A program made the position numbers and the translations under genes. The notes under the pieces were generated by a model. That model saw only the letters and a program-made list of their open reading frames with translations. It was not told the origin of the DNA and ran no database searches. This document shows, piece after piece, positions 1 through 64,000 of a stretch of DNA of 64,000 bases. The stretch comes from Phocaeicola oris (lineage in GTDB: Bacteria > Bacteroidota > Bacteroidia > Bacteroidales > Bacteroidaceae). How positions within the stretch are numbered: the first letter of the stretch is position 1; each line of letters opens with the position of its first letter. The DNA lies in contig NZ_JAJLQX010000013.1 in NCBI RefSeq assembly GCF_021295095.1, forward strand, positions 1 through 64,000. Direction: 5' to 3'.

Positions 1-71
1 CCAGACTCCTCATACTCGCGAAGAAGATTTAATTTTTCTTCCTCACTGTAATGTTTGTACTTTTTACGCAT
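1..71 (-). CDS. Transposase N-terminus, 5' part only (runs off the window)
   Basis: The first 23 codons of a gene read leftwards off the window edge from an ATG at 71. The peptide is short, very basic at its start and then rich in Glu, Lys and Leu (RKKYKHYSEEEK, LLREYEESG). This matches the helix-turn-helix beginning of IS-encoded transposase subunits such as IS3-type OrfA or IS66-type accessory proteins. A hairpin lies just upstream, as is common at IS ends. The family cannot be fixed from 23 residues; that it is transposase-like is an inference from composition and context. Confidence 0.5.
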   Translation of the reverse strand, partial: MRKKYKHYSEEEKLNLLREYEES

Positions 72-100
72 AAGTTATACACATTTTTATGGTTATTAAA

Positions 101-130
101 TGTGTCTACTTATATCAGTATAAGTCACAC
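101..130. repeat. Inverted repeat upstream of the transposase fragment
   Basis: Arms ACTTATA (108-114) and TATAAGT (119-125) enclose the loop TCAG, and an outer GTGT/ACAC pair extends the stem. The hairpin lies 30 to 60 bp before the transposase start. It could be the outer end of the insertion sequence or a hairpin that blocks transcription entering the element from aroB. The outer boundary and any target duplication cannot be set because the other end lies outside the window. Confidence 0.45.
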
Positions 131-303
131 TTTTCCCAATCATCCTTATCACACGCAATGTCCATATATACGATTCACAATCTTCATTTGAATAGTTGAA
201 AAATTCTTTATGGAAAGAAATATAAGTTGTGAAGTTGCCTTCGGTTATTCTTTTTTATGAACAGCTGTCTTTTATTTTAAGTTATATTGTTTTGTTTAAT
301 CTC

Positions 304-1362
304 TCAAAAACCTGCGTCTTGAAAGAAATCGAAAATCTCAAATATTTCTTTTTTGTCGGCTTGCTGGTTGATATGAACATCACCGATATCACTGAGTAAG
401 GTAAAGTTAATTACGCCGTTAGTATTTTTTTTATCGTGAGTAATCAGCTCATACAGCTTGTCATACTGTTTGCAAGTGATGCCGAGGGTTCCGTAATGTT
501 CTTTTATAAACAGATTAGTCTGTTGCAACTTATCTTGTGGAAATTTAAGACGGAGATAAGAAAAATAGAGCTCGCAAACCAAACCAAAGGCGACTGCATA
601 CCCATGCAGAATGGGATGATTGCGTTCCATCGACCAACTTTCGAACGCATGACCGATGGTATGCCCGAAGTTGAGTGCTTTGCGGATGCCATGCTCATGC
701 GGATCTTCTTCTACAATCTTTTCTTTAACAAGAACAGACTGCTCAATTAAGCTTAATAGTTCTTTATAGTCAGGCTTATTCCAATCGAAGTTCAGCAATT
801 CTGCCCAATGTTTTACGTTACTTATCAGTCCGTGCTTCAGCATTTCAGCATAACCCGAAAAGAGGTTTTGCGTGTCGAGTGTTTTTAGAAAATCGGGACA
901 TATAATAACACTCTCGGCAGTGTTGAACACTCCTATTTCATTTTTTAGTCCGTTAAAGTTGATTCCTGTTTTTCCTCCTACCGAAGCATCAACCATAGCG
1001 AGCAAGGTGGTAGGGATGTTGACAAACGGAATACCGCGTTTGAACGTGGAGGCGGCGAATCCTCCTAAATCAGTCACCATGCCTCCCCCCAAGTTGATCA
1101 TCAGTGATCTTCGGGATGCTTTCATCTTGTCGAGAGCATTCCAGACAATTTGCATGGACTGCAGGTTCTTGTTCAAATCTCCGGTTGGAATGGTAATGAT
1201 GTCCGCGTTCTTTAAACATTCAAAGTTCTGAACAATAGGTGCACAGAACTTCAGAGTACTTTCGTCGGTGAGTAAGAAAAGTTTATCGTATGTGCAGCGA
1301 AAGAGAACTTTTTCCAAGTCTTTCTCTATATTATGCGTGAATAGAACCTCTTGTTTTTGCAT
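304..1362 (-). CDS. aroB: 3-dehydroquinate synthase
   Basis: Second step of the shikimate pathway: converts DAHP to 3-dehydroquinate using NAD+ and a divalent metal, in the cytoplasm. The 352-residue protein has the usual family length. It shows the nucleotide-binding stretch NLGGGMVTDLGG (residues 90-101), the VDASVGGKTGIN block (about 124-135) and the metal-ligand motif GHTIGH (233-238). The ATG at 1362 is preceded by a TAATTTTA box on the minus strand. It diverges from the membrane-protein gene at 1469. aroA of the same pathway is elsewhere in the window (51771), so the pathway genes are scattered. Assignment is secure from motifs and length. Confidence 0.96.
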   Translation of the reverse strand: MQKQEVLFTHNIEKDLEKVLFRCTYDKLFLLTDESTLKFCAPIVQNFECLKNADIITIPTGDLNKNLQSMQIVWNALDKMKASRRSLMINLGGGMVTDLGGFAASTFKRGIPFVNIPTTLLAMVDASVGGKTGINFNGLKNEIGVFNTAESVIICPDFLKTLDTQNLFSGYAEMLKHGLISNVKHWAELLNFDWNKPDYKELLSLIEQSVLVKEKIVEEDPHEHGIRKALNFGHTIGHAFESWSMERNHPILHGYAVAFGLVCELYFSYLRLKFPQDKLQQTNLFIKEHYGTLGITCKQYDKLYELITHDKKNTNGVINFTLLSDIGDVHINQQADKKEIFEIFDFFQDAGF

Positions 1363-1434
1363 ATAATTCTAAAATTTGTTTGTAAAATTAGGTAAAAATA
1401 AGAAGTTCCTCGTCATTAATTCAACTAAAAAGCT

Positions 1435-1442
1435 TAAATTTG
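1435..1442 (+). promoter_or_regulatory. Bacteroidales -7 box for the membrane-protein gene
   Basis: TAAATTTG fits the TAnnTTTG consensus of the Bacteroidetes housekeeping sigma factor. It lies 26 bp before the ATG at 1469 and inside any longer reading frame starting at TTG 1376, which argues for the later start. Confidence 0.55.
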
Positions 1443-1468
1443 TCCAACAAAGAGAAAAGCCACCAATT

Positions 1469-1879
1469 ATGAATGGAATATTACCGCATTACTGTCGCAT
1501 ATTAGGATATGTCATTTTAATTTTATCCGTTTTCGTACCTATCATTATGTTTCTTTCCGGGAGAATCGATGATAGTAACTTGTTATTAGTTAAGGCTTCT
1601 GTTAAATTATTTGTTTGGTTTGCTTTATTTATGATATTTTTGGCTCGTCAAAAGCAGGAAGATGATGGTACGGCGAAGATTCGTTTGAAATCCATATATT
1701 ATGCCATATATTTGTTGGGGATATATTATATTGTTGCGCTGATTATCGGGTTCCGTCACGAGAATATAGAGAGTGCAGACAGTAATATAGCTATATTGTA
1801 TATGGTATTCAATGTAGTTTGTATGGAGTTCTTCACACAAAAACAACGAATTGACAAAATCTTTAAGAATAAAAAATAA
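1469..1879 (+). CDS. Small multi-pass membrane protein, unknown function
   Basis: A 136-residue protein not recognised as a named family. It has about four hydrophobic segments: roughly residues 12-30, 43-60, 75-93 and 105-118. The loop after segment two is charged (ARQKQEDDG) and the tail is basic (QKQRIDKIFKNKK). This suggests an inner-membrane protein with a cytoplasmic C-terminus by the positive-inside rule. The open frame extends back to a TTG at 1376, but the ATG at 1469 is chosen because a good -7 box (1435-1442) lies between them. It is followed 73 bp later by the outer-membrane barrel gene and may share its transcript. Confidence 0.6.
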   Translation: MNGILPHYCRILGYVILILSVFVPIIMFLSGRIDDSNLLLVKASVKLFVWFALFMIFLARQKQEDDGTAKIRLKSIYYAIYLLGIYYIVALIIGFRHENIESADSNIAILYMVFNVVCMEFFTQKQRIDKIFKNKK

Positions 1880-1952
1880 AATGTAGATTAAACCTTTTCG
1901 CTTTTTCCTTATCAAAAAGTTGTTTAGCAGTAAAATCACATAAAAAGGAAAG

Positions 1953-4868
1953 ATGAGAAAGTTCTTGTTTGTATTGTTGCTGTTGATAGCCACAATCAAT
2001 GCTTTTGCTCAAAGCAATCAGGTTACAGTGGTAGGAAAGGTAGTAGAGAAGGACACGAATGAACCTATTATACAAGCTACTGTTCAATTGCTTTCCCCAA
2101 AAGACAGCTCGATGATAAATGGTAACGTGACGGACGCGAATGGAAATTTTGCCGTTCATGCTAAGCCGGGTAAGTATATTCTAAAAGTATCTTATGTAGG
2201 TTATCTGTCTCAATTCAAACAATATACATTCTCGAAAAATCGTCCGCAGGTGAGTGCGGGGACGATTCCTTTGTCGGCTGATGCTATCATGCTGAAAGAA
2301 GCTATTGTTACTGCCGAGGCTCCGATGGTTTCTGTTTCAAAAGATACGATGATGTATAGTTCTTCAGCTTATCGCACCCCGCAAGGAGCTATGCTTGAGG
2401 AGTTGGTAAAGAAGTTACCGGGAGCAGAAGTGTCGGATGACGGGACAGTGAAGATTAACGGGAAAGAGGTAAAGAAAATCATGGTTGACGGAAAAGAATT
2501 CTTCGGTGGTGATGTGTCTACCGGTCTGAAAAACCTGCCGGTGGATATGGTTGACAGAGTAAAGGCTTATGATAAGAAGTCTGATTTAGCCCGTATTACG
2601 GGAATTGATGATGGCGAAGAGGAAACTGTACTTGATTTAACCGTTAAAAAGGGAATGAATCAGGGATTCTTTGGTAATGCCGATTTGTCTGTTGGTACGA
2701 AAGATCGTTACTCAGGGCGTATGATGATGAATTATTTCAAGGACCGGACACAATTCTCAGTGATAGGTTCAGCTAATAATACCAATGATCAGGGATTCTC
2801 TGGTGGTGGTCCGCGTTGGTTTAGCCCTAATGGTTTAAACGCACGTAAAATGTTGGGAGCAAACTTCGCAACTGAGACTGAAAAGTTGGATATGGGCGGT
2901 AGTATCCGCTATAACTATAGTGATCAGGATCTGATTGGTCGTGGATATTCCGAGCGATTCTTGCAGGCAGGAAGTTCATACGCTAATACAAACTCTTTAT
3001 ATCGGGCTAAAACCAATTCTATAAATTTTGATTATCGCTTGGAGTGGAAGCCGGATAGTATGACGAATATTATCTTCCGTCCTAATTTCAGCTATCGGAG
3101 TTCGAAAACGAATTCCGAAAGTCAATCTGCTACATTCGATAGTGATCCGTTTGATATTATCGCAAATCCGAATGATTACTTAAATCTTGATGATTTAGAT
3201 TCGAATGAGCCGTTGAAATCAATTCGGGTAAACTCTTCAAATAATCGTTCTCATCAGAAATCAGGGAGTACTTCGGTAAATGCTACACTGCAAGTAAACC
3301 GTAAGCTGAATAATAAGGGAAGGAACATTACATTCCGAGGTCGATTCGGATATACCGATACAGAGAATGACTCGTACACTGACGCGTTAACCCGTTACTA
3401 TCAGTTTGATTACAATCCGGATTCAACGAATATTCGACGTCGATATATTAATACTCCGGTAAATAATTATACTTATTCCGGTAGATTAACTTACAGTGAA
3501 CCTATTGCTAAAGGTTTGTTTCTGCAGTTCAGTTATGAATTGTCATACCGTCATAATACGAGTGTCCGTTCAACGTACGATTTAGATAATTTTGGTTGGC
3601 GTTTAGATGACCGACTTCCGGAAAACTATAAGGATGGATTTGACCCGAGCTTAAGTAAAGATGCTACATACGATTATGTAAATCATGATATTCAAGCCGG
3701 ATTTCGTTTGATTCGAAAGAAGTATCAGTTGGATGCCGGAATATCTGTTCAACCGCAGAATACGAAACTCTCGTATACTCGTGGAACTTATTCAACCGAT
3801 ACAGTACGTAATGTATTTAACTTTGCTCCTAACATGCGCTTTCGCTATAAATTCTCCAATTTAAGTCAGTTAGAGGTGATGTATCGTGGTCGAAGCAGTC
3901 AGCCCGGAATGGAAAATCTGTTGCCTATTACCAATGATTCAAATCCTTTGAATATTACTATGGGTAATCCGGGCTTAAAGCCTTCCTTTACGCATACAAT
4001 GCGTGTGTTTTATAATACCTATAATCCAGAAAAACAGCGTGGTATAATTACACATTTAATGTTTAATGCTACGCAAAACGCTATTAGTAATAGCACGATG
4101 TATAATGAATCTACCGGTGGACGAATTACTCAACCAACAAATATCAATGGTAATTGGAACGCTTTCGGTATGTTCGGATTCAATAGCGCATTAAAAAATA
4201 AGAAGTTTAACATCAATTCATTTTCTCGTGCCAATTATATGAATAATGTCGCTTATCTTTATAATAACGCAACGAAGACGGACGATAGGAATAAAACAAC
4301 TAATCTGACGTTAGCAGAGAACTTGAATGGTACATATCGAAATAATTGGTTTGAGTTTTCACTTAACGGCGCATTGGAATATAATTGGGAACGTAGTGCT
4401 TTACGGCCTCAAAATAATCAGGAGCCATATACCTATTCATACGGCGCGAGCACTAACATCTCATTGCCTTGGGACATGACAATTTCAACAAATCTGACGA
4501 ATCAGTGTCGTCGAGGTTACAGTGATTCAAGCATGAATCGCAATGAGTTGATATGGAATACTCAGATTGCTCAGAGTTTCTTTAAGGGTGCTGCGACATT
4601 AAGCTTTGAGATGTATGATATTCTTCATAATCAAAGTACTATTTCACGTACACTTACGGCAGAACTTCGGAATGTAAACGAATACAATAGCATTAATAGC
4701 TATTGCATGGTTCATTTTATTTATAAATTTAGCTTGTTTGGTAGTAAAGAAGCTCGAAATAGATTCGAGCGTATGGGGCCTGGCGGCCTTGGTGGTCGTC
4801 GAGGTCCGGGAGGAGGTCGGCCGAACGGTCCACCTCTGGGTGGTTTTGGCGGAAGAAGAACATTCTAA
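1953..4868 (+). CDS. Outer-membrane beta-barrel protein (TonB-receptor-like, OMP_b-brl_3 type)
   Basis: A 971-residue protein with a signal peptide (cleavage near AFAQS, residues 18-20). It then has a carboxypeptidase-like regulatory domain (about 24-110; TVVGKVVEKDTNEPI) and a plug-like region (about 115-230; LKEAIVTAEAP, VMVDGKEFFGGD). The rest is a long aromatic- and Asn-rich barrel. This is the layout of Bacteroidetes TonB-dependent-receptor-like proteins outside the SusC group; no SusD partner follows. The tail after the last barrel strand is an unusual Gly/Pro/Arg-rich stretch of about 30 residues. The ATG at 1953 follows an AAAAGGAAAG purine run. Substrate cannot be told. The downstream S41 protease lipoprotein may be its operon partner. 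Confidence 0.85.
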   Translation: MRKFLFVLLLLIATINAFAQSNQVTVVGKVVEKDTNEPIIQATVQLLSPKDSSMINGNVTDANGNFAVHAKPGKYILKVSYVGYLSQFKQYTFSKNRPQVSAGTIPLSADAIMLKEAIVTAEAPMVSVSKDTMMYSSSAYRTPQGAMLEELVKKLPGAEVSDDGTVKINGKEVKKIMVDGKEFFGGDVSTGLKNLPVDMVDRVKAYDKKSDLARITGIDDGEEETVLDLTVKKGMNQGFFGNADLSVGTKDRYSGRMMMNYFKDRTQFSVIGSANNTNDQGFSGGGPRWFSPNGLNARKMLGANFATETEKLDMGGSIRYNYSDQDLIGRGYSERFLQAGSSYANTNSLYRAKTNSINFDYRLEWKPDSMTNIIFRPNFSYRSSKTNSESQSATFDSDPFDIIANPNDYLNLDDLDSNEPLKSIRVNSSNNRSHQKSGSTSVNATLQVNRKLNNKGRNITFRGRFGYTDTENDSYTDALTRYYQFDYNPDSTNIRRRYINTPVNNYTYSGRLTYSEPIAKGLFLQFSYELSYRHNTSVRSTYDLDNFGWRLDDRLPENYKDGFDPSLSKDATYDYVNHDIQAGFRLIRKKYQLDAGISVQPQNTKLSYTRGTYSTDTVRNVFNFAPNMRFRYKFSNLSQLEVMYRGRSSQPGMENLLPITNDSNPLNITMGNPGLKPSFTHTMRVFYNTYNPEKQRGIITHLMFNATQNAISNSTMYNESTGGRITQPTNINGNWNAFGMFGFNSALKNKKFNINSFSRANYMNNVAYLYNNATKTDDRNKTTNLTLAENLNGTYRNNWFEFSLNGALEYNWERSALRPQNNQEPYTYSYGASTNISLPWDMTISTNLTNQCRRGYSDSSMNRNELIWNTQIAQSFFKGAATLSFEMYDILHNQSTISRTLTAELRNVNEYNSINSYCMVHFIYKFSLFGSKEARNRFERMGPGGLGGRRGPGGGRPNGPPLGGFGGRRTF

Positions 4869-4940
4869 CCATATTTAAACAAATAAATATGGTGATTCCG
4901 TAAAAATTGCTTTATTTAGCGGATATAAACTTATAAAAGA

Positions 4941-6482
4941 ATGATTATGAAAAGAGTTTCTTTTGTATTGCTTATGTCCGCTATTGTTTTATTGTGCGGA
5001 TGTAGCAAAGATAAAGATGAAGTTAATACTCCTGTAATACCTGTCCAACCAACTATCAGTGAAGAAATAAGGTATGCCACACAAATGGCGAGAGATTTGA
5101 TGGAAAGTTATTATTTCTGGGCAGATGAAATAACTTCCGATGTTATCCGCTTAAATCCTGATACTTGTCAATATCCTATCGGAGTCGTTAATAATATTCG
5201 ATATAATTATGTAAGGTCTATGAATGGCAGTATCAGTTCTGGTGTTGATATTGATAAATGGACTGCATTAACGAATGATTTTAATTCTTTTATAGGCAGT
5301 GTTAATGGTGTTAATACTACGTACGGTTGGAATATTACTCCATATTCATTTAGTAATAGTAATAATATATTTTACGTTGTGAACTTTGTTTATAAAGATG
5401 GGCCTGCAGAGAAGGCCGGCATTAAACGTGGTGATATTATTTTGACTGTTGATGGAAGTCAGCCGACTCGTGATAATTTCTCTAATATTTATTATAGCTC
5501 CTCTGCGACAATAGGCCTTGGTACGTATGATTCAAACAATAATATTATTTCCGATGGTGGCGGGACACGCAGCTTAACTGCTGTCGAAATGTACGAAGAT
5601 CCTATTTTATGTAATGCTATATTTGATGTGAATGGTAAGAAAGTCGGGTATTTGGCTTATGCTTCTTTTGATTTGAAGTCAGCGTCTGCATTAGTAGGGA
5701 TAATGAAAGCATTTAAGGCTTCCGGAGTTGAAGAATTGGTTCTCGACCTTCGATACAATGGCGGTGGTTATGTTAATACAGAGGAACTGCTGGGATCTAT
5801 GTTAGCTCCTGAAAGTGATGTTATAAATGGAAAAACTGTTTTCCATACCGAGGTTTATAATAAGACTATGACTAATCAATATAAAGAGCGAGGAGAAGAT
5901 TTGAATACGTATTTTAGTACTATTCAGAAAGTTTCAACCGACGGGACATCAAAGACGCTAACAGAGGTTTCTATTGCTGATGCCATTTTAAGTCCGTCAA
6001 AGATTTATTTCTTGATGACAAGTAATACAGCTTCTGCTTCAGAAGGGGTTATTGTTGGTTTATCTCCTTATGTCTCTATTGAGAAGATTGGTAATCAGAG
6101 CTATGGGAAGTATTGTACAGGTTGGATGGTATCATCTTCAGATATTTATAAGACAGTTCCTTCTGTCATAAAGAATTGGGGTATGTACCTTATGGTCTCA
6201 ACGTTTGCTGATGCAAATGGGAATAACGCTTCCCGCCCTGATGGTTTTGCTCCGGATTATAAAGTTGATGATAATCCTTTTGACGGCTATCAGTTGGGGG
6301 ATGAGAATGAAACAATGTTGAAGTTCGCTTTAACTCGTGCAGGAAAGGTTTATCCCGAAGTTTCTTCGACACGTTCAATCAAAGAGTTGCCGTATAGTAT
6401 TGTTATGGGTAAACCACATCAGGCTTCGTTTGGCATGAGCATTGGATTCCCTAAGGATGGTCAGTTTAATTTGAATAAATAA
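4941..6482 (+). CDS. S41-family (C-terminal processing) peptidase, lipoprotein
   Basis: A 513-residue envelope serine protease. A lipoprotein signal is present, with lipobox LLCGC near residues 17-21 counted from MIMKRV. A PDZ-like segment follows (AEKAGIKRGDIILTVDG, about 155-171). The S41 core has the TSNTASASEG stretch that carries the catalytic Ser and a downstream SYGKY with the candidate catalytic Lys. Proteins of this group cut unfolded or C-terminal segments of envelope proteins. The in-frame ATG at 4947 is an equally good start. The gene follows the barrel gene by 72 bp in the same direction. Confidence 0.85.
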   Translation: MIMKRVSFVLLMSAIVLLCGCSKDKDEVNTPVIPVQPTISEEIRYATQMARDLMESYYFWADEITSDVIRLNPDTCQYPIGVVNNIRYNYVRSMNGSISSGVDIDKWTALTNDFNSFIGSVNGVNTTYGWNITPYSFSNSNNIFYVVNFVYKDGPAEKAGIKRGDIILTVDGSQPTRDNFSNIYYSSSATIGLGTYDSNNNIISDGGGTRSLTAVEMYEDPILCNAIFDVNGKKVGYLAYASFDLKSASALVGIMKAFKASGVEELVLDLRYNGGGYVNTEELLGSMLAPESDVINGKTVFHTEVYNKTMTNQYKERGEDLNTYFSTIQKVSTDGTSKTLTEVSIADAILSPSKIYFLMTSNTASASEGVIVGLSPYVSIEKIGNQSYGKYCTGWMVSSSDIYKTVPSVIKNWGMYLMVSTFADANGNNASRPDGFAPDYKVDDNPFDGYQLGDENETMLKFALTRAGKVYPEVSSTRSIKELPYSIVMGKPHQASFGMSIGFPKDGQFNLNK

Positions 6483-6509
6483 TTAAAAGCATGAAGTTTA
6501 TAGGATATA

Positions 6510-7946
6510 ATGATTGAGTGGGGAATCTTTCATCAGATTTTTTCTACCGCAATCGACTTGGTGTATCTTTTTCTTGTTTTGGGTACAGTCATTGTGATAG
6601 TGATGGATAACAGGAACCCGGTGAAGACATTAGCTTGGTTGCTGGTTCTTATCTTTGTACCTTTACTTGGTCTCGTATTATATTTCTTTTTCGGCCGGAA
6701 GGATCGTAAGGCCCGACTTATCAGCCGAAGCAGATATACACGATTGACAAGGCATCCGATGGAAGAGTTTCAGGCTCAGAAAGCGTTTAAGTATCCTCAA
6801 GAGCAGTATCAGTTAATGTATTTCTTTTATAACATTAACCATGCTCTGTCATTTGCGGATAATCAGATAGAAATTTATACAGACGGAGAGTCAATGTTGC
6901 TTTCTTTGTTGAAAGAAATCAATAAGGCAAAGCATCATATCCATGTTGAATTCTTTAAATTCGAGGATGATCCCATTGGTCGTTTGGTGCGTGATGCTTT
7001 GATTGATAAAGCAAAACAGGGTGTAGAGGTTCGCGTTATTTATGACGACGTGGGCTGTTGGAAAGTTGGTCGTGATTTCTTTCAGGTTTTGCTCGAGGGT
7101 GGGGTGGAGGTACGCGATTTCTTGAAGGTTCGCTTCCCTCTTTTTACCAGTAAGGTGAATTACCGGAATCATCGGAAAGTTGTTGTGATAGACGGTCGGA
7201 TTGGTTTTACAGGCGGTATGAATTTAGCGCTTCGATATGTGCGAGGTGTCAGTTGGGGTGTATGGCGCGATACGCATGTAAAGATTGTTGGCAAGGCTGT
7301 TTATGGACTGCAAACTGTATTCCTCACAGACTGGTATGCCATGGATCGTACACTCATCACTTCGTCGGAGTATTTTCCGGAAATCAGTTCCAAGGGGAAC
7401 GCGTTGATTCAGATAGTTACTTCTGATCCTATCGGAGATTGGCGTAATATAATGCAGGGACTGTTAATGGCAATTACTAATGCTCGTTCTTATTTCTATA
7501 TCCAAACACCGTATTTTCTGCCGACGGAATCTATTCAGATGGCTTTGAAAACTGCAGCTTTGGCCGGTGTCGATGTGCGAATCATGATACCTCGCAAAGC
7601 AGATACAATTCTGACACATTATGCTTCATTCTCTTATTTGGATGATATTATAAGAGCCGGCATAAAAGTTTATTTTTATGAGAAAGGATTCCTTCATTCT
7701 AAGATGATGGTGAGTGATGATCAGCTATCTACCATTGGGTCTACTAACATGGATTTTCGGAGCTTGGAATACGATTTTGAAGTAAATGCTTTTATGTATG
7801 ATAAACAGTCGGCATTAGCTTGCAAAAACATATTTCTGAAAGACTTGGAATCTTCCTCATTGCTCAATTCTAAGATGTGGGAGCGTCGTTCGAAACGTCA
7901 GAAATTAGTTGAGTCGATTCTTCGATTAATCTCTCCTCTGCTGTAA
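6510..7946 (+). CDS. cls: Cardiolipin synthase (phospholipase D family)
   Basis: Condenses two phosphatidylglycerol molecules, or PG and another donor, to cardiolipin at the inner membrane. The 478 residues match the usual length. Two N-terminal membrane segments (about 12-33 and 42-61) precede two HKD motifs: NHRKVVVIDGRIGFTGG (first half) and HSKMMVSDDQLSTIGSTN (second half). Both are complete, so the enzyme should be active. Its 3' end overlaps the convergent rsmD gene by 77 bp, far more than a normal convergent junction. It lies 28 bp after the S41 protease gene and may be co-transcribed with it. Confidence 0.93.
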   Translation: MIEWGIFHQIFSTAIDLVYLFLVLGTVIVIVMDNRNPVKTLAWLLVLIFVPLLGLVLYFFFGRKDRKARLISRSRYTRLTRHPMEEFQAQKAFKYPQEQYQLMYFFYNINHALSFADNQIEIYTDGESMLLSLLKEINKAKHHIHVEFFKFEDDPIGRLVRDALIDKAKQGVEVRVIYDDVGCWKVGRDFFQVLLEGGVEVRDFLKVRFPLFTSKVNYRNHRKVVVIDGRIGFTGGMNLALRYVRGVSWGVWRDTHVKIVGKAVYGLQTVFLTDWYAMDRTLITSSEYFPEISSKGNALIQIVTSDPIGDWRNIMQGLLMAITNARSYFYIQTPYFLPTESIQMALKTAALAGVDVRIMIPRKADTILTHYASFSYLDDIIRAGIKVYFYEKGFLHSKMMVSDDQLSTIGSTNMDFRSLEYDFEVNAFMYDKQSALACKNIFLKDLESSSLLNSKMWERRSKRQKLVESILRLISPLL

Positions 7947-8472
7947 AGATAGAGAAGTTTACACTTCCGTATTCACGGTGTTCGGCAAAATGTGGATTTG
8001 TTTTAAATGAATTTGTTTCACCATGCTCCAAAACAAAGATTCCATTTGGTTTCAGCAAGTGGTATTTAAAGATAAGTGATGGAATGTCAGGCAATTCTTT
8101 TAGTGCGTAAGGCGGATCGGAAAAAATGAAGTCAAACTGTTCTTGACATTTTTCTATATATTTCAATGCATCTGCGCGGAGAGGAAAGCCTTTATTGGTT
8201 TTTACTGCTTCCATCACATTACGTATGAAAGCATAGTGTTGGGGATCTTTTTCAATGGAGATGACCCTTTCACATCCTCTGGAAAGTAATTCCAGACTGA
8301 TGCTTCCTGTACCGGCAAATAAGTCGAGCGCATTGAGTCCGTCTTCAAAATCTATATATTTCTTCAATACATTGAAGATGTTTTCTTTAGCGAAGTCTGT
8401 GGTAGGACGTGCTTTAAATGTCTTCGGAATATCAAAATGTCTGCCCTTGTATATTCCTGCTACTACTCGCAT
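7870..8472 (-). CDS. rsmD: 16S rRNA guanine-N2-966 methyltransferase
   Basis: SAM-dependent methyltransferase that modifies G966 of 16S rRNA in the 30S subunit. The 200-residue protein has the N-terminal RVVAGIYKGR, the SAM loop ALDLFAGTGSISLE (about 48-61) and the catalytic DPPY motif (FSDPPYAL), the signature of this clade. The C-terminal 25 codons lie antisense to the end of cls. Because the methyltransferase fold is complete before the overlap, the tail may be a non-essential extension. The start overlaps the upstream DUF3822 gene by 10 bp, suggesting coupled translation. Confidence 0.92.
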   Translation of the reverse strand: MRVVAGIYKGRHFDIPKTFKARPTTDFAKENIFNVLKKYIDFEDGLNALDLFAGTGSISLELLSRGCERVISIEKDPQHYAFIRNVMEAVKTNKGFPLRADALKYIEKCQEQFDFIFSDPPYALKELPDIPSLIFKYHLLKPNGIFVLEHGETNSFKTNPHFAEHREYGSVNFSIFTAEERLIEESTQLISDVSNDAPTS

Positions 8473-9275
8473 ATCAGTAAAGTTTGAAGGTCGAAATGTA
8501 TATCATCGCGTTGAGTGAGTATAGATCGATTGAACTCAGATCTCGGGTGAATGAGGAACACGTTACGAATGTATTTTTCCAGTCCATCGGTCAGTTTCTC
8601 TTTTTCTGCTATGTTGCCTACCAAATATAGCTCGTCGGTTTCCGTATCAAACCCTAATTGTTTCCATATATATAATAAGTAATAGATACGGTCTTCGAAT
8701 GTTTCACAGCTGAAAGAATTTATAAGCATCGGGCGTCCGTTGTCGAATGCAAATACCTTGATGCCCCCTTTTTGCAGATAAGCGTATAGATGTTTGTTTT
8801 TTGTCTTACTTTTTTTCTGAAAGTATTCTGTGAGGGGACTAACTGTCGCAAAGTATTTTGCGTGTGGAAACCGCTCGTTCATAAGCTGGTATGCATGTTT
8901 GTCCATTCCAAAGAGAAGCGCGATGTTACTTTTCTCAAGAATATTACAAAGTATGGTTTCGTTATTCGCTTTCGGGAAGTTTGAATAGAACAGGTCTTCC
9001 ATTTCGTCATCTTCGAAGAGCTCAAAGGGAACAGGAGTAACGCGTGCGGTATCGTATAATATATAGATGTGCCTATAAGTATGCTTGAATACCTCCGAAG
9101 AATCAAGCATCTCTTTTGCGTTGGCTGTAAGAGAGTAGGCGATGTTCACGGAATAAGGTTCATAGAAGAAGCTGCCCTCATCGTGAGGGTTGTATAGAGA
9201 AAAAGAAAATCCATCCGCGCTAAGGCGGATGGATAGACTATACTGATCTGATTTCGTGAAATCGATGACTGTCAT
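8463..9275 (-). CDS. DUF3822 family protein
   Basis: A 270-residue soluble protein of the Bacteroidetes-specific DUF3822 family, usually encoded next to rsmD as here. No enzymatic motif is visible. From knowledge of the family, the fold is expected to be related to actin-like ATPases (compare the LYLVGN and VFAFDNG segments), but this cannot be shown from the sequence alone. It is translated just upstream of and overlapping rsmD, which suggests a linked role in RNA modification or ribosome maturation by inference only. Confidence 0.75.
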   Translation of the reverse strand: MTVIDFTKSDQYSLSIRLSADGFSFSLYNPHDEGSFFYEPYSVNIAYSLTANAKEMLDSSEVFKHTYRHIYILYDTARVTPVPFELFEDDEMEDLFYSNFPKANNETILCNILEKSNIALLFGMDKHAYQLMNERFPHAKYFATVSPLTEYFQKKSKTKNKHLYAYLQKGGIKVFAFDNGRPMLINSFSCETFEDRIYYLLYIWKQLGFDTETDELYLVGNIAEKEKLTDGLEKYIRNVFLIHPRSEFNRSILTQRDDIHFDLQTLLICE

Positions 9276-9277
9276 TA

Positions 9278-9964
9278 TTATTCCCAGTTACCCGCGTTGT
9301 TATTAGGCTCTTCAATGTTACCTACACGTAAGCCGGCATATTTATTCAACTTTTCTTGTAAGTCCTTAATATTAATGATTTCCTGCTTGTTTAAGCCATT
9401 CAGATAAACTTCGTATGGAACTTGAGCTTGGAATAAGTTCAATGGAGCGCCCGACTTTGTAGTATCACTGCGGACAGCCATCTCAAACTGTGCACCGTTA
9501 CCAAATGGAACATAACGCAAAGAATCAGGATTAAAACCTTTTGCGAAAATAGTATCTGTAACAGGAATCCAAATAGTATCACGACTGAAATCCTTTAAGC
9601 CGGCAGCCTCAACTTCTTTCCAGTTACCACTCTTCTTTGCTTTCTCAATCATAGCGACAGCTTTCTTTTCTGTCATTCCATTCTCTAACTGATCATCGGT
9701 CAAAGTACCAACTTTCTTTACAAAAGGAATTTTTGCGGTTTTAACGAAGTCGATTAAAGTATCGAAGTTGGCAGTATACTTACCGTCATGCAACTGACGA
9801 TACTCTACTTGAGCTTTACGAATGTCGATCAAGCGGGTTTTCACCTCAGTCTCTCTGATGTCTCTTTGCTTCTTAAAGTTGATAGGTCCCATGATACTAC
9901 CATAGCAAATGTATACCAATCCGACCACGCAAAGAGCCAAAATAACATTAATAACAGTTTTCAT
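9278..9964 (-). CDS. Membrane-anchored protein of unknown function, pilin-like N-terminus
   Basis: A 228-residue protein with one N-terminal hydrophobic segment (about residues 5-24), then a charged helix (QRDIRETEVKTRLIDIRKAQ) and the short motif YRQLHDGKYT. This layout resembles Bacteroidetes pseudopilin-like proteins: hydrophobic helix 1 followed by a soluble domain. No prepilin cleavage site or other pilus gene is nearby, so that reading is weak. It ends 2 bp before DUF3822 and probably starts the operon with DUF3822 and rsmD. Confidence 0.6.
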   Translation of the reverse strand: MKTVINVILALCVVGLVYICYGSIMGPINFKKQRDIRETEVKTRLIDIRKAQVEYRQLHDGKYTANFDTLIDFVKTAKIPFVKKVGTLTDDQLENGMTEKKAVAMIEKAKKSGNWKEVEAAGLKDFSRDTIWIPVTDTIFAKGFNPDSLRYVPFGNGAQFEMAVRSDTTKSGAPLNLFQAQVPYEVYLNGLNKQEIINIKDLQEKLNKYAGLRVGNIEEPNNNAGNWE

Positions 9965-10082
9965 GATAAATATGTGTTTTTTTAGTTTATATTCGCATTG
10001 AATATTTTAATATTTCGCTTCGCAAAAATAAATAAATAAATTGAATATCGCATCAAATCATGATTTTTTTTGATACCCAATT

Positions 10083-11516
10083 ATGATAAATAACTATTTA
10101 ACTACGCAAATTAAAGGATTTTTTCATTATAAACCAACTATAGAGCAGGAAAATACAATTAATTTTTTGTCTGAGTTCTTGGTTGACCGACGTGGAAATA
10201 CCGTGTTCGTTCTGAAAGGGTATGCAGGGACAGGGAAAACCTCCCTCATCGGGGCTCTGGTGAAGACACTCGATGCCTTGAAACAAAAGACAATCTTGCT
10301 GGCCCCTACGGGGAGAGCCGCGAAAGTCTTTTCGCGTTATTCTGAACATACGGCCTTTACTATCCATAAACGTATTTATAGACAGAAAAGTTTTTCGAAT
10401 GAGATGACCAATTTCTTACTCGATAATAATCTGAATCGGCACACCTTGTTTATCGTGGATGAGGCTTCCATGATTTCGAACAGAGGGCTTTCGGGCTCAG
10501 TTTTTGGAACAGGCCGGTTGCTTGACGATTTGATTCATTATGTTTATAGCGGGGAAGGTTGTCGTTTGCTTCTTATTGGTGATACTGCTCAGTTGCCTCC
10601 GGTAGGAGAAAAAGATAGCCCGGCGCTTTCTGTCAGTGTATTAGAAGGATACGGGCTGAAAGTTTATCTGTCGAAGCTGACGGAGGTAGTCCGTCAGTCG
10701 CAAGAATCGGGTATCTTATATAACGCGACTGTGCTCAGGCAAAATTTAACTAATCAGGACTTTTCAAGATTCCCGGAAATTAGAATACGGAATTTTCCGG
10801 ACATTCAGATTATTAATGGCAGTGACTTGATAGAGAAGATAAACAACTGCTATGATGAGGTGGGCATAGGCGAAACCATGATAGTAACGCGTTCTAATAA
10901 ACGGGCGAATATATATAATAACGGGATACGCGGTACCATTCTTTTTCGGACTGATGAGTTGAACTCAGGAGATTTGTTGATGATTGCGAAAAATAATTAC
11001 TTTTGGGCAGAAAAGATGAAAGAGTTGGATTTCATAGCCAACGGAGATATTGCTGTGGTTAAACGCGTACGTCGTGAGCAGGAACTATATGGGTTTCGCT
11101 TCTGTGACGTATTGCTCTCATTCCCCGATTTTAATGATTTGGAAATAGAGGTGAAACTTCTGCTTGATACATTACAAACCGAGGCTCCGGCACTCACCGG
11201 AGAGGAAAATGATAAGTTGTTCTATTCAGTGCTTGAGGATTATGCTGACATTCCGCGAAAAGCGGAACGTATGAAAAAAATGAAAGCCGACCCGTTTTAT
11301 AATGCTCTTCAGGTTAAGTATGCGTATGCGGTAACTTGCCATAAGGCGCAAGGCGGGCAGTGGAAACGTGTATTCCTTGACCAAGGGTATGTAACTGATG
11401 AGATGCTTGGACCGGATTATTTCCGCTGGATATATACTGCGTTTACTCGTGCTACAGAAACACTTTATCTGGTTAATTGGCCAAAAGAGCAGATTGAGAA
11501 TGAGAATTTAAAATAA
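10083..11516 (+). CDS. Superfamily 1B DNA helicase, RecD/Pif1-like
   Basis: A 477-residue ATP-dependent DNA helicase. Walker A is GYAGTGKTS (about residues 45-53) and Walker B is FIVDEASMI (about 122-130). A Q/T-rich block is LLLIGDTAQLPPVG. The C-terminal helicase motifs are TCHKAQGGQW and YTAFTRATETLYLV. This is the compact RecD2/Pif1-like form (AAA_30 plus UvrD_C_2) without the long N-terminal domain of RecD2, and no RecBC partners are nearby. Its role is probably DNA repair or processing of 5' ends. It is a single-gene unit between divergent neighbours. Confidence 0.85.
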   Translation: MINNYLTTQIKGFFHYKPTIEQENTINFLSEFLVDRRGNTVFVLKGYAGTGKTSLIGALVKTLDALKQKTILLAPTGRAAKVFSRYSEHTAFTIHKRIYRQKSFSNEMTNFLLDNNLNRHTLFIVDEASMISNRGLSGSVFGTGRLLDDLIHYVYSGEGCRLLLIGDTAQLPPVGEKDSPALSVSVLEGYGLKVYLSKLTEVVRQSQESGILYNATVLRQNLTNQDFSRFPEIRIRNFPDIQIINGSDLIEKINNCYDEVGIGETMIVTRSNKRANIYNNGIRGTILFRTDELNSGDLLMIAKNNYFWAEKMKELDFIANGDIAVVKRVRREQELYGFRFCDVLLSFPDFNDLEIEVKLLLDTLQTEAPALTGEENDKLFYSVLEDYADIPRKAERMKKMKADPFYNALQVKYAYAVTCHKAQGGQWKRVFLDQGYVTDEMLGPDYFRWIYTAFTRATETLYLVNWPKEQIENENLK

Positions 11517-11580
11517 TTACTTGATTAATTTATTGATTTATAATGACGAATTGCCTGAATCTACAGATAACTTAGGTGTA

Positions 11581-11658
11581 CCACGCATGTGAGCCATGTG
11601 TACTACGCACGTGAACCACGTGTACCACGCACGTGAATCACATGTATCACGCACGTGA
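11581..11658. repeat. Tandem 22-bp dyad array, 4 units
   Basis: Four units at exact 22-bp spacing begin at 11581, 11603, 11625 and 11647. Each core has the form YYACGCAYGTGA, and the last is a perfect TCAC-GCAC-GTGA dyad. A 10-bp linker containing CACGTG or CATGTG separates cores. The array lies between the convergent ends of the helicase gene and alaS, about 65 bp after the helicase stop. It shares the TCAY-N4-RTGA-N10 plan with four other arrays in this window although the base sequence differs. Confidence 0.85.
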
Positions 11659-11699
11659 TGCACTTATTTATAAATAAAAAATGAAATGATTCTTTATAA

Positions 11700-11728
11700 A
11701 AAAGGTGGACTTATTAGGGCCACCTTTT
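11700..11728. terminator. Bidirectional terminator between helicase gene and alaS
   Basis: AAAAGGTGG (11700-11708) pairs perfectly with CCACCTTTT (11720-11728) around an 11-nt loop. A/T runs on both flanks make it suitable for both convergent genes. Confidence 0.85.
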
Positions 11729-11807
11729 ACTTGTTTTCTTTATCTTATTTATGAGATAACAAAGCTCGTTATTCGGGATGTTGTTTTAACCCGGCCGGTA
11801 AAGATAA

Positions 11808-14435
11808 TTACTGTATTGATAAGTTAGCCAATTCCAGCACTTTATCTACAGCAACACTCAGTCCGTCAACGTTCTTGCCTCCGGCAGTCGCGAAGTGAGG
11901 CTGACCACCTCCGCCACCTTGTATCAATTTAGCGGCTTCGCGTACTATCTGACCGGCATTCAGTCCATCTTTAACCAAGTCATCGCTGATCATAACGGTC
12001 AGCATAGGGCGGTTGTTCTCTATACTGCCGATGACGACGAACAAATTGGAAGGAATTTGTCCTTTCAGTTGGAAAGCGATGTCTTTAGCCGAGGCAGCAG
12101 GAATAGGAAGGACGGAACTGATGACTTTTACACCGTTTATATCTTTAGCGTTGCTAATCAGTTTTTCTTTGACCTGAGCGACTTTTTCTTTTATAAAGGT
12201 TTCAACTTCTTTCTTTAACTCACTGTTTTCATCCATATACTTTTTGATGGTTCCGATTAAATCAGGAGCATTGTTGAAAAGTTCTTTTAAATCGGTCAGG
12301 GTACATTGAATATTGTCCATCAGTTCTTCTACTTTTTCGCCCGTGATAGCTTCTATGCGGCGAATGCCGGCAGCGACAGAACTTTCGCTGATGACGCGAA
12401 CCATACCGATTTTTCCGGTAGCTGATACGTGTGTACCACCGCAAAACTCAACAGACGGGCCGAACTTGACTACACGAACCTCATCGCCGTATTTCTCACC
12501 GAACAAGGCGATGGCGCCAAGTTTCTTAGCCTCTTCGATAGGCATGTTACGATACTCGTTCAATGGGATATTTTTGCGAATCATAGCGTTAGCTATATGT
12601 TCAATCTGGCGAAGTTGTTCGTCCGTAACTTTTTGGAAATGAGAGAAATCGAAGCGGAGACCATCAGGACTGACCAAAGATCCCTTCTGTTCGACATGAT
12701 TACCAAGAACTTGACGCAAGGCATAGTCGAGCAAGTGCGTACAGGAGTGATTGGCTTCGCATGCCTCACGTTTTTGCTTGTCAACAGACGCGATAAATTT
12801 AGCTTCCGGATGAGTAGGCAACTTCTTGGTGATATGTATCGGCAAGTTGTTTTCTTTTTTCGTATCAATAACTTCAATAACTTCATCACCACATTTCAAT
12901 ACACCGGTATCACCAACCTGCCCACCCATTTCGGCATAGAACGGAGTCTCTTTCAGCACAATCTGATAAAGTGTCTGTTTCTTCTGAGTAACTTGACGGT
13001 ATCGAAGAATAGTTGTCAAACATTCGGTATTATCATAACCGATAAATTCCGTTTGTCCGTCTTCTATATTAACCCAATCTCCGGTTTCTATAGCAGCTGC
13101 GTTACGGGCACGCTGTTTCTGCTTTTCCATTTCGGCATTGAACTCATTTTCGTTCACAGTCATTCCATTCTCACGGAGAATCAGTTCAGTCAAATCAAGA
13201 GGGAATCCGAATGTATCGTAAAGAGTAAATGCGTCTACACCGCTAATTTCTGTTTTTCCGTTCGCTTTTGTATCATCTATTGTCTTCTCTAATAAATGAA
13301 TACCGGTATCAAGTGTACGGAGAAAAGCCTCCTCTTCTTCCTTGATTACTTTCTCAATCAGCACTTCCTGTGCTTTTAGTTCAGGATAAGCCTCTCCCAT
13401 GTTGGCGATCAGCGTTGGGATTAGTTTATATAAGAATGCTTGCTTCTGATTCAGGAATGTATACGCATAGCGGATAGCACGGCGAAGAATACGGCGGATA
13501 ACGTATCCGCCTTTTGCGTTGCCGGGTAATTGTCCGTCGGTGATAGAGAACGCAAGTGTACGGATGTGGTCGGCAACGACACGCATAGCAACGTCCACTT
13601 TCTCGTCAACCCCGTATTTTAGTTCGGATAATTCGCCAATTGCCTGAATCAAAGGCTGGAAGATGTCAGTATCATAATTGGAATGTTTGCCTTGAAGCAT
13701 ACGGACCAAGCGCTCAAATCCCATGCCTGTATCAATTACATGCATAGGGAGCGGTTCCAAACTGCCGTCAGCCTTACGGTTGAACTGCATAAATACTATA
13801 TTCCATATTTCAATTACCTGAGGATTGTCTTTGTTAACCATCTTGTTTCCCGGAATTAGAGCTTTTTCTTCCGGAGTACGTTCATCAATATGAATCTCAG
13901 AGCAAGGACCACATGGACCGGTATCCCCCATTTCCCAAAAGTTATCGTGCTTGTTTCCATTAATGATATGATCATTAGGGAGATGTTTTGCCCAATATTC
14001 GGCAGCCTCATCATCACGTGAAATTCCTTCGGAGGGTGAGCCTTCGAATACGGTAACATATAAATCTTTCGGGTCAAGACGCAGAACGTCAACGAGATAT
14101 TCCCAGGCAAAGTCGATGGCGCCTTCCTTGAAATAGTCACCGAAACTCCAATTGCCGAGCATCTCGAACATGGTATGGTGATAAGTATCGTGGCCAACCT
14201 CTTCCAAGTCATTATGTTTACCACTTACTCGGAGACATTTCTGAGAGTCCGCCACTCTTTTATATTTTGCAGGGTGATTGCCAAGGATGATGTCTTTCCA
14301 CTGATTCATACCTGCGTTAGTAAACATAAGGGTTGGGTCATCTTTAATGACCATTGGCGCAGAAGGAACAATTTCATGCCCCTTTGACCGATAAAAATTC
14401 TTAAACGATTCTCTAATTTCGTTAGCTGTCATCAT
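11808..14435 (-). CDS. alaS: Alanine--tRNA ligase
   Basis: Charges tRNA-Ala in the cytoplasm. The full-length 875-residue class II enzyme shows the N-terminal catalytic core ([15 protein letters not shown]), motif [15 protein letters not shown], the editing-domain zinc ligands HSCTHLL and CGGTH, and the C-terminal C-Ala domain with Gly-rich [18 protein letters not shown]. Two ATG codons occur in a row; the second (14432) is an equally good start. The promoter is divergent from the MerR-type gene. No defect is seen. Confidence 0.97.
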
Positions 14436-14476
14436 TTAGCTATATATCTTTTATTTAATATTCAAAAATGATTTTG

Positions 14477-14484
14477 CAAAGATA
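14477..14484 (-). promoter_or_regulatory. -7 box of alaS
   Basis: On the minus strand this reads TATCTTTG, a perfect TAnnTTTG box, 41 bp before the alaS ATG. Confidence 0.65.
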
Positions 14485-14495
14485 ATCTGTTTTAT

Positions 14496-14503
14496 TATTT
14501 TTG
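14496..14503 (+). promoter_or_regulatory. -7 box of the MerR-type regulator
   Basis: TATTTTTG fits TAnnTTTG and lies 63 bp before the ATG at 14567. It stands back to back with the alaS box 11 bp away, so the two divergent promoters overlap and may interfere with each other. Confidence 0.5.
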
Positions 14504-14566
14504 TCGATATGATTTGAATAAAATCTTCGTTTTTTACGTTGATTATGAATTTAAAGGCCGATATTT

Positions 14567-14914
14567 ATGTTGAATCTGGAGAAAGATCTGAAAATGTACT
14601 ATTCTATTAGTGAGGTTGCTGATATGTTTAGTGTGAATGAGTCTTTGTTGCGCTATTGGGAAAAAGAGTTTCCTACAATGATTCAGCCAAAGAAGAGTGG
14701 TGGTAATATTCGTCAATACAAGAAAGAAGATATTCAAAATATTCGTTTGGTTTATCATTTGGTGAAAGAGCGTGGCATGACACTTGATGGCGCACGTAAA
14801 CGATTGAAAGTTAATAAGGGCGCAACTGTAAAGGCATCAGAAATAGTTGATCGACTGAAAGGTATTCGTGCAGAATTGGATTCGATAAGAAAAGAATTGG
14901 ATTACTTGACTTAA
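14567..14914 (+). CDS. MerR-family transcriptional regulator
   Basis: A 115-residue DNA-binding protein. The N-terminal winged helix is typical of MerR proteins (YYSISEVADMFSVNESLLRYWEKEFP, seen at about 11-36), followed by the wing (GGNIRQYKKEDIQNIR). A short basic linker and a C-terminal coiled coil (VDRLKGIRAELDSIRKELDYL) complete it. No ligand-binding domain or cysteine cluster is present, so it is not a metal sensor of the classical kind. This compact form is common in Bacteroidetes between alaS and relA. It may start at the internal ATG 14594. The end overlaps relA by 4 bp on the opposite strand. Confidence 0.88.
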   Translation: MLNLEKDLKMYYSISEVADMFSVNESLLRYWEKEFPTMIQPKKSGGNIRQYKKEDIQNIRLVYHLVKERGMTLDGARKRLKVNKGATVKASEIVDRLKGIRAELDSIRKELDYLT

Positions 14915-17217
14915 TCGTCGGTAGGTAGTGCGTCAAACTGATCGATGCGGGCAGTTGTTTTTATTTCGGTTATTTTCTTCAGATGCTGTAGAACAGCTTT
15001 TACATCATTTACATCGTGAACAAACAACTCAATACGACCTTCGAAGATTCCATCGTTTGTCTCAATGACCAAACGGTGAATATTTACATTCATTTGAGTG
15101 GAGATGATTTGTGTCACTTTATTCAGTACACCAATCTGATCAATGCCCTTAATATATAAGAACACAGAGAAATATACTGATTTCCCGGGTTCCCATTTAA
15201 CGGCTAACAAACGGTTTCCAAAGCTACTTTTTAATTTGGTTGCGACCGGGCATTGTCGCTTATGAATAATAATTTTGTTTTTATCATCGATAAAACCAAG
15301 CACATCATCCCCCGGAATAGGTTTACAACAGTCGGCAATAATGTAGTCCTTTTGTTGATCGGCCTCTTCATTAATCGTAAAAATCTTTTTGTTGTCAATT
15401 TTTTCATGCACCGGCTCTTCCTCTTCCTTTTCTTTTTCTTTTTTCTCTTTCTTTGATTTATTACCGAAAGCAAAAGATATAAATTTAGTCCAGTTACGCC
15501 CTGTAGACTTCTCTTTTAATTGATTTTTATCTTCATCACCGAGAATGATATCCTCTCGGCCAATGGCGGCATAAAGTTCTTCGATTGTATCCAGCCGGTG
15601 AAAGTCACATAGTTTTTTTAAGTTGGTTAAATTTACTTCTAATTCGTTTGTGTTGAAGAATTGTTGTAGCATTTCCTCTCCGTCTTGTTGTGCGCTTCTC
15701 TGTTCGCGTCGAAGGATGGCTGTAATTTTCGATTTAGCTTTTGCGGTGGTTACAAAGTTAATCCACGATGGTTGTACATGTTGGGCATTTGATGTCAGAA
15801 TCTCCACTTGGTCACCACTCTTCAGCTTGTAGCTCATCGGTACCAATTTATGGTTTACTTTTGCTCCAATGCAATGACTCCCGAGGAAAGTATGAATAGA
15901 AAAAGCGAAGTCGAGTGCAGTGCAATTCTGAGGCATAGTCTTCAGTTCACCTTTTGGAGTGAAGACAAAAATCTCAGAAGCAAAGAGATTCAGTTTTATG
16001 GTATCCAGAAAGTCGATAGCATCCGGTTGCGGATCGTCAAGAATTTCTTTGATAGTGTGAAGCCATTTATCGAGTTCTCCCTGATCTTCTGTATAAGGTT
16101 CGTCGCCTTCCTTATATTTCCAATGAGCAGCAAAGCCTTGTTCGGCGACATCATTCATGTGTTCACTCCGAATTTGAACTTCTATCCATTGCCCCTTTTT
16201 ACTCATTAACGTGACATGCAGTGCCTGATAACCGTTTGATTTTGGATGACTGACCCAATCGCGTAAGCGGTCGGGATGTGGCTTATAAATCTTTGTAATA
16301 TTGACGTAGATATTGAAGCAGTCATTGATTTCTTCATCGAGATGATTCGGAGTAAAAATGATGCGTACAGCAAGGATATCATAAATTTCTTCAAAACTGA
16401 CGTGCTTGGTCATCATCTTGTTCCATATAGAATAAGGTGTTTTGACGCGGGCAATGATGCGGTATTTTATACCCATCTTGTCTAATTGTTCTTTGATGGG
16501 AGCAGTGAAGTCGGCGAAAGTTTTATCACGCTCTGCTTGTGTTTCTTTCAGTTTGTTTTGTATTTCTTGATAAGTTTCAGGATGTTCATACCTGAAACTC
16601 AGGTCTTCAAGCTCTGTCTTTATTTTGTTTAAACCAAGTCGGTTGGCAAGGGGAGCATAGATATAAAGGGTTTCACCTGCAATTTTATACTGCTTGCTCG
16701 GAAGCATAGAGCCGAGAGTCCGCATATTATGAAGTCGGTCAGCCATCTTGATAAGAATGACACGAATATCATCGCTCATTGTTAAAAGGAGTTTCTTGAA
16801 GTTTTCGGCTTGAGCAGAAGCACGGTCTCCGAAGATGCCACCTGAGATTTTTGTTAAGCCATCGACAATTTGAGCGATCTTCGGGCCGAAAAGATTTTCT
16901 ATATCCTCAACGGTATAATCCGTATCTTCAACTACATCATGTAGTAAGGCTGAGCAGATGGAAGTGGACCCCAAACCAATTTCCGTACACACAATTTTTG
17001 CAACCGCAATGGGGTGCATAATGTACGGCTCACCTGAGCGGCGTCGTACACCTTTGTGTGCTTGCTTGGCAAAATTGAAGGCCTTTGTAATAATCTCGAC
17101 TCTTTTTCGGTGCTTGGTTGCCAGATAGCAATTCAACAAGTCTTGAAAGGCGTCGTTTATGGTCTCGTCTTCAATTTGTTCCTGCGTTTTAGTTTGTTCC
17201 TTAGATTTTTCGGCCAT
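14911..17217 (-). CDS. Bifunctional (p)ppGpp synthetase/hydrolase, RelA/SpoT family
   Basis: Makes and degrades the stringent-response alarmone (p)ppGpp. The 768-residue protein has the long RSH layout. First is the HD hydrolase domain with LLHDVVEDTDYT (near residue 90). The synthetase domain follows (SIWNKMMTKHV, SNGYQALH), then the TGS domain (FVFTPKGELKTMPQ), a Lys/Glu-rich linker (near 590-610), a conserved CCKPIPGDDVLGF region and a C-terminal ACT domain. Both catalytic halves look intact, so it is Rel-like rather than a RelA-only enzyme. Its own -7 box TATTTTTG (17245-17238, minus strand) lies just before the ATG. Confidence 0.93.
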   Translation of the reverse strand: MAEKSKEQTKTQEQIEDETINDAFQDLLNCYLATKHRKRVEIITKAFNFAKQAHKGVRRRSGEPYIMHPIAVAKIVCTEIGLGSTSICSALLHDVVEDTDYTVEDIENLFGPKIAQIVDGLTKISGGIFGDRASAQAENFKKLLLTMSDDIRVILIKMADRLHNMRTLGSMLPSKQYKIAGETLYIYAPLANRLGLNKIKTELEDLSFRYEHPETYQEIQNKLKETQAERDKTFADFTAPIKEQLDKMGIKYRIIARVKTPYSIWNKMMTKHVSFEEIYDILAVRIIFTPNHLDEEINDCFNIYVNITKIYKPHPDRLRDWVSHPKSNGYQALHVTLMSKKGQWIEVQIRSEHMNDVAEQGFAAHWKYKEGDEPYTEDQGELDKWLHTIKEILDDPQPDAIDFLDTIKLNLFASEIFVFTPKGELKTMPQNCTALDFAFSIHTFLGSHCIGAKVNHKLVPMSYKLKSGDQVEILTSNAQHVQPSWINFVTTAKAKSKITAILRREQRSAQQDGEEMLQQFFNTNELEVNLTNLKKLCDFHRLDTIEELYAAIGREDIILGDEDKNQLKEKSTGRNWTKFISFAFGNKSKKEKKEKEKEEEEPVHEKIDNKKIFTINEEADQQKDYIIADCCKPIPGDDVLGFIDDKNKIIIHKRQCPVATKLKSSFGNRLLAVKWEPGKSVYFSVFLYIKGIDQIGVLNKVTQIISTQMNVNIHRLVIETNDGIFEGRIELFVHDVNDVKAVLQHLKKITEIKTTARIDQFDALPTDD

Positions 17218-17237
17218 TTCTTATTATAAATGTCTTG

Positions 17238-17245
17238 CAAAAATA
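17238..17245 (-). promoter_or_regulatory. -7 box of the rel gene
   Basis: On the minus strand TATTTTTG ends 20 bp before the ATG at 17217. It gives the rel gene a promoter separate from the upstream parA-parB-DUF5683-mltD genes. Confidence 0.55.
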
Positions 17246-17293
17246 AAGAAAAAAGACTTTAAAGCAAGTCTTTTCCCTCAATATTGTATAAGA

Positions 17294-18571
17294 TTATCTT
17301 ACTCTAATAGACTTTCCTGCTTGAATATTATTACCAGTGATACCATTTAACTTTCTCAAATTAGAAACTGTGGTATGATATTTATTGGCGATTCCTCCCA
17401 ATGTCTCACCTTTTCTTATTTTATGGTAAGAAGCTTTGCCCGAAGTTGCTCTGTTTCGTTTGCCTTTTTTCCATTGTGTGGTATTTTCACTGATTTCAAC
17501 TCTTTGTCTCTTGCTTAGATACTTATCTGCTTGGTATGAAATAATGCTATCCTGATTGGCCAAGAATATACTTAATGTATTGTTTGGTAAGCGAATAGCG
17601 CTTGGATCACTTTTCCCTGGCACGACATCTCTACGATACTGAGGATTTAAGCTACGAAGTTCGTCTATATCTAAATTACAGACTTCGGCAATCTGGTTCA
17701 GGTTGATGTCTTTATTTACCATTATCGTATCGGTTTGAGCGGGAAGTTCCGCGTTCATCGGACAAATACCGTGTTCGCAATAGTAAGTCATAATGTAGTT
17801 GGCTGCAATGAAGCCTGGAACATAACCTCTTGTTTCTTTAGGAAGGTATGGATAGATTTCCCAGTAATCGGTTTTGCCGCCAGAGCGTTTAATTGCTTTA
17901 TTAATTGTTCCGGGGCCGGCATTGTATGACGCTAATACTAAGTTCCAGTCCCCATACATATCATATAGATCCTTCAAATAACGGACAGCCGCCCACGTTG
18001 ACTTAACCGGATCCTGACGTTCATCAACTAAACTATTAGTTTTCAATCCGTATATTTTTCCTGTCCCAATCATGAATTGCCAGAGTCCGGCAGCTCCTTG
18101 GCGAGATACTGCTTTAGGATTTAAAGCTGATTCTATTATCGGAAGATATTTTAATTCCAACGGTAGATTGTATAAATCCAAGGCTTCTTCAAATAAAGGA
18201 ATATAGAAATTGGCAGCAGCTAACATATATGATACCCGTGTTCTAAGGGAACTTGAGTAATAGTCAATGAATTTACGAACAGCCTCATTGAAAGGCATTT
18301 CGATGACAGAAGGAATTCTGACAAGTCGGTCTATGATGATTTCATCACTGACGACCGGATTGCTATCTGTTGACTTACATGTTTCATCTTTATTGACATA
18401 GTTCTTTATTTGCCAGATCTGCATTTTTTCGTCTAAGTCTTTTCGCAGGCTTTCCGGAATATCTATTTCTTCTTCTTTTCCAGTTTCCTGATTCTTGACA
18501 GTTATGATATTTTGCGCATGGATGCTTTGAATAAATACTATTGCAAATAATATAATAAATATATGTCTCAT
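17294..18571 (-). CDS. mltD: MltD-like lytic murein transglycosylase with LysM
   Basis: Periplasmic enzyme that cleaves peptidoglycan glycan strands with anhydro-muramyl products. The 425 residues begin with a signal peptide (cleaved near IHAQN, about 17-21). The SLT goose-lysozyme-like domain follows, with ALNPKAVSRQGAAGLWQFM carrying the catalytic Glu region (ES in PIIESALNP) and LASYNAGPGTINKAI. One degenerate and one clear C-terminal LysM repeat (YHKIRKGETLGGIANKY) bind glycan. It sits at the end of the parA-parB-DUF5683 set, 8 bp after the DUF5683 gene, so cell-wall turnover may be co-regulated with segregation. Confidence 0.9.
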   Translation of the reverse strand: MRHIFIILFAIVFIQSIHAQNIITVKNQETGKEEEIDIPESLRKDLDEKMQIWQIKNYVNKDETCKSTDSNPVVSDEIIIDRLVRIPSVIEMPFNEAVRKFIDYYSSSLRTRVSYMLAAANFYIPLFEEALDLYNLPLELKYLPIIESALNPKAVSRQGAAGLWQFMIGTGKIYGLKTNSLVDERQDPVKSTWAAVRYLKDLYDMYGDWNLVLASYNAGPGTINKAIKRSGGKTDYWEIYPYLPKETRGYVPGFIAANYIMTYYCEHGICPMNAELPAQTDTIMVNKDINLNQIAEVCNLDIDELRSLNPQYRRDVVPGKSDPSAIRLPNNTLSIFLANQDSIISYQADKYLSKRQRVEISENTTQWKKGKRNRATSGKASYHKIRKGETLGGIANKYHTTVSNLRKLNGITGNNIQAGKSIRVR

Positions 18572-18579
18572 GGTAACTT

Positions 18580-19377
18580 TTAAAATGTTATGCTACATTG
18601 CAGGCCAATATTCTTTGATGTTCTGCCATAGCCATTGTTTATCAATGTTGGTTCTATTCGTATACCCAAATCGTTTGAAATATCAAAGTCGGACAGTTCT
18701 GCGTCGACATATGCGTCAATGATGGATAACACATAAACTCCAATGAATGCAAAGATACTTAAATCTCGCTGACGGCGGAAAATATCTTTTCTCTTTTTAA
18801 ATCGTTCTTGATATTGAGCTTTTTCTCCGGAGATATCATATCCCGGCGGTATATAATTTTCATAACTCTTTGTATTGGGGTCATCATCCATAATATCGAT
18901 ATAGGCTTGTTTATAATCGTTGTACATTTTACTGTTCCAGTTGAATGCATAAGCGCAACCTACGAAGCCTCCATAGAAGATGGGCAATTTCCAATATTTA
19001 CGGTTATAAATTTGTCCACCCCCGGGAAAAATAATAGCAAGCCAAGTGGCTTTCTTTGAATTCGGAATAAAACGTTTATTTGGAATCATTGAGGTGAGGA
19101 TACTTGCAGAATCTGCTTGCTGGGCTATATTGGCTGTATCAATCGGAGTGTGGAGTGCTTTCAGCGCACTATCATTTTGTAGAGCTATACTGTCGGCAGT
19201 TAAAGAATCTACATTCAAACTATCAAGTATATTAAGTTGGAATGTAATTGAATCGTTTTTTTGTGACAGAATACGACGTTGTTTGACATTCTGTCCACAT
19301 ATATTTGTGTTTCCCAATCCAAGAAGAATGAGAAATATGGTAAAAAGCAGTTGAATTATGGACTTATATTTTTCCAA
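18580..19377 (-). CDS. DUF5683 domain membrane protein
   Basis: A 265-residue protein with an N-terminal signal or anchor (about 6-26) and a Ser/Asp/Ala-rich low-complexity stretch (about 40-95). The conserved DUF5683 region follows: WLAIIFPGGGQIYNRKYWKLP, then YGGFVGCAYAF and a hydrophobic segment near DLSIFAFIGVYVLSIIDAYVDA. The GGGQIYN signature is typical of Bacteroidetes proteins next to parB. The function is unknown. It lies 3 bp after parB and 8 bp before mltD, a tight operon. Confidence 0.8.
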   Translation of the reverse strand: MEKYKSIIQLLFTIFLILLGLGNTNICGQNVKQRRILSQKNDSITFQLNILDSLNVDSLTADSIALQNDSALKALHTPIDTANIAQQADSASILTSMIPNKRFIPNSKKATWLAIIFPGGGQIYNRKYWKLPIFYGGFVGCAYAFNWNSKMYNDYKQAYIDIMDDDPNTKSYENYIPPGYDISGEKAQYQERFKKRKDIFRRQRDLSIFAFIGVYVLSIIDAYVDAELSDFDISNDLGIRIEPTLINNGYGRTSKNIGLQCSITF

Positions 19378-19380
19378 GTC

Positions 19381-20259
19381 TTAATCTTTTTTCAGTGTAT
19401 CAAAAATTTCAATGATACGTTCCAAATCTTCTTCATTATTAAACGGAATACTAATCTTTCCTTTCCCTTTCGGTGTATATGTCAGTTTTACTTTTGAACC
19501 GAAGAAGCCGGCCAGATGCTTCTGCAAGAGAAGATATTGTTCTGTCAGTTTTGAATTGTTTTTTCTTCCGCTTTTGTTATTTTTCTCAGAGATTGTTTTT
19601 ACAATTTCTTCTACCTTGCGGACTGAATAGCCATGTTTTTGGATATCGTTAAAGATTCGAATTTGCTGTTTAGGGTCATCCAGAGATAATAGCGCTCTGG
19701 CATGTCCCATATCTATTTGTTTATTTTTTAAAGCTACCTGTATTTGAGCGGGAAGTTTTAAGAGACGTAAATAATTTGTGATAGTTGTACGTTTTTTTCC
19801 TACGCGCTCACTCAGTTTGTCTTGAGTCAGTTCGTACTGTTCTAATAGATGCTGATAGGCAAGGGCAATTTCCAGTGAGTTTAAATCTTCACGTTGAATA
19901 TTCTCAATAAGTGCCATTTCCATTACATTCTCATCGTCAGCGGTGCGGATATATGCAGGAATGGTTTTTAGTCCGGCTTGGATAGAGGCACGATAGCGAC
20001 GTTCGCCAGCAATAATTTGATATGAGTCTTCGCTTATCTTTCGTAAAGTAATCGGTTGGATGATTCCAATTTCTGTAATAGAATCGGCTAACTCTTGGAG
20101 AGCAACCGGATCAAACTCTCTTCGCGGTTGATTCGGATTAACGGAAATCTTGCTTAATTCTATTTCGCTAATGGATGATGAGCCGGAAGTCTTAATTTCA
20201 TCTGTTGAGATGAGTGCATCCAACCCACGACCTAAAGCAAATTTTTTATGTACTGCCAT
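19381..20259 (-). CDS. parB: Chromosome partitioning protein ParB
   Basis: CTPase DNA-binding clamp that loads on parS and spreads to organise the origin region. The 292-residue protein has the N-terminal LGRGLDALIS, the ParB nuclease-like/CTP box (NPNQPRREFD; AGERRYRAS), the LIENIQREDLN segment and a central helix-turn-helix (LTQDKLSERVGKKRTTITNYLRL seen in part). A basic region and a C-terminal dimer domain complete it. It follows parA by 1 bp. No parS palindrome was seen in this window. Confidence 0.95.
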   Translation of the reverse strand: MAVHKKFALGRGLDALISTDEIKTSGSSSISEIELSKISVNPNQPRREFDPVALQELADSITEIGIIQPITLRKISEDSYQIIAGERRYRASIQAGLKTIPAYIRTADDENVMEMALIENIQREDLNSLEIALAYQHLLEQYELTQDKLSERVGKKRTTITNYLRLLKLPAQIQVALKNKQIDMGHARALLSLDDPKQQIRIFNDIQKHGYSVRKVEEIVKTISEKNNKSGRKNNSKLTEQYLLLQKHLAGFFGSKVKLTYTPKGKGKISIPFNNEEDLERIIEIFDTLKKD

Positions 20260-20260
20260 A

Positions 20261-21028
20261 TTATTTACTATTCCTTTCTATTAACTCTTTTGCGAGTGCC
20301 AGATAGTTACGTGAACCAGTAGAGTCTGCGTCATAAAGAATTGCAGGGATACCATGACTCGGTGCTTCGCTTAGTTTTACGTTACGTTGGATAATAGTTT
20401 TGAAAACTAACTCTTGAAAATGGCGTTTTACTTCGTCATAGATCTGATTAGCTAAACGTAAACGAGAATCAAACATTGTCAAAAGGAACCCTTCAATTTG
20501 TAAGGCTGGATTCAATTTCGACTTGATAATTTTTATGGTATTCAGTAATTTACTGATGCCTTCTAATGCAAAATACTCGCATTGTACGGGAATGATAACA
20601 GAGTCTGCCGCCGTTAATGAATTTATGGTTATTAAGCCTAAAGAAGGAGAGCAGTCTATAAGAATATAATCATAGTCTTTTACTATAGGAGTAATGACAT
20701 TCTTCATAATCTTCTCTCTGTTTTCTAAGTTTAGCATTTCAATTTCAGCACCGACTAAATCGATATGCGAAGGGACAATATCCAAACCGTCAATATCGGT
20801 AGTATAAATGGCTTCGTGTATATCTATTTGGTTAATTAAGCATTCGTAGATAGAAGTTTCCACTTCCTTAACATTTACACCTAAACCAGAGGAGGCATTA
20901 GCCTGCGGATCTGCGTCAATGACTAATACCTTTTTCTCTAATGTAGCTAAAGAAGCAGCCAGGTTAATAGTGGTGGTTGTCTTACCTACACCACCTTTTT
21001 GATTGGCCAAAGCAATTACTTTTCCCAT
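20261..21028 (-). CDS. parA: Chromosome partitioning ATPase ParA
   Basis: Walker-type ATPase that drives origin segregation with ParB. The 255-residue protein lacks an N-terminal helix-turn-helix, so it is the short chromosomal (Soj) form. The deviant Walker A is KGGVGKTTT (about 10-18), Walker A' is VLVIDADPQANAS, and Walker B is YILIDCSPSLG. The leader carries a direct repeat immediately after its -7 box that may be an operator. It leads the operon parA-parB-DUF5683-mltD. Confidence 0.95.
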   Translation of the reverse strand: MGKVIALANQKGGVGKTTTTINLAASLATLEKKVLVIDADPQANASSGLGVNVKEVETSIYECLINQIDIHEAIYTTDIDGLDIVPSHIDLVGAEIEMLNLENREKIMKNVITPIVKDYDYILIDCSPSLGLITINSLTAADSVIIPVQCEYFALEGISKLLNTIKIIKSKLNPALQIEGFLLTMFDSRLRLANQIYDEVKRHFQELVFKTIIQRNVKLSEAPSHGIPAILYDADSTGSRNYLALAKELIERNSK

Positions 21029-21107
21029 ATTAATCTGTTTTTATTACACTGCGAAATAAAGAATAATCATCTAACCTATCTACAAAATCTATGAGACATT
21101 GGTAAAA

Positions 21108-21157
21108 CTGTTGATAACTCATCTGTTTTGTTAATAACTCTTTTAGTCGCAAAGATA
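21108..21157 (-). promoter_or_regulatory. parA promoter with paired direct repeats in the leader
   Basis: On the minus strand a TATCTTTG box (21157-21150) is followed by GAGTTATTAAC (21140-21130) and GAGTTATCAAC (21120-21110). The two copies are spaced 20 bp apart, about two helical turns. They begin within a few bases of the predicted transcription start. Position and spacing suggest an autoregulatory operator; the bound protein is unknown. Confidence 0.5.
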
Positions 21158-21252
21158 ATTATTTCCTTCCAAATGCTCGTACTTTTTGTTCCGGCATTGC
21201 AGAACATTAAGTTAATTTTCTTTTATTCTCCATATTTATGGGGGAAGTATCA

Positions 21253-21260
21253 TATCTTTG
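21253..21260 (+). promoter_or_regulatory. -7 box of surE
   Basis: TATCTTTG lies 19 bp before the ATG at 21280. An in-frame ATG at 21238 lies upstream of the box and would not be in the transcript, which fixes the later start. Confidence 0.65.
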
Positions 21261-21279
21261 TAATTTAAAAAATAAAGAT

Positions 21280-22050
21280 ATGAATAAAAAGAAACCATTA
21301 TTGCTAATATCTAATGATGATGGTGTAGAAGCAAAAGGATTGAATGAACTGATTCGTACCCTTAAAAGTTTAGGAGAGATAATAGTGATGGCTCCTGATG
21401 CTCCACGTTCCGGATATTCTATGTACTTTACTACGGACAACACAATTCATTATGAAGTGGTTAGAAAAGAAGAGGATCTTACTATTTATAAATGTAGTGG
21501 AACTCCTACTGATTGTGTAAAGTTAGGATTATTTGAGTTATCTGCTCGTAAGCCGGACATAGTTATTGGAGGAATCAATCATGGAGATAATTCAGCTATC
21601 AATGAGCATTATTCGGGTACTATGGGAGTGGTTAAAGAAGGTTGTATGAAAGGTATTCCTTCCGTTGCTTTTTCTTTGTGTGATCATAAATTGGATGCGA
21701 ACTTTGAACCTATGCTTCCGTATGTTCGTAGGATTACAGAGACTGTTCTTGAAAAAGGATTGCCAAGAGGTGTTTGTTTGAATATTAACTTTCCAAATAT
21801 TCCTGAATTTAAAGGGATTAAGATCTGTCGTCAGACAGATGGAGATTGGGTGAATGAGTTTGCGCCATGTTCTCATCCTACTCGTGATCATTACTTCTGG
21901 GTAACCGGAGAATATCAGAATTTTGAACCAGAAGCAGAGGATACAGACCATTGGGCGATGGACCGCGGATATATAGCTATTACTCCTACAACTATTGATG
22001 TGACAGCTTATGAATTTATAGATGAACTGAGAAGTTGGAATCTTAAATGA
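21280..22050 (+). CDS. surE: 5'/3'-nucleotidase SurE
   Basis: Metal-dependent nucleoside monophosphate phosphatase in the cytoplasm. The protein is 256 residues from the ATG at 21280, the standard length. It shows the metal site LLISNDDGVEAKGL near the N-terminus, the PDAPRSGYS loop, YKCSGTPTDCVKLG and VIGGINHGDNS with a later YSGTMGVVKEG. Its last four bases overlap the start of lpxB (ATGA), so translation of the two is probably coupled; the pairing is common in Bacteroidetes. Confidence 0.94.
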   Translation: MNKKKPLLLISNDDGVEAKGLNELIRTLKSLGEIIVMAPDAPRSGYSMYFTTDNTIHYEVVRKEEDLTIYKCSGTPTDCVKLGLFELSARKPDIVIGGINHGDNSAINEHYSGTMGVVKEGCMKGIPSVAFSLCDHKLDANFEPMLPYVRRITETVLEKGLPRGVCLNINFPNIPEFKGIKICRQTDGDWVNEFAPCSHPTRDHYFWVTGEYQNFEPEAEDTDHWAMDRGYIAITPTTIDVTAYEFIDELRSWNLK

Positions 22051-23186
22051 AATATTATCTGATAGTTGGCGAGGCTTCGGGTGATTTGCATGCTTCTAAT
22101 TTGATGAAAGCCCTGAAGGAGAAAGATTCAGAAGCTGAATTCCGTTTCTTTGGAGGCGATTTGATGTTGGCTGTAGGTGGAACGAGGGTGAAACATTATA
22201 AAGAACTGGCCTATATGGGATTCATTCCTGTATTAATGCATCTGAGGACTATCTTTAAGAATATGGATGTCTGTGAGCAGGATATCCTTTTGTGGCAGCC
22301 AGATGTGTTAATTCTTGTAGATTATCCAGGGTTTAACTTAGATGTTGCACGTTACATAAAGAAGCATTCGTCTATCCCTGTTTATTATTATATATCTCCG
22401 AAGATTTGGGCTTGGAAAGAATGGCGTATCAAGAGAATCAAACGAGATATTGATGAAATGTTTTCTATTTTGCCTTTTGAAATAGATTTCTATAAGAAGC
22501 ACAATTATCCTATTCATTATATTGGTAATCCATGTGTGGATGCAATTGATACTTTCAAAGCTCATCATCTTGAAACCTTTGATTCTTTTATCAAGGAAAA
22601 TGGTTTGACGGATAAGCCAATTATTGCTCTTTTGGCGGGTAGCAGAAAACAGGAAATAAAGGATAATCTTCCGGTAATGATTGAGGCTGCTTCTGTTTAT
22701 ACGGATAAATATCAGTTGGTTTTGGCTGGTGCTCCAAGTATTGAGGATAGCTATTATAGTCAGTATATAAAGGTTGGAGTCCGGTTGAAAATAGTTCATA
22801 ACCAAACATATAGATTGTTGCAGCAATCAAAGGCCGCATTGGTTACATCGGGAACGGCAACTCTGGAGACTTGTCTTTTCCATGTTCCACAGGTGGTGTG
22901 TTACTATACTCCGCTTGGGAAGATCATCGCATTTTTAAAACGCCATGTTCTGAGCGTTCAGTTTATTTCGCTGGTAAATTTAATTGCGAATAAAGAAGTT
23001 GTCAAGGAACTGGTTGCTGATAAGATGACAGTTGGGAACATCCGCTCTGAATTATGTACTATTTTGAATGACAAGAACTATCGTCAGAATATGCTGAACG
23101 AATACGACAATATTATCCGTATTCTTGGCGAACCGGGGGCGTCACGGAAAGCTGCTCAACAGATGGTTGCTTTGCTTAGAAAGTAA
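22047..23186 (+). CDS. lpxB: Lipid-A-disaccharide synthase
   Basis: GT19 glycosyltransferase that joins UDP-diacylglucosamine and lipid X in lipid A synthesis at the inner membrane. The 379 residues show the N-terminal VGEASGDLHASNLM, the YISPKIWAWKEWR motif, the donor-site LAGSRKQEI and TSGTATLET. All family landmarks are intact. The 3' end overlaps convergent cdsA by 11 bp. Confidence 0.95.
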   Translation: MKYYLIVGEASGDLHASNLMKALKEKDSEAEFRFFGGDLMLAVGGTRVKHYKELAYMGFIPVLMHLRTIFKNMDVCEQDILLWQPDVLILVDYPGFNLDVARYIKKHSSIPVYYYISPKIWAWKEWRIKRIKRDIDEMFSILPFEIDFYKKHNYPIHYIGNPCVDAIDTFKAHHLETFDSFIKENGLTDKPIIALLAGSRKQEIKDNLPVMIEAASVYTDKYQLVLAGAPSIEDSYYSQYIKVGVRLKIVHNQTYRLLQQSKAALVTSGTATLETCLFHVPQVVCYYTPLGKIIAFLKRHVLSVQFISLVNLIANKEVVKELVADKMTVGNIRSELCTILNDKNYRQNMLNEYDNIIRILGEPGASRKAAQQMVALLRK

Positions 23187-24015
23187 CTGCAAATAAATAT
23201 AATAATGTTGCAGGAACAGCAAGTAATGTGCTGTCGAAACGGTCGAGTATGCCTCCGTGTCCGGGAAGGATATTTCCTGAGTCTTTTATTCCCCAATGGC
23301 GTTTCATCAGAGACTCTGTTAAATCGCCCCATGTGCCGAATATAACAACTACCAATGCAAATCCCGCCCATTCTATCGTACTTAGAACAGGATAGAAATG
23401 TGCAATGATTGTAGAAACGACTACGCAGAACACCGCGCCACCAATAGAACCTTCCCATGATTTTTTGGGAGAGATACGGGGGAACAGGCGATGCTTTCCG
23501 ATGGTACAGCCAACAACATAAGCACCGATATCGTTTGTCCAAACTAACAGGCAAAGTGCCAATGGAAAAATGTAATAGTATACCGACACGCTGGTAGGAT
23601 CTTCCGAATGGAATGCCAGTACATTCATCAATGAAAACGGGAGTGCTATATATATCTGACTGAGAAAGCAGTACGCCCAATTATTTATCGGGTTATTTTT
23701 TTTTGCGTACAGTTCGCTCACCATGATTCCTATCAATATAATAAGGTATGGAATAAAGATTCCATTGACGAACGGGGTTATCTCATTCAGAAAAAAACAT
23801 AGAAACATTACTGCGCCACCTAACATGCAAAGTCCGGTGTTAACCTGAACATTTTGCTCGTATTTATTGACCAGCTTACAGAACTCATGGATGGCGAACA
23901 AGGTGATAAGTAAAAAAAGAATACCGAATGAGATTGCGCCGCCTAATATGCAGCCAACCATAGCGGCTACGAAGACGATACCTGTTAAAATCCGTTGTAT
24001 TAAGTTACTTTTCAT
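23176..24015 (-). CDS. cdsA: Phosphatidate cytidylyltransferase
   Basis: Makes CDP-diacylglycerol from phosphatidate and CTP, the branch point for phospholipid synthesis, in the inner membrane. The 279-residue protein has about eight hydrophobic segments and the CTP_transf_1 signature near the C-terminus (GDLTESLMKRHWGIKDSG, LPGHGGILDRFDS). It follows ftsH. Its first codons overlap the stop of an alternative -1 frame of ftsH by 11 bp. Confidence 0.94.
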   Translation of the reverse strand: MKSNLIQRILTGIVFVAAMVGCILGGAISFGILFLLITLFAIHEFCKLVNKYEQNVQVNTGLCMLGGAVMFLCFFLNEITPFVNGIFIPYLIILIGIMVSELYAKKNNPINNWAYCFLSQIYIALPFSLMNVLAFHSEDPTSVSVYYYIFPLALCLLVWTNDIGAYVVGCTIGKHRLFPRISPKKSWEGSIGGAVFCVVVSTIIAHFYPVLSTIEWAGFALVVVIFGTWGDLTESLMKRHWGIKDSGNILPGHGGILDRFDSTLLAVPATLLYLFAVTF

Positions 24016-24078
24016 CCGTTTCTGTTTTTTTCTCTTTATCTTTTTGGGCTGGTTCTTTTTGTTCTTCTGGTTTTATTT

Positions 24079-26022
24079 CTAAACTTTTTTCCCTATCTTT
24101 TCTTCTTCTGCGAGTATTTCTTCTGTACGTGATGTCCAAGGACGTTTACCAAAGATCTTCTCTACATCATCAGCCATGATGACCTCGCGTTCTATGAGTA
24201 CTTGAGCTAATTGTGCATGTCCTTCCTTATGTTCCGAAAGAAGTTGTTTTGCCCGTTCATATTGTCCGTTTATCATGCGCTGAACTTCCGAGTCTATTAA
24301 CTCGGCAGTTTTTTCGCTATAAGGCTTTTGGAAAGAGTACTCATCAGTACTGCTGTAATAACTGAGATTAGGCATTTTTTCACTCATGCCTATATAGGCA
24401 ATCATGGAATATGCTTGTTTGGTAGCACGTTCCAAATCGTTCATCGCGCCGGTTGAGATATGCCCGATGAATAAATCTTCGGCAGCACGTCCTCCCAGCA
24501 AAGCACACATCTCGTCAAGCATCTGCTCCTTTGTCGTAATCTGACGCTCTTCGGGTAAGTACCATGCTGCCCCCAAAGCACGACCACGAGGAACAATGGT
24601 AACCTTTATCAAAGGGTCGGCATGTTCCAGAAACCACGACAGCGTTGCGTGACCTGCTTCATGGATAGCGATAGAACGTTTTTCGTCGGCAGTCATAATT
24701 TTTGTCTTTTTCTCCAGACCACCAACTATACGGTCGATGGCATCGCTAAAGTCTTGTTTGCTAATAGCTTTCTTGCTATGGCGGGCAGCTATCAATGCTG
24801 CTTCATTGCATACATTTGCTATATCTGCTCCACTGAATCCCGGAGTTTGGCGGGCTAATAGGTCAATGTCAACAGTTTCATCCATTTTCAATGGACGCAT
24901 GTGAACTTTGAATACAGCAACACGCTCATTTAAGTCAGGTAGATCAACATGTATTTGTCTGTCGAAACGACCGGCACGAAGTAAGGCTTTATCCAACATA
25001 TCTACTCGGTTGGTAGCAGCCAGAATAATTACTCCAGAGTTTGACTTAAAGCCATCCATCTCGGTAAGAAGTTGATTCAATGTATTTTCGCGCTCATCAT
25101 TTCCACCCATACTTGGATTCTTGCCTCTGGCACGTCCTACTGCGTCAATTTCATCGATGAACACGATACATGGAGCTTTTTCCTTTGCTTGACGGAACAG
25201 GTCACGAACACGCGAAGCTCCTACTCCTACGAACATCTCAACGAAGTCGGAACCGGACATGGAGAAGAAAGGTACATTAGCTTCACCTGCTACGGCCTTG
25301 GCCAACAGGGTTTTTCCTGTTCCCGGAGGTCCAACAAGCAATGCTCCTTTTGGAATCTTTCCGCCCAACTCAGTATATTTTTCAGGATTCTTCAGAAATT
25401 CAACTATTTCTTCCACCTCTTGTTTGGCTTCAGCTTGACCGGCTACATCCTTAAATGTGATGCGGTCTTTATTGTTCACATTCTCATAAACCTGTGCCTT
25501 GCTTTTTCCTACGTTAAACGGATTTGCTCCACCGCCACCGGCACCGTTGCTCATACGTCGCATAAGCCAGATATAGGCAACTATAAGAATTATGATAGGG
25601 AGGGTGTTCCAAAGCACGACGCTCCAGATGTCACTTTTCTTTTCATATTTGACAGAGCCGTTGAACTGCCCATCTTTTTGTGCTTGTGTAAGAAAGTCGT
25701 CAAGCGCGTTCATAGAGCCAACTTCTACATGTACCGAAGGGCTCCGGCTGAGACCTTTGTAATTTTCTTTAAACACTTTCTGAACATATTCAGGCTTAAC
25801 GAACATGTCAAGGCTATTATCATTATATGCTACAATTTTGTCGGCATATCCGTTCTGCACCATCTCCTTAAATTCCGAGTAGGTTACTTCTTTCGATGAG
25901 CTATTGTTATTATTGAAGAAGATAAGGATAAGGAAACTGAATCCGATAATAAGATATAACCAGCTTAAATTGAACTTTGGCTTGTTTATCTTTGGTCTGT
26001 TATTAGGTGTCTCTATTGGCAT
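24079..26022 (-). CDS. ftsH: ATP-dependent zinc metalloprotease FtsH
   Basis: Inner-membrane hexameric AAA+ protease that removes misfolded or regulatory membrane proteins. Two membrane segments (about 18-36 and 133-154) flank a periplasmic domain. Walker A GPPGTGKT is at 231-238, Walker B is IVFIDEIDA (about 287-295), the SRH region is [22 protein letters not shown] and the zinc site HEAGH is at 454-458. The frame stops at residue 647 just after an A6 run. The -1 frame continues for 26 charged codons ([14 protein letters not shown]...) to a stop overlapping cdsA, which would give about 672 residues. The tail is non-catalytic, so activity should be kept either way. It follows rsfS by 18 bp. 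Confidence 0.95.
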
Positions 26023-26040
26023 TTCTTAAGTTGTTGATAA

Positions 26041-26400
26041 TTAATCTACATCGGGAATGTTTGTCAACTGGGCATCTGCCCAAAGGTGTTCCAAATTATA
26101 AAAGTCACGGGCTTCAGGAAGGAATATGTGAACCAATATGTTTCCGTAATCCATTCCTACCCATTGAGCGTTTCTTAATCCGTCTATAGATACAGGTTTA
26201 TCACCTATGTTTTTTAAAACCTGATCGTAAACAGATTCAGTTAATGCGCTTACTTGTGAAGGAGAGTTTCCTTGACAAATGATGAAATAGTCACAGATTG
26301 TTCCGTCCATACCTCGTAAGTCGGCAATTACAATCCCTTTACCTTTCTTTTCTTGAATTCCGTTTTTAATTGAATCGATTAATTTATTTGCTTCACTCAT
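26041..26400 (-). CDS. rsfS: Ribosome silencing factor
   Basis: Binds ribosomal protein uL14 on the 50S subunit and blocks subunit joining in starvation. The protein is 119 residues from ATG 26400. It shows the DUF143/Oligomerisation fold landmarks IVIADLRGMDGTICDYFIIC and WVGMDYGNILVHIFLPEARDFYNLE near the C-terminus. An open frame extends 12 codons upstream to an ATG at 26436, but that codon lies in the -7 box region and is not used. First gene of the rsfS-ftsH-cdsA operon. Confidence 0.93.
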   Translation of the reverse strand: MSEANKLIDSIKNGIQEKKGKGIVIADLRGMDGTICDYFIICQGNSPSQVSALTESVYDQVLKNIGDKPVSIDGLRNAQWVGMDYGNILVHIFLPEARDFYNLEHLWADAQLTNIPDVD

Positions 26401-26433
26401 TCTAAAATGAATAATGTTTTTTCTTTTAAACCA

Positions 26434-26441
26434 CAAAGATA
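26434..26441 (-). promoter_or_regulatory. -7 box of rsfS-ftsH-cdsA
   Basis: TATCTTTG on the minus strand, 33 bp before the rsfS ATG; the alternative upstream ATG would lie at the box itself. Confidence 0.6.
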
Positions 26442-26570
26442 CTCGCTTTTCTTTGTTCTACGAAAAATAGTGTCAGAAAACAGATTTTTTTTTTATTTTT
26501 TAGAGTTTTACTGTTTTAAAAACAAAACGAGAGGAGAAAAGTTTTTGATAATTTCCTTTTGTAACTTAAC

Positions 26571-26830
26571 GAGAATTCGATGAAAAACAGAGAGGTTATG
26601 CAAGATGTACGAAGGTAGAATACGGTCTTATAGCGTGTTGGTGAGGTGTTTTTTCCTTTTTGTTTGATTCATTAATATTGTCATAAAGAGATGGAGGAAA
26701 AGTCATACGTATGAACTGATCAACTCATGCGGATGAATCATCCAATTCATGCGGATGACTTGCCAAACTCATACGTATCAGTTGAGTAATTCATACGCAT
26801 GAACTAAGTAACTCATACATATCACTTTGT
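26571..26830 (+). repeat. Dispersed TIR element, copy A (right part missing)
   Basis: The left end reads GAGAATTCGATGAAA, followed by about 110 bp that match copies at 32102-31751 (inverted) and 44939-45306. The matching stretch includes GAAGGTAGAATA, TTTTTGTTT and GGAGGAAAAGTCAT. A 22-bp array (26703-26829) follows. After ACATATCACTTTG the similarity stops, and the right half with the second terminal repeat is absent. The ISAon1 relic begins about 80 bp later, so an insertion or deletion tied to it probably removed the right end. No protein is encoded. Confidence 0.75.
26703..26829. repeat. Tandem 22-bp dyad array, 6 units (copy A)
   Basis: Units begin at 26703, 26725, 26747, 26769, 26791 and 26813. 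Cores are TCAT-ACGT-ATGA (a perfect 12-bp palindrome), TCAT-GCGG-ATGA twice, then TCAT-ACGT-ATCA, TCAT-ACGC-ATGA and TCAT-ACAT-ATCA. Ten-bp linkers vary. The arms are conserved and the loop centres vary, as expected if the dyad rather than the exact sequence is under selection. Confidence 0.85.
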
Positions 26831-26897
26831 CGGATAGTCTTTATTGGTTCACCCGATATTTCATGAGGGGATATGTGCTTCAATAAAATATATTATT

Positions 26898-26905
26898 TAC
26901 TTTTG
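26898..26905 (+). promoter_or_regulatory. -7 box of the ISAon1-type ORF
   Basis: TACTTTTG ends 4 bp before the ATG at 26910, a spacing that would give a nearly leaderless transcript. The same 4-bp spacing occurs at 46398 and 63288. Confidence 0.5.
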
Positions 26906-26909
26906 TCGC

Positions 26910-27323
26910 ATGGAAGACAATGGTTTGATAATGTTAGCCCGTATCGTGCTGCCGAAAGAAATGTTGGACAATTTCCTCATAACAGATATTGAGTATGTTG
27001 ATACAAAATTGAAGTATGATGAGCCGGAGATGCACATTCGTCTTGATGAGAAGATTCATCCCTCGCTTCAGGGAAACTCCCACTTTGAGTCCAAGGGTTT
27101 CATAGCTCCAGTCAAGGTGACAGACTTCCCGATCCGGGGCCATAAGGTATTGCTGATTATTCGGCGTCGCAAATGGTTAGACACCCGTACAGGAAAGAGT
27201 TTTATACTTCCCTACAGTTTGGTGGCAGAAGGTACCCGCTACTCGAAGGAGTTCGCGACTTTTTTAAAAGATACGAATGGAGAAGTCCCCAGTGACCTGC
27301 GCAAGCAGATGGAGGATGCCTGA
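26910..27323 (+). CDS. ISAon1-type transposase N-terminal region protein (relic)
   Basis: A 137-residue protein resembling the 'ISAon1 family transposase N-terminal region' found widely in Bacteroides and Prevotella. It shows the segment DIEYVDTKLKYDEPEMHIRLDE (seen at about 27-48) followed by a basic stretch with IIRRRKWLDTRTGKSF. In intact elements a separate second ORF encodes the DDE catalytic part. Here that part is only a short fragment right after the stop, so the element is almost certainly dead. The ATG at 26910 is chosen over the upstream ATG at 26844 because of the -7 box. It is the left border of the accessory island. Confidence 0.7.
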   Translation: MEDNGLIMLARIVLPKEMLDNFLITDIEYVDTKLKYDEPEMHIRLDEKIHPSLQGNSHFESKGFIAPVKVTDFPIRGHKVLLIIRRRKWLDTRTGKSFILPYSLVAEGTRYSKEFATFLKDTNGEVPSDLRKQMEDA

Positions 27324-27638
27324 CTCGAAGGCCGTTCCTATGAGCCTTTCCGATATGAAAACAGAAACACGAGGAAGAAACTGCTGGCAAGAAGCCGGCA
27401 CCTGCTGTTCAAGTCTGGAGAAAAGTGGACGCCATCCCAACGCAAACGGGCAAGGATACTCTTCGCTGAATACCCTGACCTGCAGAAAGCCTATTTCTTG
27501 TCACATCTGTCAGTCGCGTTATGCCATCAGCTGCAAGGAGTTTCAACTGGTAACAATTTATCACCATATCATTTCCCTCTTAATAGGAAAGAGGAATCCA
27601 TGAGTTTTTTCAATATACATTGGCCGTGCTTGTTTTAG
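27324..27638 (+). pseudogene. ISAon1-type transposase catalytic ORF, truncated remnant
   Basis: Directly after the stop of the upstream ORF the same frame stays open for 104 codons without a start codon in a usable place. Its first part reads as transposase: GRSYEPFRYENRNTRKKLLA, RSRHLLFKSGEKWTPSQRKRA and LFAEYPDLQKAYFLSHLS. After about residue 70 the sequence turns to unrelated, IS-unlike residues and ends at a TAG at 27636. The DDE catalytic domain is missing. This is a 5' fragment of the second ISAon1 ORF left after a deletion. Confidence 0.7.
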
Positions 27639-27779
27639 TAGCAAATATAGTACAAGTCATTAGCATACACTCCCGAGTATAACATAACACCAAAAAAGAC
27701 ATTGATAACAAAAAAAACAATAATTCAAGATGATTCTTTATTTTTTTCGCAAAGATAATACTTTGAATAGAAAAATTCA

Positions 27780-27787
27780 TATATTTG
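27780..27787 (+). promoter_or_regulatory. -7 box of the structured leader / PqqD-like unit
   Basis: TATATTTG matches TAnnTTTG. The predicted start, about 27792-27794, coincides with the first base of hairpin S0, so the leader RNA would begin directly with structure. No good -33 TTTG is seen at the usual distance (one lies at 27762-27765, too close). Confidence 0.5.
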
Positions 27788-27791
27788 CAAA

Positions 27792-28038
27792 TAGTTCGAG
27801 TGATATGGATGCATATCATATTGAGAACTAATTATTAATAAAGAGCGTTTTGAAATTATCTCCTGCTGAAATCTAGACAATTTCATTCCCAGAGATAATG
27901 GCAATACGCTCACGTTCTGGATTATTATGCCCTTCCAGGTATAAATATCTTAGAGCGTGGGCCATTGTTTCATTACCTGGGAAAGGCAGTCTAGAGCCTC
28001 AGCGGAGTAATGGAGAATAGTTCCCACGCTTTCTTTTT
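27792..28038 (+). ncRNA. Structured leader RNA with tandem UCUAGA-loop hairpins (candidate attenuator or riboswitch)
   Basis: Three hairpins follow one another. S0 (27792-27829): AGTTC/GAACT outside TGATATG/CATATCA with a GATG tetraloop. S1 (27843-27911): outer GAGCGT/ACGCTC, middle ATTATCTC/GAGATAAT (8 bp), inner GAAAT/ATTTC; the apical region contains TCTAGA. S2 (27954-28030): outer AGCGTGGG/CCCACGCT, middle CATTAC/GTAATG, inner AGGC/GCCT; loop AGTCTAGA. S1 and S2 share the same three-stem plan and a TAATGG...AATA strand in the outer internal loop. S2 is followed by TTTCTTTTT, so its outer stem could act as a terminator before the PqqD-like gene at 28085. No known riboswitch class was recognised. 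Confidence 0.55.
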
Positions 28039-28084
28039 ATTGTTTCTTTCGGGGAACAAAGAAACACAAAATAAAGTCATAGTG

Positions 28085-28528
28085 ATGCAAGATACCCAAG
28101 CACATAAGAAAAAGGTTTATTCAAGACCTATTGCACATTTTACGCCTAATACTACCCAAATATCTATTGATTCGTTGGCTACGATGAGCGATAAAGAACT
28201 ACTATCATTTTACAACCAATGCAAGGAGACGGAGAATGCCAAAATTTACCAAGTGAATCCGGATTTGATTGAACGTCGGATTGGTGATGAATGGATTCTT
28301 GTACCCGTTGGAAAGCTTGCTCAAAATTTTAACGGAATGATTACACTGAATAAGTTCAGTCGTTTTCTTTGGGAACAATTCAAACAACCTACCAGTTTGA
28401 AAGATGCTATCCATGCGGCAACAGAGCGTTTTGACGGCAATACTTCAATAACAGAACTTGAAGTCAGGCAATTTATAGATGATGCAATAATAAGTCAAAT
28501 ACTTAACGAAATACAACAAAATGTTTAA
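28085..28528 (+). CDS. PqqD-like peptide chaperone
   Basis: A 147-residue protein. The N-terminal 55 residues are polar and of unknown role. From about residue 55 a PqqD-type domain is seen: YQVNPDLIERRIGDEWILVP, then LNKFSRFLWEQFKQPTSLKD and a final helix pair (ELEVRQFIDDAIISQILNEI). PqqD domains bind leader peptides of ribosomally made, modified peptides and present them to maturases. The frame extends to an ATG at 28010, but that codon lies inside hairpin S2, so ATG 28085 is preferred. A Cys-containing small protein gene follows 11 bp later. No radical SAM or other maturase gene is next to it. Confidence 0.75.
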   Translation: MQDTQAHKKKVYSRPIAHFTPNTTQISIDSLATMSDKELLSFYNQCKETENAKIYQVNPDLIERRIGDEWILVPVGKLAQNFNGMITLNKFSRFLWEQFKQPTSLKDAIHAATERFDGNTSITELEVRQFIDDAIISQILNEIQQNV

Positions 28529-28539
28529 CTTAAAAAGTA

Positions 28540-28968
28540 ATGAATATGAATATACAAAAAGAAAAATGGGGAAGCCCAAGAATTGAAGTACAGAGATTTA
28601 CTCCACAGGAGTTTATAACTGCATGCTATGTAGTAAAATGCAATGTTAAGAGTTTTAATTATATGTATATGGAAAATGGGAAACAACCAGGTCTTCAAAT
28701 ATCAGGAGAAAATGCTGATGATTTGAAATTTGACACAGGAGGAGTGTCTTACCATGGTTGTGATAAGTTTCACAAAGGTGTCAATAAAAATCCAAGTATA
28801 AATGGATATGCTTGTAAAATTGGACCATCATGGTTAGGAGGAACCCATGCTTATAATATACAAAATATCTTCTTATGGGAGCAAGCTTTAGGTGCAGATA
28901 GCGATTGGCATGGATGCACAGATCCCACTAATCCGAATTTTGCATATACAAATCCTAATGCATCCTAA
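28540..28968 (+). CDS. Small Cys-containing protein, candidate RiPP precursor or PqqD client
   Basis: A 142-residue protein of no named family. The N-terminus (residues 8-30) has KWGSPRIEVQRFTPQEF followed by ITACY. This looks like the conserved leader-like segment of a group of small Bacteroides proteins, and is followed by a Gly/Asn/aromatic-rich body. Five cysteines lie at 29, 34, 74, 92 and 126, with repeated YHGC/WHGC contexts. There is no ordinary signal peptide. Its position 11 bp after the PqqD-like gene suggests that it is the chaperone's peptide partner. That it is modified or exported is inference. The in-frame ATG at 28546 is an alternative start. Confidence 0.65.
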   Translation: MNMNIQKEKWGSPRIEVQRFTPQEFITACYVVKCNVKSFNYMYMENGKQPGLQISGENADDLKFDTGGVSYHGCDKFHKGVNKNPSINGYACKIGPSWLGGTHAYNIQNIFLWEQALGADSDWHGCTDPTNPNFAYTNPNAS

Positions 28969-29124
28969 TTAAGTTCTTTTTAAGCAATTGATTGTTATAT
29001 AACCAAGAAAGTAAGCAAGAGATATTGGTGAGCATTAATCGCTATAAATGCAATTAATCCCCTTTCTTACACATATACTTTAAAATATCTCATTTGTTTT
29101 TACTGCTAAGGTATCCCCAACTAC

Positions 29125-29175
29125 AATGCGATGATTTGATAATCAACAGATTATTGATTCATCGCATTATTTTTC
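29125..29175 (+). terminator. Terminator downstream of the PqqD/small-protein unit
   Basis: AATGCGATGA (29125-29134) pairs with TCATCGCATT (29159-29168). An inner ATAATC/GATTAT stem extends the hairpin, and ATTTTT follows. It closes the unit about 160 bp after the last stop codon. Confidence 0.8.
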
Positions 29176-29331
29176 ACAGTCAAAAAGTGCTTTGACAATG
29201 TCATAACATGTCTTAATTCAATCTCCCCCACATCTACCATAATATAGTAAAATATAAACAAATGAAATTACTTCCATTATTTGCTGAATTAAAGAACTTT
29301 TCGGAAATTTGCCCTATATAAATATGTAAGT

Positions 29332-30273
29332 ATGAAAACAAATAGAATAACAGAACTTTTTGGAATCGAATACCCTATTATTCAAGGAGGTATGGTCTGG
29401 ATAAGCGGCTGGAGATTAGCTTCAGCAGTAAGCAATGCCGGCGGATTAGGTCTGCTCGGTGCCGGAAGTATGCATCCGGAGACTCTTATGGAGCATATTG
29501 ACAAAATGAAGGCCGCAACGGATAAACCTTGGGGGATAAACCTTCCGTTGATGTACCCTGAAATTGATAAGGTAACAGACATTATCATTCAGAAAGGCGT
29601 GAAGATTGTATTTACTTCTGCCGGGAGTCCGAAGAAATACACTGCCAAGTTCCACGAAGCCGGAATAAAAGTGGTACACGTTATATCAAGCAGCAAGTTC
29701 GCCTGCAAATGCGAAGAAGCGGGAGTAGATGCCATTGTTGCCGAAGGCTTTGAAGCCGGAGGTCATAATGGAAAGGAAGAAACAACCACACTTACACTCA
29801 TCCCGCAAGTCCGTCAAGCCACTACCATCCCTTTGATTGCTGCTGGCGGTATTGCCTCCGGCGCAGCTATGCTGGCCGTCCAAGCATTAGGCGCAGAAGG
29901 TGTTCAGATAGGTACTTTGTTTGCTTTAAGTCAGGAAAGTTCTGCGTCAGACGCATTTAAGCAACGTTGCATCTCCTTAAACGAAGGTGACACTATGCTG
30001 ACTCTTAAGAAAATAGCTCCTGCACGACTAGTTAAAAATGCTCTTTATGAGCAAATTGCAGCAGCCGAGAATAGAGGCGCAAGTGCTGATGAGCTCCGTG
30101 AGCTGTTAGGAAAAGCAGCATCCAAACGTGGTATTTTTGAAGGTGATACAGAAAATGGAGAATTAGAGATAGGACAAATAGCCTCATCCATCAGAGAGAT
30201 TAAACCGGTTGCCCAGATTATCAATGAATTAATTGAAGGCTACAACGTTGCGAAAGCAAAGATTTCAGAATAA
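29332..30273 (+). CDS. NAD(P)H-dependent flavin oxidoreductase, FabK / nitronate monooxygenase family
   Basis: A 313-residue TIM-barrel FMN protein. The N-terminal FGIEYPIIQGGMVWISG, the AVSNAGGLGLLGAGS segment, VIVAEGFEAGGHNG-like loop (EGFEAGGHNGKEE), IPLIAAGGIASGAAM and ALGAEGVQIGTLFALSQES are the landmarks of the FabK/2-nitropropane dioxygenase family. Members are either enoyl-ACP reductase II (last step of each fatty-acid elongation round) or nitronate monooxygenases; the length and start favour FabK, but motifs do not settle it. It stands alone, after the accessory island. The leader is about 160 bp after the upstream terminator. Confidence 0.82.
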   Translation: MKTNRITELFGIEYPIIQGGMVWISGWRLASAVSNAGGLGLLGAGSMHPETLMEHIDKMKAATDKPWGINLPLMYPEIDKVTDIIIQKGVKIVFTSAGSPKKYTAKFHEAGIKVVHVISSSKFACKCEEAGVDAIVAEGFEAGGHNGKEETTTLTLIPQVRQATTIPLIAAGGIASGAAMLAVQALGAEGVQIGTLFALSQESSASDAFKQRCISLNEGDTMLTLKKIAPARLVKNALYEQIAAAENRGASADELRELLGKAASKRGIFEGDTENGELEIGQIASSIREIKPVAQIINELIEGYNVAKAKISE

Positions 30274-30492
30274 TATTCAACTATAAAATAAAAAAGGAAC
30301 GTATTTCGTATGATTGAAGTTCTACTACTATCATCAAACGATTAGCATATTCTTTGATTTTTATCATGGGTGTTCTGTACTTGCCTGTCATACATATAAC
30401 AGTGAAATACATGAGAAAAGTCAAAAAAAGTTTTTCTCTTTCCTATAACTTCCTTACCTTTAACCAAACTTTTTAATTTAATTATCAACAAT

Positions 30493-31743
30493 ATGTTAAA
30501 ACTAAAATCTATTATCACGCTTTCGTTGATTGGTTGCTCTGCTTCTGCTTTTGCCATCAACGCGGACATTGCAAGTCAGGACACCACTATCAACGTAACA
30601 AAGACATTGCAATTATATGTTGACAATGCCAAACAACCACTTATTTTAGTGGATGATGTAATCACAAAAGATGTCTCCAATTTAGATATGAGCAATATCG
30701 CTTCTATCAAGTTGCTCAACAAGGAGACTCCTATTTCCCATTATGGTAAATCGGGGGCCAACGGTGTTCTCTTAATTACTACAAAAGGTTATGCTGCTGA
30801 GCAGGCAAAAATAGCACAGACACCTGAAAACCAACTCCTCTGTTTAAAAGGTCAAATGGAAAAAGCTACTTCCGATAGCCAAAAAGCATCCATTTTGAAA
30901 AGCGTCGCGCAGACCGGAACATTCCAATCTTTAATGTATGCCACTCAATATCTTAATGACGCTTCCTTAAAGAATACTGCCGCTGAAGTTGTTAAGGATA
31001 TTGCTATCAATCATCCGGAATATAATGGCATTAATACACGTTCATACTTAAAGTTAGCTCAAAAGATTCTGAATAATAAGATTGCCACAAAAGAAATCAA
31101 GGACTATTTGAAAAAAGTCGGTACCAAAGAAAAAGGATTTGTTTCTATTTTCAACGGAAAAGACCTGACAGGTTGGAAAGGTTTGGTAGAAGACCCTATC
31201 AAACGCGCAAAGATGACTCCTAAGGAATTGGCAGAAAAACAAATTAAAGCCGACGAGAATATGCGTAAAGATTGGGCTGTTAAAGACGGTGCTGTCACTT
31301 ATGTTGGCAGTGGATACGATAACCTTTGCACAGTTAAACAATACGGTAACTTTGAGATGTATGTTGATTGGATTTTAGACTCAAACGGATCAGATCCTGA
31401 TGCCGGTATCTATCTCCGTGGTACACCACAAGTACAGATTTGGGATGTTACTCGTGTGAATGTGGGTGCTCAGGTTGGTTCCGGCGGACTCTATAATAAT
31501 CAAAAGAATCCTTCTGCTCCATTGAAGGTAGCAGATAATCCTTTGAATCACTGGAACAGCTTCTATATAAAGATGGTAGGCGACAAAGTTACTGTCAAGC
31601 TGAACGGAGTTACGGTAGTCGACAATGTAACATTAGAAAACTATTGGGATCGTTCACAGCCTATTTTCCCGAAAGAGCAGATTGAGTTGCAGGCTCATGG
31701 TTCTATTTGTTCATTCAAAAACATTTATATCAAAGAGCTATAA
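30493..31743 (+). CDS. 3-keto-disaccharide hydrolase (DUF1080) domain protein with TonB-plug-like N-terminus
   Basis: A 416-residue exported protein (signal peptide to about SAFA, residue 17-20). Residues 50-95 carry a plug-like segment: PLILVDDVITKDV, IASIKLLNKE and YGKSGANGVLLITTKG, as in the plug of SusC-type receptors. A helical linker (about 105-205) follows, then a DUF1080 jelly-roll domain from about 213: GFVSIFNGKDLTGWKG, DPDAGIYLRGTPQVQIWD and LNHWNSFYIKMVGDKVTVKLNG. DUF1080 proteins act on glycosides, some as 3-ketoglucoside hydrolases. The plug-like part lacks a barrel, so it may serve in protein contact. The TIR element copy B starts 8 bp after the stop. Confidence 0.82.
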   Translation: MLKLKSIITLSLIGCSASAFAINADIASQDTTINVTKTLQLYVDNAKQPLILVDDVITKDVSNLDMSNIASIKLLNKETPISHYGKSGANGVLLITTKGYAAEQAKIAQTPENQLLCLKGQMEKATSDSQKASILKSVAQTGTFQSLMYATQYLNDASLKNTAAEVVKDIAINHPEYNGINTRSYLKLAQKILNNKIATKEIKDYLKKVGTKEKGFVSIFNGKDLTGWKGLVEDPIKRAKMTPKELAEKQIKADENMRKDWAVKDGAVTYVGSGYDNLCTVKQYGNFEMYVDWILDSNGSDPDAGIYLRGTPQVQIWDVTRVNVGAQVGSGGLYNNQKNPSAPLKVADNPLNHWNSFYIKMVGDKVTVKLNGVTVVDNVTLENYWDRSQPIFPKEQIELQAHGSICSFKNIYIKEL

Positions 31744-31750
31744 TGTACAT

Positions 31751-32102
31751 GAGTCCGATGAATCTAAAATAATACGAACTATGTATCTTTACTTCTTAAA
31801 CGGAGATACTGCTTTTAGAAAATATCAATTATATAAGCTACTGCTCCGATGCGTACGAAGATGAAAAGTGATACGTATGAGTTGATCGATTCATGCGGAT
31901 GAGTTGGTTAACTGATGCGGATGAGTTGACAAGTTCATGCGGATGAGTTGACCGATTCATACGGCTCACTTTTACCGGTCATCTTGATGATAAATTTAAT
32001 GAATCTGACGAAAAGGGAAAAACATCGTTTAAACATTCCATAAAGACGTATTCTTCTTTCGTAGGTTTCTGCATGACCTTTCGGTTATTTCATCGAGCTC
32101 TC
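31751..32102 (-). repeat. Dispersed TIR element, copy B (complete, inverted)
   Basis: Read on the minus strand it begins GAGAGCTCGATGAAATAAC at 32102 and ends TTTTAGATTCATCGGACTC at 31751. The two ends form an imperfect terminal inverted repeat GAGYYCGATGAA. The 22-bp array is at 31869-31972 and the order of blocks matches copy C: left flank with AAGAATACG, array, TAGCTTATAT, TTTAAGAAG, GTTCGTATTATTTTAG. It is about 352 bp, has no ORF and sits directly behind the DUF1080 gene. Looks like a non-autonomous (MITE-like) element. Confidence 0.75.
31869..31972. repeat. Tandem 22-bp dyad array, 5 units (copy B)
   Basis: Units at 31869, 31891, 31913, 31935 and 31957, read on the plus strand as TGATACGTATGA, TCATGCGGATGA, TGATGCGGATGA, TCATGCGGATGA and TCATACGGCTCA. 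The linkers are GTTGATCGAT, GTTGGTTAAC, GTTGACAAGT and GTTGACCGAT, more alike here than in copies A and C. The period is exactly 22 bp. Confidence 0.85.
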
Positions 32103-32134
32103 GTTAATATAAAGCTTAATATCAAAAAATTAAA

Positions 32135-32167
32135 AGGGTTTAGAAAGCTGTTAACTTTCTAAGCCCT
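32135..32167. terminator. Terminator of the GH20 gene (bidirectional hairpin)
   Basis: AGGGTTTAGAAAG (32135-32147) pairs with CTTTCTAAGCCCT (32155-32167), with one G-T pair and a 7-nt loop. T runs occur on both sides. It serves the GH20 gene on the minus strand and isolates it from element copy B. Confidence 0.8.
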
Positions 32168-32207
32168 ATTTTTTCACACAAATAACGATAGAATACTATA
32201 ACTAAAA

Positions 32208-34511
32208 TTATTCTACCATGATCTCATCAACATACATGTGAGCTTCCTTTCCCATACGGGCATGTAACTCCGGGCATTTTCCCGAACCTTTAAGAATAAT
32301 CCGAATATAGCGGGCTGTCCCATTTATAAGAATAGGGAGGTCCTCCACTTCTGTGCCTTCTTTGAATATATCAGCCGTGATATACCGTTGTTCCCCTACT
32401 TTCCAATATTGAATGTCATTATCTGACAACAGAATCTTTATAGTTTTTGCCTTATGAACGGCCATACCATGATTATTCATCATTCCAATAGTTACTTTGC
32501 TCAGCGATTGACGTTTAAGCAAGTCTATTGTTAGACAGACAGAATCGTTCTGTGTCCAACCGGCCCACTCTCCATCGGTATACTTTATGCTGCCACGAAC
32601 CCCATTCAACACATGCTGTTCTAATACGTTACTCCGAAGCAAACGGGTTGCAGTCGCCTTATTATATATAATAGGTATAGTGAGCAATTCTCCCATTCTC
32701 TTGTCATTCATAAAGGTAGCAGCCTTTACGGTGGTATTTGCTTTCACCATGATAGGACGATTATACAAATCGGAATGAGCAGTAGGTTCTTTTCCATCCA
32801 TAGTATAATGAATTTCCACATCCGGGCGAATACAGCTAAGTTTTACTTGCAACTGCCCATTTCTCGGAAGCACATCGTGATCTATATTAAACATGGATTT
32901 AGCAAAATAGACGCCTTTAACTTTCAGTCGGGTATTAAATACATCCACATTAGTGAGGAAGCTTTTCCAATTCTTCAGTTCCGGAGCTGTCCAAGCGCTC
33001 TCAGCCAAAGCCTCCAAACGAGGAAAAAGCAAATACTCCACATCTTCAGGCTTGTTACAAAACTCTGTCCATAAAGAGCCTTGAATTCCCAACAGATTCT
33101 TTCGAACACTCATCGACCAGCTACGCTCCACCGGTTCATAATCATATACATCCTTCAGCGTATTATTATTAGCAAAGTAGGTAATCGGTTCAAACCATTG
33201 AGGTCCCTGATAACGGTTGAGACACAGAGCTTCTTCCGGAGTCATGATAAACTTATGCCCCTGTCCTCCCGCTTGCTCCCCGGCTTTGCCTAACTCTCTC
33301 CAACCGAAGATGACTGCTCCTTCAGGTAATGTATTACGTGTAAGTTCATCCCAGCCCATCATCTCTCGACCTTTACTCCTCAAATATTCATTTACACGAC
33401 GCATAAAGTAAGTCTGTAAACCGGACACATCATGAATATGTTCTTTCTGCATGCGATCCTGACAAAACGGGCACTTTTGCCAATAAGTAGTATTTACCTC
33501 ATCTCCACCAATATGAATATAATGTGAAGGAAACAAATCTATCACTTCATCCAAAATATCATTAATAAAAGAAAATACACTGTCATTTCCCGCACAAAAA
33601 ATAATAGATGTTTGATCACCTCCTAACCCCGGCAATACACCAATGTACTTATCCACAACAGGACAAGCCAGCATAGGATATGCCGCTAAAGCCGCATTCG
33701 AATGAGCCGGCATATCAATTTCCGGAATTACCGTTATCTGCCTTTGTCCGGCATAATTAACAATCTCCTTAATATCACTCTGCGAATAAAATCCTATTTC
33801 TTTTGTCGATTCTCCCTGCCGTGCGTTTCTTCTATCAGGAAAAGGAATTTCTTTACGTTCTACTCTCCGTGAACCAATTTGCGTCAGTAATGGATACTTT
33901 TTTATCTCCAATCTCCAACCGTTACCATCCGTCAGATGCAGATGCAAAGCATTAAGTTTCAAAGAGCCCATAACGTCAATAATACGAAGCAGCTTTTCCT
34001 TTGGAAGAAAGTAACGAGCTACATCTATCATTAGTCCTCGATATTTAAAACGGGGATTATCATTAATGATCATGGCCGGTACACTCAATCCTGCTTCTAC
34101 CTTTCTTGGACTTTCTATTCCGGGAGTCAGCAATTGGCGAATAGTTTGTAATCCATAAAAATACCCTTTATCTGAAGACGCAGTAATCGTTATCTTTGTC
34201 TTTGTAATTTCCAAATTATATGCTTCTTCGGCTAACGATACATCCTTCTTAAATACGACATCCCCTTTTTGAGTACCAACCTTTATTTTCGGAGTGAAAC
34301 CGACAGCCTGAGTAAACAAGTTGGTAAATGTTTCAGCAATCTGTTCTTGTCTTTCATTTTCAACTGCAAAGTCTGTCTTATCTGAGAAAACAAAAAAGCC
34401 ATCTCCCGGAATAATAATCACCGGCTGTGGAATAATATGCGAAATCGTCTGCGTCCATCCTCCTAATGGTAATAAAAATAATGTAATGATCAATAAAAAT
34501 AACTTATTCAT
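32208..34511 (-). CDS. Beta-N-acetylhexosaminidase, GH20, with C-terminal accessory domains
   Basis: A 767-residue exported glycosidase that removes terminal GlcNAc or GalNAc from glycans such as mucin or host N-glycans. It has a signal peptide (about 1-21), a GH20 N-terminal domain (about 25-145) and a catalytic TIM barrel with RGLMIDVARYFLP, LHLHLTDGNGWR and the HIGGDEVNTTYW motif holding the catalytic Asp-Glu pair. A chitobiase-like C-terminal domain (IHYTMDGKEPT) and a discoidin-like end domain (about 640-767) follow. The active-site pair is intact. It is a stand-alone gene, not in a recognisable polysaccharide utilisation locus. Confidence 0.93.
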   Translation of the reverse strand: MNKLFLLIITLFLLPLGGWTQTISHIIPQPVIIIPGDGFFVFSDKTDFAVENERQEQIAETFTNLFTQAVGFTPKIKVGTQKGDVVFKKDVSLAEEAYNLEITKTKITITASSDKGYFYGLQTIRQLLTPGIESPRKVEAGLSVPAMIINDNPRFKYRGLMIDVARYFLPKEKLLRIIDVMGSLKLNALHLHLTDGNGWRLEIKKYPLLTQIGSRRVERKEIPFPDRRNARQGESTKEIGFYSQSDIKEIVNYAGQRQITVIPEIDMPAHSNAALAAYPMLACPVVDKYIGVLPGLGGDQTSIIFCAGNDSVFSFINDILDEVIDLFPSHYIHIGGDEVNTTYWQKCPFCQDRMQKEHIHDVSGLQTYFMRRVNEYLRSKGREMMGWDELTRNTLPEGAVIFGWRELGKAGEQAGGQGHKFIMTPEEALCLNRYQGPQWFEPITYFANNNTLKDVYDYEPVERSWSMSVRKNLLGIQGSLWTEFCNKPEDVEYLLFPRLEALAESAWTAPELKNWKSFLTNVDVFNTRLKVKGVYFAKSMFNIDHDVLPRNGQLQVKLSCIRPDVEIHYTMDGKEPTAHSDLYNRPIMVKANTTVKAATFMNDKRMGELLTIPIIYNKATATRLLRSNVLEQHVLNGVRGSIKYTDGEWAGWTQNDSVCLTIDLLKRQSLSKVTIGMMNNHGMAVHKAKTIKILLSDNDIQYWKVGEQRYITADIFKEGTEVEDLPILINGTARYIRIILKGSGKCPELHARMGKEAHMYVDEIMVE

Positions 34512-34657
34512 AAATACTTACTTCTTCCTAAATTAAATGTGAAATAAAGATAAAGAGAAAAATGAATAGCTCCAAGAGAGCAAATACTTTTTAATGGGAT
34601 ATAGGAGTTTTTGAATAGTTATTAAAATTTATGATAGGATTAAAATAGAAAATGTAG

Positions 34658-34665
34658 TATCTTTA
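34658..34665 (+). promoter_or_regulatory. -7 box of the PASTA-rluD-ddl operon
   Basis: TATCTTTA (last base off consensus) lies 24 bp before the PASTA gene ATG at 34690 in the short divergent region shared with the GH20 gene. Confidence 0.5.
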
Positions 34666-34689
34666 CACCCAACTATAAGTAAGTAAAGT

Positions 34690-35334
34690 ATGATATCGTT
34701 TAAAGATTTCTTTTCTTTCAAGAACAACCGTTGGTTCTGGATGAATATCATTGGGATGTTAGTCGCAATTATCGTGTTGTTTCTTCTTGTTCTTTCCGGA
34801 CTGAACTTATATACTCACCATGGAGAAGCTGTAGTAGTTCCTGACGTAAAAGGTATGCTGCTCAATGAAGCTGAACTGAATATCTCAAAAAAAGAATTAA
34901 AAACAATTGTTATTGACTCTAACTTCGTCAAAGGTATACCTGTAAATACCATTCTTGAACAAAATCCGATTGCCGGTCAGAAAGTTAAAAAAGGACGTAT
35001 GATTTATGTAACAATTTGCACCGATAACGAGCCTTTAGTTACTATCCCCGATATTATTGATAACAGTTCATACCGCCAAGCAGAAGCACGTCTTAAAGCT
35101 CTTGGATTTTTAGTCGATAATCCTAAAATTGTTGCCGGAGAACGAGATTGGGTTTATGGCTTAAAGATGGGTGAGAGAACATTAATTGCCGGAGAAAAAA
35201 TTCCACGCGAATCTCTACTTACGCTCGAAATAGGTAGCGGTTCTAATGACGTTCTTACCGATTCCCTAACACAGGATTCTATTCGTCCAGTAAAAGAAAA
35301 AGAGACTGAAGCTGCTGATGACGCTTGGTTCTAA
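34690..35334 (+). CDS. PASTA-domain membrane protein
   Basis: A 214-residue inner-membrane protein: short cytoplasmic N-terminus, one membrane helix (about residues 17-38), then three PASTA-type repeats in the periplasm (about 50-115, 116-185; motifs VVVPDVKGMLLNEAE, VTIPDIIDNSSYRQAE, NPIAGQKVKKGR). It ends with an acidic tail. PASTA domains bind peptidoglycan stem peptides or muropeptides. No kinase or transpeptidase domain is attached. It begins the operon with rluD and ddl, so a link to cell-wall precursor supply is likely by context. Confidence 0.88.
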   Translation: MISFKDFFSFKNNRWFWMNIIGMLVAIIVLFLLVLSGLNLYTHHGEAVVVPDVKGMLLNEAELNISKKELKTIVIDSNFVKGIPVNTILEQNPIAGQKVKKGRMIYVTICTDNEPLVTIPDIIDNSSYRQAEARLKALGFLVDNPKIVAGERDWVYGLKMGERTLIAGEKIPRESLLTLEIGSGSNDVLTDSLTQDSIRPVKEKETEAADDAWF

Positions 35335-35348
35335 TCGATAGATGAACT

Positions 35349-36419
35349 ATGGATGAAGAAAGCTTAGACATATTAGATGATTCGTTAGATGACATAGAGC
35401 CTGTTGGAGAAAAGCCTACAGAACTGTATGAACATTTCCGGGTTGTTGTTGATAAAGGTCAAGCGTCCATCCGCGTAGATAAGTATCTTGCTGATAAATT
35501 TGCCAATATATCAAGAAACCGCATTCAACTGGCTGCTGATGCCGGTATGCTCCGAGCAAATGAAAAACCGGTAAAAAGCAGTTATAAAGTGAAAGGTGGT
35601 GACATTCTAACCATTATGATGGATCGTCCCCGCTATGATCACGATATCAAACCGGAAAACATTGCTCTCGATATAGTTTATGAAGATACGGATGTAATTG
35701 TTGTCAATAAACCGGCTGGAATGGTAGTCCACCCTGGGTGCGGAAACTATTCCGGAACTATGGTGAATGCTATCGCATGGCATTTAAAAGATAATCCGAA
35801 ATATGATCCTAATGATCCGAGTGTTGGATTAGTTCACCGTATTGATAAAGATACGTCAGGATTATTAGTGGTTGCTAAAACTCCGGAAGCGAAAACAGAT
35901 TTAGGGTGGCAATTCTTCAACAAAACCACCAAACGGAAATACATTGCTCTTGTTTGGGGAATCATTGATGAGGATGAAGGAACTATTGAAGGTAATATAG
36001 GTCGCAACCCTAAAGACCGAATGCAGATGGCTGTACTGAGCGACCCAACCCAAGGCAAGTATGCAGTCACACATTTTCACGTATTAGAACGCCTTGGATA
36101 TATAACAAAGGTTGAATGTGTACTCGAAACAGGTAGAACTCACCAGATACGGGTCCACATGAAGCATATCGGACATGTACTATTCAACGACGCCCGCTAT
36201 GGGGGTGACCAGATTTTAAAAGGAACAAACTTTAGTAAATATAAACAATTTGTAGAAAACTGTTTCAGAATTTGTCCGCGTCAAGCTCTGCATGCCATGA
36301 CTCTTGGCTTTACCCATCCACGAACAAAGAAAGAGATGTTTTTTACAGCTCCACTACCTGAAGACATATCTAATCTGATTGATAAATGGAGAAACTATAT
36401 TAGTAACAGAGAAAAATGA
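35349..36419 (+). CDS. rluD: 23S rRNA pseudouridine synthase, RluD family
   Basis: Isomerises uridines in helix 69 of 23S rRNA. The 356-residue protein has an acidic N-terminus, an S4-like RNA-binding domain (about 36-85; VDKYLADKFANISRNRIQ) and the catalytic domain with VNKPAGMVVHPG and the HRIDKDTSGLLVVAKT motif containing the catalytic Asp. ETGRTHQIRVHMKHIGH also marks the family. It starts 14 bp after the PASTA gene and overlaps ddl by 4 bp. Confidence 0.94.
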   Translation: MDEESLDILDDSLDDIEPVGEKPTELYEHFRVVVDKGQASIRVDKYLADKFANISRNRIQLAADAGMLRANEKPVKSSYKVKGGDILTIMMDRPRYDHDIKPENIALDIVYEDTDVIVVNKPAGMVVHPGCGNYSGTMVNAIAWHLKDNPKYDPNDPSVGLVHRIDKDTSGLLVVAKTPEAKTDLGWQFFNKTTKRKYIALVWGIIDEDEGTIEGNIGRNPKDRMQMAVLSDPTQGKYAVTHFHVLERLGYITKVECVLETGRTHQIRVHMKHIGHVLFNDARYGGDQILKGTNFSKYKQFVENCFRICPRQALHAMTLGFTHPRTKKEMFFTAPLPEDISNLIDKWRNYISNREK

Positions 36420-37396
36420 AACGAACTATTGCAATAGTTGCCGGAGGTGATTCAAGTGAACTTCCGGTTTCGCTGCGCAGTGCACAGGGGCTTTACTCTT
36501 TCATGGATAAAGAGCGTTATGATTTATATATAGTTGAAATGGAAAGTCATCGTTGGGCTGTCCATTTAAATGACGGCAACCTTACTCTTATCGATCGTAA
36601 TGACTTCAGTTTCACAGAAAACGGAAAAAAGAAGCATTTCGACTTCGCATACATCACTATTCATGGTACACCGGGTGAGAATGGTCTGTTACAAGGCTAT
36701 TTTGATATGATGGGTATTCCTTATTCTTCATGTAATGTGTTAGTTTCCGCTATCACATTTAATAAGTTTTCATGCAACCAATATTTAAAGAGTTTTGGGG
36801 TAAAGATCGCAGATTCAATTTTACTCCGCAAAGGTCAACACATCAGTAATGATGAAGTTATCAAACAGATTGGACTTCCTTGCTTTGTCAAACCAAATGC
36901 AGGAGGATCCAGTTATGGAATAACAAAGGTAAAGACCAAAGAAGAAATCCAACCGGCTATTGAGAAAGCTACTCATGAAAGTGCAGAGGTCATCATTGAA
37001 GCTTTTATGAAAGGTATGGAATTGACCTGTGGATGCTACAAAACCCACAAAGTTCAACAAGTGTTTCCTATTACAGAAGTTGTCTCACATAATGAATTCT
37101 TTGATACCGGTGCTAAATATAACGGAGAAGTGGATGAGATTACTCCTGCCCGTATCAGCAATAATTTGGCTGATCGTATCAGTAAACTCACCTCTTCTAT
37201 CTATGATATTCTCGGTTGCAACGGTATTATTCGCATTGACTATATAGTAACTGAAGGTGAGGTAATCAACTTGCTCGAAATCAACACTACTCCGGGCATG
37301 ACTGCCACCAGTTTTATTCCACAACAGGTCCGTGCTGCCGGTTTAGATATCAAAGATGTACTGACAAATATTATTGAAGATAAATTTAACGATTAA
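36416..37396 (+). CDS. ddl: D-alanine--D-alanine ligase
   Basis: ATP-grasp enzyme that makes D-Ala-D-Ala for peptidoglycan. The 326 residues show VAGGDSSELPVSLRSAQGL at the N-terminus, HGTPGENGLLQGYFDMMGIPY, the ATP-binding GGSSYGITKVK, and the metal-site LLEINTTPGMTATS near the end. Its start overlaps rluD by 4 bp (ATGA), and the acyltransferase follows 3 bp after it. Confidence 0.95.
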   Translation: MKRTIAIVAGGDSSELPVSLRSAQGLYSFMDKERYDLYIVEMESHRWAVHLNDGNLTLIDRNDFSFTENGKKKHFDFAYITIHGTPGENGLLQGYFDMMGIPYSSCNVLVSAITFNKFSCNQYLKSFGVKIADSILLRKGQHISNDEVIKQIGLPCFVKPNAGGSSYGITKVKTKEEIQPAIEKATHESAEVIIEAFMKGMELTCGCYKTHKVQQVFPITEVVSHNEFFDTGAKYNGEVDEITPARISNNLADRISKLTSSIYDILGCNGIIRIDYIVTEGEVINLLEINTTPGMTATSFIPQQVRAAGLDIKDVLTNIIEDKFND

Positions 37397-37399
37397 ATT

Positions 37400-38551
37400 A
37401 TGAATATACCAGCAGAATTTGATGAGATTCGCCCGTATGCACCCGAAGAGTTACCTCAAGTATATGAGGAACTAATCGCCGATCCTGCCTTTCAGAAGGT
37501 AGCTACCGGCATCATGCCGGTCCCATTTGAGACTATTGCTCAAGAGATGCGATCTTGTACGTCGAATCTGGAGTTTCAAAAGAAATTCTTCTATAACATG
37601 ATCAAGCAACTGCTGAGTAAACATTCTAAAGGTCTGACAGAAGATTACTCTGCTCTTGATAAGTCTATTTGTCATACTTTTATCTCTAACCATCGTGATA
37701 TTGTAATGGATCCGGGAATTCTTTGTGTCTCTATGATTGACGCGGGGTTTTCGAATACCACAGAAATAGCTATCGGTGACAATCTTTTCGCTTATCCTTG
37801 GATTAAAAAGTTAGTACGCATAGTTAAAGCTTTTATTGTAAAACGCGGTTTAACAGGTAGAACACAATTACAGGCACTGAACACTATGTCGCGTTACATT
37901 CACTTTGCTATCACACAAAAACATGAAAATGTATGGATTGCTCAACGTCAGGGAAGAGCTAAAGATTCTAACGATGCTACACAAGAGAGCATTCTGAAGA
38001 TGTTAAGTATAGGTGGCGAAGGTTCTATTGTTGAGAAACTATCAGAGATTAACATCGTACCGCTCTCCCTATCCTATGAATACGACCCATGCGACTATTT
38101 GAAAGCTCGTGAATTACAATTACGCAGAGATAATCCGGATTTCCATAAAACTCCGGGAGAAGATGTACTAAGCATGCGTACCGGTATCTTCGGCTATAAA
38201 GGGCATATCCATTTTCAAGCAGCTCCATGTATTAATAAGGAAATCCAAGAGCTGGCTATACAATATCCGAAGAAAACAGACTTTTTCCCTGCCCTTGCAA
38301 AACTGATGGACAAACATATTTACTCTTGTTACCACATCTTCCCATCGAATTATATCGCACTCGACTGGATAGAAGGTAGCCAGCACTTTAAAGATAAGTA
38401 TACGGCCAATGATAAATTAGAATTTGAACAATATATCTACAAGCAATTAACAAAGATTGAGTTGCCAAACAAAGATGAATCATTCTTACTTGAACTATTA
38501 CTGAAAATGTACGCCAACCCTCTCATCAATTATCTCTCTGTACAAGAATGA
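37400..38551 (+). CDS. PlsC-like glycerol-phosphate or lipid acyltransferase
   Basis: A 383-residue acyltransferase. The catalytic NHRDIVMD (HX4D) motif is at about residues 94-101 and a second motif, RQGRAKDSNDATQES, lies near 188-202. A later PLSLSYEYDPCDY segment marks the acceptor region. It lacks predicted membrane helices apart from weak amphipathic segments and is longer than PlsC, as in the Bacteroidetes 1-acyl-glycerol-3-phosphate-like group. The actual acceptor cannot be told. It belongs to the PASTA-rluD-ddl operon and overlaps the NigD-like gene by 4 bp. Confidence 0.8.
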   Translation: MNIPAEFDEIRPYAPEELPQVYEELIADPAFQKVATGIMPVPFETIAQEMRSCTSNLEFQKKFFYNMIKQLLSKHSKGLTEDYSALDKSICHTFISNHRDIVMDPGILCVSMIDAGFSNTTEIAIGDNLFAYPWIKKLVRIVKAFIVKRGLTGRTQLQALNTMSRYIHFAITQKHENVWIAQRQGRAKDSNDATQESILKMLSIGGEGSIVEKLSEINIVPLSLSYEYDPCDYLKARELQLRRDNPDFHKTPGEDVLSMRTGIFGYKGHIHFQAAPCINKEIQELAIQYPKKTDFFPALAKLMDKHIYSCYHIFPSNYIALDWIEGSQHFKDKYTANDKLEFEQYIYKQLTKIELPNKDESFLLELLLKMYANPLINYLSVQE

Positions 38552-39201
38552 AACGGCTATTCCTATATATTTCCCTATGCACGATGTTAGCTGCATGTAG
38601 TCATGAAACCGACTATATCTATCCTAATCTTATTACCGAGATACTGGATATGACTACAGATTCCAACGGCACAGCCTCTACATTGATCAAAGACAATGGG
38701 ACAATCTTCTGTATTAACAACACTATGAAAATTGACGGACTGAGTCCGGATAGTACTTTTCGTATTCTGGCCAAGTATGCTATCAATGATAATAATGGAT
38801 GTACAGTCTATTCAACTATCCGGTGCATATCTCCTTATCCCATTCCACGCGAAAAGTTCAAGATGACACCTACCGACCCCGTTACTTTTCAAAGCGGATG
38901 GGTTTCCGGCAACTATCTAAATGCCAGTATTGTCGTTCGTATGAAGGAACAACTTCATTCTTATCACTTCATTCAAGACAGTATCACCAGTCAGACTGAT
39001 GGGCATAAATCGCTATACCTCACCTTATTACACTTTAAGAATAATGATGTAGAAGGATATAATAAAACTATTTATCTCTCTGTTCCACTATATTATTATA
39101 AAAACATACTAAATCAAGGCGACAAAGTTTACTTTTCCGTTAATACCTATAAAAACGGACTCATTCAAAAAGAATACACCTTTCCTAAGCTATCAGAATA
39201 A
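38548..39201 (+). CDS. NigD-like lipoprotein
   Basis: A 217-residue lipoprotein (lipobox LAACS, Cys near residue 17) with two beta-rich domains. It resembles NigD-like proteins of Bacteroidetes: an N-terminal OB-like part (DMTTDSNGTASTLIKDNG) and a C-terminal part ending in VYFSVNTYKNG. Their role is unknown; the founder was linked to bacteriocin nigrescin immunity but most copies are not. It overlaps the acyltransferase by 4 bp and meets convergent ccsA at the next base. Confidence 0.6.
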   Translation: MKRLFLYISLCTMLAACSHETDYIYPNLITEILDMTTDSNGTASTLIKDNGTIFCINNTMKIDGLSPDSTFRILAKYAINDNNGCTVYSTIRCISPYPIPREKFKMTPTDPVTFQSGWVSGNYLNASIVVRMKEQLHSYHFIQDSITSQTDGHKSLYLTLLHFKNNDVEGYNKTIYLSVPLYYYKNILNQGDKVYFSVNTYKNGLIQKEYTFPKLSE

Positions 39202-39984
39202 TCAAAGAGTGTAAGTATGCACACTGCCGGCCTGTGCAGATGGCAGATAATTGATGCCCCACCAACACATCTGGAGCAAGATAAAACATACAATAAGCAA
39301 AATCAAAGCTTGATGGATACCGCGATTCTTATTCAATCTGTAATGTATATAAGCCAAATAGCCAAACCAAGTTACAGCTGCCCAAGTCTCCTTCGGATCC
39401 CATGACCAGTAATGCCCCCAAGCCTCCTTTGCCCATAACGCGCCGAACAGCATGCCGATAGTAAGAAAAGAATAACCTACATATACCAAATTATCGGTAA
39501 TATCCATCTCTTTATCCGTAGTTGTTTTTTTGAAGAAAAGCAGATAAACAGCCATCAGCGTAGCCGCACCGAACAAAGCATACGAGAACATATAAACGAT
39601 GACATGAGGAGCGAACCAAGGACTTTGTAATGCCGGCATAAGTGCCTTACTATGTATCTCAGGTTTAAACAAATTGATACAAATAAACACAATAGATAAA
39701 ATAGTACTGAAACTCAACATCCACTTATAATGCCAGCGACTGTAAACAATAAATCCGGCTAATGAAAGAAATAGACTGTACCACAGGCGTGTCTCACCCA
39801 TCGTCCGAAGAGGAGGACGCTCCAAGGTAACCCACATAATGATAATGTACAAAGAAAACACTAACACACCTAATAATGTGGCAATATACGCAACCATGCT
39901 GTTACCTTTCCAAGCTGCCAACGCGCCTATAATCCAGCAACAAGCAGAAACAAGAGCAAAAATGAAAAAATAATCCCAAATCAT
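39202..39984 (-). CDS. ccsA: Cytochrome c biogenesis protein CcsA
   Basis: System II haem-handling membrane protein that attaches haem to c-type apocytochromes with ResB/CcsB. The protein is 260 residues from the ATG at 39984 with about eight membrane segments. It carries the tryptophan-rich haem motif WGHYWSWDPKETWAAVTWF. The frame stays open for 31 codons upstream, but those overlap resB and are not used. It overlaps the upstream ResB-like gene by 4 bp and serves the multihaem NrfA and NrfH encoded just upstream. Confidence 0.9.
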   Translation of the reverse strand: MIWDYFFIFALVSACCWIIGALAAWKGNSMVAYIATLLGVLVFSLYIIIMWVTLERPPLRTMGETRLWYSLFLSLAGFIVYSRWHYKWMLSFSTILSIVFICINLFKPEIHSKALMPALQSPWFAPHVIVYMFSYALFGAATLMAVYLLFFKKTTTDKEMDITDNLVYVGYSFLTIGMLFGALWAKEAWGHYWSWDPKETWAAVTWFGYLAYIHYRLNKNRGIHQALILLIVCFILLQMCWWGINYLPSAQAGSVHTYTL

Positions 39985-40886
39985 AATCTCTTTTTCTTTC
40001 TTCGCTGAGCTGTAATAAACAACAGAACAGCCCCTGCAAGCATCATATATATACCAACATAAACCACAGGTAACCACGGATCTTTCACCAATTCAAAAAT
40101 ACTATACCGGCTCATAGGGCCTTTCTCTTGATCATAACCATACTGATAAATAGTCCATCCTCCGATAGTAAAAGGCTTGTTCACTTCAATAGTTGTCTGC
40201 ACATGTTTACCATCCTTTGTCATAATCTCTACCTCCGAAGCAAAACGTTTCGGCATTTGGTCTCCCTCATATTGCTCCATAATGAACTTGTCTAACTGAA
40301 CAGCTATAGGCAATTCTTGTATATTATTCCTATTGTCCAATCCACGCCATTCCGGTTGATTCATTTCACAATACATCTTCAACCGTTGCATATCGGCAGA
40401 TCCTAAAGTACCACACACTAAAATAAGCAAGATGCCTATATGACTTAATAAAGAAGGAACAAAATGCAGTTTAAAATGTAGCACTTGATGGATAGTCGTC
40501 TGTGCAACAATAATAGCAACCCATAAATATACCAGCATAAAAGGCCAATACGAAAGCATCTTTGTCAGTCCGATAGGATCAACAGGTTCCTGAAATTCAC
40601 CCACTTGAATAAATAAACCCATAATAACAGTCAACGTCAATGCATAAAGCAAGGCTGCAACAGCAGCTGATGAAGATGATTGAAAACGGAATGCGTAAAT
40701 ATTATCTCGCAGTCTGTAACCAATGAGCATCAACACGCAAAAGATCGATAAAACTATCACATTAACAGGCCATGCAAATACATTCCAATTGATGGCACCA
40801 ACAGTTAGTTGTAACATCTCCCCCGTCAAGAGCAATCCTGCGCCAACTATTAGTCCTTCCTTAATAGACCAAGGTTTATTCCACAT
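39981..40886 (-). CDS. Cytochrome c biogenesis protein, ResB/CcsB-like
   Basis: A 301-residue membrane protein with about five hydrophobic segments (near 12-33, 37-56, 68-94, 112-134, 150-168), a periplasmic domain (about 190-265) with MTKDGKHVQTTIEVNKPFTIGGWTIYQYGYD, and a last helix (about 272-292). The GGWTIYQYGYD block and arrangement match ResB partners of CcsA. It lies between nrfA and ccsA, sharing start/stop bases with both, so the four genes are one operon for making the nitrite reductase. Confidence 0.85.
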   Translation of the reverse strand: MWNKPWSIKEGLIVGAGLLLTGEMLQLTVGAINWNVFAWPVNVIVLSIFCVLMLIGYRLRDNIYAFRFQSSSSAAVAALLYALTLTVIMGLFIQVGEFQEPVDPIGLTKMLSYWPFMLVYLWVAIIVAQTTIHQVLHFKLHFVPSLLSHIGILLILVCGTLGSADMQRLKMYCEMNQPEWRGLDNRNNIQELPIAVQLDKFIMEQYEGDQMPKRFASEVEIMTKDGKHVQTTIEVNKPFTIGGWTIYQYGYDQEKGPMSRYSIFELVKDPWLPVVYVGIYMMLAGAVLLFITAQRRKKKRL

Positions 40887-42403
40887 TAGATTTCAATAAA
40901 CTTACCTTGTTTCTTTGCATCTTCAATCCACTTAGGAACAACGATATTTATAAATTCCTGTTTCTTCTCTTTCAGATCGTTCATATCCAAGCCTATGTAT
41001 TCCTGAGCCTTTGCCTTTGTTGATATGTCCGGCAATGGAATCTCACTTGTATATCCGTGCTTAGCAACTACGCGAGCAATCTGTAAACGAGCATCCTTGG
41101 CATATTCCATAGCGTCAGCTAATAAACGCATAACTTCCTGAGGAGCATGGAATGCCGCGCCATGGCCGGCTAATGCATAATCCCAACGCCACTGGCTCTT
41201 ACGGATATCGTTCAAGGCTTTCTCCATTTCAGATTCTGTAGCTCCATTATCCCAAGCAAACTTTGCTTCGATATGAGCGACAGCCAGCTCATGGTCAACT
41301 TTCGCGCTGAAGTCATACACTTTTTTCTCACGCTCTATAACATTCTGTTTCAAAGTCTCTGCACTCTGACGATGACACGTCTGACAAGTACGGTCAATGT
41401 TTGCCAACGGACTCATAATATGATGATCGGTATATTTCACACCACCTTCACTTATGTAAGGCATGTGACAATCGGCACAACTTACTCCTCGTTGACCGTG
41501 AATTCCCTGCTTGAAAATTTCATATCCCGGATGCTGAGCTTTCAGAATCTTTGCCTTTGACAGCGGATGTATATAATCATAAAAACCTAAGCTATCATAA
41601 TAAATTTCTGCATCTTCACAAGTCAGACCTTTATCTTGAGGGAATTTCAAATACTGGCCGTTCTCTTTCTCAAAATAGTACTCAGTATGGCACTGTGCAC
41701 AAACCAATGAACGCATTTCCTGATGCCCCGCTTTTTTCACATCCTGCCCCCTACGGCTCCAAGCCTCGTATAAGGCAGGACGTGCAGGGCGTAAATCCAT
41801 ATTGCGTGCATCATGGCAATCAGAGCAGCCAATGGTATTCATCACCTCATTTCCCCAATCACTCCATTTAGCAGCATAGAAATTATTAATACCTTTCTCG
41901 CGCATCAGACGAGGAATGTCTGGGCCTTTACAAGTCCAGCATGTACCCGGTTGAATATCATCATCACCACCTATACCAGGGTTACCTGTACGTAATATCT
42001 TACGCAAATCTTCTATACAATGCTTGTGTCCACGCGGAGTATTATATCCTCTTGCAAAAGAATATCCAGCCCAAATCACAACGATATCAGGATGTTCCTC
42101 CAATACATCAACTTCATTAGAGCTGTTATAGACACTGACGAAGCTCGTATCCTCCGTCATTGCCCAAGTTTGATACTCTCGAGGAAAATCTTCCGCGAAT
42201 TTTTCATTTTGTGCTACAATGGAATCCGTAAACAGATTTCTTCGATTATTAAACACACTGGCCACTTCAGCCCTACGTTCTAATAAGGAAGAGCAAAGCA
42301 ATCCAAGAACAAATACAACGGCCATCACAACAAAAAATAACAGCCATCCCTGCCAACGTTTGATTTGATTCGCCATATCTTTATTTTTTTTATCTATACT
42401 CAT
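40886..42403 (-). CDS. nrfA: Ammonia-forming cytochrome c nitrite reductase, catalytic subunit
   Basis: Six-electron reduction of nitrite to ammonium, also of NO and hydroxylamine, in the periplasm. The 505-residue protein has an N-terminal anchor or signal (about 18-40). Five haem sites are present: the active-site CWTCK at 155-159 with Lys as axial ligand, then CSDCH, CAQCH, CADCH and CQTCH. All are intact. The calcium-region and active-site surroundings (YAAKWSDWGNE, HPGYEIFKQGIHG) are also present. It overlaps nrfH by 4 bp and receives electrons from it. Confidence 0.96.
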   Translation of the reverse strand: MSIDKKNKDMANQIKRWQGWLLFFVVMAVVFVLGLLCSSLLERRAEVASVFNNRRNLFTDSIVAQNEKFAEDFPREYQTWAMTEDTSFVSVYNSSNEVDVLEEHPDIVVIWAGYSFARGYNTPRGHKHCIEDLRKILRTGNPGIGGDDDIQPGTCWTCKGPDIPRLMREKGINNFYAAKWSDWGNEVMNTIGCSDCHDARNMDLRPARPALYEAWSRRGQDVKKAGHQEMRSLVCAQCHTEYYFEKENGQYLKFPQDKGLTCEDAEIYYDSLGFYDYIHPLSKAKILKAQHPGYEIFKQGIHGQRGVSCADCHMPYISEGGVKYTDHHIMSPLANIDRTCQTCHRQSAETLKQNVIEREKKVYDFSAKVDHELAVAHIEAKFAWDNGATESEMEKALNDIRKSQWRWDYALAGHGAAFHAPQEVMRLLADAMEYAKDARLQIARVVAKHGYTSEIPLPDISTKAKAQEYIGLDMNDLKEKKQEFINIVVPKWIEDAKKQGKFIEI

Positions 42404-42999
42404 TTATTTCTCATTACATTCTGCAACCATTCCGGGACCGGCGATGATGGCAACGGCACCAAGCCTTCTGCATTCACAGCGCTCGACAATGAATTCATTC
42501 CACCATGAGGTACATTACGATGACAGTCCCAACACGCTTTTCCTTCACCTCGCTTAGCCATCATATAATCTATTCTTCCAGTCTTCACAAATTCCTGATT
42601 CAACTGCGTATGACAACGAATACAATTATCCATAATTACTTCTGCCGAGGGATCTTCTGCCATAATAGCCTGCCGCTCCGAATGAGTGACAAAATAAGCA
42701 ACGTGTTTCATACCGTCCTTTCCTTTGAACAGATATTTCATGAATAAATTCTGATGAGGTACATGACAATCGTTACAAGTAGCATCGCGACCATGCGAAC
42801 TGTGCGACCACGTAGCATAGTAAGGAGTCATGATGTGGCAATTGATGCATGCAGCCGGATCATCAGCTATATAAGTATGTACACGAAGCAAATACATAAA
42901 CAAGCCAGCCAAACCTACAATAACACCACAAATAATAATCGCGAACACTTTCCATCCACGACTTGGAAGAATCTTATTTATAATTACGTGTAGTTTCAC
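42400..42999 (-). CDS. nrfH: Cytochrome c nitrite reductase small subunit, quinol dehydrogenase
   Basis: Membrane-anchored tetrahaem cytochrome that takes electrons from menaquinol to NrfA. The 199-residue protein has one N-terminal helix (about 17-38) and four CxxCH sites: CINCH, CNDCH, CIRCH and CWDCH. The start is a GTG at 42999, supported by a TAAATTTG box 18 bp upstream and no nearby ATG. First gene of nrfH-nrfA-resB-ccsA. Confidence 0.95.
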   Translation of the reverse strand: MKLHVIINKILPSRGWKVFAIIICGVIVGLAGLFMYLLRVHTYIADDPAACINCHIMTPYYATWSHSSHGRDATCNDCHVPHQNLFMKYLFKGKDGMKHVAYFVTHSERQAIMAEDPSAEVIMDNCIRCHTQLNQEFVKTGRIDYMMAKRGEGKACWDCHRNVPHGGMNSLSSAVNAEGLVPLPSSPVPEWLQNVMRNK

Positions 43000-43017
43000 G
43001 ATAATATTGATTTTTTA

Positions 43018-43048
43018 CAAATTTATCTACTGTTTTTATATAAACAAA
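43018..43048 (-). promoter_or_regulatory. Promoter of the nrf operon
   Basis: On the minus strand TTTG (43048-43045) and TAAATTTG (43025-43018) are 19 bp apart, close to the Bacteroides -33/-7 consensus. The box lies 18 bp before the GTG start of nrfH. Confidence 0.65.
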
Positions 43049-43063
43049 TTTTTATCGTAAAAA

Positions 43064-43096
43064 ATTTGACCAAGATGCAATAATTGCAACTTGGTC
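43064..43096 (-). terminator. Terminator of hcp
   Basis: GACCAAG (43068-43074) pairs with CTTGGTC (43090-43096) and the inner TGCAA with TTGCA. On the minus strand the hairpin is followed by AATTTTTT. It separates hcp from the nrf operon promoter. Confidence 0.8.
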
Positions 43097-43122
43097 ATAT
43101 CCATTATAAATTATTTACTATT

Positions 43123-44775
43123 TTACTGAATATATTTTTGAATATCTTCTTCAACCGTTGAAATAGTCCCTAACCCAAAATTCTCAACCAAAATCTTCAA
43201 TACACCTTCAGAAACAAAACCTGGAAGTGTTGGTCCAATATGGATATTCTTTATACCAAGACTCAGCAGAGCTAACAATACGATCACTGCCTTTTGCTCG
43301 TACCAAGCAATATTAAAGAAAATAGGAAGGTCATTTATATTGTTTGCTCCGAAAATCTCCTTCAACTTAAGTGCTACCACAGCCCAAGAATATGAATCAT
43401 TACACTGTCCGGCATCTAATACACGTGGTATTCCATTAATATCACCCAGTTTCAATTTATTATATTTATACTTAGCACAACCACTGGTGAGAATCACAAC
43501 ATCGTTTGGAAGAGCCTTAGCAAAATCGGTATAATAGCTACGGCTATTCATACGACCATCACAACCTCCCATTACAACAAATTTACGAATAGCTCCACTC
43601 TTCACCGCTTCCACGATTTTATCAGCCAACGCAAATACTTGTGCATGAGCAAATCCTCCGACAATCTCACCTGTTTCAATTTCTTGTGGAGCCTGGCATT
43701 CCTTTGCCATAGCTATTACTTCTGAAAAATCCTTATGTCCGTTAGCATCAACCTCAAGATGTTTCCATCCGGGGAAACCTGTTGAATTAGTAGTAAAGAC
43801 ACGATTCCTATAGTTAGCGTTTGGCAATGGCGGAACAATACAGTTAGTTGTAAACACAATAGGTCCATTGAAAGTAGAGAATTCTTCTTTCTGCTTCCAC
43901 CATGCATTACCATAATTCCCAATAAGATGCTTGTATTTTTTCAGTTGGGGATAATAGTGAGCAGGGAGCATTTCGCCATGAGTATACACATCAACACCTG
44001 TACCTTCTGTTTGTATAAGCAAATCCTCTATATCATGCAAGTCGTGACCACTGACAAGAATACCTGGATTTTTCCCGACACCAATATTCACCTTTGTGAT
44101 TTCAGGATTACCATATACATTTGTATTAGCCTTATCCAAAAGAGCCATCACATCAACACCATATTTTCCTGTTTCCAAAACAATAGACAACAAACTCTGT
44201 ATATCAGCCGATGGATTAGAAATAACAGCCAAAGCTTTACACATAAATTTGATAATCTCTTCATTACGATGATTAAGACGAGCTGCATGCTCATAATAAG
44301 CAGCTATACCTTTCAATCCAAGAACAGTCAGTTCTTTAAGTGAACGAAGATCGGCATCTGTATTTCTAAGTACAGTTTCCCGCTTACCCTCGGCATCATA
44401 ATCCGACTTTTCACCACCCCACTTTACTTCCTGATAATCGGGTAATTTCACCTTATTATTATATGCTGAAATTAGTAATTCTTTCTTTAACACGATACCC
44501 TTATCTACTTTCGCCAAAATAGACTGATCATCAAAATTAGCATTAGTAATTGTTGAGAAGAGCGCGTCAACTATAAAATCGCCTGAAGCAGCATTAGTTT
44601 TTACGCCGGCCTCATCCAACACGTGACAGATAGTACCTACGCCGCGTACCACACTAAGGAGAAGATCCTGCCACCGAGCAGTCTCCGGAAGTTTACCACA
44701 TACACCACGAACAGTGCAACCTATACCCTTCGCTGTTTCCTGACACTGGAAACAAAACATCTTGTTCTCTACCAT
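43123..44775 (-). CDS. hcp: Hydroxylamine reductase / hybrid cluster protein
   Basis: Hybrid Fe-S-O cluster enzyme of 550 residues that reduces hydroxylamine and, as shown for enteric homologues, acts mainly as an NO reductase. The N-terminal cluster motif is [20 protein letters not shown] (Cys near 8, 11, 20, 26). Cluster ligands follow in [34 protein letters not shown] and [11 protein letters not shown]. The short C-C-C-C spacing is that of class I enzymes from anaerobes. No hcr reductase gene is adjacent. Its promoter carries a dyad operator. Confidence 0.96.
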
Positions 44776-44812
44776 AATCTTGGAGGTTTAAAATTATAGT
44801 TACAAAGGTAAA

Positions 44813-44848
44813 GGGAGAAAAACAAGCCAATGGTAACAAATGTGACCA
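44813..44848 (-). promoter_or_regulatory. hcp promoter with dyad operator
   Basis: On the minus strand TACCTTTG (44820-44813) is the -7 box, about 38 bp before the ATG. Ten bp upstream lies the dyad TGGTnAC-N4-GTnACCA (44831-44848), over the -33 region. Crp/Fnr-family HcpR regulators control hcp in many anaerobes and bind dyads of this size, so an HcpR-type site is the likely reading. No regulator gene lies nearby. Confidence 0.55.
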
Positions 44849-44938
44849 AAAGCAGTTAAAGTAATTAAAAACAAAATATTACATTATCTAATCAAGATAT
44901 TTTATATAACTAATTCAATATTAATATATAAATAACGT

Positions 44939-45306
44939 AAATTCGATGAAATAACAGAGAAGTCATACAGATTCCCATGAAGGTAGAATATGGTCTTGTA
45001 GTATGTTGACAAGGTGTTTTTCCCTTTTTGTTTGGTTCATTAAAATGGTCATAAAGACGCGGAGGAAAAGTCATGCGGATGAATCAACCAACTCATGCGG
45101 ATGAATCGTCCAATTCATACGGATGACTTGTCAAACTCATACGCATCAGTTGAGCAACTCATACGCATCAGTTGAGCAACTCATACGCATCACTTTTTAT
45201 CTTCATACGCATCAGGATAATAGCTTATATTGTTGATATTAACGGTGTATCCTTTTAAGAAGAAACAATGATACAGAGTTCGTATTATTTTAGATTCGTC
45301 GAACTC
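44939..45306 (+). repeat. Dispersed TIR element, copy C (complete)
   Basis: Begins AAATTCGATGAAATAAC (44939) and ends TTTTAGATTCGTCGAACTC (45306), giving an imperfect terminal inverted repeat RARTTCGAYGAA. Inside, in order: a flank with GAAGGTAGAATATGG and GGAGGAAAAGTCAT, a 22-bp array (45071-45218), TAGCTTATAT, TTTTAAGAAG and GTTCGTATTATTTTAG. About 368 bp, without an ORF, between the hcp promoter and the 3' end of the transcarbamylase gene. Confidence 0.75.
45071..45218. repeat. Tandem 22-bp dyad array, 7 units (copy C)
   Basis: Units begin at 45071, 45093, 45115, 45137, 45159, 45181 and 45203. Cores run from TCAT-GCGG-ATGA through TCAT-ACGG-ATGA to TCAT-ACGC-ATCA. Units four and five are identical over all 22 bp, which suggests recent duplication. 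This is the longest of the five arrays. Confidence 0.85.
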
Positions 45307-45371
45307 ACCTTAAACATATAAAAAACAGACTATTCATATAAATATATCAGATTATATACCGGCTTTACATC

Positions 45372-46337
45372 TTATATAATTCCTTCAAGCAAACGTTTTA
45401 ATACAACGGTAGCTGAAATCTCTCGATTCGCTGCTTCAGGAATTACTAACGACGTTGGCGCTTCAATTACATCATCCGTTACAATCATATTCCGGCGTAC
45501 CGGCAGGCAATGCATAAAATAAGCATTATTAGTCCATGACATGTGTTCGGCATTAACAGTCCAGTTCATATCCTTACTCAGAATCTTTCCATAATCAGAA
45601 AGATTCGTCACGCCGGGACAAGCCCAATTCTTAGCATAAATAAAATCAGCACCTTCGAAAGCTTTCTTCTGATCATACTCCACGCAGGCATTACGAACAA
45701 ATTTAGAGTCCAATTCATATCCATACGGATGAGTAATGACAAACTCTACATCAGCCTCGTTCATCCAGTCGGCAAAAGAATTGGGTACAGCCTGAGGCAG
45801 TGCACGTGGATGCGGAGCCCATGTCAAAACAACCTTCGGATGTTTTTTCTTTTTATATTCCTCTATGGTGATTAAATCGGCAAAAGCCTGCAATGGATGT
45901 CCTGTAGCTGACTCCATATAAAATACCGGACAACCGGAATGCTGAATAAATTGATTTAATATTTTCTCTGAATAGTCATCCTCCCGATTCTCGAAACGGG
46001 CAAACGAACGGACACCAATAATATCAGCATAACATCCCATTACCGGAATAGCTTCAAGCAGATGTTCACTTTTATCACCATCCATAATAATACCACGCTC
46101 AGTTTCCAACTTCCATGCCCCTTGGTTAACATCAAGGACTATAACATCCATTCCCAAGTTCCGCGCAGCTTTCTGGGTACTCAAACGAGTACGAAGACTA
46201 TTATTGAAAAAGATAAGTAGGCATGTTTTATGACGACCCAAATTCTCGTATTTATAATGATTCTGTTTAATCTCAAAAGCTTCTTTAATCGCTTCATCCA
46301 GATTGCCAATGTCTTTTACATTTGTAAAGTATCTCAT
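45372..46337 (-). CDS. argF': N-succinyl- or N-acetylornithine carbamoyltransferase
   Basis: Carbamoylates an N-acylated ornithine in the arginine pathway; in Bacteroides fragilis the homologue uses N-succinylornithine. The protein is 321 residues from the ATG at 46337. It shows the carbamoyl-phosphate motif SLRTRLSTQ, the acyl-group loop GAWKLETERGIIMDGDKSEHLLEAIPVMG with Pro in AIPVMG, HPLQAFADL, and HCLPVRRNM near the C-terminus. The Pro in that loop is the residue expected for the succinyl-specific form; this is inference. The frame extends 14 codons further, past the -7 box, so the later ATG is used. Other arg genes are not in the window. Confidence 0.88.
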   Translation of the reverse strand: MRYFTNVKDIGNLDEAIKEAFEIKQNHYKYENLGRHKTCLLIFFNNSLRTRLSTQKAARNLGMDVIVLDVNQGAWKLETERGIIMDGDKSEHLLEAIPVMGCYADIIGVRSFARFENREDDYSEKILNQFIQHSGCPVFYMESATGHPLQAFADLITIEEYKKKKHPKVVLTWAPHPRALPQAVPNSFADWMNEADVEFVITHPYGYELDSKFVRNACVEYDQKKAFEGADFIYAKNWACPGVTNLSDYGKILSKDMNWTVNAEHMSWTNNAYFMHCLPVRRNMIVTDDVIEAPTSLVIPEAANREISATVVLKRLLEGII

Positions 46338-46366
46338 AATATGTTTATTTAGTTGTACAATTACAG

Positions 46367-46393
46367 CAAAGTTAAGCAAATTCCATATATTTG
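46367..46393. promoter_or_regulatory. Divergent -7 boxes for argF' and the HAD phosphatase gene
   Basis: TAACTTTG on the minus strand (46374-46367) serves argF'. TATATTTG on the plus strand (46386-46393) serves the HAD gene and ends only 4 bp before its ATG, implying a leaderless mRNA. The two boxes are 11 bp apart. Confidence 0.55.
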
Positions 46394-46397
46394 CAAC

Positions 46398-47183
46398 ATG
46401 AAAACGAAAGCTATATTCTTTGATATTGACGGAACATTAGTTTCTTTCAAAACTCATCGTATTCCCGATTCCACCATAGAAGCCCTAACTATACTGCGAA
46501 AGAAGGGGATCAAACTGTTCATTGCGACAGGCAGATCGTGGGGACTTATCAACAATTTAGGAAACGTAAAGTTTGATGGTTTTATAACCGTCAACGGATG
46601 CTCCTGCTTCACTTCCGACTTTACACCTATTTATAATAGCAGCATCCCTCATGAAGACATTAACAGATTGATTGACTCCGGTCTGACTGAAGAATTTTCT
46701 TTTACCTTTACCGATGGGGATGATGAATTTGTGACAAGAATCAACGAAAGAGTACAAGCCATATCTGATCTTATTGAACTTCCAAATGCTCGTGTTGCTC
46801 CTGTTACTGATGCTCGTGGAAAAGATTTCTATCAGTTGATGGGATACTTCACAAAAGAAGAAGAGCAGCGATTCAATATCTTCGAAAATATTTTGACACA
46901 CTGCACGCCTATGCGCTGGCATCCGCTTTTCACAGATATCATAACAACAGGAAACAGCAAGCAGACGGGGGTGGATAAAGTACTCGATTACTTCCATATT
47001 GATTTGTCTGAGAGCATGAGCTTCGGTGATGGAGGGAACGACATTCCCATGCTGCAACATACTGCCATAGGAATAGCTATGGGGAATTCCAAAGATGAAG
47101 TAAAAACTGCAGCAGATTATGTCACCACCTCCATTGATGATGACGGAATAGTGAATGCGCTAAAACACTTCAAACTAATTTAA
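46398..47183 (+). CDS. Cof-type HAD-family sugar-phosphate phosphatase
   Basis: A 261-residue cytoplasmic phosphatase of the HAD IIB (Cof) subfamily. Motif I is IFFDIDGTLVS at the N-terminus, motif II is LFIATGRS, and motif IV is SFGDGGNDIPML near residue 210. A cap domain lies between motifs II and III. The ATG at 46398 is used because the -7 box ends 4 bp before it. The substrate is probably a sugar phosphate or flavin-related phosphate. It converges on the acyl-CoA ligase gene, 7 bp away. Confidence 0.88.
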   Translation: MKTKAIFFDIDGTLVSFKTHRIPDSTIEALTILRKKGIKLFIATGRSWGLINNLGNVKFDGFITVNGCSCFTSDFTPIYNSSIPHEDINRLIDSGLTEEFSFTFTDGDDEFVTRINERVQAISDLIELPNARVAPVTDARGKDFYQLMGYFTKEEEQRFNIFENILTHCTPMRWHPLFTDIITTGNSKQTGVDKVLDYFHIDLSESMSFGDGGNDIPMLQHTAIGIAMGNSKDEVKTAADYVTTSIDDDGIVNALKHFKLI

Positions 47184-47190
47184 ACAATCA

Positions 47191-48888
47191 CTATAATCTT
47201 TTCTTATTATCCCTCTTTTGCTTATGTTCTAAGCGTTCCATATCACGCTCGCGAATCTCCACACGACGAATCTTTCCGCTGATTGTCTTGGGCAATTCAT
47301 CGACAAATTCTATAACACGGGGATACTTGTATGGGGCTGTTATATTCTTAACATGATCCTGAAGTGCCTCTATCAGTTCAGGCCCCTCTTTTCCTTTATA
47401 CTCCTTAGAAAGAACAATAGTTGCTTTTACCACCATACCACGGATTTCATCCGGAACACCTGTAATAGCACATTCTACAACGGCAGGATGGCTCATCAAT
47501 GCACTCTCTACTTCAAATGGGCCAATGCGATAACCAGAACTTTTTATAACATCATCAGCACGGCCAACAAACCAATAATAGCCATCCTGATCACGCCAAG
47601 CAACATCACCTGTATAATAAATATTATCATGCCAAACTTCCCTCGTACGCTTCGAATCGCAATAATATTCCTTGAACAAACCTAATGGTTTCCCTCTATC
47701 TGTTCGAATAACAATCTCTCCTTTCTCTCCATCTTCAGCCCTACGGCCATCCGGCATCAATAAATCTATATCATACTGTGGATTTGGTTTTCCCATGCTA
47801 CCCGGTTTCGGAGTCATCCATGGGAAATTTCCTAAAGTCAGAGTAGTCTCAGTCTGTCCAAAACCTTCCATCAACTTAATGCCTGTCAATTTAAGAAATG
47901 TATTATAAACCGGATAATTCAATGCTTCGCCCGCTGTTGTACAATATTCCAAAGACGAAAGGTCGTACTTACTCAAGTCCTCCCTTATAAGAAAGCGATA
48001 GATGGTAGGAGGGGCACACAACGAAGTAACGTGATATGTATGAATTTTCATCAATATATCATGCGGAGTAAATTTCTGATGGTCGTAAACAAAAATATTA
48101 CAGCCAATTATCATCTGACCATACAACTTTCCCCACACAGCCTTACCCCAACCCGTATCCGCTATAGTAAGATGCAAACTGTCAGGCTTCAAATTATGCC
48201 AGAAATAAGCAGTAACAATATGTCCCAAGGGATAGGTAAAATCATGAGCAACCATCTTCGGTCCACCGCTTGTTCCAGATGTAAAATACATCAACATAAT
48301 ATCATCATTCGTATTATGACGCTCAGGACGCACAAAAGGAACGGCCTCCTTTATACCTTTTTGAAAATCATCAAACCCCTCCGGAACTAATGGCCCAATG
48401 CTAATTAAATGCTCCACTGTCGGAGATTCCGGCAAAGCATCCTTTACATGAGATATAATAGGATCATCACCTACTACCATAATAGCCTTTACACCGGCTG
48501 CATTATTTCGATAAACAACATCATTCTTTGTCAAAAGAAAAGTCGCCGGAATAGCCACAGCTCCTAACTTATGCAAAGCAACCATTGCGAACCAAAACTC
48601 ATAGCGACGTTTCAGAATAATCATTACCTTATCACCAAATCCTATTCCAAGACTCTGAAGATAAGATGCAGTCATATCCGTATACCTTTTCAAATCGGAA
48701 AATGTAAACTGAATATGTTCTCCTTGATCATTCGTCCACAACAATGCTTTCCTATCGGGTTCTTCCTTCGCCCATTGATCAACTACGTCATATCCGAAGT
48801 TAAAGTTCTCAGGCACCTTTATCTTCAAATGCTCATTGAAATCCTCTTGCGAAGTAAAAGAGACTTGTTCCAAAAATCTTTCTACCAT
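47191..48888 (-). CDS. AMP-forming acyl-CoA synthetase
   Basis: Activates a carboxylic acid to its CoA thioester through an acyl-adenylate. The 565-residue protein has the P-loop YFTSGTSGGPKM, the GFGQTETTLTLG motif, YTGDVAWRDQDGYYWFVGR and the hinge/acyl-lysine region SGYRIGPFEVES ... KTISGKIRRVEIR. It is shorter than true acetyl-CoA synthetases (about 650) and resembles the medium-chain or benzoate-CoA-ligase-like group; the substrate is unknown. It lies 3 bp after the cupin regulator gene, which probably controls it. Confidence 0.88.
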   Translation of the reverse strand: MVERFLEQVSFTSQEDFNEHLKIKVPENFNFGYDVVDQWAKEEPDRKALLWTNDQGEHIQFTFSDLKRYTDMTASYLQSLGIGFGDKVMIILKRRYEFWFAMVALHKLGAVAIPATFLLTKNDVVYRNNAAGVKAIMVVGDDPIISHVKDALPESPTVEHLISIGPLVPEGFDDFQKGIKEAVPFVRPERHNTNDDIMLMYFTSGTSGGPKMVAHDFTYPLGHIVTAYFWHNLKPDSLHLTIADTGWGKAVWGKLYGQMIIGCNIFVYDHQKFTPHDILMKIHTYHVTSLCAPPTIYRFLIREDLSKYDLSSLEYCTTAGEALNYPVYNTFLKLTGIKLMEGFGQTETTLTLGNFPWMTPKPGSMGKPNPQYDIDLLMPDGRRAEDGEKGEIVIRTDRGKPLGLFKEYYCDSKRTREVWHDNIYYTGDVAWRDQDGYYWFVGRADDVIKSSGYRIGPFEVESALMSHPAVVECAITGVPDEIRGMVVKATIVLSKEYKGKEGPELIEALQDHVKNITAPYKYPRVIEFVDELPKTISGKIRRVEIRERDMERLEHKQKRDNKKRL

Positions 48889-48891
48889 ACC

Positions 48892-49443
48892 TTAAATAAT
48901 AATTGCCAGGAATTTTAAAGTTTTTCTATCCAAAGCCAACATGCCATGAGGTAGATTCGAATCAAAATATACGCTGTCACCAGAATTCAGCGTTAATTTC
49001 TTACCATTGATATCAAGCAACATTCTACCCTCTATTACCATATTGAACTCCTGACCTTCATGCCTATTAAAATAGATATCCTGATTGTCTTTTGGCTCAA
49101 CGGTTACTATAAACGGATCCATCTTCCTTCCCTGAAATCCGGCAGCCAATGACTGATACTTATATGCCTTAGTTCGCTCAACAGATATTCCTGCACCCTG
49201 ACGGGTGATATAATAAGTGTTCATTCGAGGTTCCTCACCAAACATCAGAACATCAAGAGGAATATTATATTGCCGCGCAATGGCTTGCAAAACACTGACA
49301 GAAATATCACTATCCCCACTTTCCATTTTTAGGTATTGGTTGACTGGAAGATCACAAACTTTAGCAACTTCTTCCGGATCCAATTCTAAAACATCGCGTA
49401 AACCTTTCAAGCGTTCGGCAATCTGTTTAATCTGGTCATCCAT
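48892..49443 (-). CDS. XRE-type regulator with C-terminal cupin domain
   Basis: A 183-residue regulator. The N-terminal helix-turn-helix (about residues 5-65) has LRDVLELDPEEVAKVCDL and SDISVSVLQAIARQYNIPL. The C-terminal cupin (about 105-180) has NRHEGQEFNMVIEGRMLLDINGK and LNSGDSVYFDSNLPHGMLAL. Such proteins sense a small ligand in the cupin and regulate adjacent metabolic genes. It is co-directional with and 3 bp from the acyl-CoA ligase gene, so the ligase product or substrate is a plausible ligand. Confidence 0.9.
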   Translation of the reverse strand: MDDQIKQIAERLKGLRDVLELDPEEVAKVCDLPVNQYLKMESGDSDISVSVLQAIARQYNIPLDVLMFGEEPRMNTYYITRQGAGISVERTKAYKYQSLAAGFQGRKMDPFIVTVEPKDNQDIYFNRHEGQEFNMVIEGRMLLDINGKKLTLNSGDSVYFDSNLPHGMLALDRKTLKFLAIII

Positions 49444-49466
49444 ATTCTTTTAGACATTTTATTTTA

Positions 49467-49474
49467 CAAAGATA
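49467..49474 (-). promoter_or_regulatory. -7 box of the cupin regulator / acyl-CoA ligase operon
   Basis: On the minus strand TATCTTTG lies 23 bp before the ATG at 49443. Confidence 0.6.
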
Positions 49475-49479
49475 ATGGA

Positions 49480-49844
49480 ATTCAGTATTACATAATAACA
49501 ATTAAAATTATTTTTCAAGAGAAATGAATGATTTATCTGATTATAGGATCCTTTCTTATGAATTCCGACTACTATTTCCAAATCTTCCCACGCAATATAG
49601 CTTTGAAAACGTGACTTTCTTCTAAAAACTTCTTAATCTTGTTTTTTCCTGTCAAGAATCCGAGCAACAACATTTAAATAAATGAGCATCTCTTCAGAAA
49701 ATCATACGGGTAAGGAAGTACCAGCCCCAAATATTAATCAAGCAAAAGTTTTACCTAACAGCAAAATAATATGCTACATGATACCATAAAATAAGCTGCA
49801 TTATAAGAAACAGATGGTGAAATAACTTGTCTACCTACTTATCT
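49480..49844. other. Intergenic stretch without recognised features
   Basis: About 365 bp between the cupin regulator promoter and the stop of the small membrane protein. It is AT-rich. No ORF with a coding look, no tandem repeat, no strong hairpin with a T run and no IS end was seen on either strand. Confidence 0.5.
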
Positions 49845-50060
49845 TTACTGTTGAACGATATAGAAAAAGATACCACTTGCGGCGATTAATATCACTCCCA
49901 TCAGCGCGTATACAAAACGTGCTTTCTGTCTACCGAAACGGGAAACAATATAATGCGCGTTATTAGCATCAAAGAACCAGTCCCAGTTAAATAAGGCAGC
50001 TAAAATGGCGAGTAGTCCGACAGCTGCAAATATTCCTTGGAGCAAGTAATGCATTCTCAT
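49845..50060 (-). CDS. Small two-helix membrane protein, Imm17-like
   Basis: A 71-residue protein with two membrane helices (about 6-24 and 48-69) joined by a basic loop (SRFGRQKARFVYALMG). Size, the WFF...GRQKAR...Y-x-LMG pattern and topology resemble the Bacteroidetes family named immunity protein 17, which is common next to tsaE or other housekeeping genes and is not proved to give immunity. No toxin gene is nearby. It begins at the last base of tsaE, so it is translated with it. Confidence 0.55.
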   Translation of the reverse strand: MRMHYLLQGIFAAVGLLAILAALFNWDWFFDANNAHYIVSRFGRQKARFVYALMGVILIAASGIFFYIVQQ

Positions 50061-50485
50061 TAGGCTTGTATTTCCATCTTAACCAATCGGCTTCCGTCTT
50101 CTTGTTCAGATATATCTACACGAACGGCATCTCCCGGCAATAAATCTTCTATTAGTTCTGGCCATTCTATGAAACAAAGAGCACCACTGTAAAAATAATC
50201 CTCATACCCCATGTCATATACCTCTTCTACTTTTTTAATACGGTAGAAATCGAAGTGATAGATCAATTCAGCTGTTGCATCTGAACGGTACTCGTTGACA
50301 ATAGCGAAAGTAGGAGAGTTAATGACATCAGTAACACCAAGTTCCTCGCAAATGGCTTTAATAAATGTTGTTTTACCGGCTCCCATCTTGCCGTAGAAAG
50401 CAAAAACTGTATTGTCACCCATGGATTTGATGAACTGCTTGGCAGCGTCATGGATAATATCCAATGATTTAATTTGAATTTCCAT
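50060..50485 (-). CDS. tsaE: tRNA threonylcarbamoyladenosine biosynthesis ATPase TsaE
   Basis: P-loop ATPase that cycles the TsaD-TsaB complex in t6A synthesis at A37 of ANN-decoding tRNAs. The 141-residue protein has Walker [18 protein letters not shown] (about 30-46), [10 protein letters not shown] and the FIEWPELI motif. Length and motifs are standard. It follows the ABC permease gene after 10 bp and precedes the small membrane protein. Confidence 0.94.
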
Positions 50486-50495
50486 ATAATAATGT

Positions 50496-51320
50496 TTATT
50501 TCGCTTTGTTGCAAATATAAATGCTTTTCACCATTTTACAAAGCACATAGATTAAAATGGAAAAAAAGATGATAGTCGCTCCCGAAGGAACTTTCAGATA
50601 GTAGGAAATGAACAGACCGCATATACAGTTGATAAGTCCGATGATGATGGAGAGTCCTATAATTGTCTTAAAGCGATGTGTGAATAAGTTGGATGTAATT
50701 TGAGGGATGGTCAGCATGGAGATGGCCAGTACAATTCCGACCATTCGAAGGCAGGCAACAATGGTCAGCGCAATAAATAACATCAGCAGATATTCGAAAG
50801 CAACAACCGGTAGATGCTGAGAAAGAGCAAATTGGCGATCGAAAGCGATAGTAATAATTGGGTGAAGGAATAATCCGAAGAATATAATAAGTATAATGGA
50901 TAGAATGGCAAGCATGATGATATCACCTGTCGTGATTGTCAGAATGTTTCCAAAAAGATAAGTAGACAAGTCGGGAGTAAATCCCGGAGCCAGATAACTA
51001 AATATAATTCCTACCGCCATTCCGAATGCCCAGAAAATGGCAATGGCAGAATCTTCTCGCAAATCTTGTCGTTTGCTTAGCCACTCAACTCCAAAAGCAG
51101 AAAGGATAGAGAAAAGAGCTGCCCCAAGTATAGGAGAAATGCCTGAGTAGAGTCCAATTCCGATTCCTCCGAAAGAAGCATGAGTGATACCTCCACTGAT
51201 AAATACCAATCGTCTCGTCACAATGTAGGTGCCGATGATTCCACATGCAATACTTGCTAAAAGACAACCAATTAACGCATGTTGAAAGAATGTATAATGC
51301 AATAGTTCCAGCAGATTCAT
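50496..51320 (-). CDS. Metal ABC transporter permease, ZnuB/MntB family
   Basis: A 274-residue inner-membrane protein with eight to nine hydrophobic segments. It has the ABC-3 family landmarks: [30 protein letters not shown] near the N-terminus (helix plus cytoplasmic loop), [19 protein letters not shown], and a late [17 protein letters not shown]. This family moves Zn, Mn or Fe. Neither the ATPase nor the binding protein is encoded in this neighbourhood, so it must pair with components encoded elsewhere. It overlaps the upstream hypothetical gene by 4 bp. Confidence 0.87.
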
Positions 51321-51769
51321 TTCCTTACTTGATCGCTTAACAATATGTAAAGTTCATCTTTAATTTGATCGGGGACATTTATACCCCGTAGTTCCAAACT
51401 ACGGTTCCATCCCGGAACATCACTATCTAAACAAGTCTCAAGAATATCCCGAAACTCTTGCGCTTCCTCTTCCGTGTAATCATCTGAAGGACGTCCCTTA
51501 TAACGGTCTAATTCCTCATCTTCATAATATTCTATTTCAATCTTTGCTTTTTGAAGTACACAGTCCAGCTCACAACCTTCTGTTCCCTGAATATGATTGC
51601 ATGCTTCGCATTCTTCACTTTTTATGACAATATCCGGTTCTTTATCTAATTCTCCGGATGCAATCTTTTTATTAATTTGTCTATTATGAATATGACCGGC
51701 AACCATGGCTATGATGCCTGCAGCTATCAAGAGTAATATCAGTGCAATCATCTTATTAATCCTCCTCAA
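51317..51769 (-). CDS. Membrane-anchored protein with Cys cluster, unknown function
   Basis: A 150-residue protein, not recognised. It has an N-terminal helix (about 8-26), then a short segment with four close cysteines (CEACNHIQGTEGCELDC, about 54-70) that could bind metal, and an acidic soluble domain (YYEDEELDRYKG; YTEEEAQEFRDILETC). The TM helix and lack of a cleavage site suggest an inner-membrane anchor. It lies between aroA and the metal ABC permease and overlaps the permease by 4 bp, so a link to metal handling is possible but unproved. Confidence 0.6.
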   Translation of the reverse strand: MRRINKMIALILLLIAAGIIAMVAGHIHNRQINKKIASGELDKEPDIVIKSEECEACNHIQGTEGCELDCVLQKAKIEIEYYEDEELDRYKGRPSDDYTEEEAQEFRDILETCLDSDVPGWNRSLELRGINVPDQIKDELYILLSDQVRK

Positions 51770-51770
51770 T

Positions 51771-53009
51771 TTATTCGTTTTCTTCGATATTAAATCCTGC
51801 TTGTTTCAAATCCTCCCAATAATGTGGATAAGATTTTGATATTACTTCAGGATTATTAATTTGGACATCTTTCATAATCAAACCGGCAGGAGCAAATGCC
51901 ATAGCCATGCGATGATCTTCGTATGTGTTTATTGGAGTCTCAGATGGTTTTATATGGTCACCTTTCCAAGTAATGACTGATTCTAAATCCTGCACCGCAG
52001 ATATACCTAATTTTTTTAGCTCGGTAACCAGTGCAGTCAGGCGGTCGGTTTCTTTTATCTTTAAACTTTGCAGTCCATTGAAATTGAACGGAATATCCAT
52101 CATCGCGCAAGTCACTGCGAAAGTCTGAGCTAAATCGGGTTGATTGATAAAATTGTATTCAAAGCGCAGAGGTTTAGTTCCTCCTTTTTTGATAATTACT
52201 TCGTCATCAGAAAATTCTGTTTGTACTCCCAGTTGATTGAATATCCAAGCTACTTCGCTATCTCCCTGACTGCTATTTTTGAACAATCCTTTAAGTTTAA
52301 TTTCACTGTCGGCTGAACGAGAGAGCGCAATCATTTCGTACCAGTAGGAAGCTGCGCTCCAGTCACTTTCTATCGTAAATGGAATATCTTTGTATGGTTG
52401 CGGTTTGACTGTGAGTAGCGTTTCACCTACCCAATCTGCTTTCCCCCCAAATTGGTTCATCAAATCAAGTGTCAAATTGATATAAGGTTTGGAGACGATA
52501 TCACCAAGAAGTTTAATATTCAGTCCCTCTTTCAAATACGGACCAATCATCAGTAAGGCGGAGATATATTGTGAGCTTACATTCCCTGGTAATTCAATCG
52601 CACGATTCCATTCATTTCCGTTTCTTCCGGTAATGCGTAAAGGGGGAAAACCTTCCTCACCATTGTATTCAATATTTGCTCCTAATGCACGCAAGGTATC
52701 AACTAAAACTTTTATCGGACGATGCTTCATTCTTTCCGTTCCTGTAATGATATGTGTTCCAGGAACAAGAGATAAATAGGCTGTGAGGAATCGCATAGCT
52801 GTCCCACTCGCATGAACGTCAATTATTTCGGGCATATCTCTTAGTGCACGAATCATTACTTTCGTATCATCACAATCAGACAGATTGGATAGTACGTTCG
52901 ACCCCTTGCTTAGAGCGTGAATAATCAACGCTCTGTTGCTGATGCTCTTTGATGCCGGGAGTTTTATGGATGTACTGATAAGAGCCGGACCAGTAAGTTT
53001 ATAAACCAT
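51771..53009 (-). CDS. aroA: 3-phosphoshikimate 1-carboxyvinyltransferase (EPSP synthase)
   Basis: Joins shikimate-3-phosphate and PEP in the shikimate pathway. The 412 residues are a little shorter than the E. coli enzyme. It shows the substrate Lys/Ser start (LPASKSISNRALI), the SGTAMRFLTAYLS block, RPIKVLVDTLRALGA, VSSQYISALL and near the end LKIKETDRL and TYEDHRMAMAFA. LPASKSISNR and EDHRMAMAFA are family signatures. The gene heads the set aroA-hypothetical-permease-tsaE-small protein. Confidence 0.95.
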   Translation of the reverse strand: MVYKLTGPALISTSIKLPASKSISNRALIIHALSKGSNVLSNLSDCDDTKVMIRALRDMPEIIDVHASGTAMRFLTAYLSLVPGTHIITGTERMKHRPIKVLVDTLRALGANIEYNGEEGFPPLRITGRNGNEWNRAIELPGNVSSQYISALLMIGPYLKEGLNIKLLGDIVSKPYINLTLDLMNQFGGKADWVGETLLTVKPQPYKDIPFTIESDWSAASYWYEMIALSRSADSEIKLKGLFKNSSQGDSEVAWIFNQLGVQTEFSDDEVIIKKGGTKPLRFEYNFINQPDLAQTFAVTCAMMDIPFNFNGLQSLKIKETDRLTALVTELKKLGISAVQDLESVITWKGDHIKPSETPINTYEDHRMAMAFAPAGLIMKDVQINNPEVISKSYPHYWEDLKQAGFNIEENE

Positions 53010-53068
53010 ATAACTTTTAATTGGAGCGTAAAGGTACTATATTTTTATGAATTGGACAAAAGAAAAGA

Positions 53069-54166
53069 TTAATACTCCTTATCTTCAAATTTAAATGAGA
53101 GTTGAAGATCCTTCTTTGGCATCTCTTCATCCCATTCTTCTTTAGGATTTGATATGGTTAAACCTATCAGACGAATGGGATGATTGGCGTAGTCCACCTG
53201 CTTTATAAGTTTTTTTGAGAGGGGAAGAATCTGTGCTTTAGTTTGTAACTCTTCTTGCTGAGTAATACTTCGGGTAATTTGTTCAAAGTCGTGGAATTTT
53301 ATTTTTAACGTGAGCGTATAACCTTTGAACTCATGACTTTTCAAGCGCTCTTCCAGCTCTATCACTATATGATATAACTCTATGATAACTGCTGAAGTGT
53401 GTGTAATATCTTTTTCCAGTGTCCGTTCTACGCCGATGGATTTGCGGATGTGTATGGTTTCTACTTGTCGGTCATCTATTCCATGAGCAAAATCATAATA
53501 AGTTAATCCCGCTTTACCAAACTCTACAGCTAATAAAGACTTGGAGCATTTTTGCAAATCCTTTCCAATATGGATACCCATCAGGTGCATCTTCTCAGCA
53601 GTCTTCGGACCTATTCCCCAGAACCGTTCAATACGTAACTTACTGATAAAATCCAACGCTTGCGAAGGATGGATAGTACATAGTCCGTCCGGCTTTCGGA
53701 AATCGGAAGCAATCTTCGCTAAGAACTTATTATATGACACGCCGGCGGAAGCATGCAAATGAAGTTCGTTCCAGATGGCAGCTTTGATTTCTTTGGCAAT
53801 ATTAACAGCCAATGGTATCTGTTTTTTATTTTGTGTTACATCCAGAAAGGCTTCATCAATAGATATAGGCTCTATAACATCAGTATAACGCTTGAATATC
53901 TCATGTACTTGCATAGACACCTCTTTATATACTTCCATTCGGGGAGGTACAAAAATAATTTGTGGACACATTTTCCTCGCTCTGAGTGAAGGTATGGCCG
54001 AATGAACGCCAAACTTTCTTGCTTCGTAGCTGGCTGTAGTAACTATACCGCGTTCTTCTTCTAAACCTACGGCTATCGGCTTACCTTTAAGCTCAGGGTT
54101 GTCACGCTGTTCTACAGAAGCATAAAAAGCGTCCATGTCTATATGTATAATCTTTCGATATTCCAT
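53069..54166 (-). CDS. dinB: DNA polymerase IV (Y-family translesion polymerase)
   Basis: Error-prone bypass polymerase. It is 365 residues from the ATG at 54166. Catalytic residues are visible in HIDMDAFYASVEQRDNP (near 6-22) and SIDEAFLDVT (near 100). The palm YNKFLAKIASDFRKPDG, the helix-hairpin-helix (FWGIGPKTAEKMHLMGI) and the little-finger domain follow. The TATTTTTG box (54182-54175, minus strand) ends 8 bp before this ATG, so a longer frame starting at 54205 lies upstream of the promoter and is not used. Confidence 0.95.
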   Translation of the reverse strand: MEYRKIIHIDMDAFYASVEQRDNPELKGKPIAVGLEEERGIVTTASYEARKFGVHSAIPSLRARKMCPQIIFVPPRMEVYKEVSMQVHEIFKRYTDVIEPISIDEAFLDVTQNKKQIPLAVNIAKEIKAAIWNELHLHASAGVSYNKFLAKIASDFRKPDGLCTIHPSQALDFISKLRIERFWGIGPKTAEKMHLMGIHIGKDLQKCSKSLLAVEFGKAGLTYYDFAHGIDDRQVETIHIRKSIGVERTLEKDITHTSAVIIELYHIVIELEERLKSHEFKGYTLTLKIKFHDFEQITRSITQQEELQTKAQILPLSKKLIKQVDYANHPIRLIGLTISNPKEEWDEEMPKKDLQLSFKFEDKEY

Positions 54167-54174
54167 CTTTTTAA

Positions 54175-54182
54175 CAAAAATA
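54175..54182 (-). promoter_or_regulatory. -7 box of dinB
   Basis: TATTTTTG on the minus strand with only 8 bp to the ATG at 54166, giving a transcript with almost no leader. No LexA-like operator was recognised. Confidence 0.5.
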
Positions 54183-54222
54183 TAAAAAAGGTTCTTTCTT
54201 TCCAATTTTAGAAGAATTTCTC

Positions 54223-54230
54223 TAATTTTG
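54223..54230 (+). promoter_or_regulatory. -7 box of tcdA
   Basis: TAATTTTG fits TAnnTTTG and lies 29 bp before the ATG at 54260, divergent to the dinB promoter. Confidence 0.5.
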
Positions 54231-54259
54231 TGTATTAATTTTTTCGAGAAAGATTTCCA

Positions 54260-55015
54260 ATGAGTGAAAAAGATATATTACGCCGTACGGAATTGCTATT
54301 GGGCGAGAAGATGATGGAGAAGGTTGCCGGTACCAGAGTGATTATTTTTGGTGTCGGAGGTGTGGGAAGCTGGTGTGCCGACAGTTTGATACGTTCCGGT
54401 GTAGCCCATTTGACTATTGTAGATTCCGATAGTGTTTGTGTCACTAATATTAACAGGCAGATGATGGCTACAACAAAAACGGTGGGACAGGTGAAAGTGA
54501 ACGCGCTCCGCGATCGTTTACTCGATATTAATCCTGCTGCCGATGTGTTGGCTATCCAGAAAATCTATACAGAAGAAACAATGGATGAGTTTAATTTGGA
54601 TGGTTATGATTATGTTATTGATGCCATTGACAGCTTGAAAGATAAAGCCTTGCTTATTATGAATGCCACGAAGAGTAAGGCGAAGCTATTTGCTTCGATG
54701 GGCGCGGCATTGAAAATGGATCCTACTCGTATTCATGTGACGGAGTTTTGGAAAGTACAGGGCGACCCGTTGGCCGCTGCTTTGCGCAGAAAGTTCAAGC
54801 ATAATAAAATGTTCCCGAGAAAGAAGTTCCAGTGTGTATATAGCGATGAATTGATGAAGAATCATGGAGTTGACAAAAGTCGCGAAACTGATACTTGTCT
54901 GCTTCCGAAAGCGCAGATTAACGGATCTGTAGTTCATATCACGGCTGTCTTTGGTTTTATGCTGGCAGGATTAGTTATGAATGATATCTGGAACAAGTAT
55001 AAGAAAAATATTTAA
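54260..55015 (+). CDS. tcdA: tRNA threonylcarbamoyladenosine dehydratase (ThiF/MoeB family)
   Basis: ATP-dependent enzyme that cyclises t6A to ct6A at A37 of tRNAs. The 251-residue protein has the adenylation-fold glycine loop IIFGVGGVGSWCADSLIRSG (about 29-48) and the ATP site VDSDSVCVTNINRQ. A catalytic block follows (DAIDSLKDKALLI). It lacks the paired zinc cysteines of MoeB and the rhodanese domain, which fits TcdA. tsaE of the same tRNA modification route is 4 kb upstream. Confidence 0.9.
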   Translation: MSEKDILRRTELLLGEKMMEKVAGTRVIIFGVGGVGSWCADSLIRSGVAHLTIVDSDSVCVTNINRQMMATTKTVGQVKVNALRDRLLDINPAADVLAIQKIYTEETMDEFNLDGYDYVIDAIDSLKDKALLIMNATKSKAKLFASMGAALKMDPTRIHVTEFWKVQGDPLAAALRRKFKHNKMFPRKKFQCVYSDELMKNHGVDKSRETDTCLLPKAQINGSVVHITAVFGFMLAGLVMNDIWNKYKKNI

Positions 55016-55028
55016 TATTATATATATC

Positions 55029-56315
55029 ATGAAGAAAACCTTATTTTTTGTACTGAGCTTAATGATGACTTTTACCATACAAGCTCAGAAAGCGTTTGAG
55101 GATATAAAGGCCGATCGCCCTTTGTCTGCCAACAATTATCATGCTTATCCTACTCCGACAACTAAGTTGACTGATGCTCCTGCCGGTTACGAACCATTCT
55201 ATATCAGTTCATATAATCGACATGGCTCTCGTTATCTTATTGATCCGAACGATTATCTGTTTCCAAAAAAGACGCTTTCTTTGGCCGACTCTCTTGGTAT
55301 GTTAACAGAGAAAGGAAAGGAAGTGAAAGATGTTGTATTGAAAATGAGCATGATGGCTGAGAACCGTTTGGGAGAACTTACTCCTTTGGGTGCTCGTCAA
55401 CATCGTGGTATAGCTGAACGTATGTACCATAACTTCCCGCAAGTTTTCGAAGGAAATGCTTCGGTCGATGCCCGTTCAACCATTATTATTCGTTGTATTC
55501 TATCTATGTCGAATGAAATTCTTGCACTCCGTTCCTTGAATCCAAATTTAAAGGTGTCTATGGATGGAAGTGAAGCTGATATGTTCTATCTGAATCATAG
55601 TGGAAAAGCATTTGCCCCGATATACAAAGATAAAGAAATCAATAAAATACGTGAAGAATTTACAAATAAACATACTCATCCGGAACGCTTGATGAAGGAA
55701 CTCTTCAAAGATGACAACTATGTGAAAAACAATGTTAACTCAAAGCGTTTGTTCCAACTCTTGTTCGATATTGCATGCAACATGCAGAGTCATGATACGG
55801 ATATGGAACTTTACTCTTTATTCACCGATCAGGAATGCTATGATTTGTGGCGTTGTCATAATGTCAGCTGGTTTCTTAGCAACGGGAATTCAGCTTTAAC
55901 CGATGGTTGGATGCCTTATCGTGAGGCTGAACTGCTTCGTGATGTACTTGATAAGGCCGATAAGTTCATGGCAACCGATAAACATGGGGCCGACCTCCGT
56001 TTTGGACATGAGTCTTGTCTGCTTCCGTTTGTCTGTCTTCTGGAGTTGGATGACTATGGCAAAGAATATAATGATATGGACGCACTCGATCAGTATTGGC
56101 GTTCGTACGAGATTTTCCCAATGGCATGCAATGTTCAGTTCATTTTTTATCGTAAGACGGGCAGTGATGATGTTTTGGTTAAGTGTTTATTGAACGAACA
56201 TGAGGTTCGTTTACCGGTTAGTACCAATCAAGCTCCGTATTATCATTGGACCGATGTAGAAAAGTACTATCGCGCAAAGTTGGTCAAATACGATCATAGC
56301 CCGTACTGTAAGTAA
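55029..56315 (+). CDS. Histidine-type phosphatase, MINPP-like, exported
   Basis: A 428-residue exported protein (signal peptide to about IQAQK, residue 16-20). It has the branch-2 histidine phosphatase motif YNRHGSRYLI near residues 61-70 and a second catalytic-site segment RFGHESCLLPF near the C-terminal third. Length and motifs resemble Bacteroides multiple inositol polyphosphate phosphatases (phytases), but the proton-donor motif is HE(S) rather than HAE, so the substrate is uncertain. The ATG at 55029 gives a normal signal peptide; a frame starting at 54981 overlaps tcdA and does not. Confidence 0.8.
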   Translation: MKKTLFFVLSLMMTFTIQAQKAFEDIKADRPLSANNYHAYPTPTTKLTDAPAGYEPFYISSYNRHGSRYLIDPNDYLFPKKTLSLADSLGMLTEKGKEVKDVVLKMSMMAENRLGELTPLGARQHRGIAERMYHNFPQVFEGNASVDARSTIIIRCILSMSNEILALRSLNPNLKVSMDGSEADMFYLNHSGKAFAPIYKDKEINKIREEFTNKHTHPERLMKELFKDDNYVKNNVNSKRLFQLLFDIACNMQSHDTDMELYSLFTDQECYDLWRCHNVSWFLSNGNSALTDGWMPYREAELLRDVLDKADKFMATDKHGADLRFGHESCLLPFVCLLELDDYGKEYNDMDALDQYWRSYEIFPMACNVQFIFYRKTGSDDVLVKCLLNEHEVRLPVSTNQAPYYHWTDVEKYYRAKLVKYDHSPYCK

Positions 56316-56391
56316 ACAACTTAATTTATATTTGTCATTTGACTATCTGATACGTATAAAGATGGGAAATGATGTTGATAAAACGATCGTT

Positions 56392-56513
56392 TCACATTAG
56401 TGAGACGATTGTTTCACATTAGTGAGACGATTGTTTCACATTAGTGAGACGACTGTTTCACATTAGTGAGACGACTGTTTCACATCAGTGAGACGATCGG
56501 TTCATCAGTATGA
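56392..56513. repeat. Tandem 22-bp dyad array, 6 units
   Basis: Units begin at 56392, 56414, 56436, 56458, 56480 and 56502. The first five cores are TCAC-ATTA-GTGA (or TCAC-ATCA-GTGA) with linkers GACGATTGTT or GACGACTGTT; the last is TCAT-CAGT-ATGA. The whole repeat can fold as GTTTCAC-N4-GTGAGAC stems. It lies in the 570-bp gap between the phosphatase gene and the hydroxyproline operon, about 370 bp before pruA. No TIR element was seen around it. Confidence 0.9.
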
Positions 56514-56830
56514 CATGACAGCATGTTCACCATAACATTAAAAACTGATCAAAATAAAGAATATAAATTACTTTTTGCTTTAAGTTTATGGAAGAAGACT
56601 ACAATGTAAATTATTAAAGAAGTTATTTCTGCCTGACAATAATATTTCTTCTGTGTAAAAAATGTCATTAAAATTTGTACAATATGAAAATTATTTTTTA
56701 TATTCGAATTTTGAAAATTGTAGGACATATATGTTAACCTATTTGTTGTATAAATTAGTAATCAGCTGACACGATAGAATCGTTTAACATTAATTATGCA
56801 TGTTTTGCTACATGAGCGTCTAATATGTTA

Positions 56831-56838
56831 TAAATTTG
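56831..56838 (+). promoter_or_regulatory. -7 box of the hydroxyproline operon
   Basis: TAAATTTG lies 46 bp before the pruA ATG. A TTTG at 56804-56807 is 23 bp upstream, slightly longer than the usual -33 spacing. The rest of the gap 56514-56830 is AT-rich with no recognised feature. Confidence 0.5.
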
Positions 56839-56884
56839 GACACTTGAAAAATAAAGATGAAAATTTATCTAAAATTGAAATAAT

Positions 56885-58510
56885 ATGAGAAATTCAGTAA
56901 TTACTTTTCCGGTTCCTGAAAACGAACCGGTAAAAACCTATCTTAAAGGTTCTCCTGAAAGAGTGGCACTCGAGGCAGAACTTGAACATCAAAGTAACAT
57001 AGTAGTTGATATTCCAATTATTATCGGCGGCAAAGAAATTCGTACAGGTATAACGGGTAAGGTAACTTGTCCTCACGATCATAAGCATGTGCTTGCTTCC
57101 TATCATAAAGTAACCGAGAAAGAAGTAAAGATGGCCATTGATGCCGCGATGGAAGCTCGTAAGATATGGGCAAATACAGACTGGACTGTTCGTGCTGCTA
57201 TTATGTTGAAGATGGCTGAATTGTTGGCAACTAAATACCGTCCAATTATCAACGCTGCTAATATGTTGGGGCAGAGTAAAAATATATATCAGGCAGAGAT
57301 TGATTCTGCTTGTGAGACGGTTGATTTCTTCCGTTACAATGTTCATTATGCTTCTAAATTATATGGCATGCAGCCGAAGAATGGTGTCGGTGTTCTTAAT
57401 CACACAGAGTTCCGCCCTCTTGAAGGCTTTGTTCTTGCGGTAACTCCGTTTAATTTCACGTCTATTGCTTCTAACCTTTGCATGACTCCGATTTTGATGG
57501 GTAATGTCGCAGTCTGGAAGCCATCAACAACAGCTTTGTTGAGTAACTATTATTTGATGAAACTGTATAAGGAAGCCGGTCTTCCCGATGGCGTTGTCAA
57601 CTTCTTGCCGGGCAGCGGCGCGTTAATTGGTAAGATTTGTACAGAATCTCATTATTTTGCGGGTTTCCATTTCACAGGTTCTACAGCTACATTCAAAACA
57701 TTATGGCAGGCAGCTTGCGCTAATCTTGATAATTACATCTCCTATCCGCGCATAGTAGGTGAGACAGGGGGTAAAGATTTTATTTTCGTTCATCCTACGG
57801 CTGATACAAAAGCCGTCGCGACAGCAGCTTTCTGTGGCGCATACGAGTATCAGGGACAGAAGTGTTCTGCCGCGTCGCGTATGTATATTCCGAAGAGTAT
57901 GTGGCCGGCAGTATTGGAAGATATGAAAGCCATGGCAAAGGAAGTTAAAATGGGTGATGTTAAAGATCCTGTTAACTATATCAACGCAGTTATTGATGAG
58001 GCTTCATTCGATAAGTGTGCCGAGTACATTAATTACGCAAAGAATTCAAAGGATGCAAAAGTTGTTATGGGCGGTAACTGCGATAAATCTGTCGGTTACT
58101 TTGTTGAACCTACAGTGATTGAGACATCTGATCCACATTTCAAATCGATGGAAGAAGAAATCTTTGGCCCAATTCTGACCGTTTATCCATACGATGATGA
58201 TAAGGTAGAAGAGACGGTTAAGCTTTGTGATGAGACTTCTCCTTATGGCTTGACAGGCTCTGTCTTCGCGCAGGATCGTTTGGCTGCAGAGCGTATCTCT
58301 GAACAGTTGCAGAACGCAGCCGGAAATTTCTATATTAACGATAAACCGACAGGCGCCGTTGTTGGTTTGCAGCCATTTGGCGGTGCTCGTGCTTCCGGCA
58401 CAGACGATAAGGCCGGTGGTGAGTTTAACTTGATTCGTTGGGTGACTCCGCGTGTTGTAAAAGAGACTCTGGTTTCACCGACAGATTATCGCTATTCATA
58501 TTTAAAGTAA
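56885..58510 (+). CDS. pruA: 1-pyrroline-5-carboxylate (glutamate semialdehyde) dehydrogenase
   Basis: NAD-dependent oxidation of P5C, through glutamate-gamma-semialdehyde, to glutamate. The 541-residue aldehyde dehydrogenase has AVTPFNFTSIASNL (cofactor side), the general-base Glu in VGETGGKDF (E293) and the catalytic Cys in YQGQKCSAASR (C327). Length and motifs match the single-domain P5CDH group, not the PutA fusion; no proline dehydrogenase gene is adjacent. It starts the operon that ends with HypD and HypE, so its P5C is likely to come from hydroxyproline. Confidence 0.93.
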   Translation: MRNSVITFPVPENEPVKTYLKGSPERVALEAELEHQSNIVVDIPIIIGGKEIRTGITGKVTCPHDHKHVLASYHKVTEKEVKMAIDAAMEARKIWANTDWTVRAAIMLKMAELLATKYRPIINAANMLGQSKNIYQAEIDSACETVDFFRYNVHYASKLYGMQPKNGVGVLNHTEFRPLEGFVLAVTPFNFTSIASNLCMTPILMGNVAVWKPSTTALLSNYYLMKLYKEAGLPDGVVNFLPGSGALIGKICTESHYFAGFHFTGSTATFKTLWQAACANLDNYISYPRIVGETGGKDFIFVHPTADTKAVATAAFCGAYEYQGQKCSAASRMYIPKSMWPAVLEDMKAMAKEVKMGDVKDPVNYINAVIDEASFDKCAEYINYAKNSKDAKVVMGGNCDKSVGYFVEPTVIETSDPHFKSMEEEIFGPILTVYPYDDDKVEETVKLCDETSPYGLTGSVFAQDRLAAERISEQLQNAAGNFYINDKPTGAVVGLQPFGGARASGTDDKAGGEFNLIRWVTPRVVKETLVSPTDYRYSYLK

Positions 58511-58519
58511 TTGCATAAC

Positions 58520-59392
58520 ATGAGACGCATTTTCCTGTTATTATCAATCACACTTGTGCTTGTTTCGTGTAAACAGGTAAAACAGCCTGCAACAGAGAAT
58601 CAAGAAGCGGTCGCGGAAGAAGAACGAGTAGATAGCATTGTAGTCCCTGATTTCACTATCACTATACCCCCGGATTCATTGAAGCTGGATAAATTCTATA
58701 CTCGTTATGTAGATGTGAACGGAATCCCTTTAGTCTCGTCATGGCGGGTTCCTGATTCTTGTTACAAAGCAGCTTTCAAGACGTTGTATTCCATGACCAG
58801 CATGTTGAGTCCGAAAGTGTTGGAAGCCATGCATAAAGGGCATGCTCGTGTAGGTATTATGGCTCGTTATGAAGGAACGACAGACATACCTGAGCATCAT
58901 TATTTGATTAATGACACTACGTTGAACTGGAATTTGCGTGCTCGTGGTTTGGGTGGAGACTTAAATGAACCCTTGACTACCTGCGCGGAAGAGAATATTC
59001 TGGCTTATCAAATTGATAAATATCATGCAGAAGATATCCTTATTCATGAGTTCTCGCATGCTATACATTTGATTGGGGTCATTCAGGTTGATAAAGACAT
59101 TAATGATACGCTGACAAAGCTATTGAATAATGCTAAGTCAAAAGGTTTATGGGCTAACACATACGCTGAAACAGACATTGCTGAATATTGGGCTGAAGGA
59201 GTACAGGACTGGTTTAACGTAAACGCAGAAGTTGCTCGTCCGGATGGGAAACATAATTGGGTGAACACTCGTGAGGAGTTGCAGGAATATGATCCGGACT
59301 TATATAATCTCTTAGCTAAATATTTTCCAAAGACCAATCAGCAAATCAGTAAGCATAAGAAGGTTAACGAGTTTCATAATCCTTCCAAATAA
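58520..59392 (+). CDS. Putative zinc-metallopeptidase-like lipoprotein
   Basis: A 290-residue lipoprotein (lipobox LVSC, Cys17) of no recognised family. Residues 176-180 are HEFSH in the context ILIHEFSHAIHLIG, a HExxH zinc motif. Glu-rich helices follow (TYAETDIAEYWAEGVQDWF, about 213-231), where E222 or E226 could supply the third ligand of a gluzincin. A peptidase is therefore likely but its target is unknown. It lies 9 bp after pruA and 30 bp before hypD in the hydroxyproline operon. A TTG 9 bp upstream is also in frame but the ATG is preferred. Confidence 0.6.
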   Translation: MRRIFLLLSITLVLVSCKQVKQPATENQEAVAEEERVDSIVVPDFTITIPPDSLKLDKFYTRYVDVNGIPLVSSWRVPDSCYKAAFKTLYSMTSMLSPKVLEAMHKGHARVGIMARYEGTTDIPEHHYLINDTTLNWNLRARGLGGDLNEPLTTCAEENILAYQIDKYHAEDILIHEFSHAIHLIGVIQVDKDINDTLTKLLNNAKSKGLWANTYAETDIAEYWAEGVQDWFNVNAEVARPDGKHNWVNTREELQEYDPDLYNLLAKYFPKTNQQISKHKKVNEFHNPSK

Positions 59393-59422
59393 AAGAAGAA
59401 CTAATAATTAATACGTGGAATT

Positions 59423-61822
59423 ATGAATTTTCCAATTAAACATCCGGAAAATGACGGGGGTATGAACGATAGAATCAAACGTCTGCATCAACAGAGTTTG
59501 GATACCCCTGCTACTCTGACCATTGAGCGTGCGCTCATTGAGACTGAGTTTTACAAGAAATACTATGGCACCATGCCTATTGCCGAACTTCGTGCAAGAA
59601 ACTTTTACGAAATCTGCAAAAAGAAGACCATTTATATAGGAGATGACGAACTGATTGTTGGTGAACGTGGACCGGTTCCTAAAGCTGTTCCTACTTTTCC
59701 CGAGCTGACTTGTCACTCTGTGGAGGATCTTCATGTTTTGAACGATCGTGATTTGCAGAGCTATAAAATCAGTCAGGAAGATATAGATACATACGAAAAG
59801 GTTGTCATTCCTTATTGGGCCGGTAAAACTCAACGTGAACGTATCTTCAATCATGTATCTGAAGCTTGGAAAGACGCGTATGAAGCCGGTGTATTCACAG
59901 AATTCATGGAACAACGTGCTGCCGGTCATACGGCAATGGATGGTAAAATGTATCATGAAGGCTTGCTGGATATAAAGGAGCATATTGCTCGTAAACTTTC
60001 AGAACTTGATTTTATCAATGACCCGGAAGCTACGGATAAGCAGATGGAGTTGAAAGCTATGGACATCAGTTGCGATGCTGCTATTCTGTTTGCAGAGCGA
60101 CATGCTAAGTTGGCAGAAGAAATGGCAGCAAAGGAGACTCGTCCACAGCGTAAGGCTGAATTGTTGAAGATTGCAGAAGTATGTCATTGGGTTCCCGCTC
60201 ATGCTCCACGTGATTATTGGGAGGCTATTCAAATGTATTGGTTCGTCCATCTGGGTACTGTTACCGAGTTGAATGGTTGGGATAGTATGAATCCGGGGCA
60301 TATCGATCAGCATCTTTATCCTTTCTACCGAAAAGGTCTGAAAGAGGGCACGCTGACATACGACAAGGCAAAGGAATTGCTTTCTTGTTTATGGATTAAG
60401 TTTAATAATCAACCGGCCCCTCCAAAGGTAGGTATTACAGCACGTGAGTCGGGTACATATAATGATTTTACTAATATCAATCTTGGAGGTATGGATCCGG
60501 ATGGAAATCCGGTGGCCAATGATATTTCATACATGGCTCTTGAGGTGCAAGAAGAACTTCATGAATTGCAGCCGGGTTTAAATATTCAGTTAACAAAGGA
60601 TACTCCTGATGAATTCGTGTTAGAAGGTATTCGTGTCATTCGTGAGGGCAACGGCTATCCTTCCATCTTTAATGCCGATCAGATAGTCAGTGAATTACTC
60701 CGTGCAGGAAAAACTCCACAGGATGCTCGAGAAGGAGGATGTTCGGGATGTATTGAGGTAGGCGCACTTGGAAAAGAAGCATATCTTTTGACCGGTTATC
60801 TGAATACTCCGAAGATTCTGGAGATAACGCTACATAATGGTACCGATCCGGAGACAGGAAAGAAGATTGGTTTGGAGACAGGCGATCCTCGTACATTTAA
60901 GACTTATGATGAACTTTATAACGCTTGGCATGCACAGATGGTGTATTTCGTTAATATGAAACTGGGCGTTAATAACTATATTGAACGTATGTTCTCTCTT
61001 TATGCACCTGCGACATTTTTGAGCTTGTTCATAGATGATTGTGTAGAGAAGGGCAAGGACTATTATAGTGGTGGTGCTCGTTATAACACACAGTATATTC
61101 AGTGTACAGGTTTGGGAACAATAACCGACTGCCTATGCTCATTGAAGAAGCACGTGTTTGAAGACCATAGGTATACGATGGATGAGATTATTAAGGCATG
61201 TGATACGAACTTTGAAGAAAATGAGAAGATGCGTCAATATATCCGTAATCATACTCCTTTCTTTGGAAATGACGATGAGTATGCCGATACCATTGCCGTT
61301 AAAGTATATGATGACTTGGTAGAAGCTATTGATGGTCATCCCAATACTCGTGGTGGCAAAACTCATTTAAATATGTTGAGTACCACCTGCCATAACTACT
61401 TTGGTCAGGTTTGTGGCGCTACACCCAATGGTCGTTTTGCTCACTTCGCTATTAGTGATGGTACTTCTCCGTCACATGGCGCAGATACCCACGGGCCTAC
61501 TGCCGTTATTAAGTCTTTAGGAAAATTGGATCAGTCGAAGAGTGGCGGTACATTATTGAACATTCGTTTTATTCCGGCTTTATTAAAAAGAGAGCAGGAT
61601 ATGAAAAAGCTGAGTAGTCTGATTCGTACTTATTTCAAATTTGGCGGCCATCATGTTCAATTCAATATTGTTGATACCGCGACATTGCTTGACGCACAAA
61701 AGCATCCGGAAGATTATAAGGATTTGTTAGTACGTGTAGCCGGTTACTCTGACTATTTCAATGACATGACTTCTCAGCTTCAGAACGAAATTATCGCCCG
61801 TACTCAGAACGAAGAATTGTAA
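59423..61822 (+). CDS. hypD: trans-4-hydroxy-L-proline dehydratase (glycyl radical enzyme)
   Basis: Radical dehydration of trans-4-hydroxyproline to P5C, in anaerobic cytoplasm. The 799-residue protein aligns with Clostridioides difficile HypD at a constant offset of +9. Active-site residues known there are all kept: H169 (H160), D287 (D278), S343 (S334), F349 (F340), thiyl C443 (C434) and E445 (E436) in SGCIEVG, Y459 (Y450) and radical Gly774 (G765) in RVAGYSD. This separates it from PFL and choline lyases. HypE follows by 5 bp and pruA lies upstream. The alternative ATG 59462 is possible. Confidence 0.95.
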   Translation: MNFPIKHPENDGGMNDRIKRLHQQSLDTPATLTIERALIETEFYKKYYGTMPIAELRARNFYEICKKKTIYIGDDELIVGERGPVPKAVPTFPELTCHSVEDLHVLNDRDLQSYKISQEDIDTYEKVVIPYWAGKTQRERIFNHVSEAWKDAYEAGVFTEFMEQRAAGHTAMDGKMYHEGLLDIKEHIARKLSELDFINDPEATDKQMELKAMDISCDAAILFAERHAKLAEEMAAKETRPQRKAELLKIAEVCHWVPAHAPRDYWEAIQMYWFVHLGTVTELNGWDSMNPGHIDQHLYPFYRKGLKEGTLTYDKAKELLSCLWIKFNNQPAPPKVGITARESGTYNDFTNINLGGMDPDGNPVANDISYMALEVQEELHELQPGLNIQLTKDTPDEFVLEGIRVIREGNGYPSIFNADQIVSELLRAGKTPQDAREGGCSGCIEVGALGKEAYLLTGYLNTPKILEITLHNGTDPETGKKIGLETGDPRTFKTYDELYNAWHAQMVYFVNMKLGVNNYIERMFSLYAPATFLSLFIDDCVEKGKDYYSGGARYNTQYIQCTGLGTITDCLCSLKKHVFEDHRYTMDEIIKACDTNFEENEKMRQYIRNHTPFFGNDDEYADTIAVKVYDDLVEAIDGHPNTRGGKTHLNMLSTTCHNYFGQVCGATPNGRFAHFAISDGTSPSHGADTHGPTAVIKSLGKLDQSKSGGTLLNIRFIPALLKREQDMKKLSSLIRTYFKFGGHHVQFNIVDTATLLDAQKHPEDYKDLLVRVAGYSDYFNDMTSQLQNEIIARTQNEEL

Positions 61823-61827
61823 TTGAT

Positions 61828-62736
61828 ATGGCTTTAATTTTTGATATTAAGCGATATGCTATCAATGATGGTCCTGGAATCAGGACCACCATTTTTATTA
61901 AAGGTTGTCCGTTACATTGCATTTGGTGCCATAATCCGGAAAGTTGGAGCAGCAAACGACAGAAGATTTATAAGAAAACGAAATGTATAGGTTGCAAGAG
62001 TTGTGTGGATGTCTGCCCTATGCATGCCATTGAACTTACTCCGAATGGTATTATGCCGATAGAAGGTAAATGTATCAGTTGTGGCATGTGTACCGATGTA
62101 TGTCCTACAACTGCCTTAGAGATGTGCGGCAAAGAGTGGAAGATGGAAGATTTGATGAAAGAAATTGAGAAAGAACGTGACATAATGCAAGATAGTCATG
62201 GAGGTGTAACCCTTTGTGGTGGAGAACCATTGACACATCCCGACTATGCTCTTGAGATTCTAAAAGAATTGGGAAAACGCGGATTTCATAGGACAGTTGA
62301 TACAACTCTTTATACAACGCCGAAAGTAGTACAGAAGGTAATGGAAAACTGTGAACTCTTTCTGGTAGATTTGAAGTCAATGGATTCTTCAAAGCATAAG
62401 TTTTTCACCGGTGTTCCTAATGAACAAATCTTGAATAATATTACGCTATTGGCTGAGATGGGTGGAGACTTTTTTATTCGTATTCCTTTAATAAAAGGAG
62501 TGAACTCAGACAAAAAGAATATAAAGGAATCGGCTGAATTCCTATCAAGTATTTCTTGGAAACGTAAAGAAGTAAACCTGTTGCCTTATCATGATATAGG
62601 AAAGGAAAAGCATACTCGAATGTGGAATCTCTATAATCCGGAGGGTTATGAGATGTCTACTCCTACAGAAGCGGAACAACAGCATTGTATCGATATCTTT
62701 GCAAGATATGGAATTAAAGCGACTGTTGGTGGATAG
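61828..62736 (+). CDS. hypE: HypD-activating enzyme (radical SAM)
   Basis: Uses SAM and a [4Fe-4S] cluster to install the glycyl radical on HypD. The 302-residue protein has the radical-SAM motif GCPLHCIWCHNP (Cys 27, 31, 34). Two ferredoxin-type clusters have Cys 53, 56, 59, 63 and Cys 82, 85, 88, 92, the arrangement of GRE activases other than PFL-AE. GGEPLTHP marks the SAM-binding region. It is separated from hypD by 5 bp and followed by a terminator. Confidence 0.95.
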   Translation: MALIFDIKRYAINDGPGIRTTIFIKGCPLHCIWCHNPESWSSKRQKIYKKTKCIGCKSCVDVCPMHAIELTPNGIMPIEGKCISCGMCTDVCPTTALEMCGKEWKMEDLMKEIEKERDIMQDSHGGVTLCGGEPLTHPDYALEILKELGKRGFHRTVDTTLYTTPKVVQKVMENCELFLVDLKSMDSSKHKFFTGVPNEQILNNITLLAEMGGDFFIRIPLIKGVNSDKKNIKESAEFLSSISWKRKEVNLLPYHDIGKEKHTRMWNLYNPEGYEMSTPTEAEQQHCIDIFARYGIKATVGG

Positions 62737-62758
62737 TTAAAATTGAATTGTTTCGCTA

Positions 62759-62796
62759 AGAAAGGAGGTGGGTCAGATTGATACATCTCCTTTTTT
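62759..62796 (+). terminator. Terminator of the hydroxyproline operon (repeat copy 1)
   Basis: AAAGGAGGT (62761-62769) pairs with ATCTCCTTT (62785-62793), one G-T pair, 15-nt loop, followed by TTTTTT. The same hairpin is repeated at 63044-63079. Its 5' part AGAAAGGAGGTG (62759-62770) is complementary to the expected 3' end of Bacteroides 16S rRNA. Confidence 0.75.
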
Positions 62797-62818
62797 CTTC
62801 TTCCGGTACTGTTGAAGT

Positions 62819-62941
62819 TTATTCCCTGTAGACGTAGTCGTCATCTATCGGCAGGTCGAACACACTCACTGCCTTTTCAAGAATTCCCGTCTTAGCCTTC
62901 ACCTTTTTCTTTATCATATCAAAAAACTCCTTTTCGTTCAC
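62819..62941 (-). CDS. Small 40-residue protein, copy 1 (GTG start)
   Basis: Forty codons starting at GTG 62941. The protein reads VNEKEFFDMIKKKVKAK, then TGILEKAVSVFDLP and IDDDYVYRE. It is 80 percent identical by eye to the ORF at 63114-63236, with substitutions spread along it and no frameshift or stop, which supports coding. A basic N-terminal helix and an acidic end are seen; there is no signal or membrane helix. The start is uncertain: GTG, or an in-frame TTG three codons earlier. Function unknown. Confidence 0.5.
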   Translation of the reverse strand: MNEKEFFDMIKKKVKAKTGILEKAVSVFDLPIDDDYVYRE

Positions 62942-62957
62942 AATTTTCAACTAAAGA

Positions 62958-62989
62958 TTTGTTTTTAAATAATTAAAGGCATATCTTTG
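62958..62989 (+). promoter_or_regulatory. Promoter between the two repeat copies
   Basis: TTTG (62958-62961), 20 bp, then TATCTTTG (62982-62989). Both boxes and the spacing are close to the Bacteroides consensus. No ORF starts within 290 bp downstream on this strand before the hairpin of copy 2, so the transcript is probably a short RNA of about 85 nt. Confidence 0.6.
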
Positions 62990-62995
62990 TTACAG

Positions 62996-63079
62996 AGGGA
63001 GGGCCATAAAAGACGCGATAATTTCAAGTCGGCAACCTCGTAGAAAGGAGGTGGGTCAGATTGATACATCTCCTTTTTT
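62996..63079 (+). ncRNA. Candidate small RNA ending in the copy-2 hairpin
   Basis: Predicted from the promoter at 62958-62989 to the terminator hairpin AAAGGAGGT/ATCTCCTTT (63044-63052 and 63068-63076) with a U run to 63079. It contains no ORF. The segment AGAAAGGAGGTG (63042-63053) is complementary over 12 nt to the 3' end of 16S rRNA as recalled for Bacteroides (CACCUCCUUUCU). Whether it is transcribed is unproved. Confidence 0.4.
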
Positions 63080-63113
63080 CTTCTTCCGGTACTATTGAGG
63101 TTTCTCTATACTT

Positions 63114-63236
63114 CTATTCCCTGTAGACGTAGTCGGCATCTTTCGGCAGGTCGAACACACTCACTGCCTTTTCAAGATTTTCCATCTTAGCTTTCATCTT
63201 TTTCTTTATCATATCAAAAAAATCCTTTTCGTTCAT
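63114..63236 (-). CDS. Small 40-residue protein, copy 2
   Basis: Forty codons from ATG 63236 to TAG: MNEKDFFDMIKKKMKAK, MENLEKAVSVFDLP, KDADYVYRE. It is the paralogue of the ORF at 62819-62941; substitutions such as D/E, M/V and K/I suggest selection on protein. No known domain. The two genes lie within a direct repeat of about 185-200 bp with the hairpin at their 3' end, which can serve as a weak terminator for them on the minus strand. Confidence 0.6.
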   Translation of the reverse strand: MNEKDFFDMIKKKMKAKMENLEKAVSVFDLPKDADYVYRE

Positions 63237-63287
63237 ATTTTTGCATTTTAATTTACTATTATCCAATTATTAATTTATCTTTACGAC

Positions 63288-63521
63288 ATGGAAACAATTT
63301 TTGATCATAACGTAACTGATGAAGAACTTACTCGCTTCAGTGGCAGAGAATCCTTTGAATGGTGCAAGGAACATAACATTGACCTTTTCGAGAATCCTGA
63401 TGATGCCAACTATGCGATAGGCTTGTTGTATTCCGGTCGTGGTGATAAGGAGAAGGCTAATTATTATTGGTCGAAAATCAAGGATAAGGACGTTCTTGGA
63501 GCCCTTGTTCAAGATTTTTAA
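63288..63521 (+). CDS. Small conserved hypothetical protein, 77 residues
   Basis: A small acidic soluble protein (FDHNVTDEELTRFSG, EWCKEHNIDLFENP, GDKEKANYYWSKIKDKD) that looks like a short helical repeat; no named family was recognised. A -7-like box TATCTTTA (63276-63283) ends 4 bp before the ATG, as for other nearly leaderless genes here. It diverges from the 40-residue ORF (copy 2) and ends before a bidirectional terminator. Confidence 0.65.
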   Translation: METIFDHNVTDEELTRFSGRESFEWCKEHNIDLFENPDDANYAIGLLYSGRGDKEKANYYWSKIKDKDVLGALVQDF

Positions 63522-63537
63522 GGTATCTTTCAAAACA

Positions 63538-63568
63538 AAAAAGGGGATTCGCGAAGAATCTCCTTTTT
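63538..63568. terminator. Bidirectional terminator between the small gene and tRNA-Lys
   Basis: AAAAGGGGATTC pairs with GAATCTCCTTTT around GCGAA, with A and T runs on the two sides. It ends the small gene on the plus strand and tRNA-Lys on the minus strand. Confidence 0.8.
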
Positions 63569-63578
63569 ACCATTTCTG

Positions 63579-63651
63579 TGATCCGCTTGGGGCTCGAACC
63601 CAAGACCCCAACATTAAAAGTGTTGTGCTCTACCTGCTGAGCTAGCGAATC
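63579..63651 (-). tRNA. tRNA-Lys, anticodon TTT
   Basis: Read on the minus strand this is a 73-nt cloverleaf. Acceptor GATTCGC pairs with GCGGATC (one G-T pair). The D-arm is GCTC...GAGC. The anticodon stem CAACA/TGTTG holds loop CTTTTAA with anticodon TTT. The T-arm TTGGG/CCCAA holds TTCGAGC, and A is the discriminator base. CCA is not encoded. tRNA genes are common integration sites, but no integrase is seen near its 3' end here. Confidence 0.96.
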
Positions 63652-63853
63652 TCCTTATTGCTTTCAACTTCTTGGAAAGCGGTGCAAAGGTAGTGCTTTC
63701 TATTGTATCCTGCAAATAATAATCCTACTTTTTTTAAATTTATTTTTAAAATGTCACTTATAGAACTTTATAGTGCATGTTTTTACTTCCATAAGTTTTA
63801 CGAAATGAATGTAGAGAGCCATACCTGATAGTATTAAATAATTATTTTCAATT

Positions 63854-64000
63854 TTAATTACCTGTTTCTTTCGTTATGTCTTTCGTTTCTTCTTGCTCTT
63901 CTGTATCTACCGTACCATTCTCTTTTATGACATACCTTTTATAATACGAGATAATGAGACTGGTCAGAGGGAGTGCCAAAATCATTCCGACGATACCCAT
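63854..64000 (-). CDS. AI-2E family transporter, C-terminus only
   Basis: The last 48 codons of a gene that enters from the right edge. A hydrophobic end with GIVGMILALPLTSLIISYYK is followed by a charged tail (KENGTVDTEEQEETKD). The IPGMILALP-type segment and its place near the C-terminus match the AI-2E transporter (DUF20) family of membrane proteins with eight helices. Substrate specificity cannot be inferred. The 200 bp between its stop and tRNA-Lys hold nothing recognisable. Confidence 0.75.
   Translation of the reverse strand: MGIVGMILALPLTSLIISYYKRYVIKENGTVDTEEQEETKDITKETGN

Follow-up and report, generated by a model that had tools for sequence, protein, structure and literature searches.

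Tandem arrays of a 22-bp dyad in Phocaeicola oris: the core of a dispersed MITE and a putative protein-binding platform in Bacteroidales

Background

The closest known systems to the arrays described here are the BrickBuilt elements and MITE239 of P. gingivalis, the BOX elements of streptococci, whose boxB module is about 45 bp long, and PINSR of Prevotella intermedia. In BLASTn searches, BrickBuilt was reported to be confined to P. gingivalis; homologues are given for P. gulae, and the tail has weak BLASTx matches in two Prevotella (PMC4596501). Moreover, 22-nt tandem repeats are mentioned for P. gingivalis W83 in the same group of papers (PMC4596501, PMC5771137, PMC7335449). PINSR copies number 177 in one strain and 184 in another, and the repeat is stated to be without terminal inverted repeats (TIRs) (PMC4755523). 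Among the insertion sequences (IS) of the order, ISPg3 is now named IS195 and is assigned to the IS982 family in one report (PMC7335449) and to IS5 in another (PMC4596501). A duplication of 8 bp is given for IS195 (PMC7335449), and one of 7 bp for the relatives ISPi1, like ISPg3 (PMC4755523), and IS1187 (PMC7335449).

The window analysed here is the whole stretch of 64,000 nucleotides of Phocaeicola oris shown above, from a genome of 2.98 Mb in 50 contigs. It holds five tandem arrays of short dyads, and the exact 22-bp unit spacing reported for them in an initial annotation was confirmed in all five (Table 1). The annotation knew of no such family. This stands for the dyad core itself, of which no prior description was found in the literature searched, where most subscription journals are not covered; however, P. 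gingivalis has close analogues in BrickBuilt and the PgRS MITEs (PMC4596501).

Results and discussion

Structure and abundance of the arrays in the Phocaeicola oris genome

The units had been described as TCAY/RTGA dyads, which is true of all six units at 56392 but of only 4/6 at 26703, 3/6 at 31869, 3 of 7 at 45071 and one at 11577. The mixture of both arm types claimed for array 56392 is present. In array 31869 the border unit reads TGAT...ATGA and one other unit ends in CTCA, and the units following the three perfect ones at 45071 read TCAT...ATCA. The sole perfect TCAC-N4-GTGA unit of array 11577 lies at 11647, and its remaining units have the form CCAC/CTAC...GTGA. This array resembles another of the same genome (L126:7445) in unit and left border. 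The type, GTGTACCACG...CACGTGAACC, is preceded by a left border, TTAGGTGTACCACG, common to L126:7380-7640 and positions 11480-11760 of the window, and may therefore be a second dispersed element. A search of the window against Rfam returned no match over the arrays at the gathering threshold, a tRNA being the sole match.

Table 1. Arrays and MITE copies in the window, with positions counted from its first nucleotide
Feature	Positions	Strand	Basis or remarks
22-bp dyad array, TCAT/ATGA type, 6 units, 4 perfect	26703..26824	+	sequence
22-bp dyad array in MITE, TCAT/ATGA type, 6 units, 3 perfect	31869..31990	+	sequence
22-bp dyad array in MITE, 7 units, 3 perfect	45071..45214	+	sequence
22-bp dyad array, five TCAC/GTGA units and one TCAT/ATGA unit	56392..56513	+	MITE border: none detected
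Third array type, unit GTGTACCACGCACGTGAACCAC, one perfect TCAC-N4-GTGA	11577..11658	+	MITE border: none
MITE left half, TIR ACGAGAATTCGATGAA up to the array	26569..26702	+	TIR 26567-26584, 1 mismatch; profile Lf 4e-32, Rf 3e-11; training copy
Whole MITE copy, 358 bp	31747..32104	-	TIRs with 2 mismatches each; no exact target duplication; training copy
Whole MITE copy, 376 bp	44935..45310	+	TIRs with 1 mismatch each; no exact target duplication; training copy

When one mismatch is tolerated, the two-unit core is matched at 652 sites of the whole genome and the reversed pattern at 0. Within a sample of 455 kb, consisting of the window and 20 further stretches, a motif-based detector found 32 arrays, 188 units in all, at period 22 and none at any of the 19 other periods between 14 and 33. 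The motif-blind program TRF (period of at least 10, at least 2.5 copies) assigned period 22 to 37 of its 44 rows, some of which overlap; a perfect dyad is present in 34 of these 37 rows and relaxed versions are present in the remaining three. On these counts (no reversed matches, no other period populated, 37/44 TRF rows at period 22), a chance or compositional origin was rejected. With the unit phase picked by the motif, the mean difference between units of the same array, over 34 TRF-defined arrays, was 0.042 over the eight positions of the arms, against 0.206 in the centres and 0.234 in the linkers, which makes the arms about five times less variable than centres and linkers within arrays of this genome.

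According to a home-made codon-score gene caller, which provided the gene calls in all genomes, the 32 sampled arrays are intergenic, with no overlap of more than 30 bp with any called gene; the flanking genes are in tandem in 16 cases, convergent in 7 and divergent in 6, with 3 left unassigned. Array 11577, which is outside the 32, sits between ORFs 10083-11516 and 11808-14435. A coding origin was rejected because the arrays lie outside the called genes. The neighbours of the window arrays are ordinary: a RecD2-like helicase and an alanyl-tRNA synthetase; RsfS-FtsH and part of an ISAon1-family transposase; a 3-keto-disaccharide hydrolase-domain protein and a GH20 protein; a prismane protein and a carbamoyltransferase; and a histidine phosphatase and an aldehyde dehydrogenase.

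Several statements of the initial annotation are borne out by these data: a scan of the whole genome separates the pattern from its reversed control, and period 22 alone is populated in the 455-kb sample; the arms are kept while centres and linkers drift, and the opposite outcome it had named, arms drifting as fast as centres, was not seen; and the arrays lie between genes, as far as a crude caller can place them.

An IS982-type MITE carries many of the arrays

Three of the window arrays (26703, 31869 and 45071) sit in copies of a MITE 358-448 bp in length, the ends of which are inverted repeats, ACGTGARTTCGAYGAA, and which contains no transposase gene. Border profiles built from 12 copies matched 26 of 37 sampled arrays, including all 12 training copies and 14 of the 25 arrays not used in training, and also matched 5 places without a nearby array. 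By similarity alone, 22 of the 32 arrays have at least one flank that recurs elsewhere in the sample, and 18 were aligned. The arrays had been presented as separate loci, a view at odds with these 26 arrays with the borders of one dispersed MITE, 12 of them being training copies.

An exact 7-bp target duplication flanks three of the five copies with perfect TIRs, and the other two have one mismatch in it; exact duplications were absent from all four of the other TIR pairs, which have mismatches and include one without any dyad between them (L122:3616). Four young copies with ends that are 98-100% identical contain four units (404 bp), five units (425 and 426 bp) and six units (448 bp). Near-identical copies of the MITE hence differ by whole 22-bp units, presumably through slippage or recombination. 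The annotation had argued against chance slippage; a chance origin was indeed rejected above, but changes by whole units between near-identical copies do occur.

For array 26703, the right flank gave no other similarity matches in the sample, and an ORF at 26844-27323, right beside the array where the right half of the MITE belongs, matches the ISAon1 N-terminal family (NF049916, 5e-32). The right half of this copy appears to be curtailed near the start of that transposase ORF. A composite of 648 bp at L121:1195-1842 consists of the MITE left half and an array beside an IS transposase fragment, with perfect TIRs and with flanking 7-mers that are equal bar one mismatch.

The first ~35 bases of the right end of the MITE match a resident multicopy IS with few differences, and the similarity past this point is weak (56/105 identities versus at most 53 in shuffles). 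Twelve contig ends are located 106-127 bp inside a MITE-type TIR, as expected of a multicopy IS that breaks the assembly, and this cognate IS is seen solely as ends and N-terminal fragments. The N-terminal fragment of 71 residues alone matched no Pfam or IS family; a full-length relative in the same genome (L196) belongs to the IS982 family (NF033520, 3e-65). The carriers in this genome are thus short, lack a transposase, duplicate their target and have TIRs in common with a resident IS, as MITEs do, and they may have been mobilised in trans by an IS982 transposase. The MITE flank was found in one of 61 genomes of the genus, that of the window itself.

The TIRs, the target duplications, the relation to IS982 and the length changes by whole units are what would be expected of a purely selfish MITE with an internal minisatellite, similar to BrickBuilt, whose arms would be alike through recency or through pairing and recombination and which would have neither a host function nor a binder. 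This explanation has to be weighed against the arrays of other species.

The same core in unrelated flanks of other Bacteroidales

The three-unit pattern was found in 15/61 genomes of the genus, 6/247 of an order sample and 3/394 of a phylum sample, the window's own genome being included in each. Any host function would therefore be dispensable, as 46 of the 61 Phocaeicola genomes have no three-unit array. In a viral collection the four-unit pattern matched a single contig, and phage carriage was rejected on this basis. Among the matches listed, 98 of the 101 four-unit stretches of named genomes bear Bacteroidota names, the three other titles being Xanthobacteraceae, Verrucomicrobia and Clostridia MAGs; these named loci were picked by perfect arms and four units, and hence their arm conservation and unit number are imposed.

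Among the same listed matches, a TIR of the MITE (at most three mismatches, within 450 bp) was found at 0 of the 105 arrays of loci L016-L120, and 50 of the 105 have flanks similar to those of another array of the set. Parabacteroides and UBA1189 have dispersed elements of their own, with flanks that differ from those of the MITE. The distribution of the 22-bp core thus exceeds that of the MITE, since other Bacteroidales have it within flanks of unrelated sequence. As to gene neighbourhoods, array pairs between five genomes included nine with one homologous neighbour in common and none with both, and 119 neighbours from four genomes matched 194 Pfam families, none of which had more than three members. 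A single regulon, or autoregulation, was rejected, given that there was no recurrent neighbour family and no pair with both neighbours homologous.

Several other repeats of this period were observed. In Prevotella micans and related loci (L236-L244), the array flanks likewise repeat every 22 bp, using different unit words placed to either side of the TCAT core, and a perfect dyad array of 17 units is present in a member of the Marinilabiliaceae (G074, L067:5101-5464). The reversed control pattern is missing from nearly all genomes, yet it has 11 matches in G074 and, in Hoylesella enoeca (G077, L085), 10 matches versus 6 for the pattern proper. A general preference for 22 bp outside the arrays was rejected for other genomes, where 3 of 40 TRF rows had period 22 and 6 of 40 had period 21; one of the three, L041:7342-7424, is an array built on another palindrome, CTGCCAA-N4-TTGGCAG, with 4 further bp in each unit. 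In a set of 20 stretches from 10 genomes, chosen as motif-less relatives, no period-22 TRF row with another core was detected; several of these stretches are short, three come from the array-bearing G043 and one from the array-bearing G060.

Unit grammar, invariant arms and the number four

A motif-free scan revealed a fuller plan in some arrays, namely a 7-bp arm, 4 bp, a second 7-bp arm and 4 bp, in which half-sites alternate every 11 bp. Runs of four alternating dyads with this geometry (arm 7, spacer 4) numbered 9 in the sample of the window's genome and 37 in other loci, the latter preselected by the TCAY core, and all have that core. None occurred in block shuffles, of which there was one per sequence and geometry, and none was found for seven other geometries. 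The outer bases vary by species: TTnTCAC-N4-GTGAnAA in G043, TCACTnnAGTGA in G010 and TTaTCAC...GTGATAA in G017.

G043 is a Phocaeicola relative with a genome that is 81% complete. When three arm mismatches were allowed there, 32 matches were obtained, comprising 27 perfect four-dyad arrays, four register-shifted matches to these arrays and one three-unit array, and not a single array with one to three arm mismatches in register; when fetched loci are included there are 29 arrays, 27 of four dyads and 2 of three. The centres show no shared descent between copies, with an identity of 0.492 against a null of 0.490-0.498 from shuffled unit order, and the AA/TT that adjoins the arms in the linkers, which is no part of the search motif, is 98-100% conserved. 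The arrays end in TTARGYTT, and more than 12 bp out the flanks of 14 copies yielded one marginal similarity of 22 bp. Each array is a compact element of ~100 bp, at a median distance of 67 bp from gene 3' ends.

Exactly four dyads are present in 27/29 arrays of G043, 16/17 of G061, 7/7 of G017 and 8/8 of G010, counting those distinct fetched arrays in which three or more perfect dyads follow one another, so that the minimum of three is set by selection. Identical arrays were removed ahead of these unit-number counts and likewise ahead of the G043-centre, per-genome and other-lineage pairing and strand counts. The copies of G061 have centres and flanks in common and are therefore not independent; their four dyads may reflect recent copying. 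In the window's genome and in UBA1189, the number varies from 3 to 6 perfect units.

A purely selfish origin would agree with the patchy distribution (15/61 genomes of the genus, 6/247 of the order sample) and with the finding that array loci are not common between species. It fits poorly with arms in G043 that are perfect around scrambled centres, with no copies bearing one to three arm errors, with the recurrence of four dyads in several species and with a core in unrelated flanks, where the TIR of the MITE was met at 0/105 other arrays among the matches listed. On balance, we regard it as rather unlikely to be the whole explanation.

Folding and base pairing

Folding of 16 chosen array sequences gave z values of -3.0 to -11.0, with no shuffle equally stable. 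This would suit a hairpin of RNA, or a cruciform, in which transcribed arrays form a long stem that acts as a bidirectional terminator or RNA stabiliser at gene ends; however, strong folding is expected by construction, since a palindromic array folds on either strand. The position of the arrays lends this idea some support in two relatives, where convergent gene pairs are enriched (15/28 versus 2/29 in G043, against a small background of 29 pairs, and 8/16 versus 1/24 in G061), but there is no such enrichment in G017 (0/7), in G010 (1/7), in the sample of the window's genome (4/18 versus 21/180, p 0.18) or in the pooled named loci (14/74 versus 34/233, among the matches listed), and 6 of 28 arrays in G043 lie between divergent genes.

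The evidence from base pairing is similarly divided. Of the five symmetric pair classes in the window's genome, three pair more often than expected (0.59 vs 0.46, 0.77 vs 0.65 and 0.47 vs 0.29) and two less often; wobble pairs there are biased towards one strand (284 vs 249 expected, sd 6), but the sequences are paralogues. Against this, none of the five classes covaries above expectation in G043, G061, G017, G010 or UBA1189, where symmetric positions are often anti-complementary and near-invariant classes are uninformative, and the strand bias is weak in other lineages (431 vs 417, sd 7.5). A covariation signal in the pooled genomes was discarded as evidence of pairing, as per-genome tests attributed it largely to differences between genomes. 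Mirror pairing across the array is weak in the linkers (p 0.003) and not significant in the centres; a long hairpin with mirrored centres was rejected on the latter result, together with a mirror value in G043 lower than the non-mirror one. We consider the hairpin improbable as the basis of these arrays. As the variable positions of the relatives do not covary, sequence-specific recognition of DNA is favoured over folding, although the strong folding and the weak linker pairing leave room for a structural role.

A REP/BIME-like element, mobilised by a Y1 (RAYT) transposase through its recognition of small hairpins, would likewise be short, intergenic, palindromic and multi-copy, and the proximity to gene 3' ends in G043 would be in keeping with it. 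The carrier in the window's genome, however, has TIRs and duplicates its target in the manner of a DDE-type IS, and this origin seems very improbable. The title of one report names GTAG/CGTC tags of REPs (PMC3733652).

A putative binding platform

We give about even chances to the reading that the arrays are tandem binding platforms for a putative, probably dimeric, DNA-binding protein of Bacteroidales. Each half-site would consist of RTGA and a few species-specific bases and would recur every 11 bp in alternating orientation, which would place a dyad every 22 bp. Mostly, the platform would comprise four dyads between genes in those relatives that were examined closely, forming in G043 the compact element described above. 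In the window's genome, it would be the core of the IS982-type MITE, which has carried it to many loci and in which dyads are gained or lost in whole units. No binding protein was found, and no family recurs among the neighbours, at most 3 of the 119 matching any one Pfam family.

The initial annotation had left the choice between a binding and a folding platform open. Putative binding fits the relatives best, given the 27 perfect and 0 decayed arrays with scrambled centres in G043, and folding is disfavoured by the lack of covariation in five relatives. Its equation of 22 bp with two helical turns is approximately right and not exact, because B-DNA has 10.5 bp per turn.

More tentatively, the platform may be order-specific and chromosome-wide, with four dyads of TCAY/RTGA half-sites bound by a putative oligomerising protein whose outer-base specificity drifts between species, with selection at the level of the host, which would presumably benefit, and with repeated capture by, or exchange between, unrelated mobile elements. 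If the arms are bound, Bacteroidales would carry an undescribed DNA-organising or silencing protein, for which the arrays offer a ready bait that is simple to synthesise. Should the arrays be purely selfish, a mechanism would still be needed for the invariant arms and scrambled centres of G043 and for its number of four dyads. In either case, the arrays provide length markers that change by whole units and describe a repeat class in gut genomes.

Comparison with known elements

BrickBuilt is similar to the MITE described here in being intergenic, in its arrangement of leader, tandem minisatellite and tail with a variable number of units, in the existence of copies without leader or tail, in having conserved and variable unit positions, and in its predicted long stem-loops (PMC4596501). 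The two differ in unit length and TIR, the features by which, rather than by unit sequence, they were compared: the BrickBuilt unit has 23 nt and its TIR, GAGACCTTTGCA, is most like those of ISPg1/ISPg9 (PMC4596501), whereas the unit here has 22 bp and the TIR is ACGTGARTTCGAYGAA. The left TIR of MITE239, ACGTGAGTTCGATATAAAGGAA, begins like that of our MITE (PMC4596501), and an internal 22-bp dyad array is not part of the description of MITE239 in the papers concerned (PMC4596501, PMC5771137, PMC7335449).

MITECca01 of Cardinium is also non-autonomous, derived from IS982 and amplified in one lineage; it differs in its length of ~240 bp, and the word "tandem" is absent from the main text of the paper (PMC9769881). 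PINSR, compared by its description, is likewise an intergenic, dispersed and lineage-restricted repeat of Bacteroidales, with a length of 188 bp that sets it apart (PMC4755523). BOX belongs to another phylum and its boxB is not a 22-bp dyad, but its end modules surround a variable number of tandem boxB modules, and in S. suis one boxB type occurs in elements with different ends, as the dyad core does here (PMC3049150).
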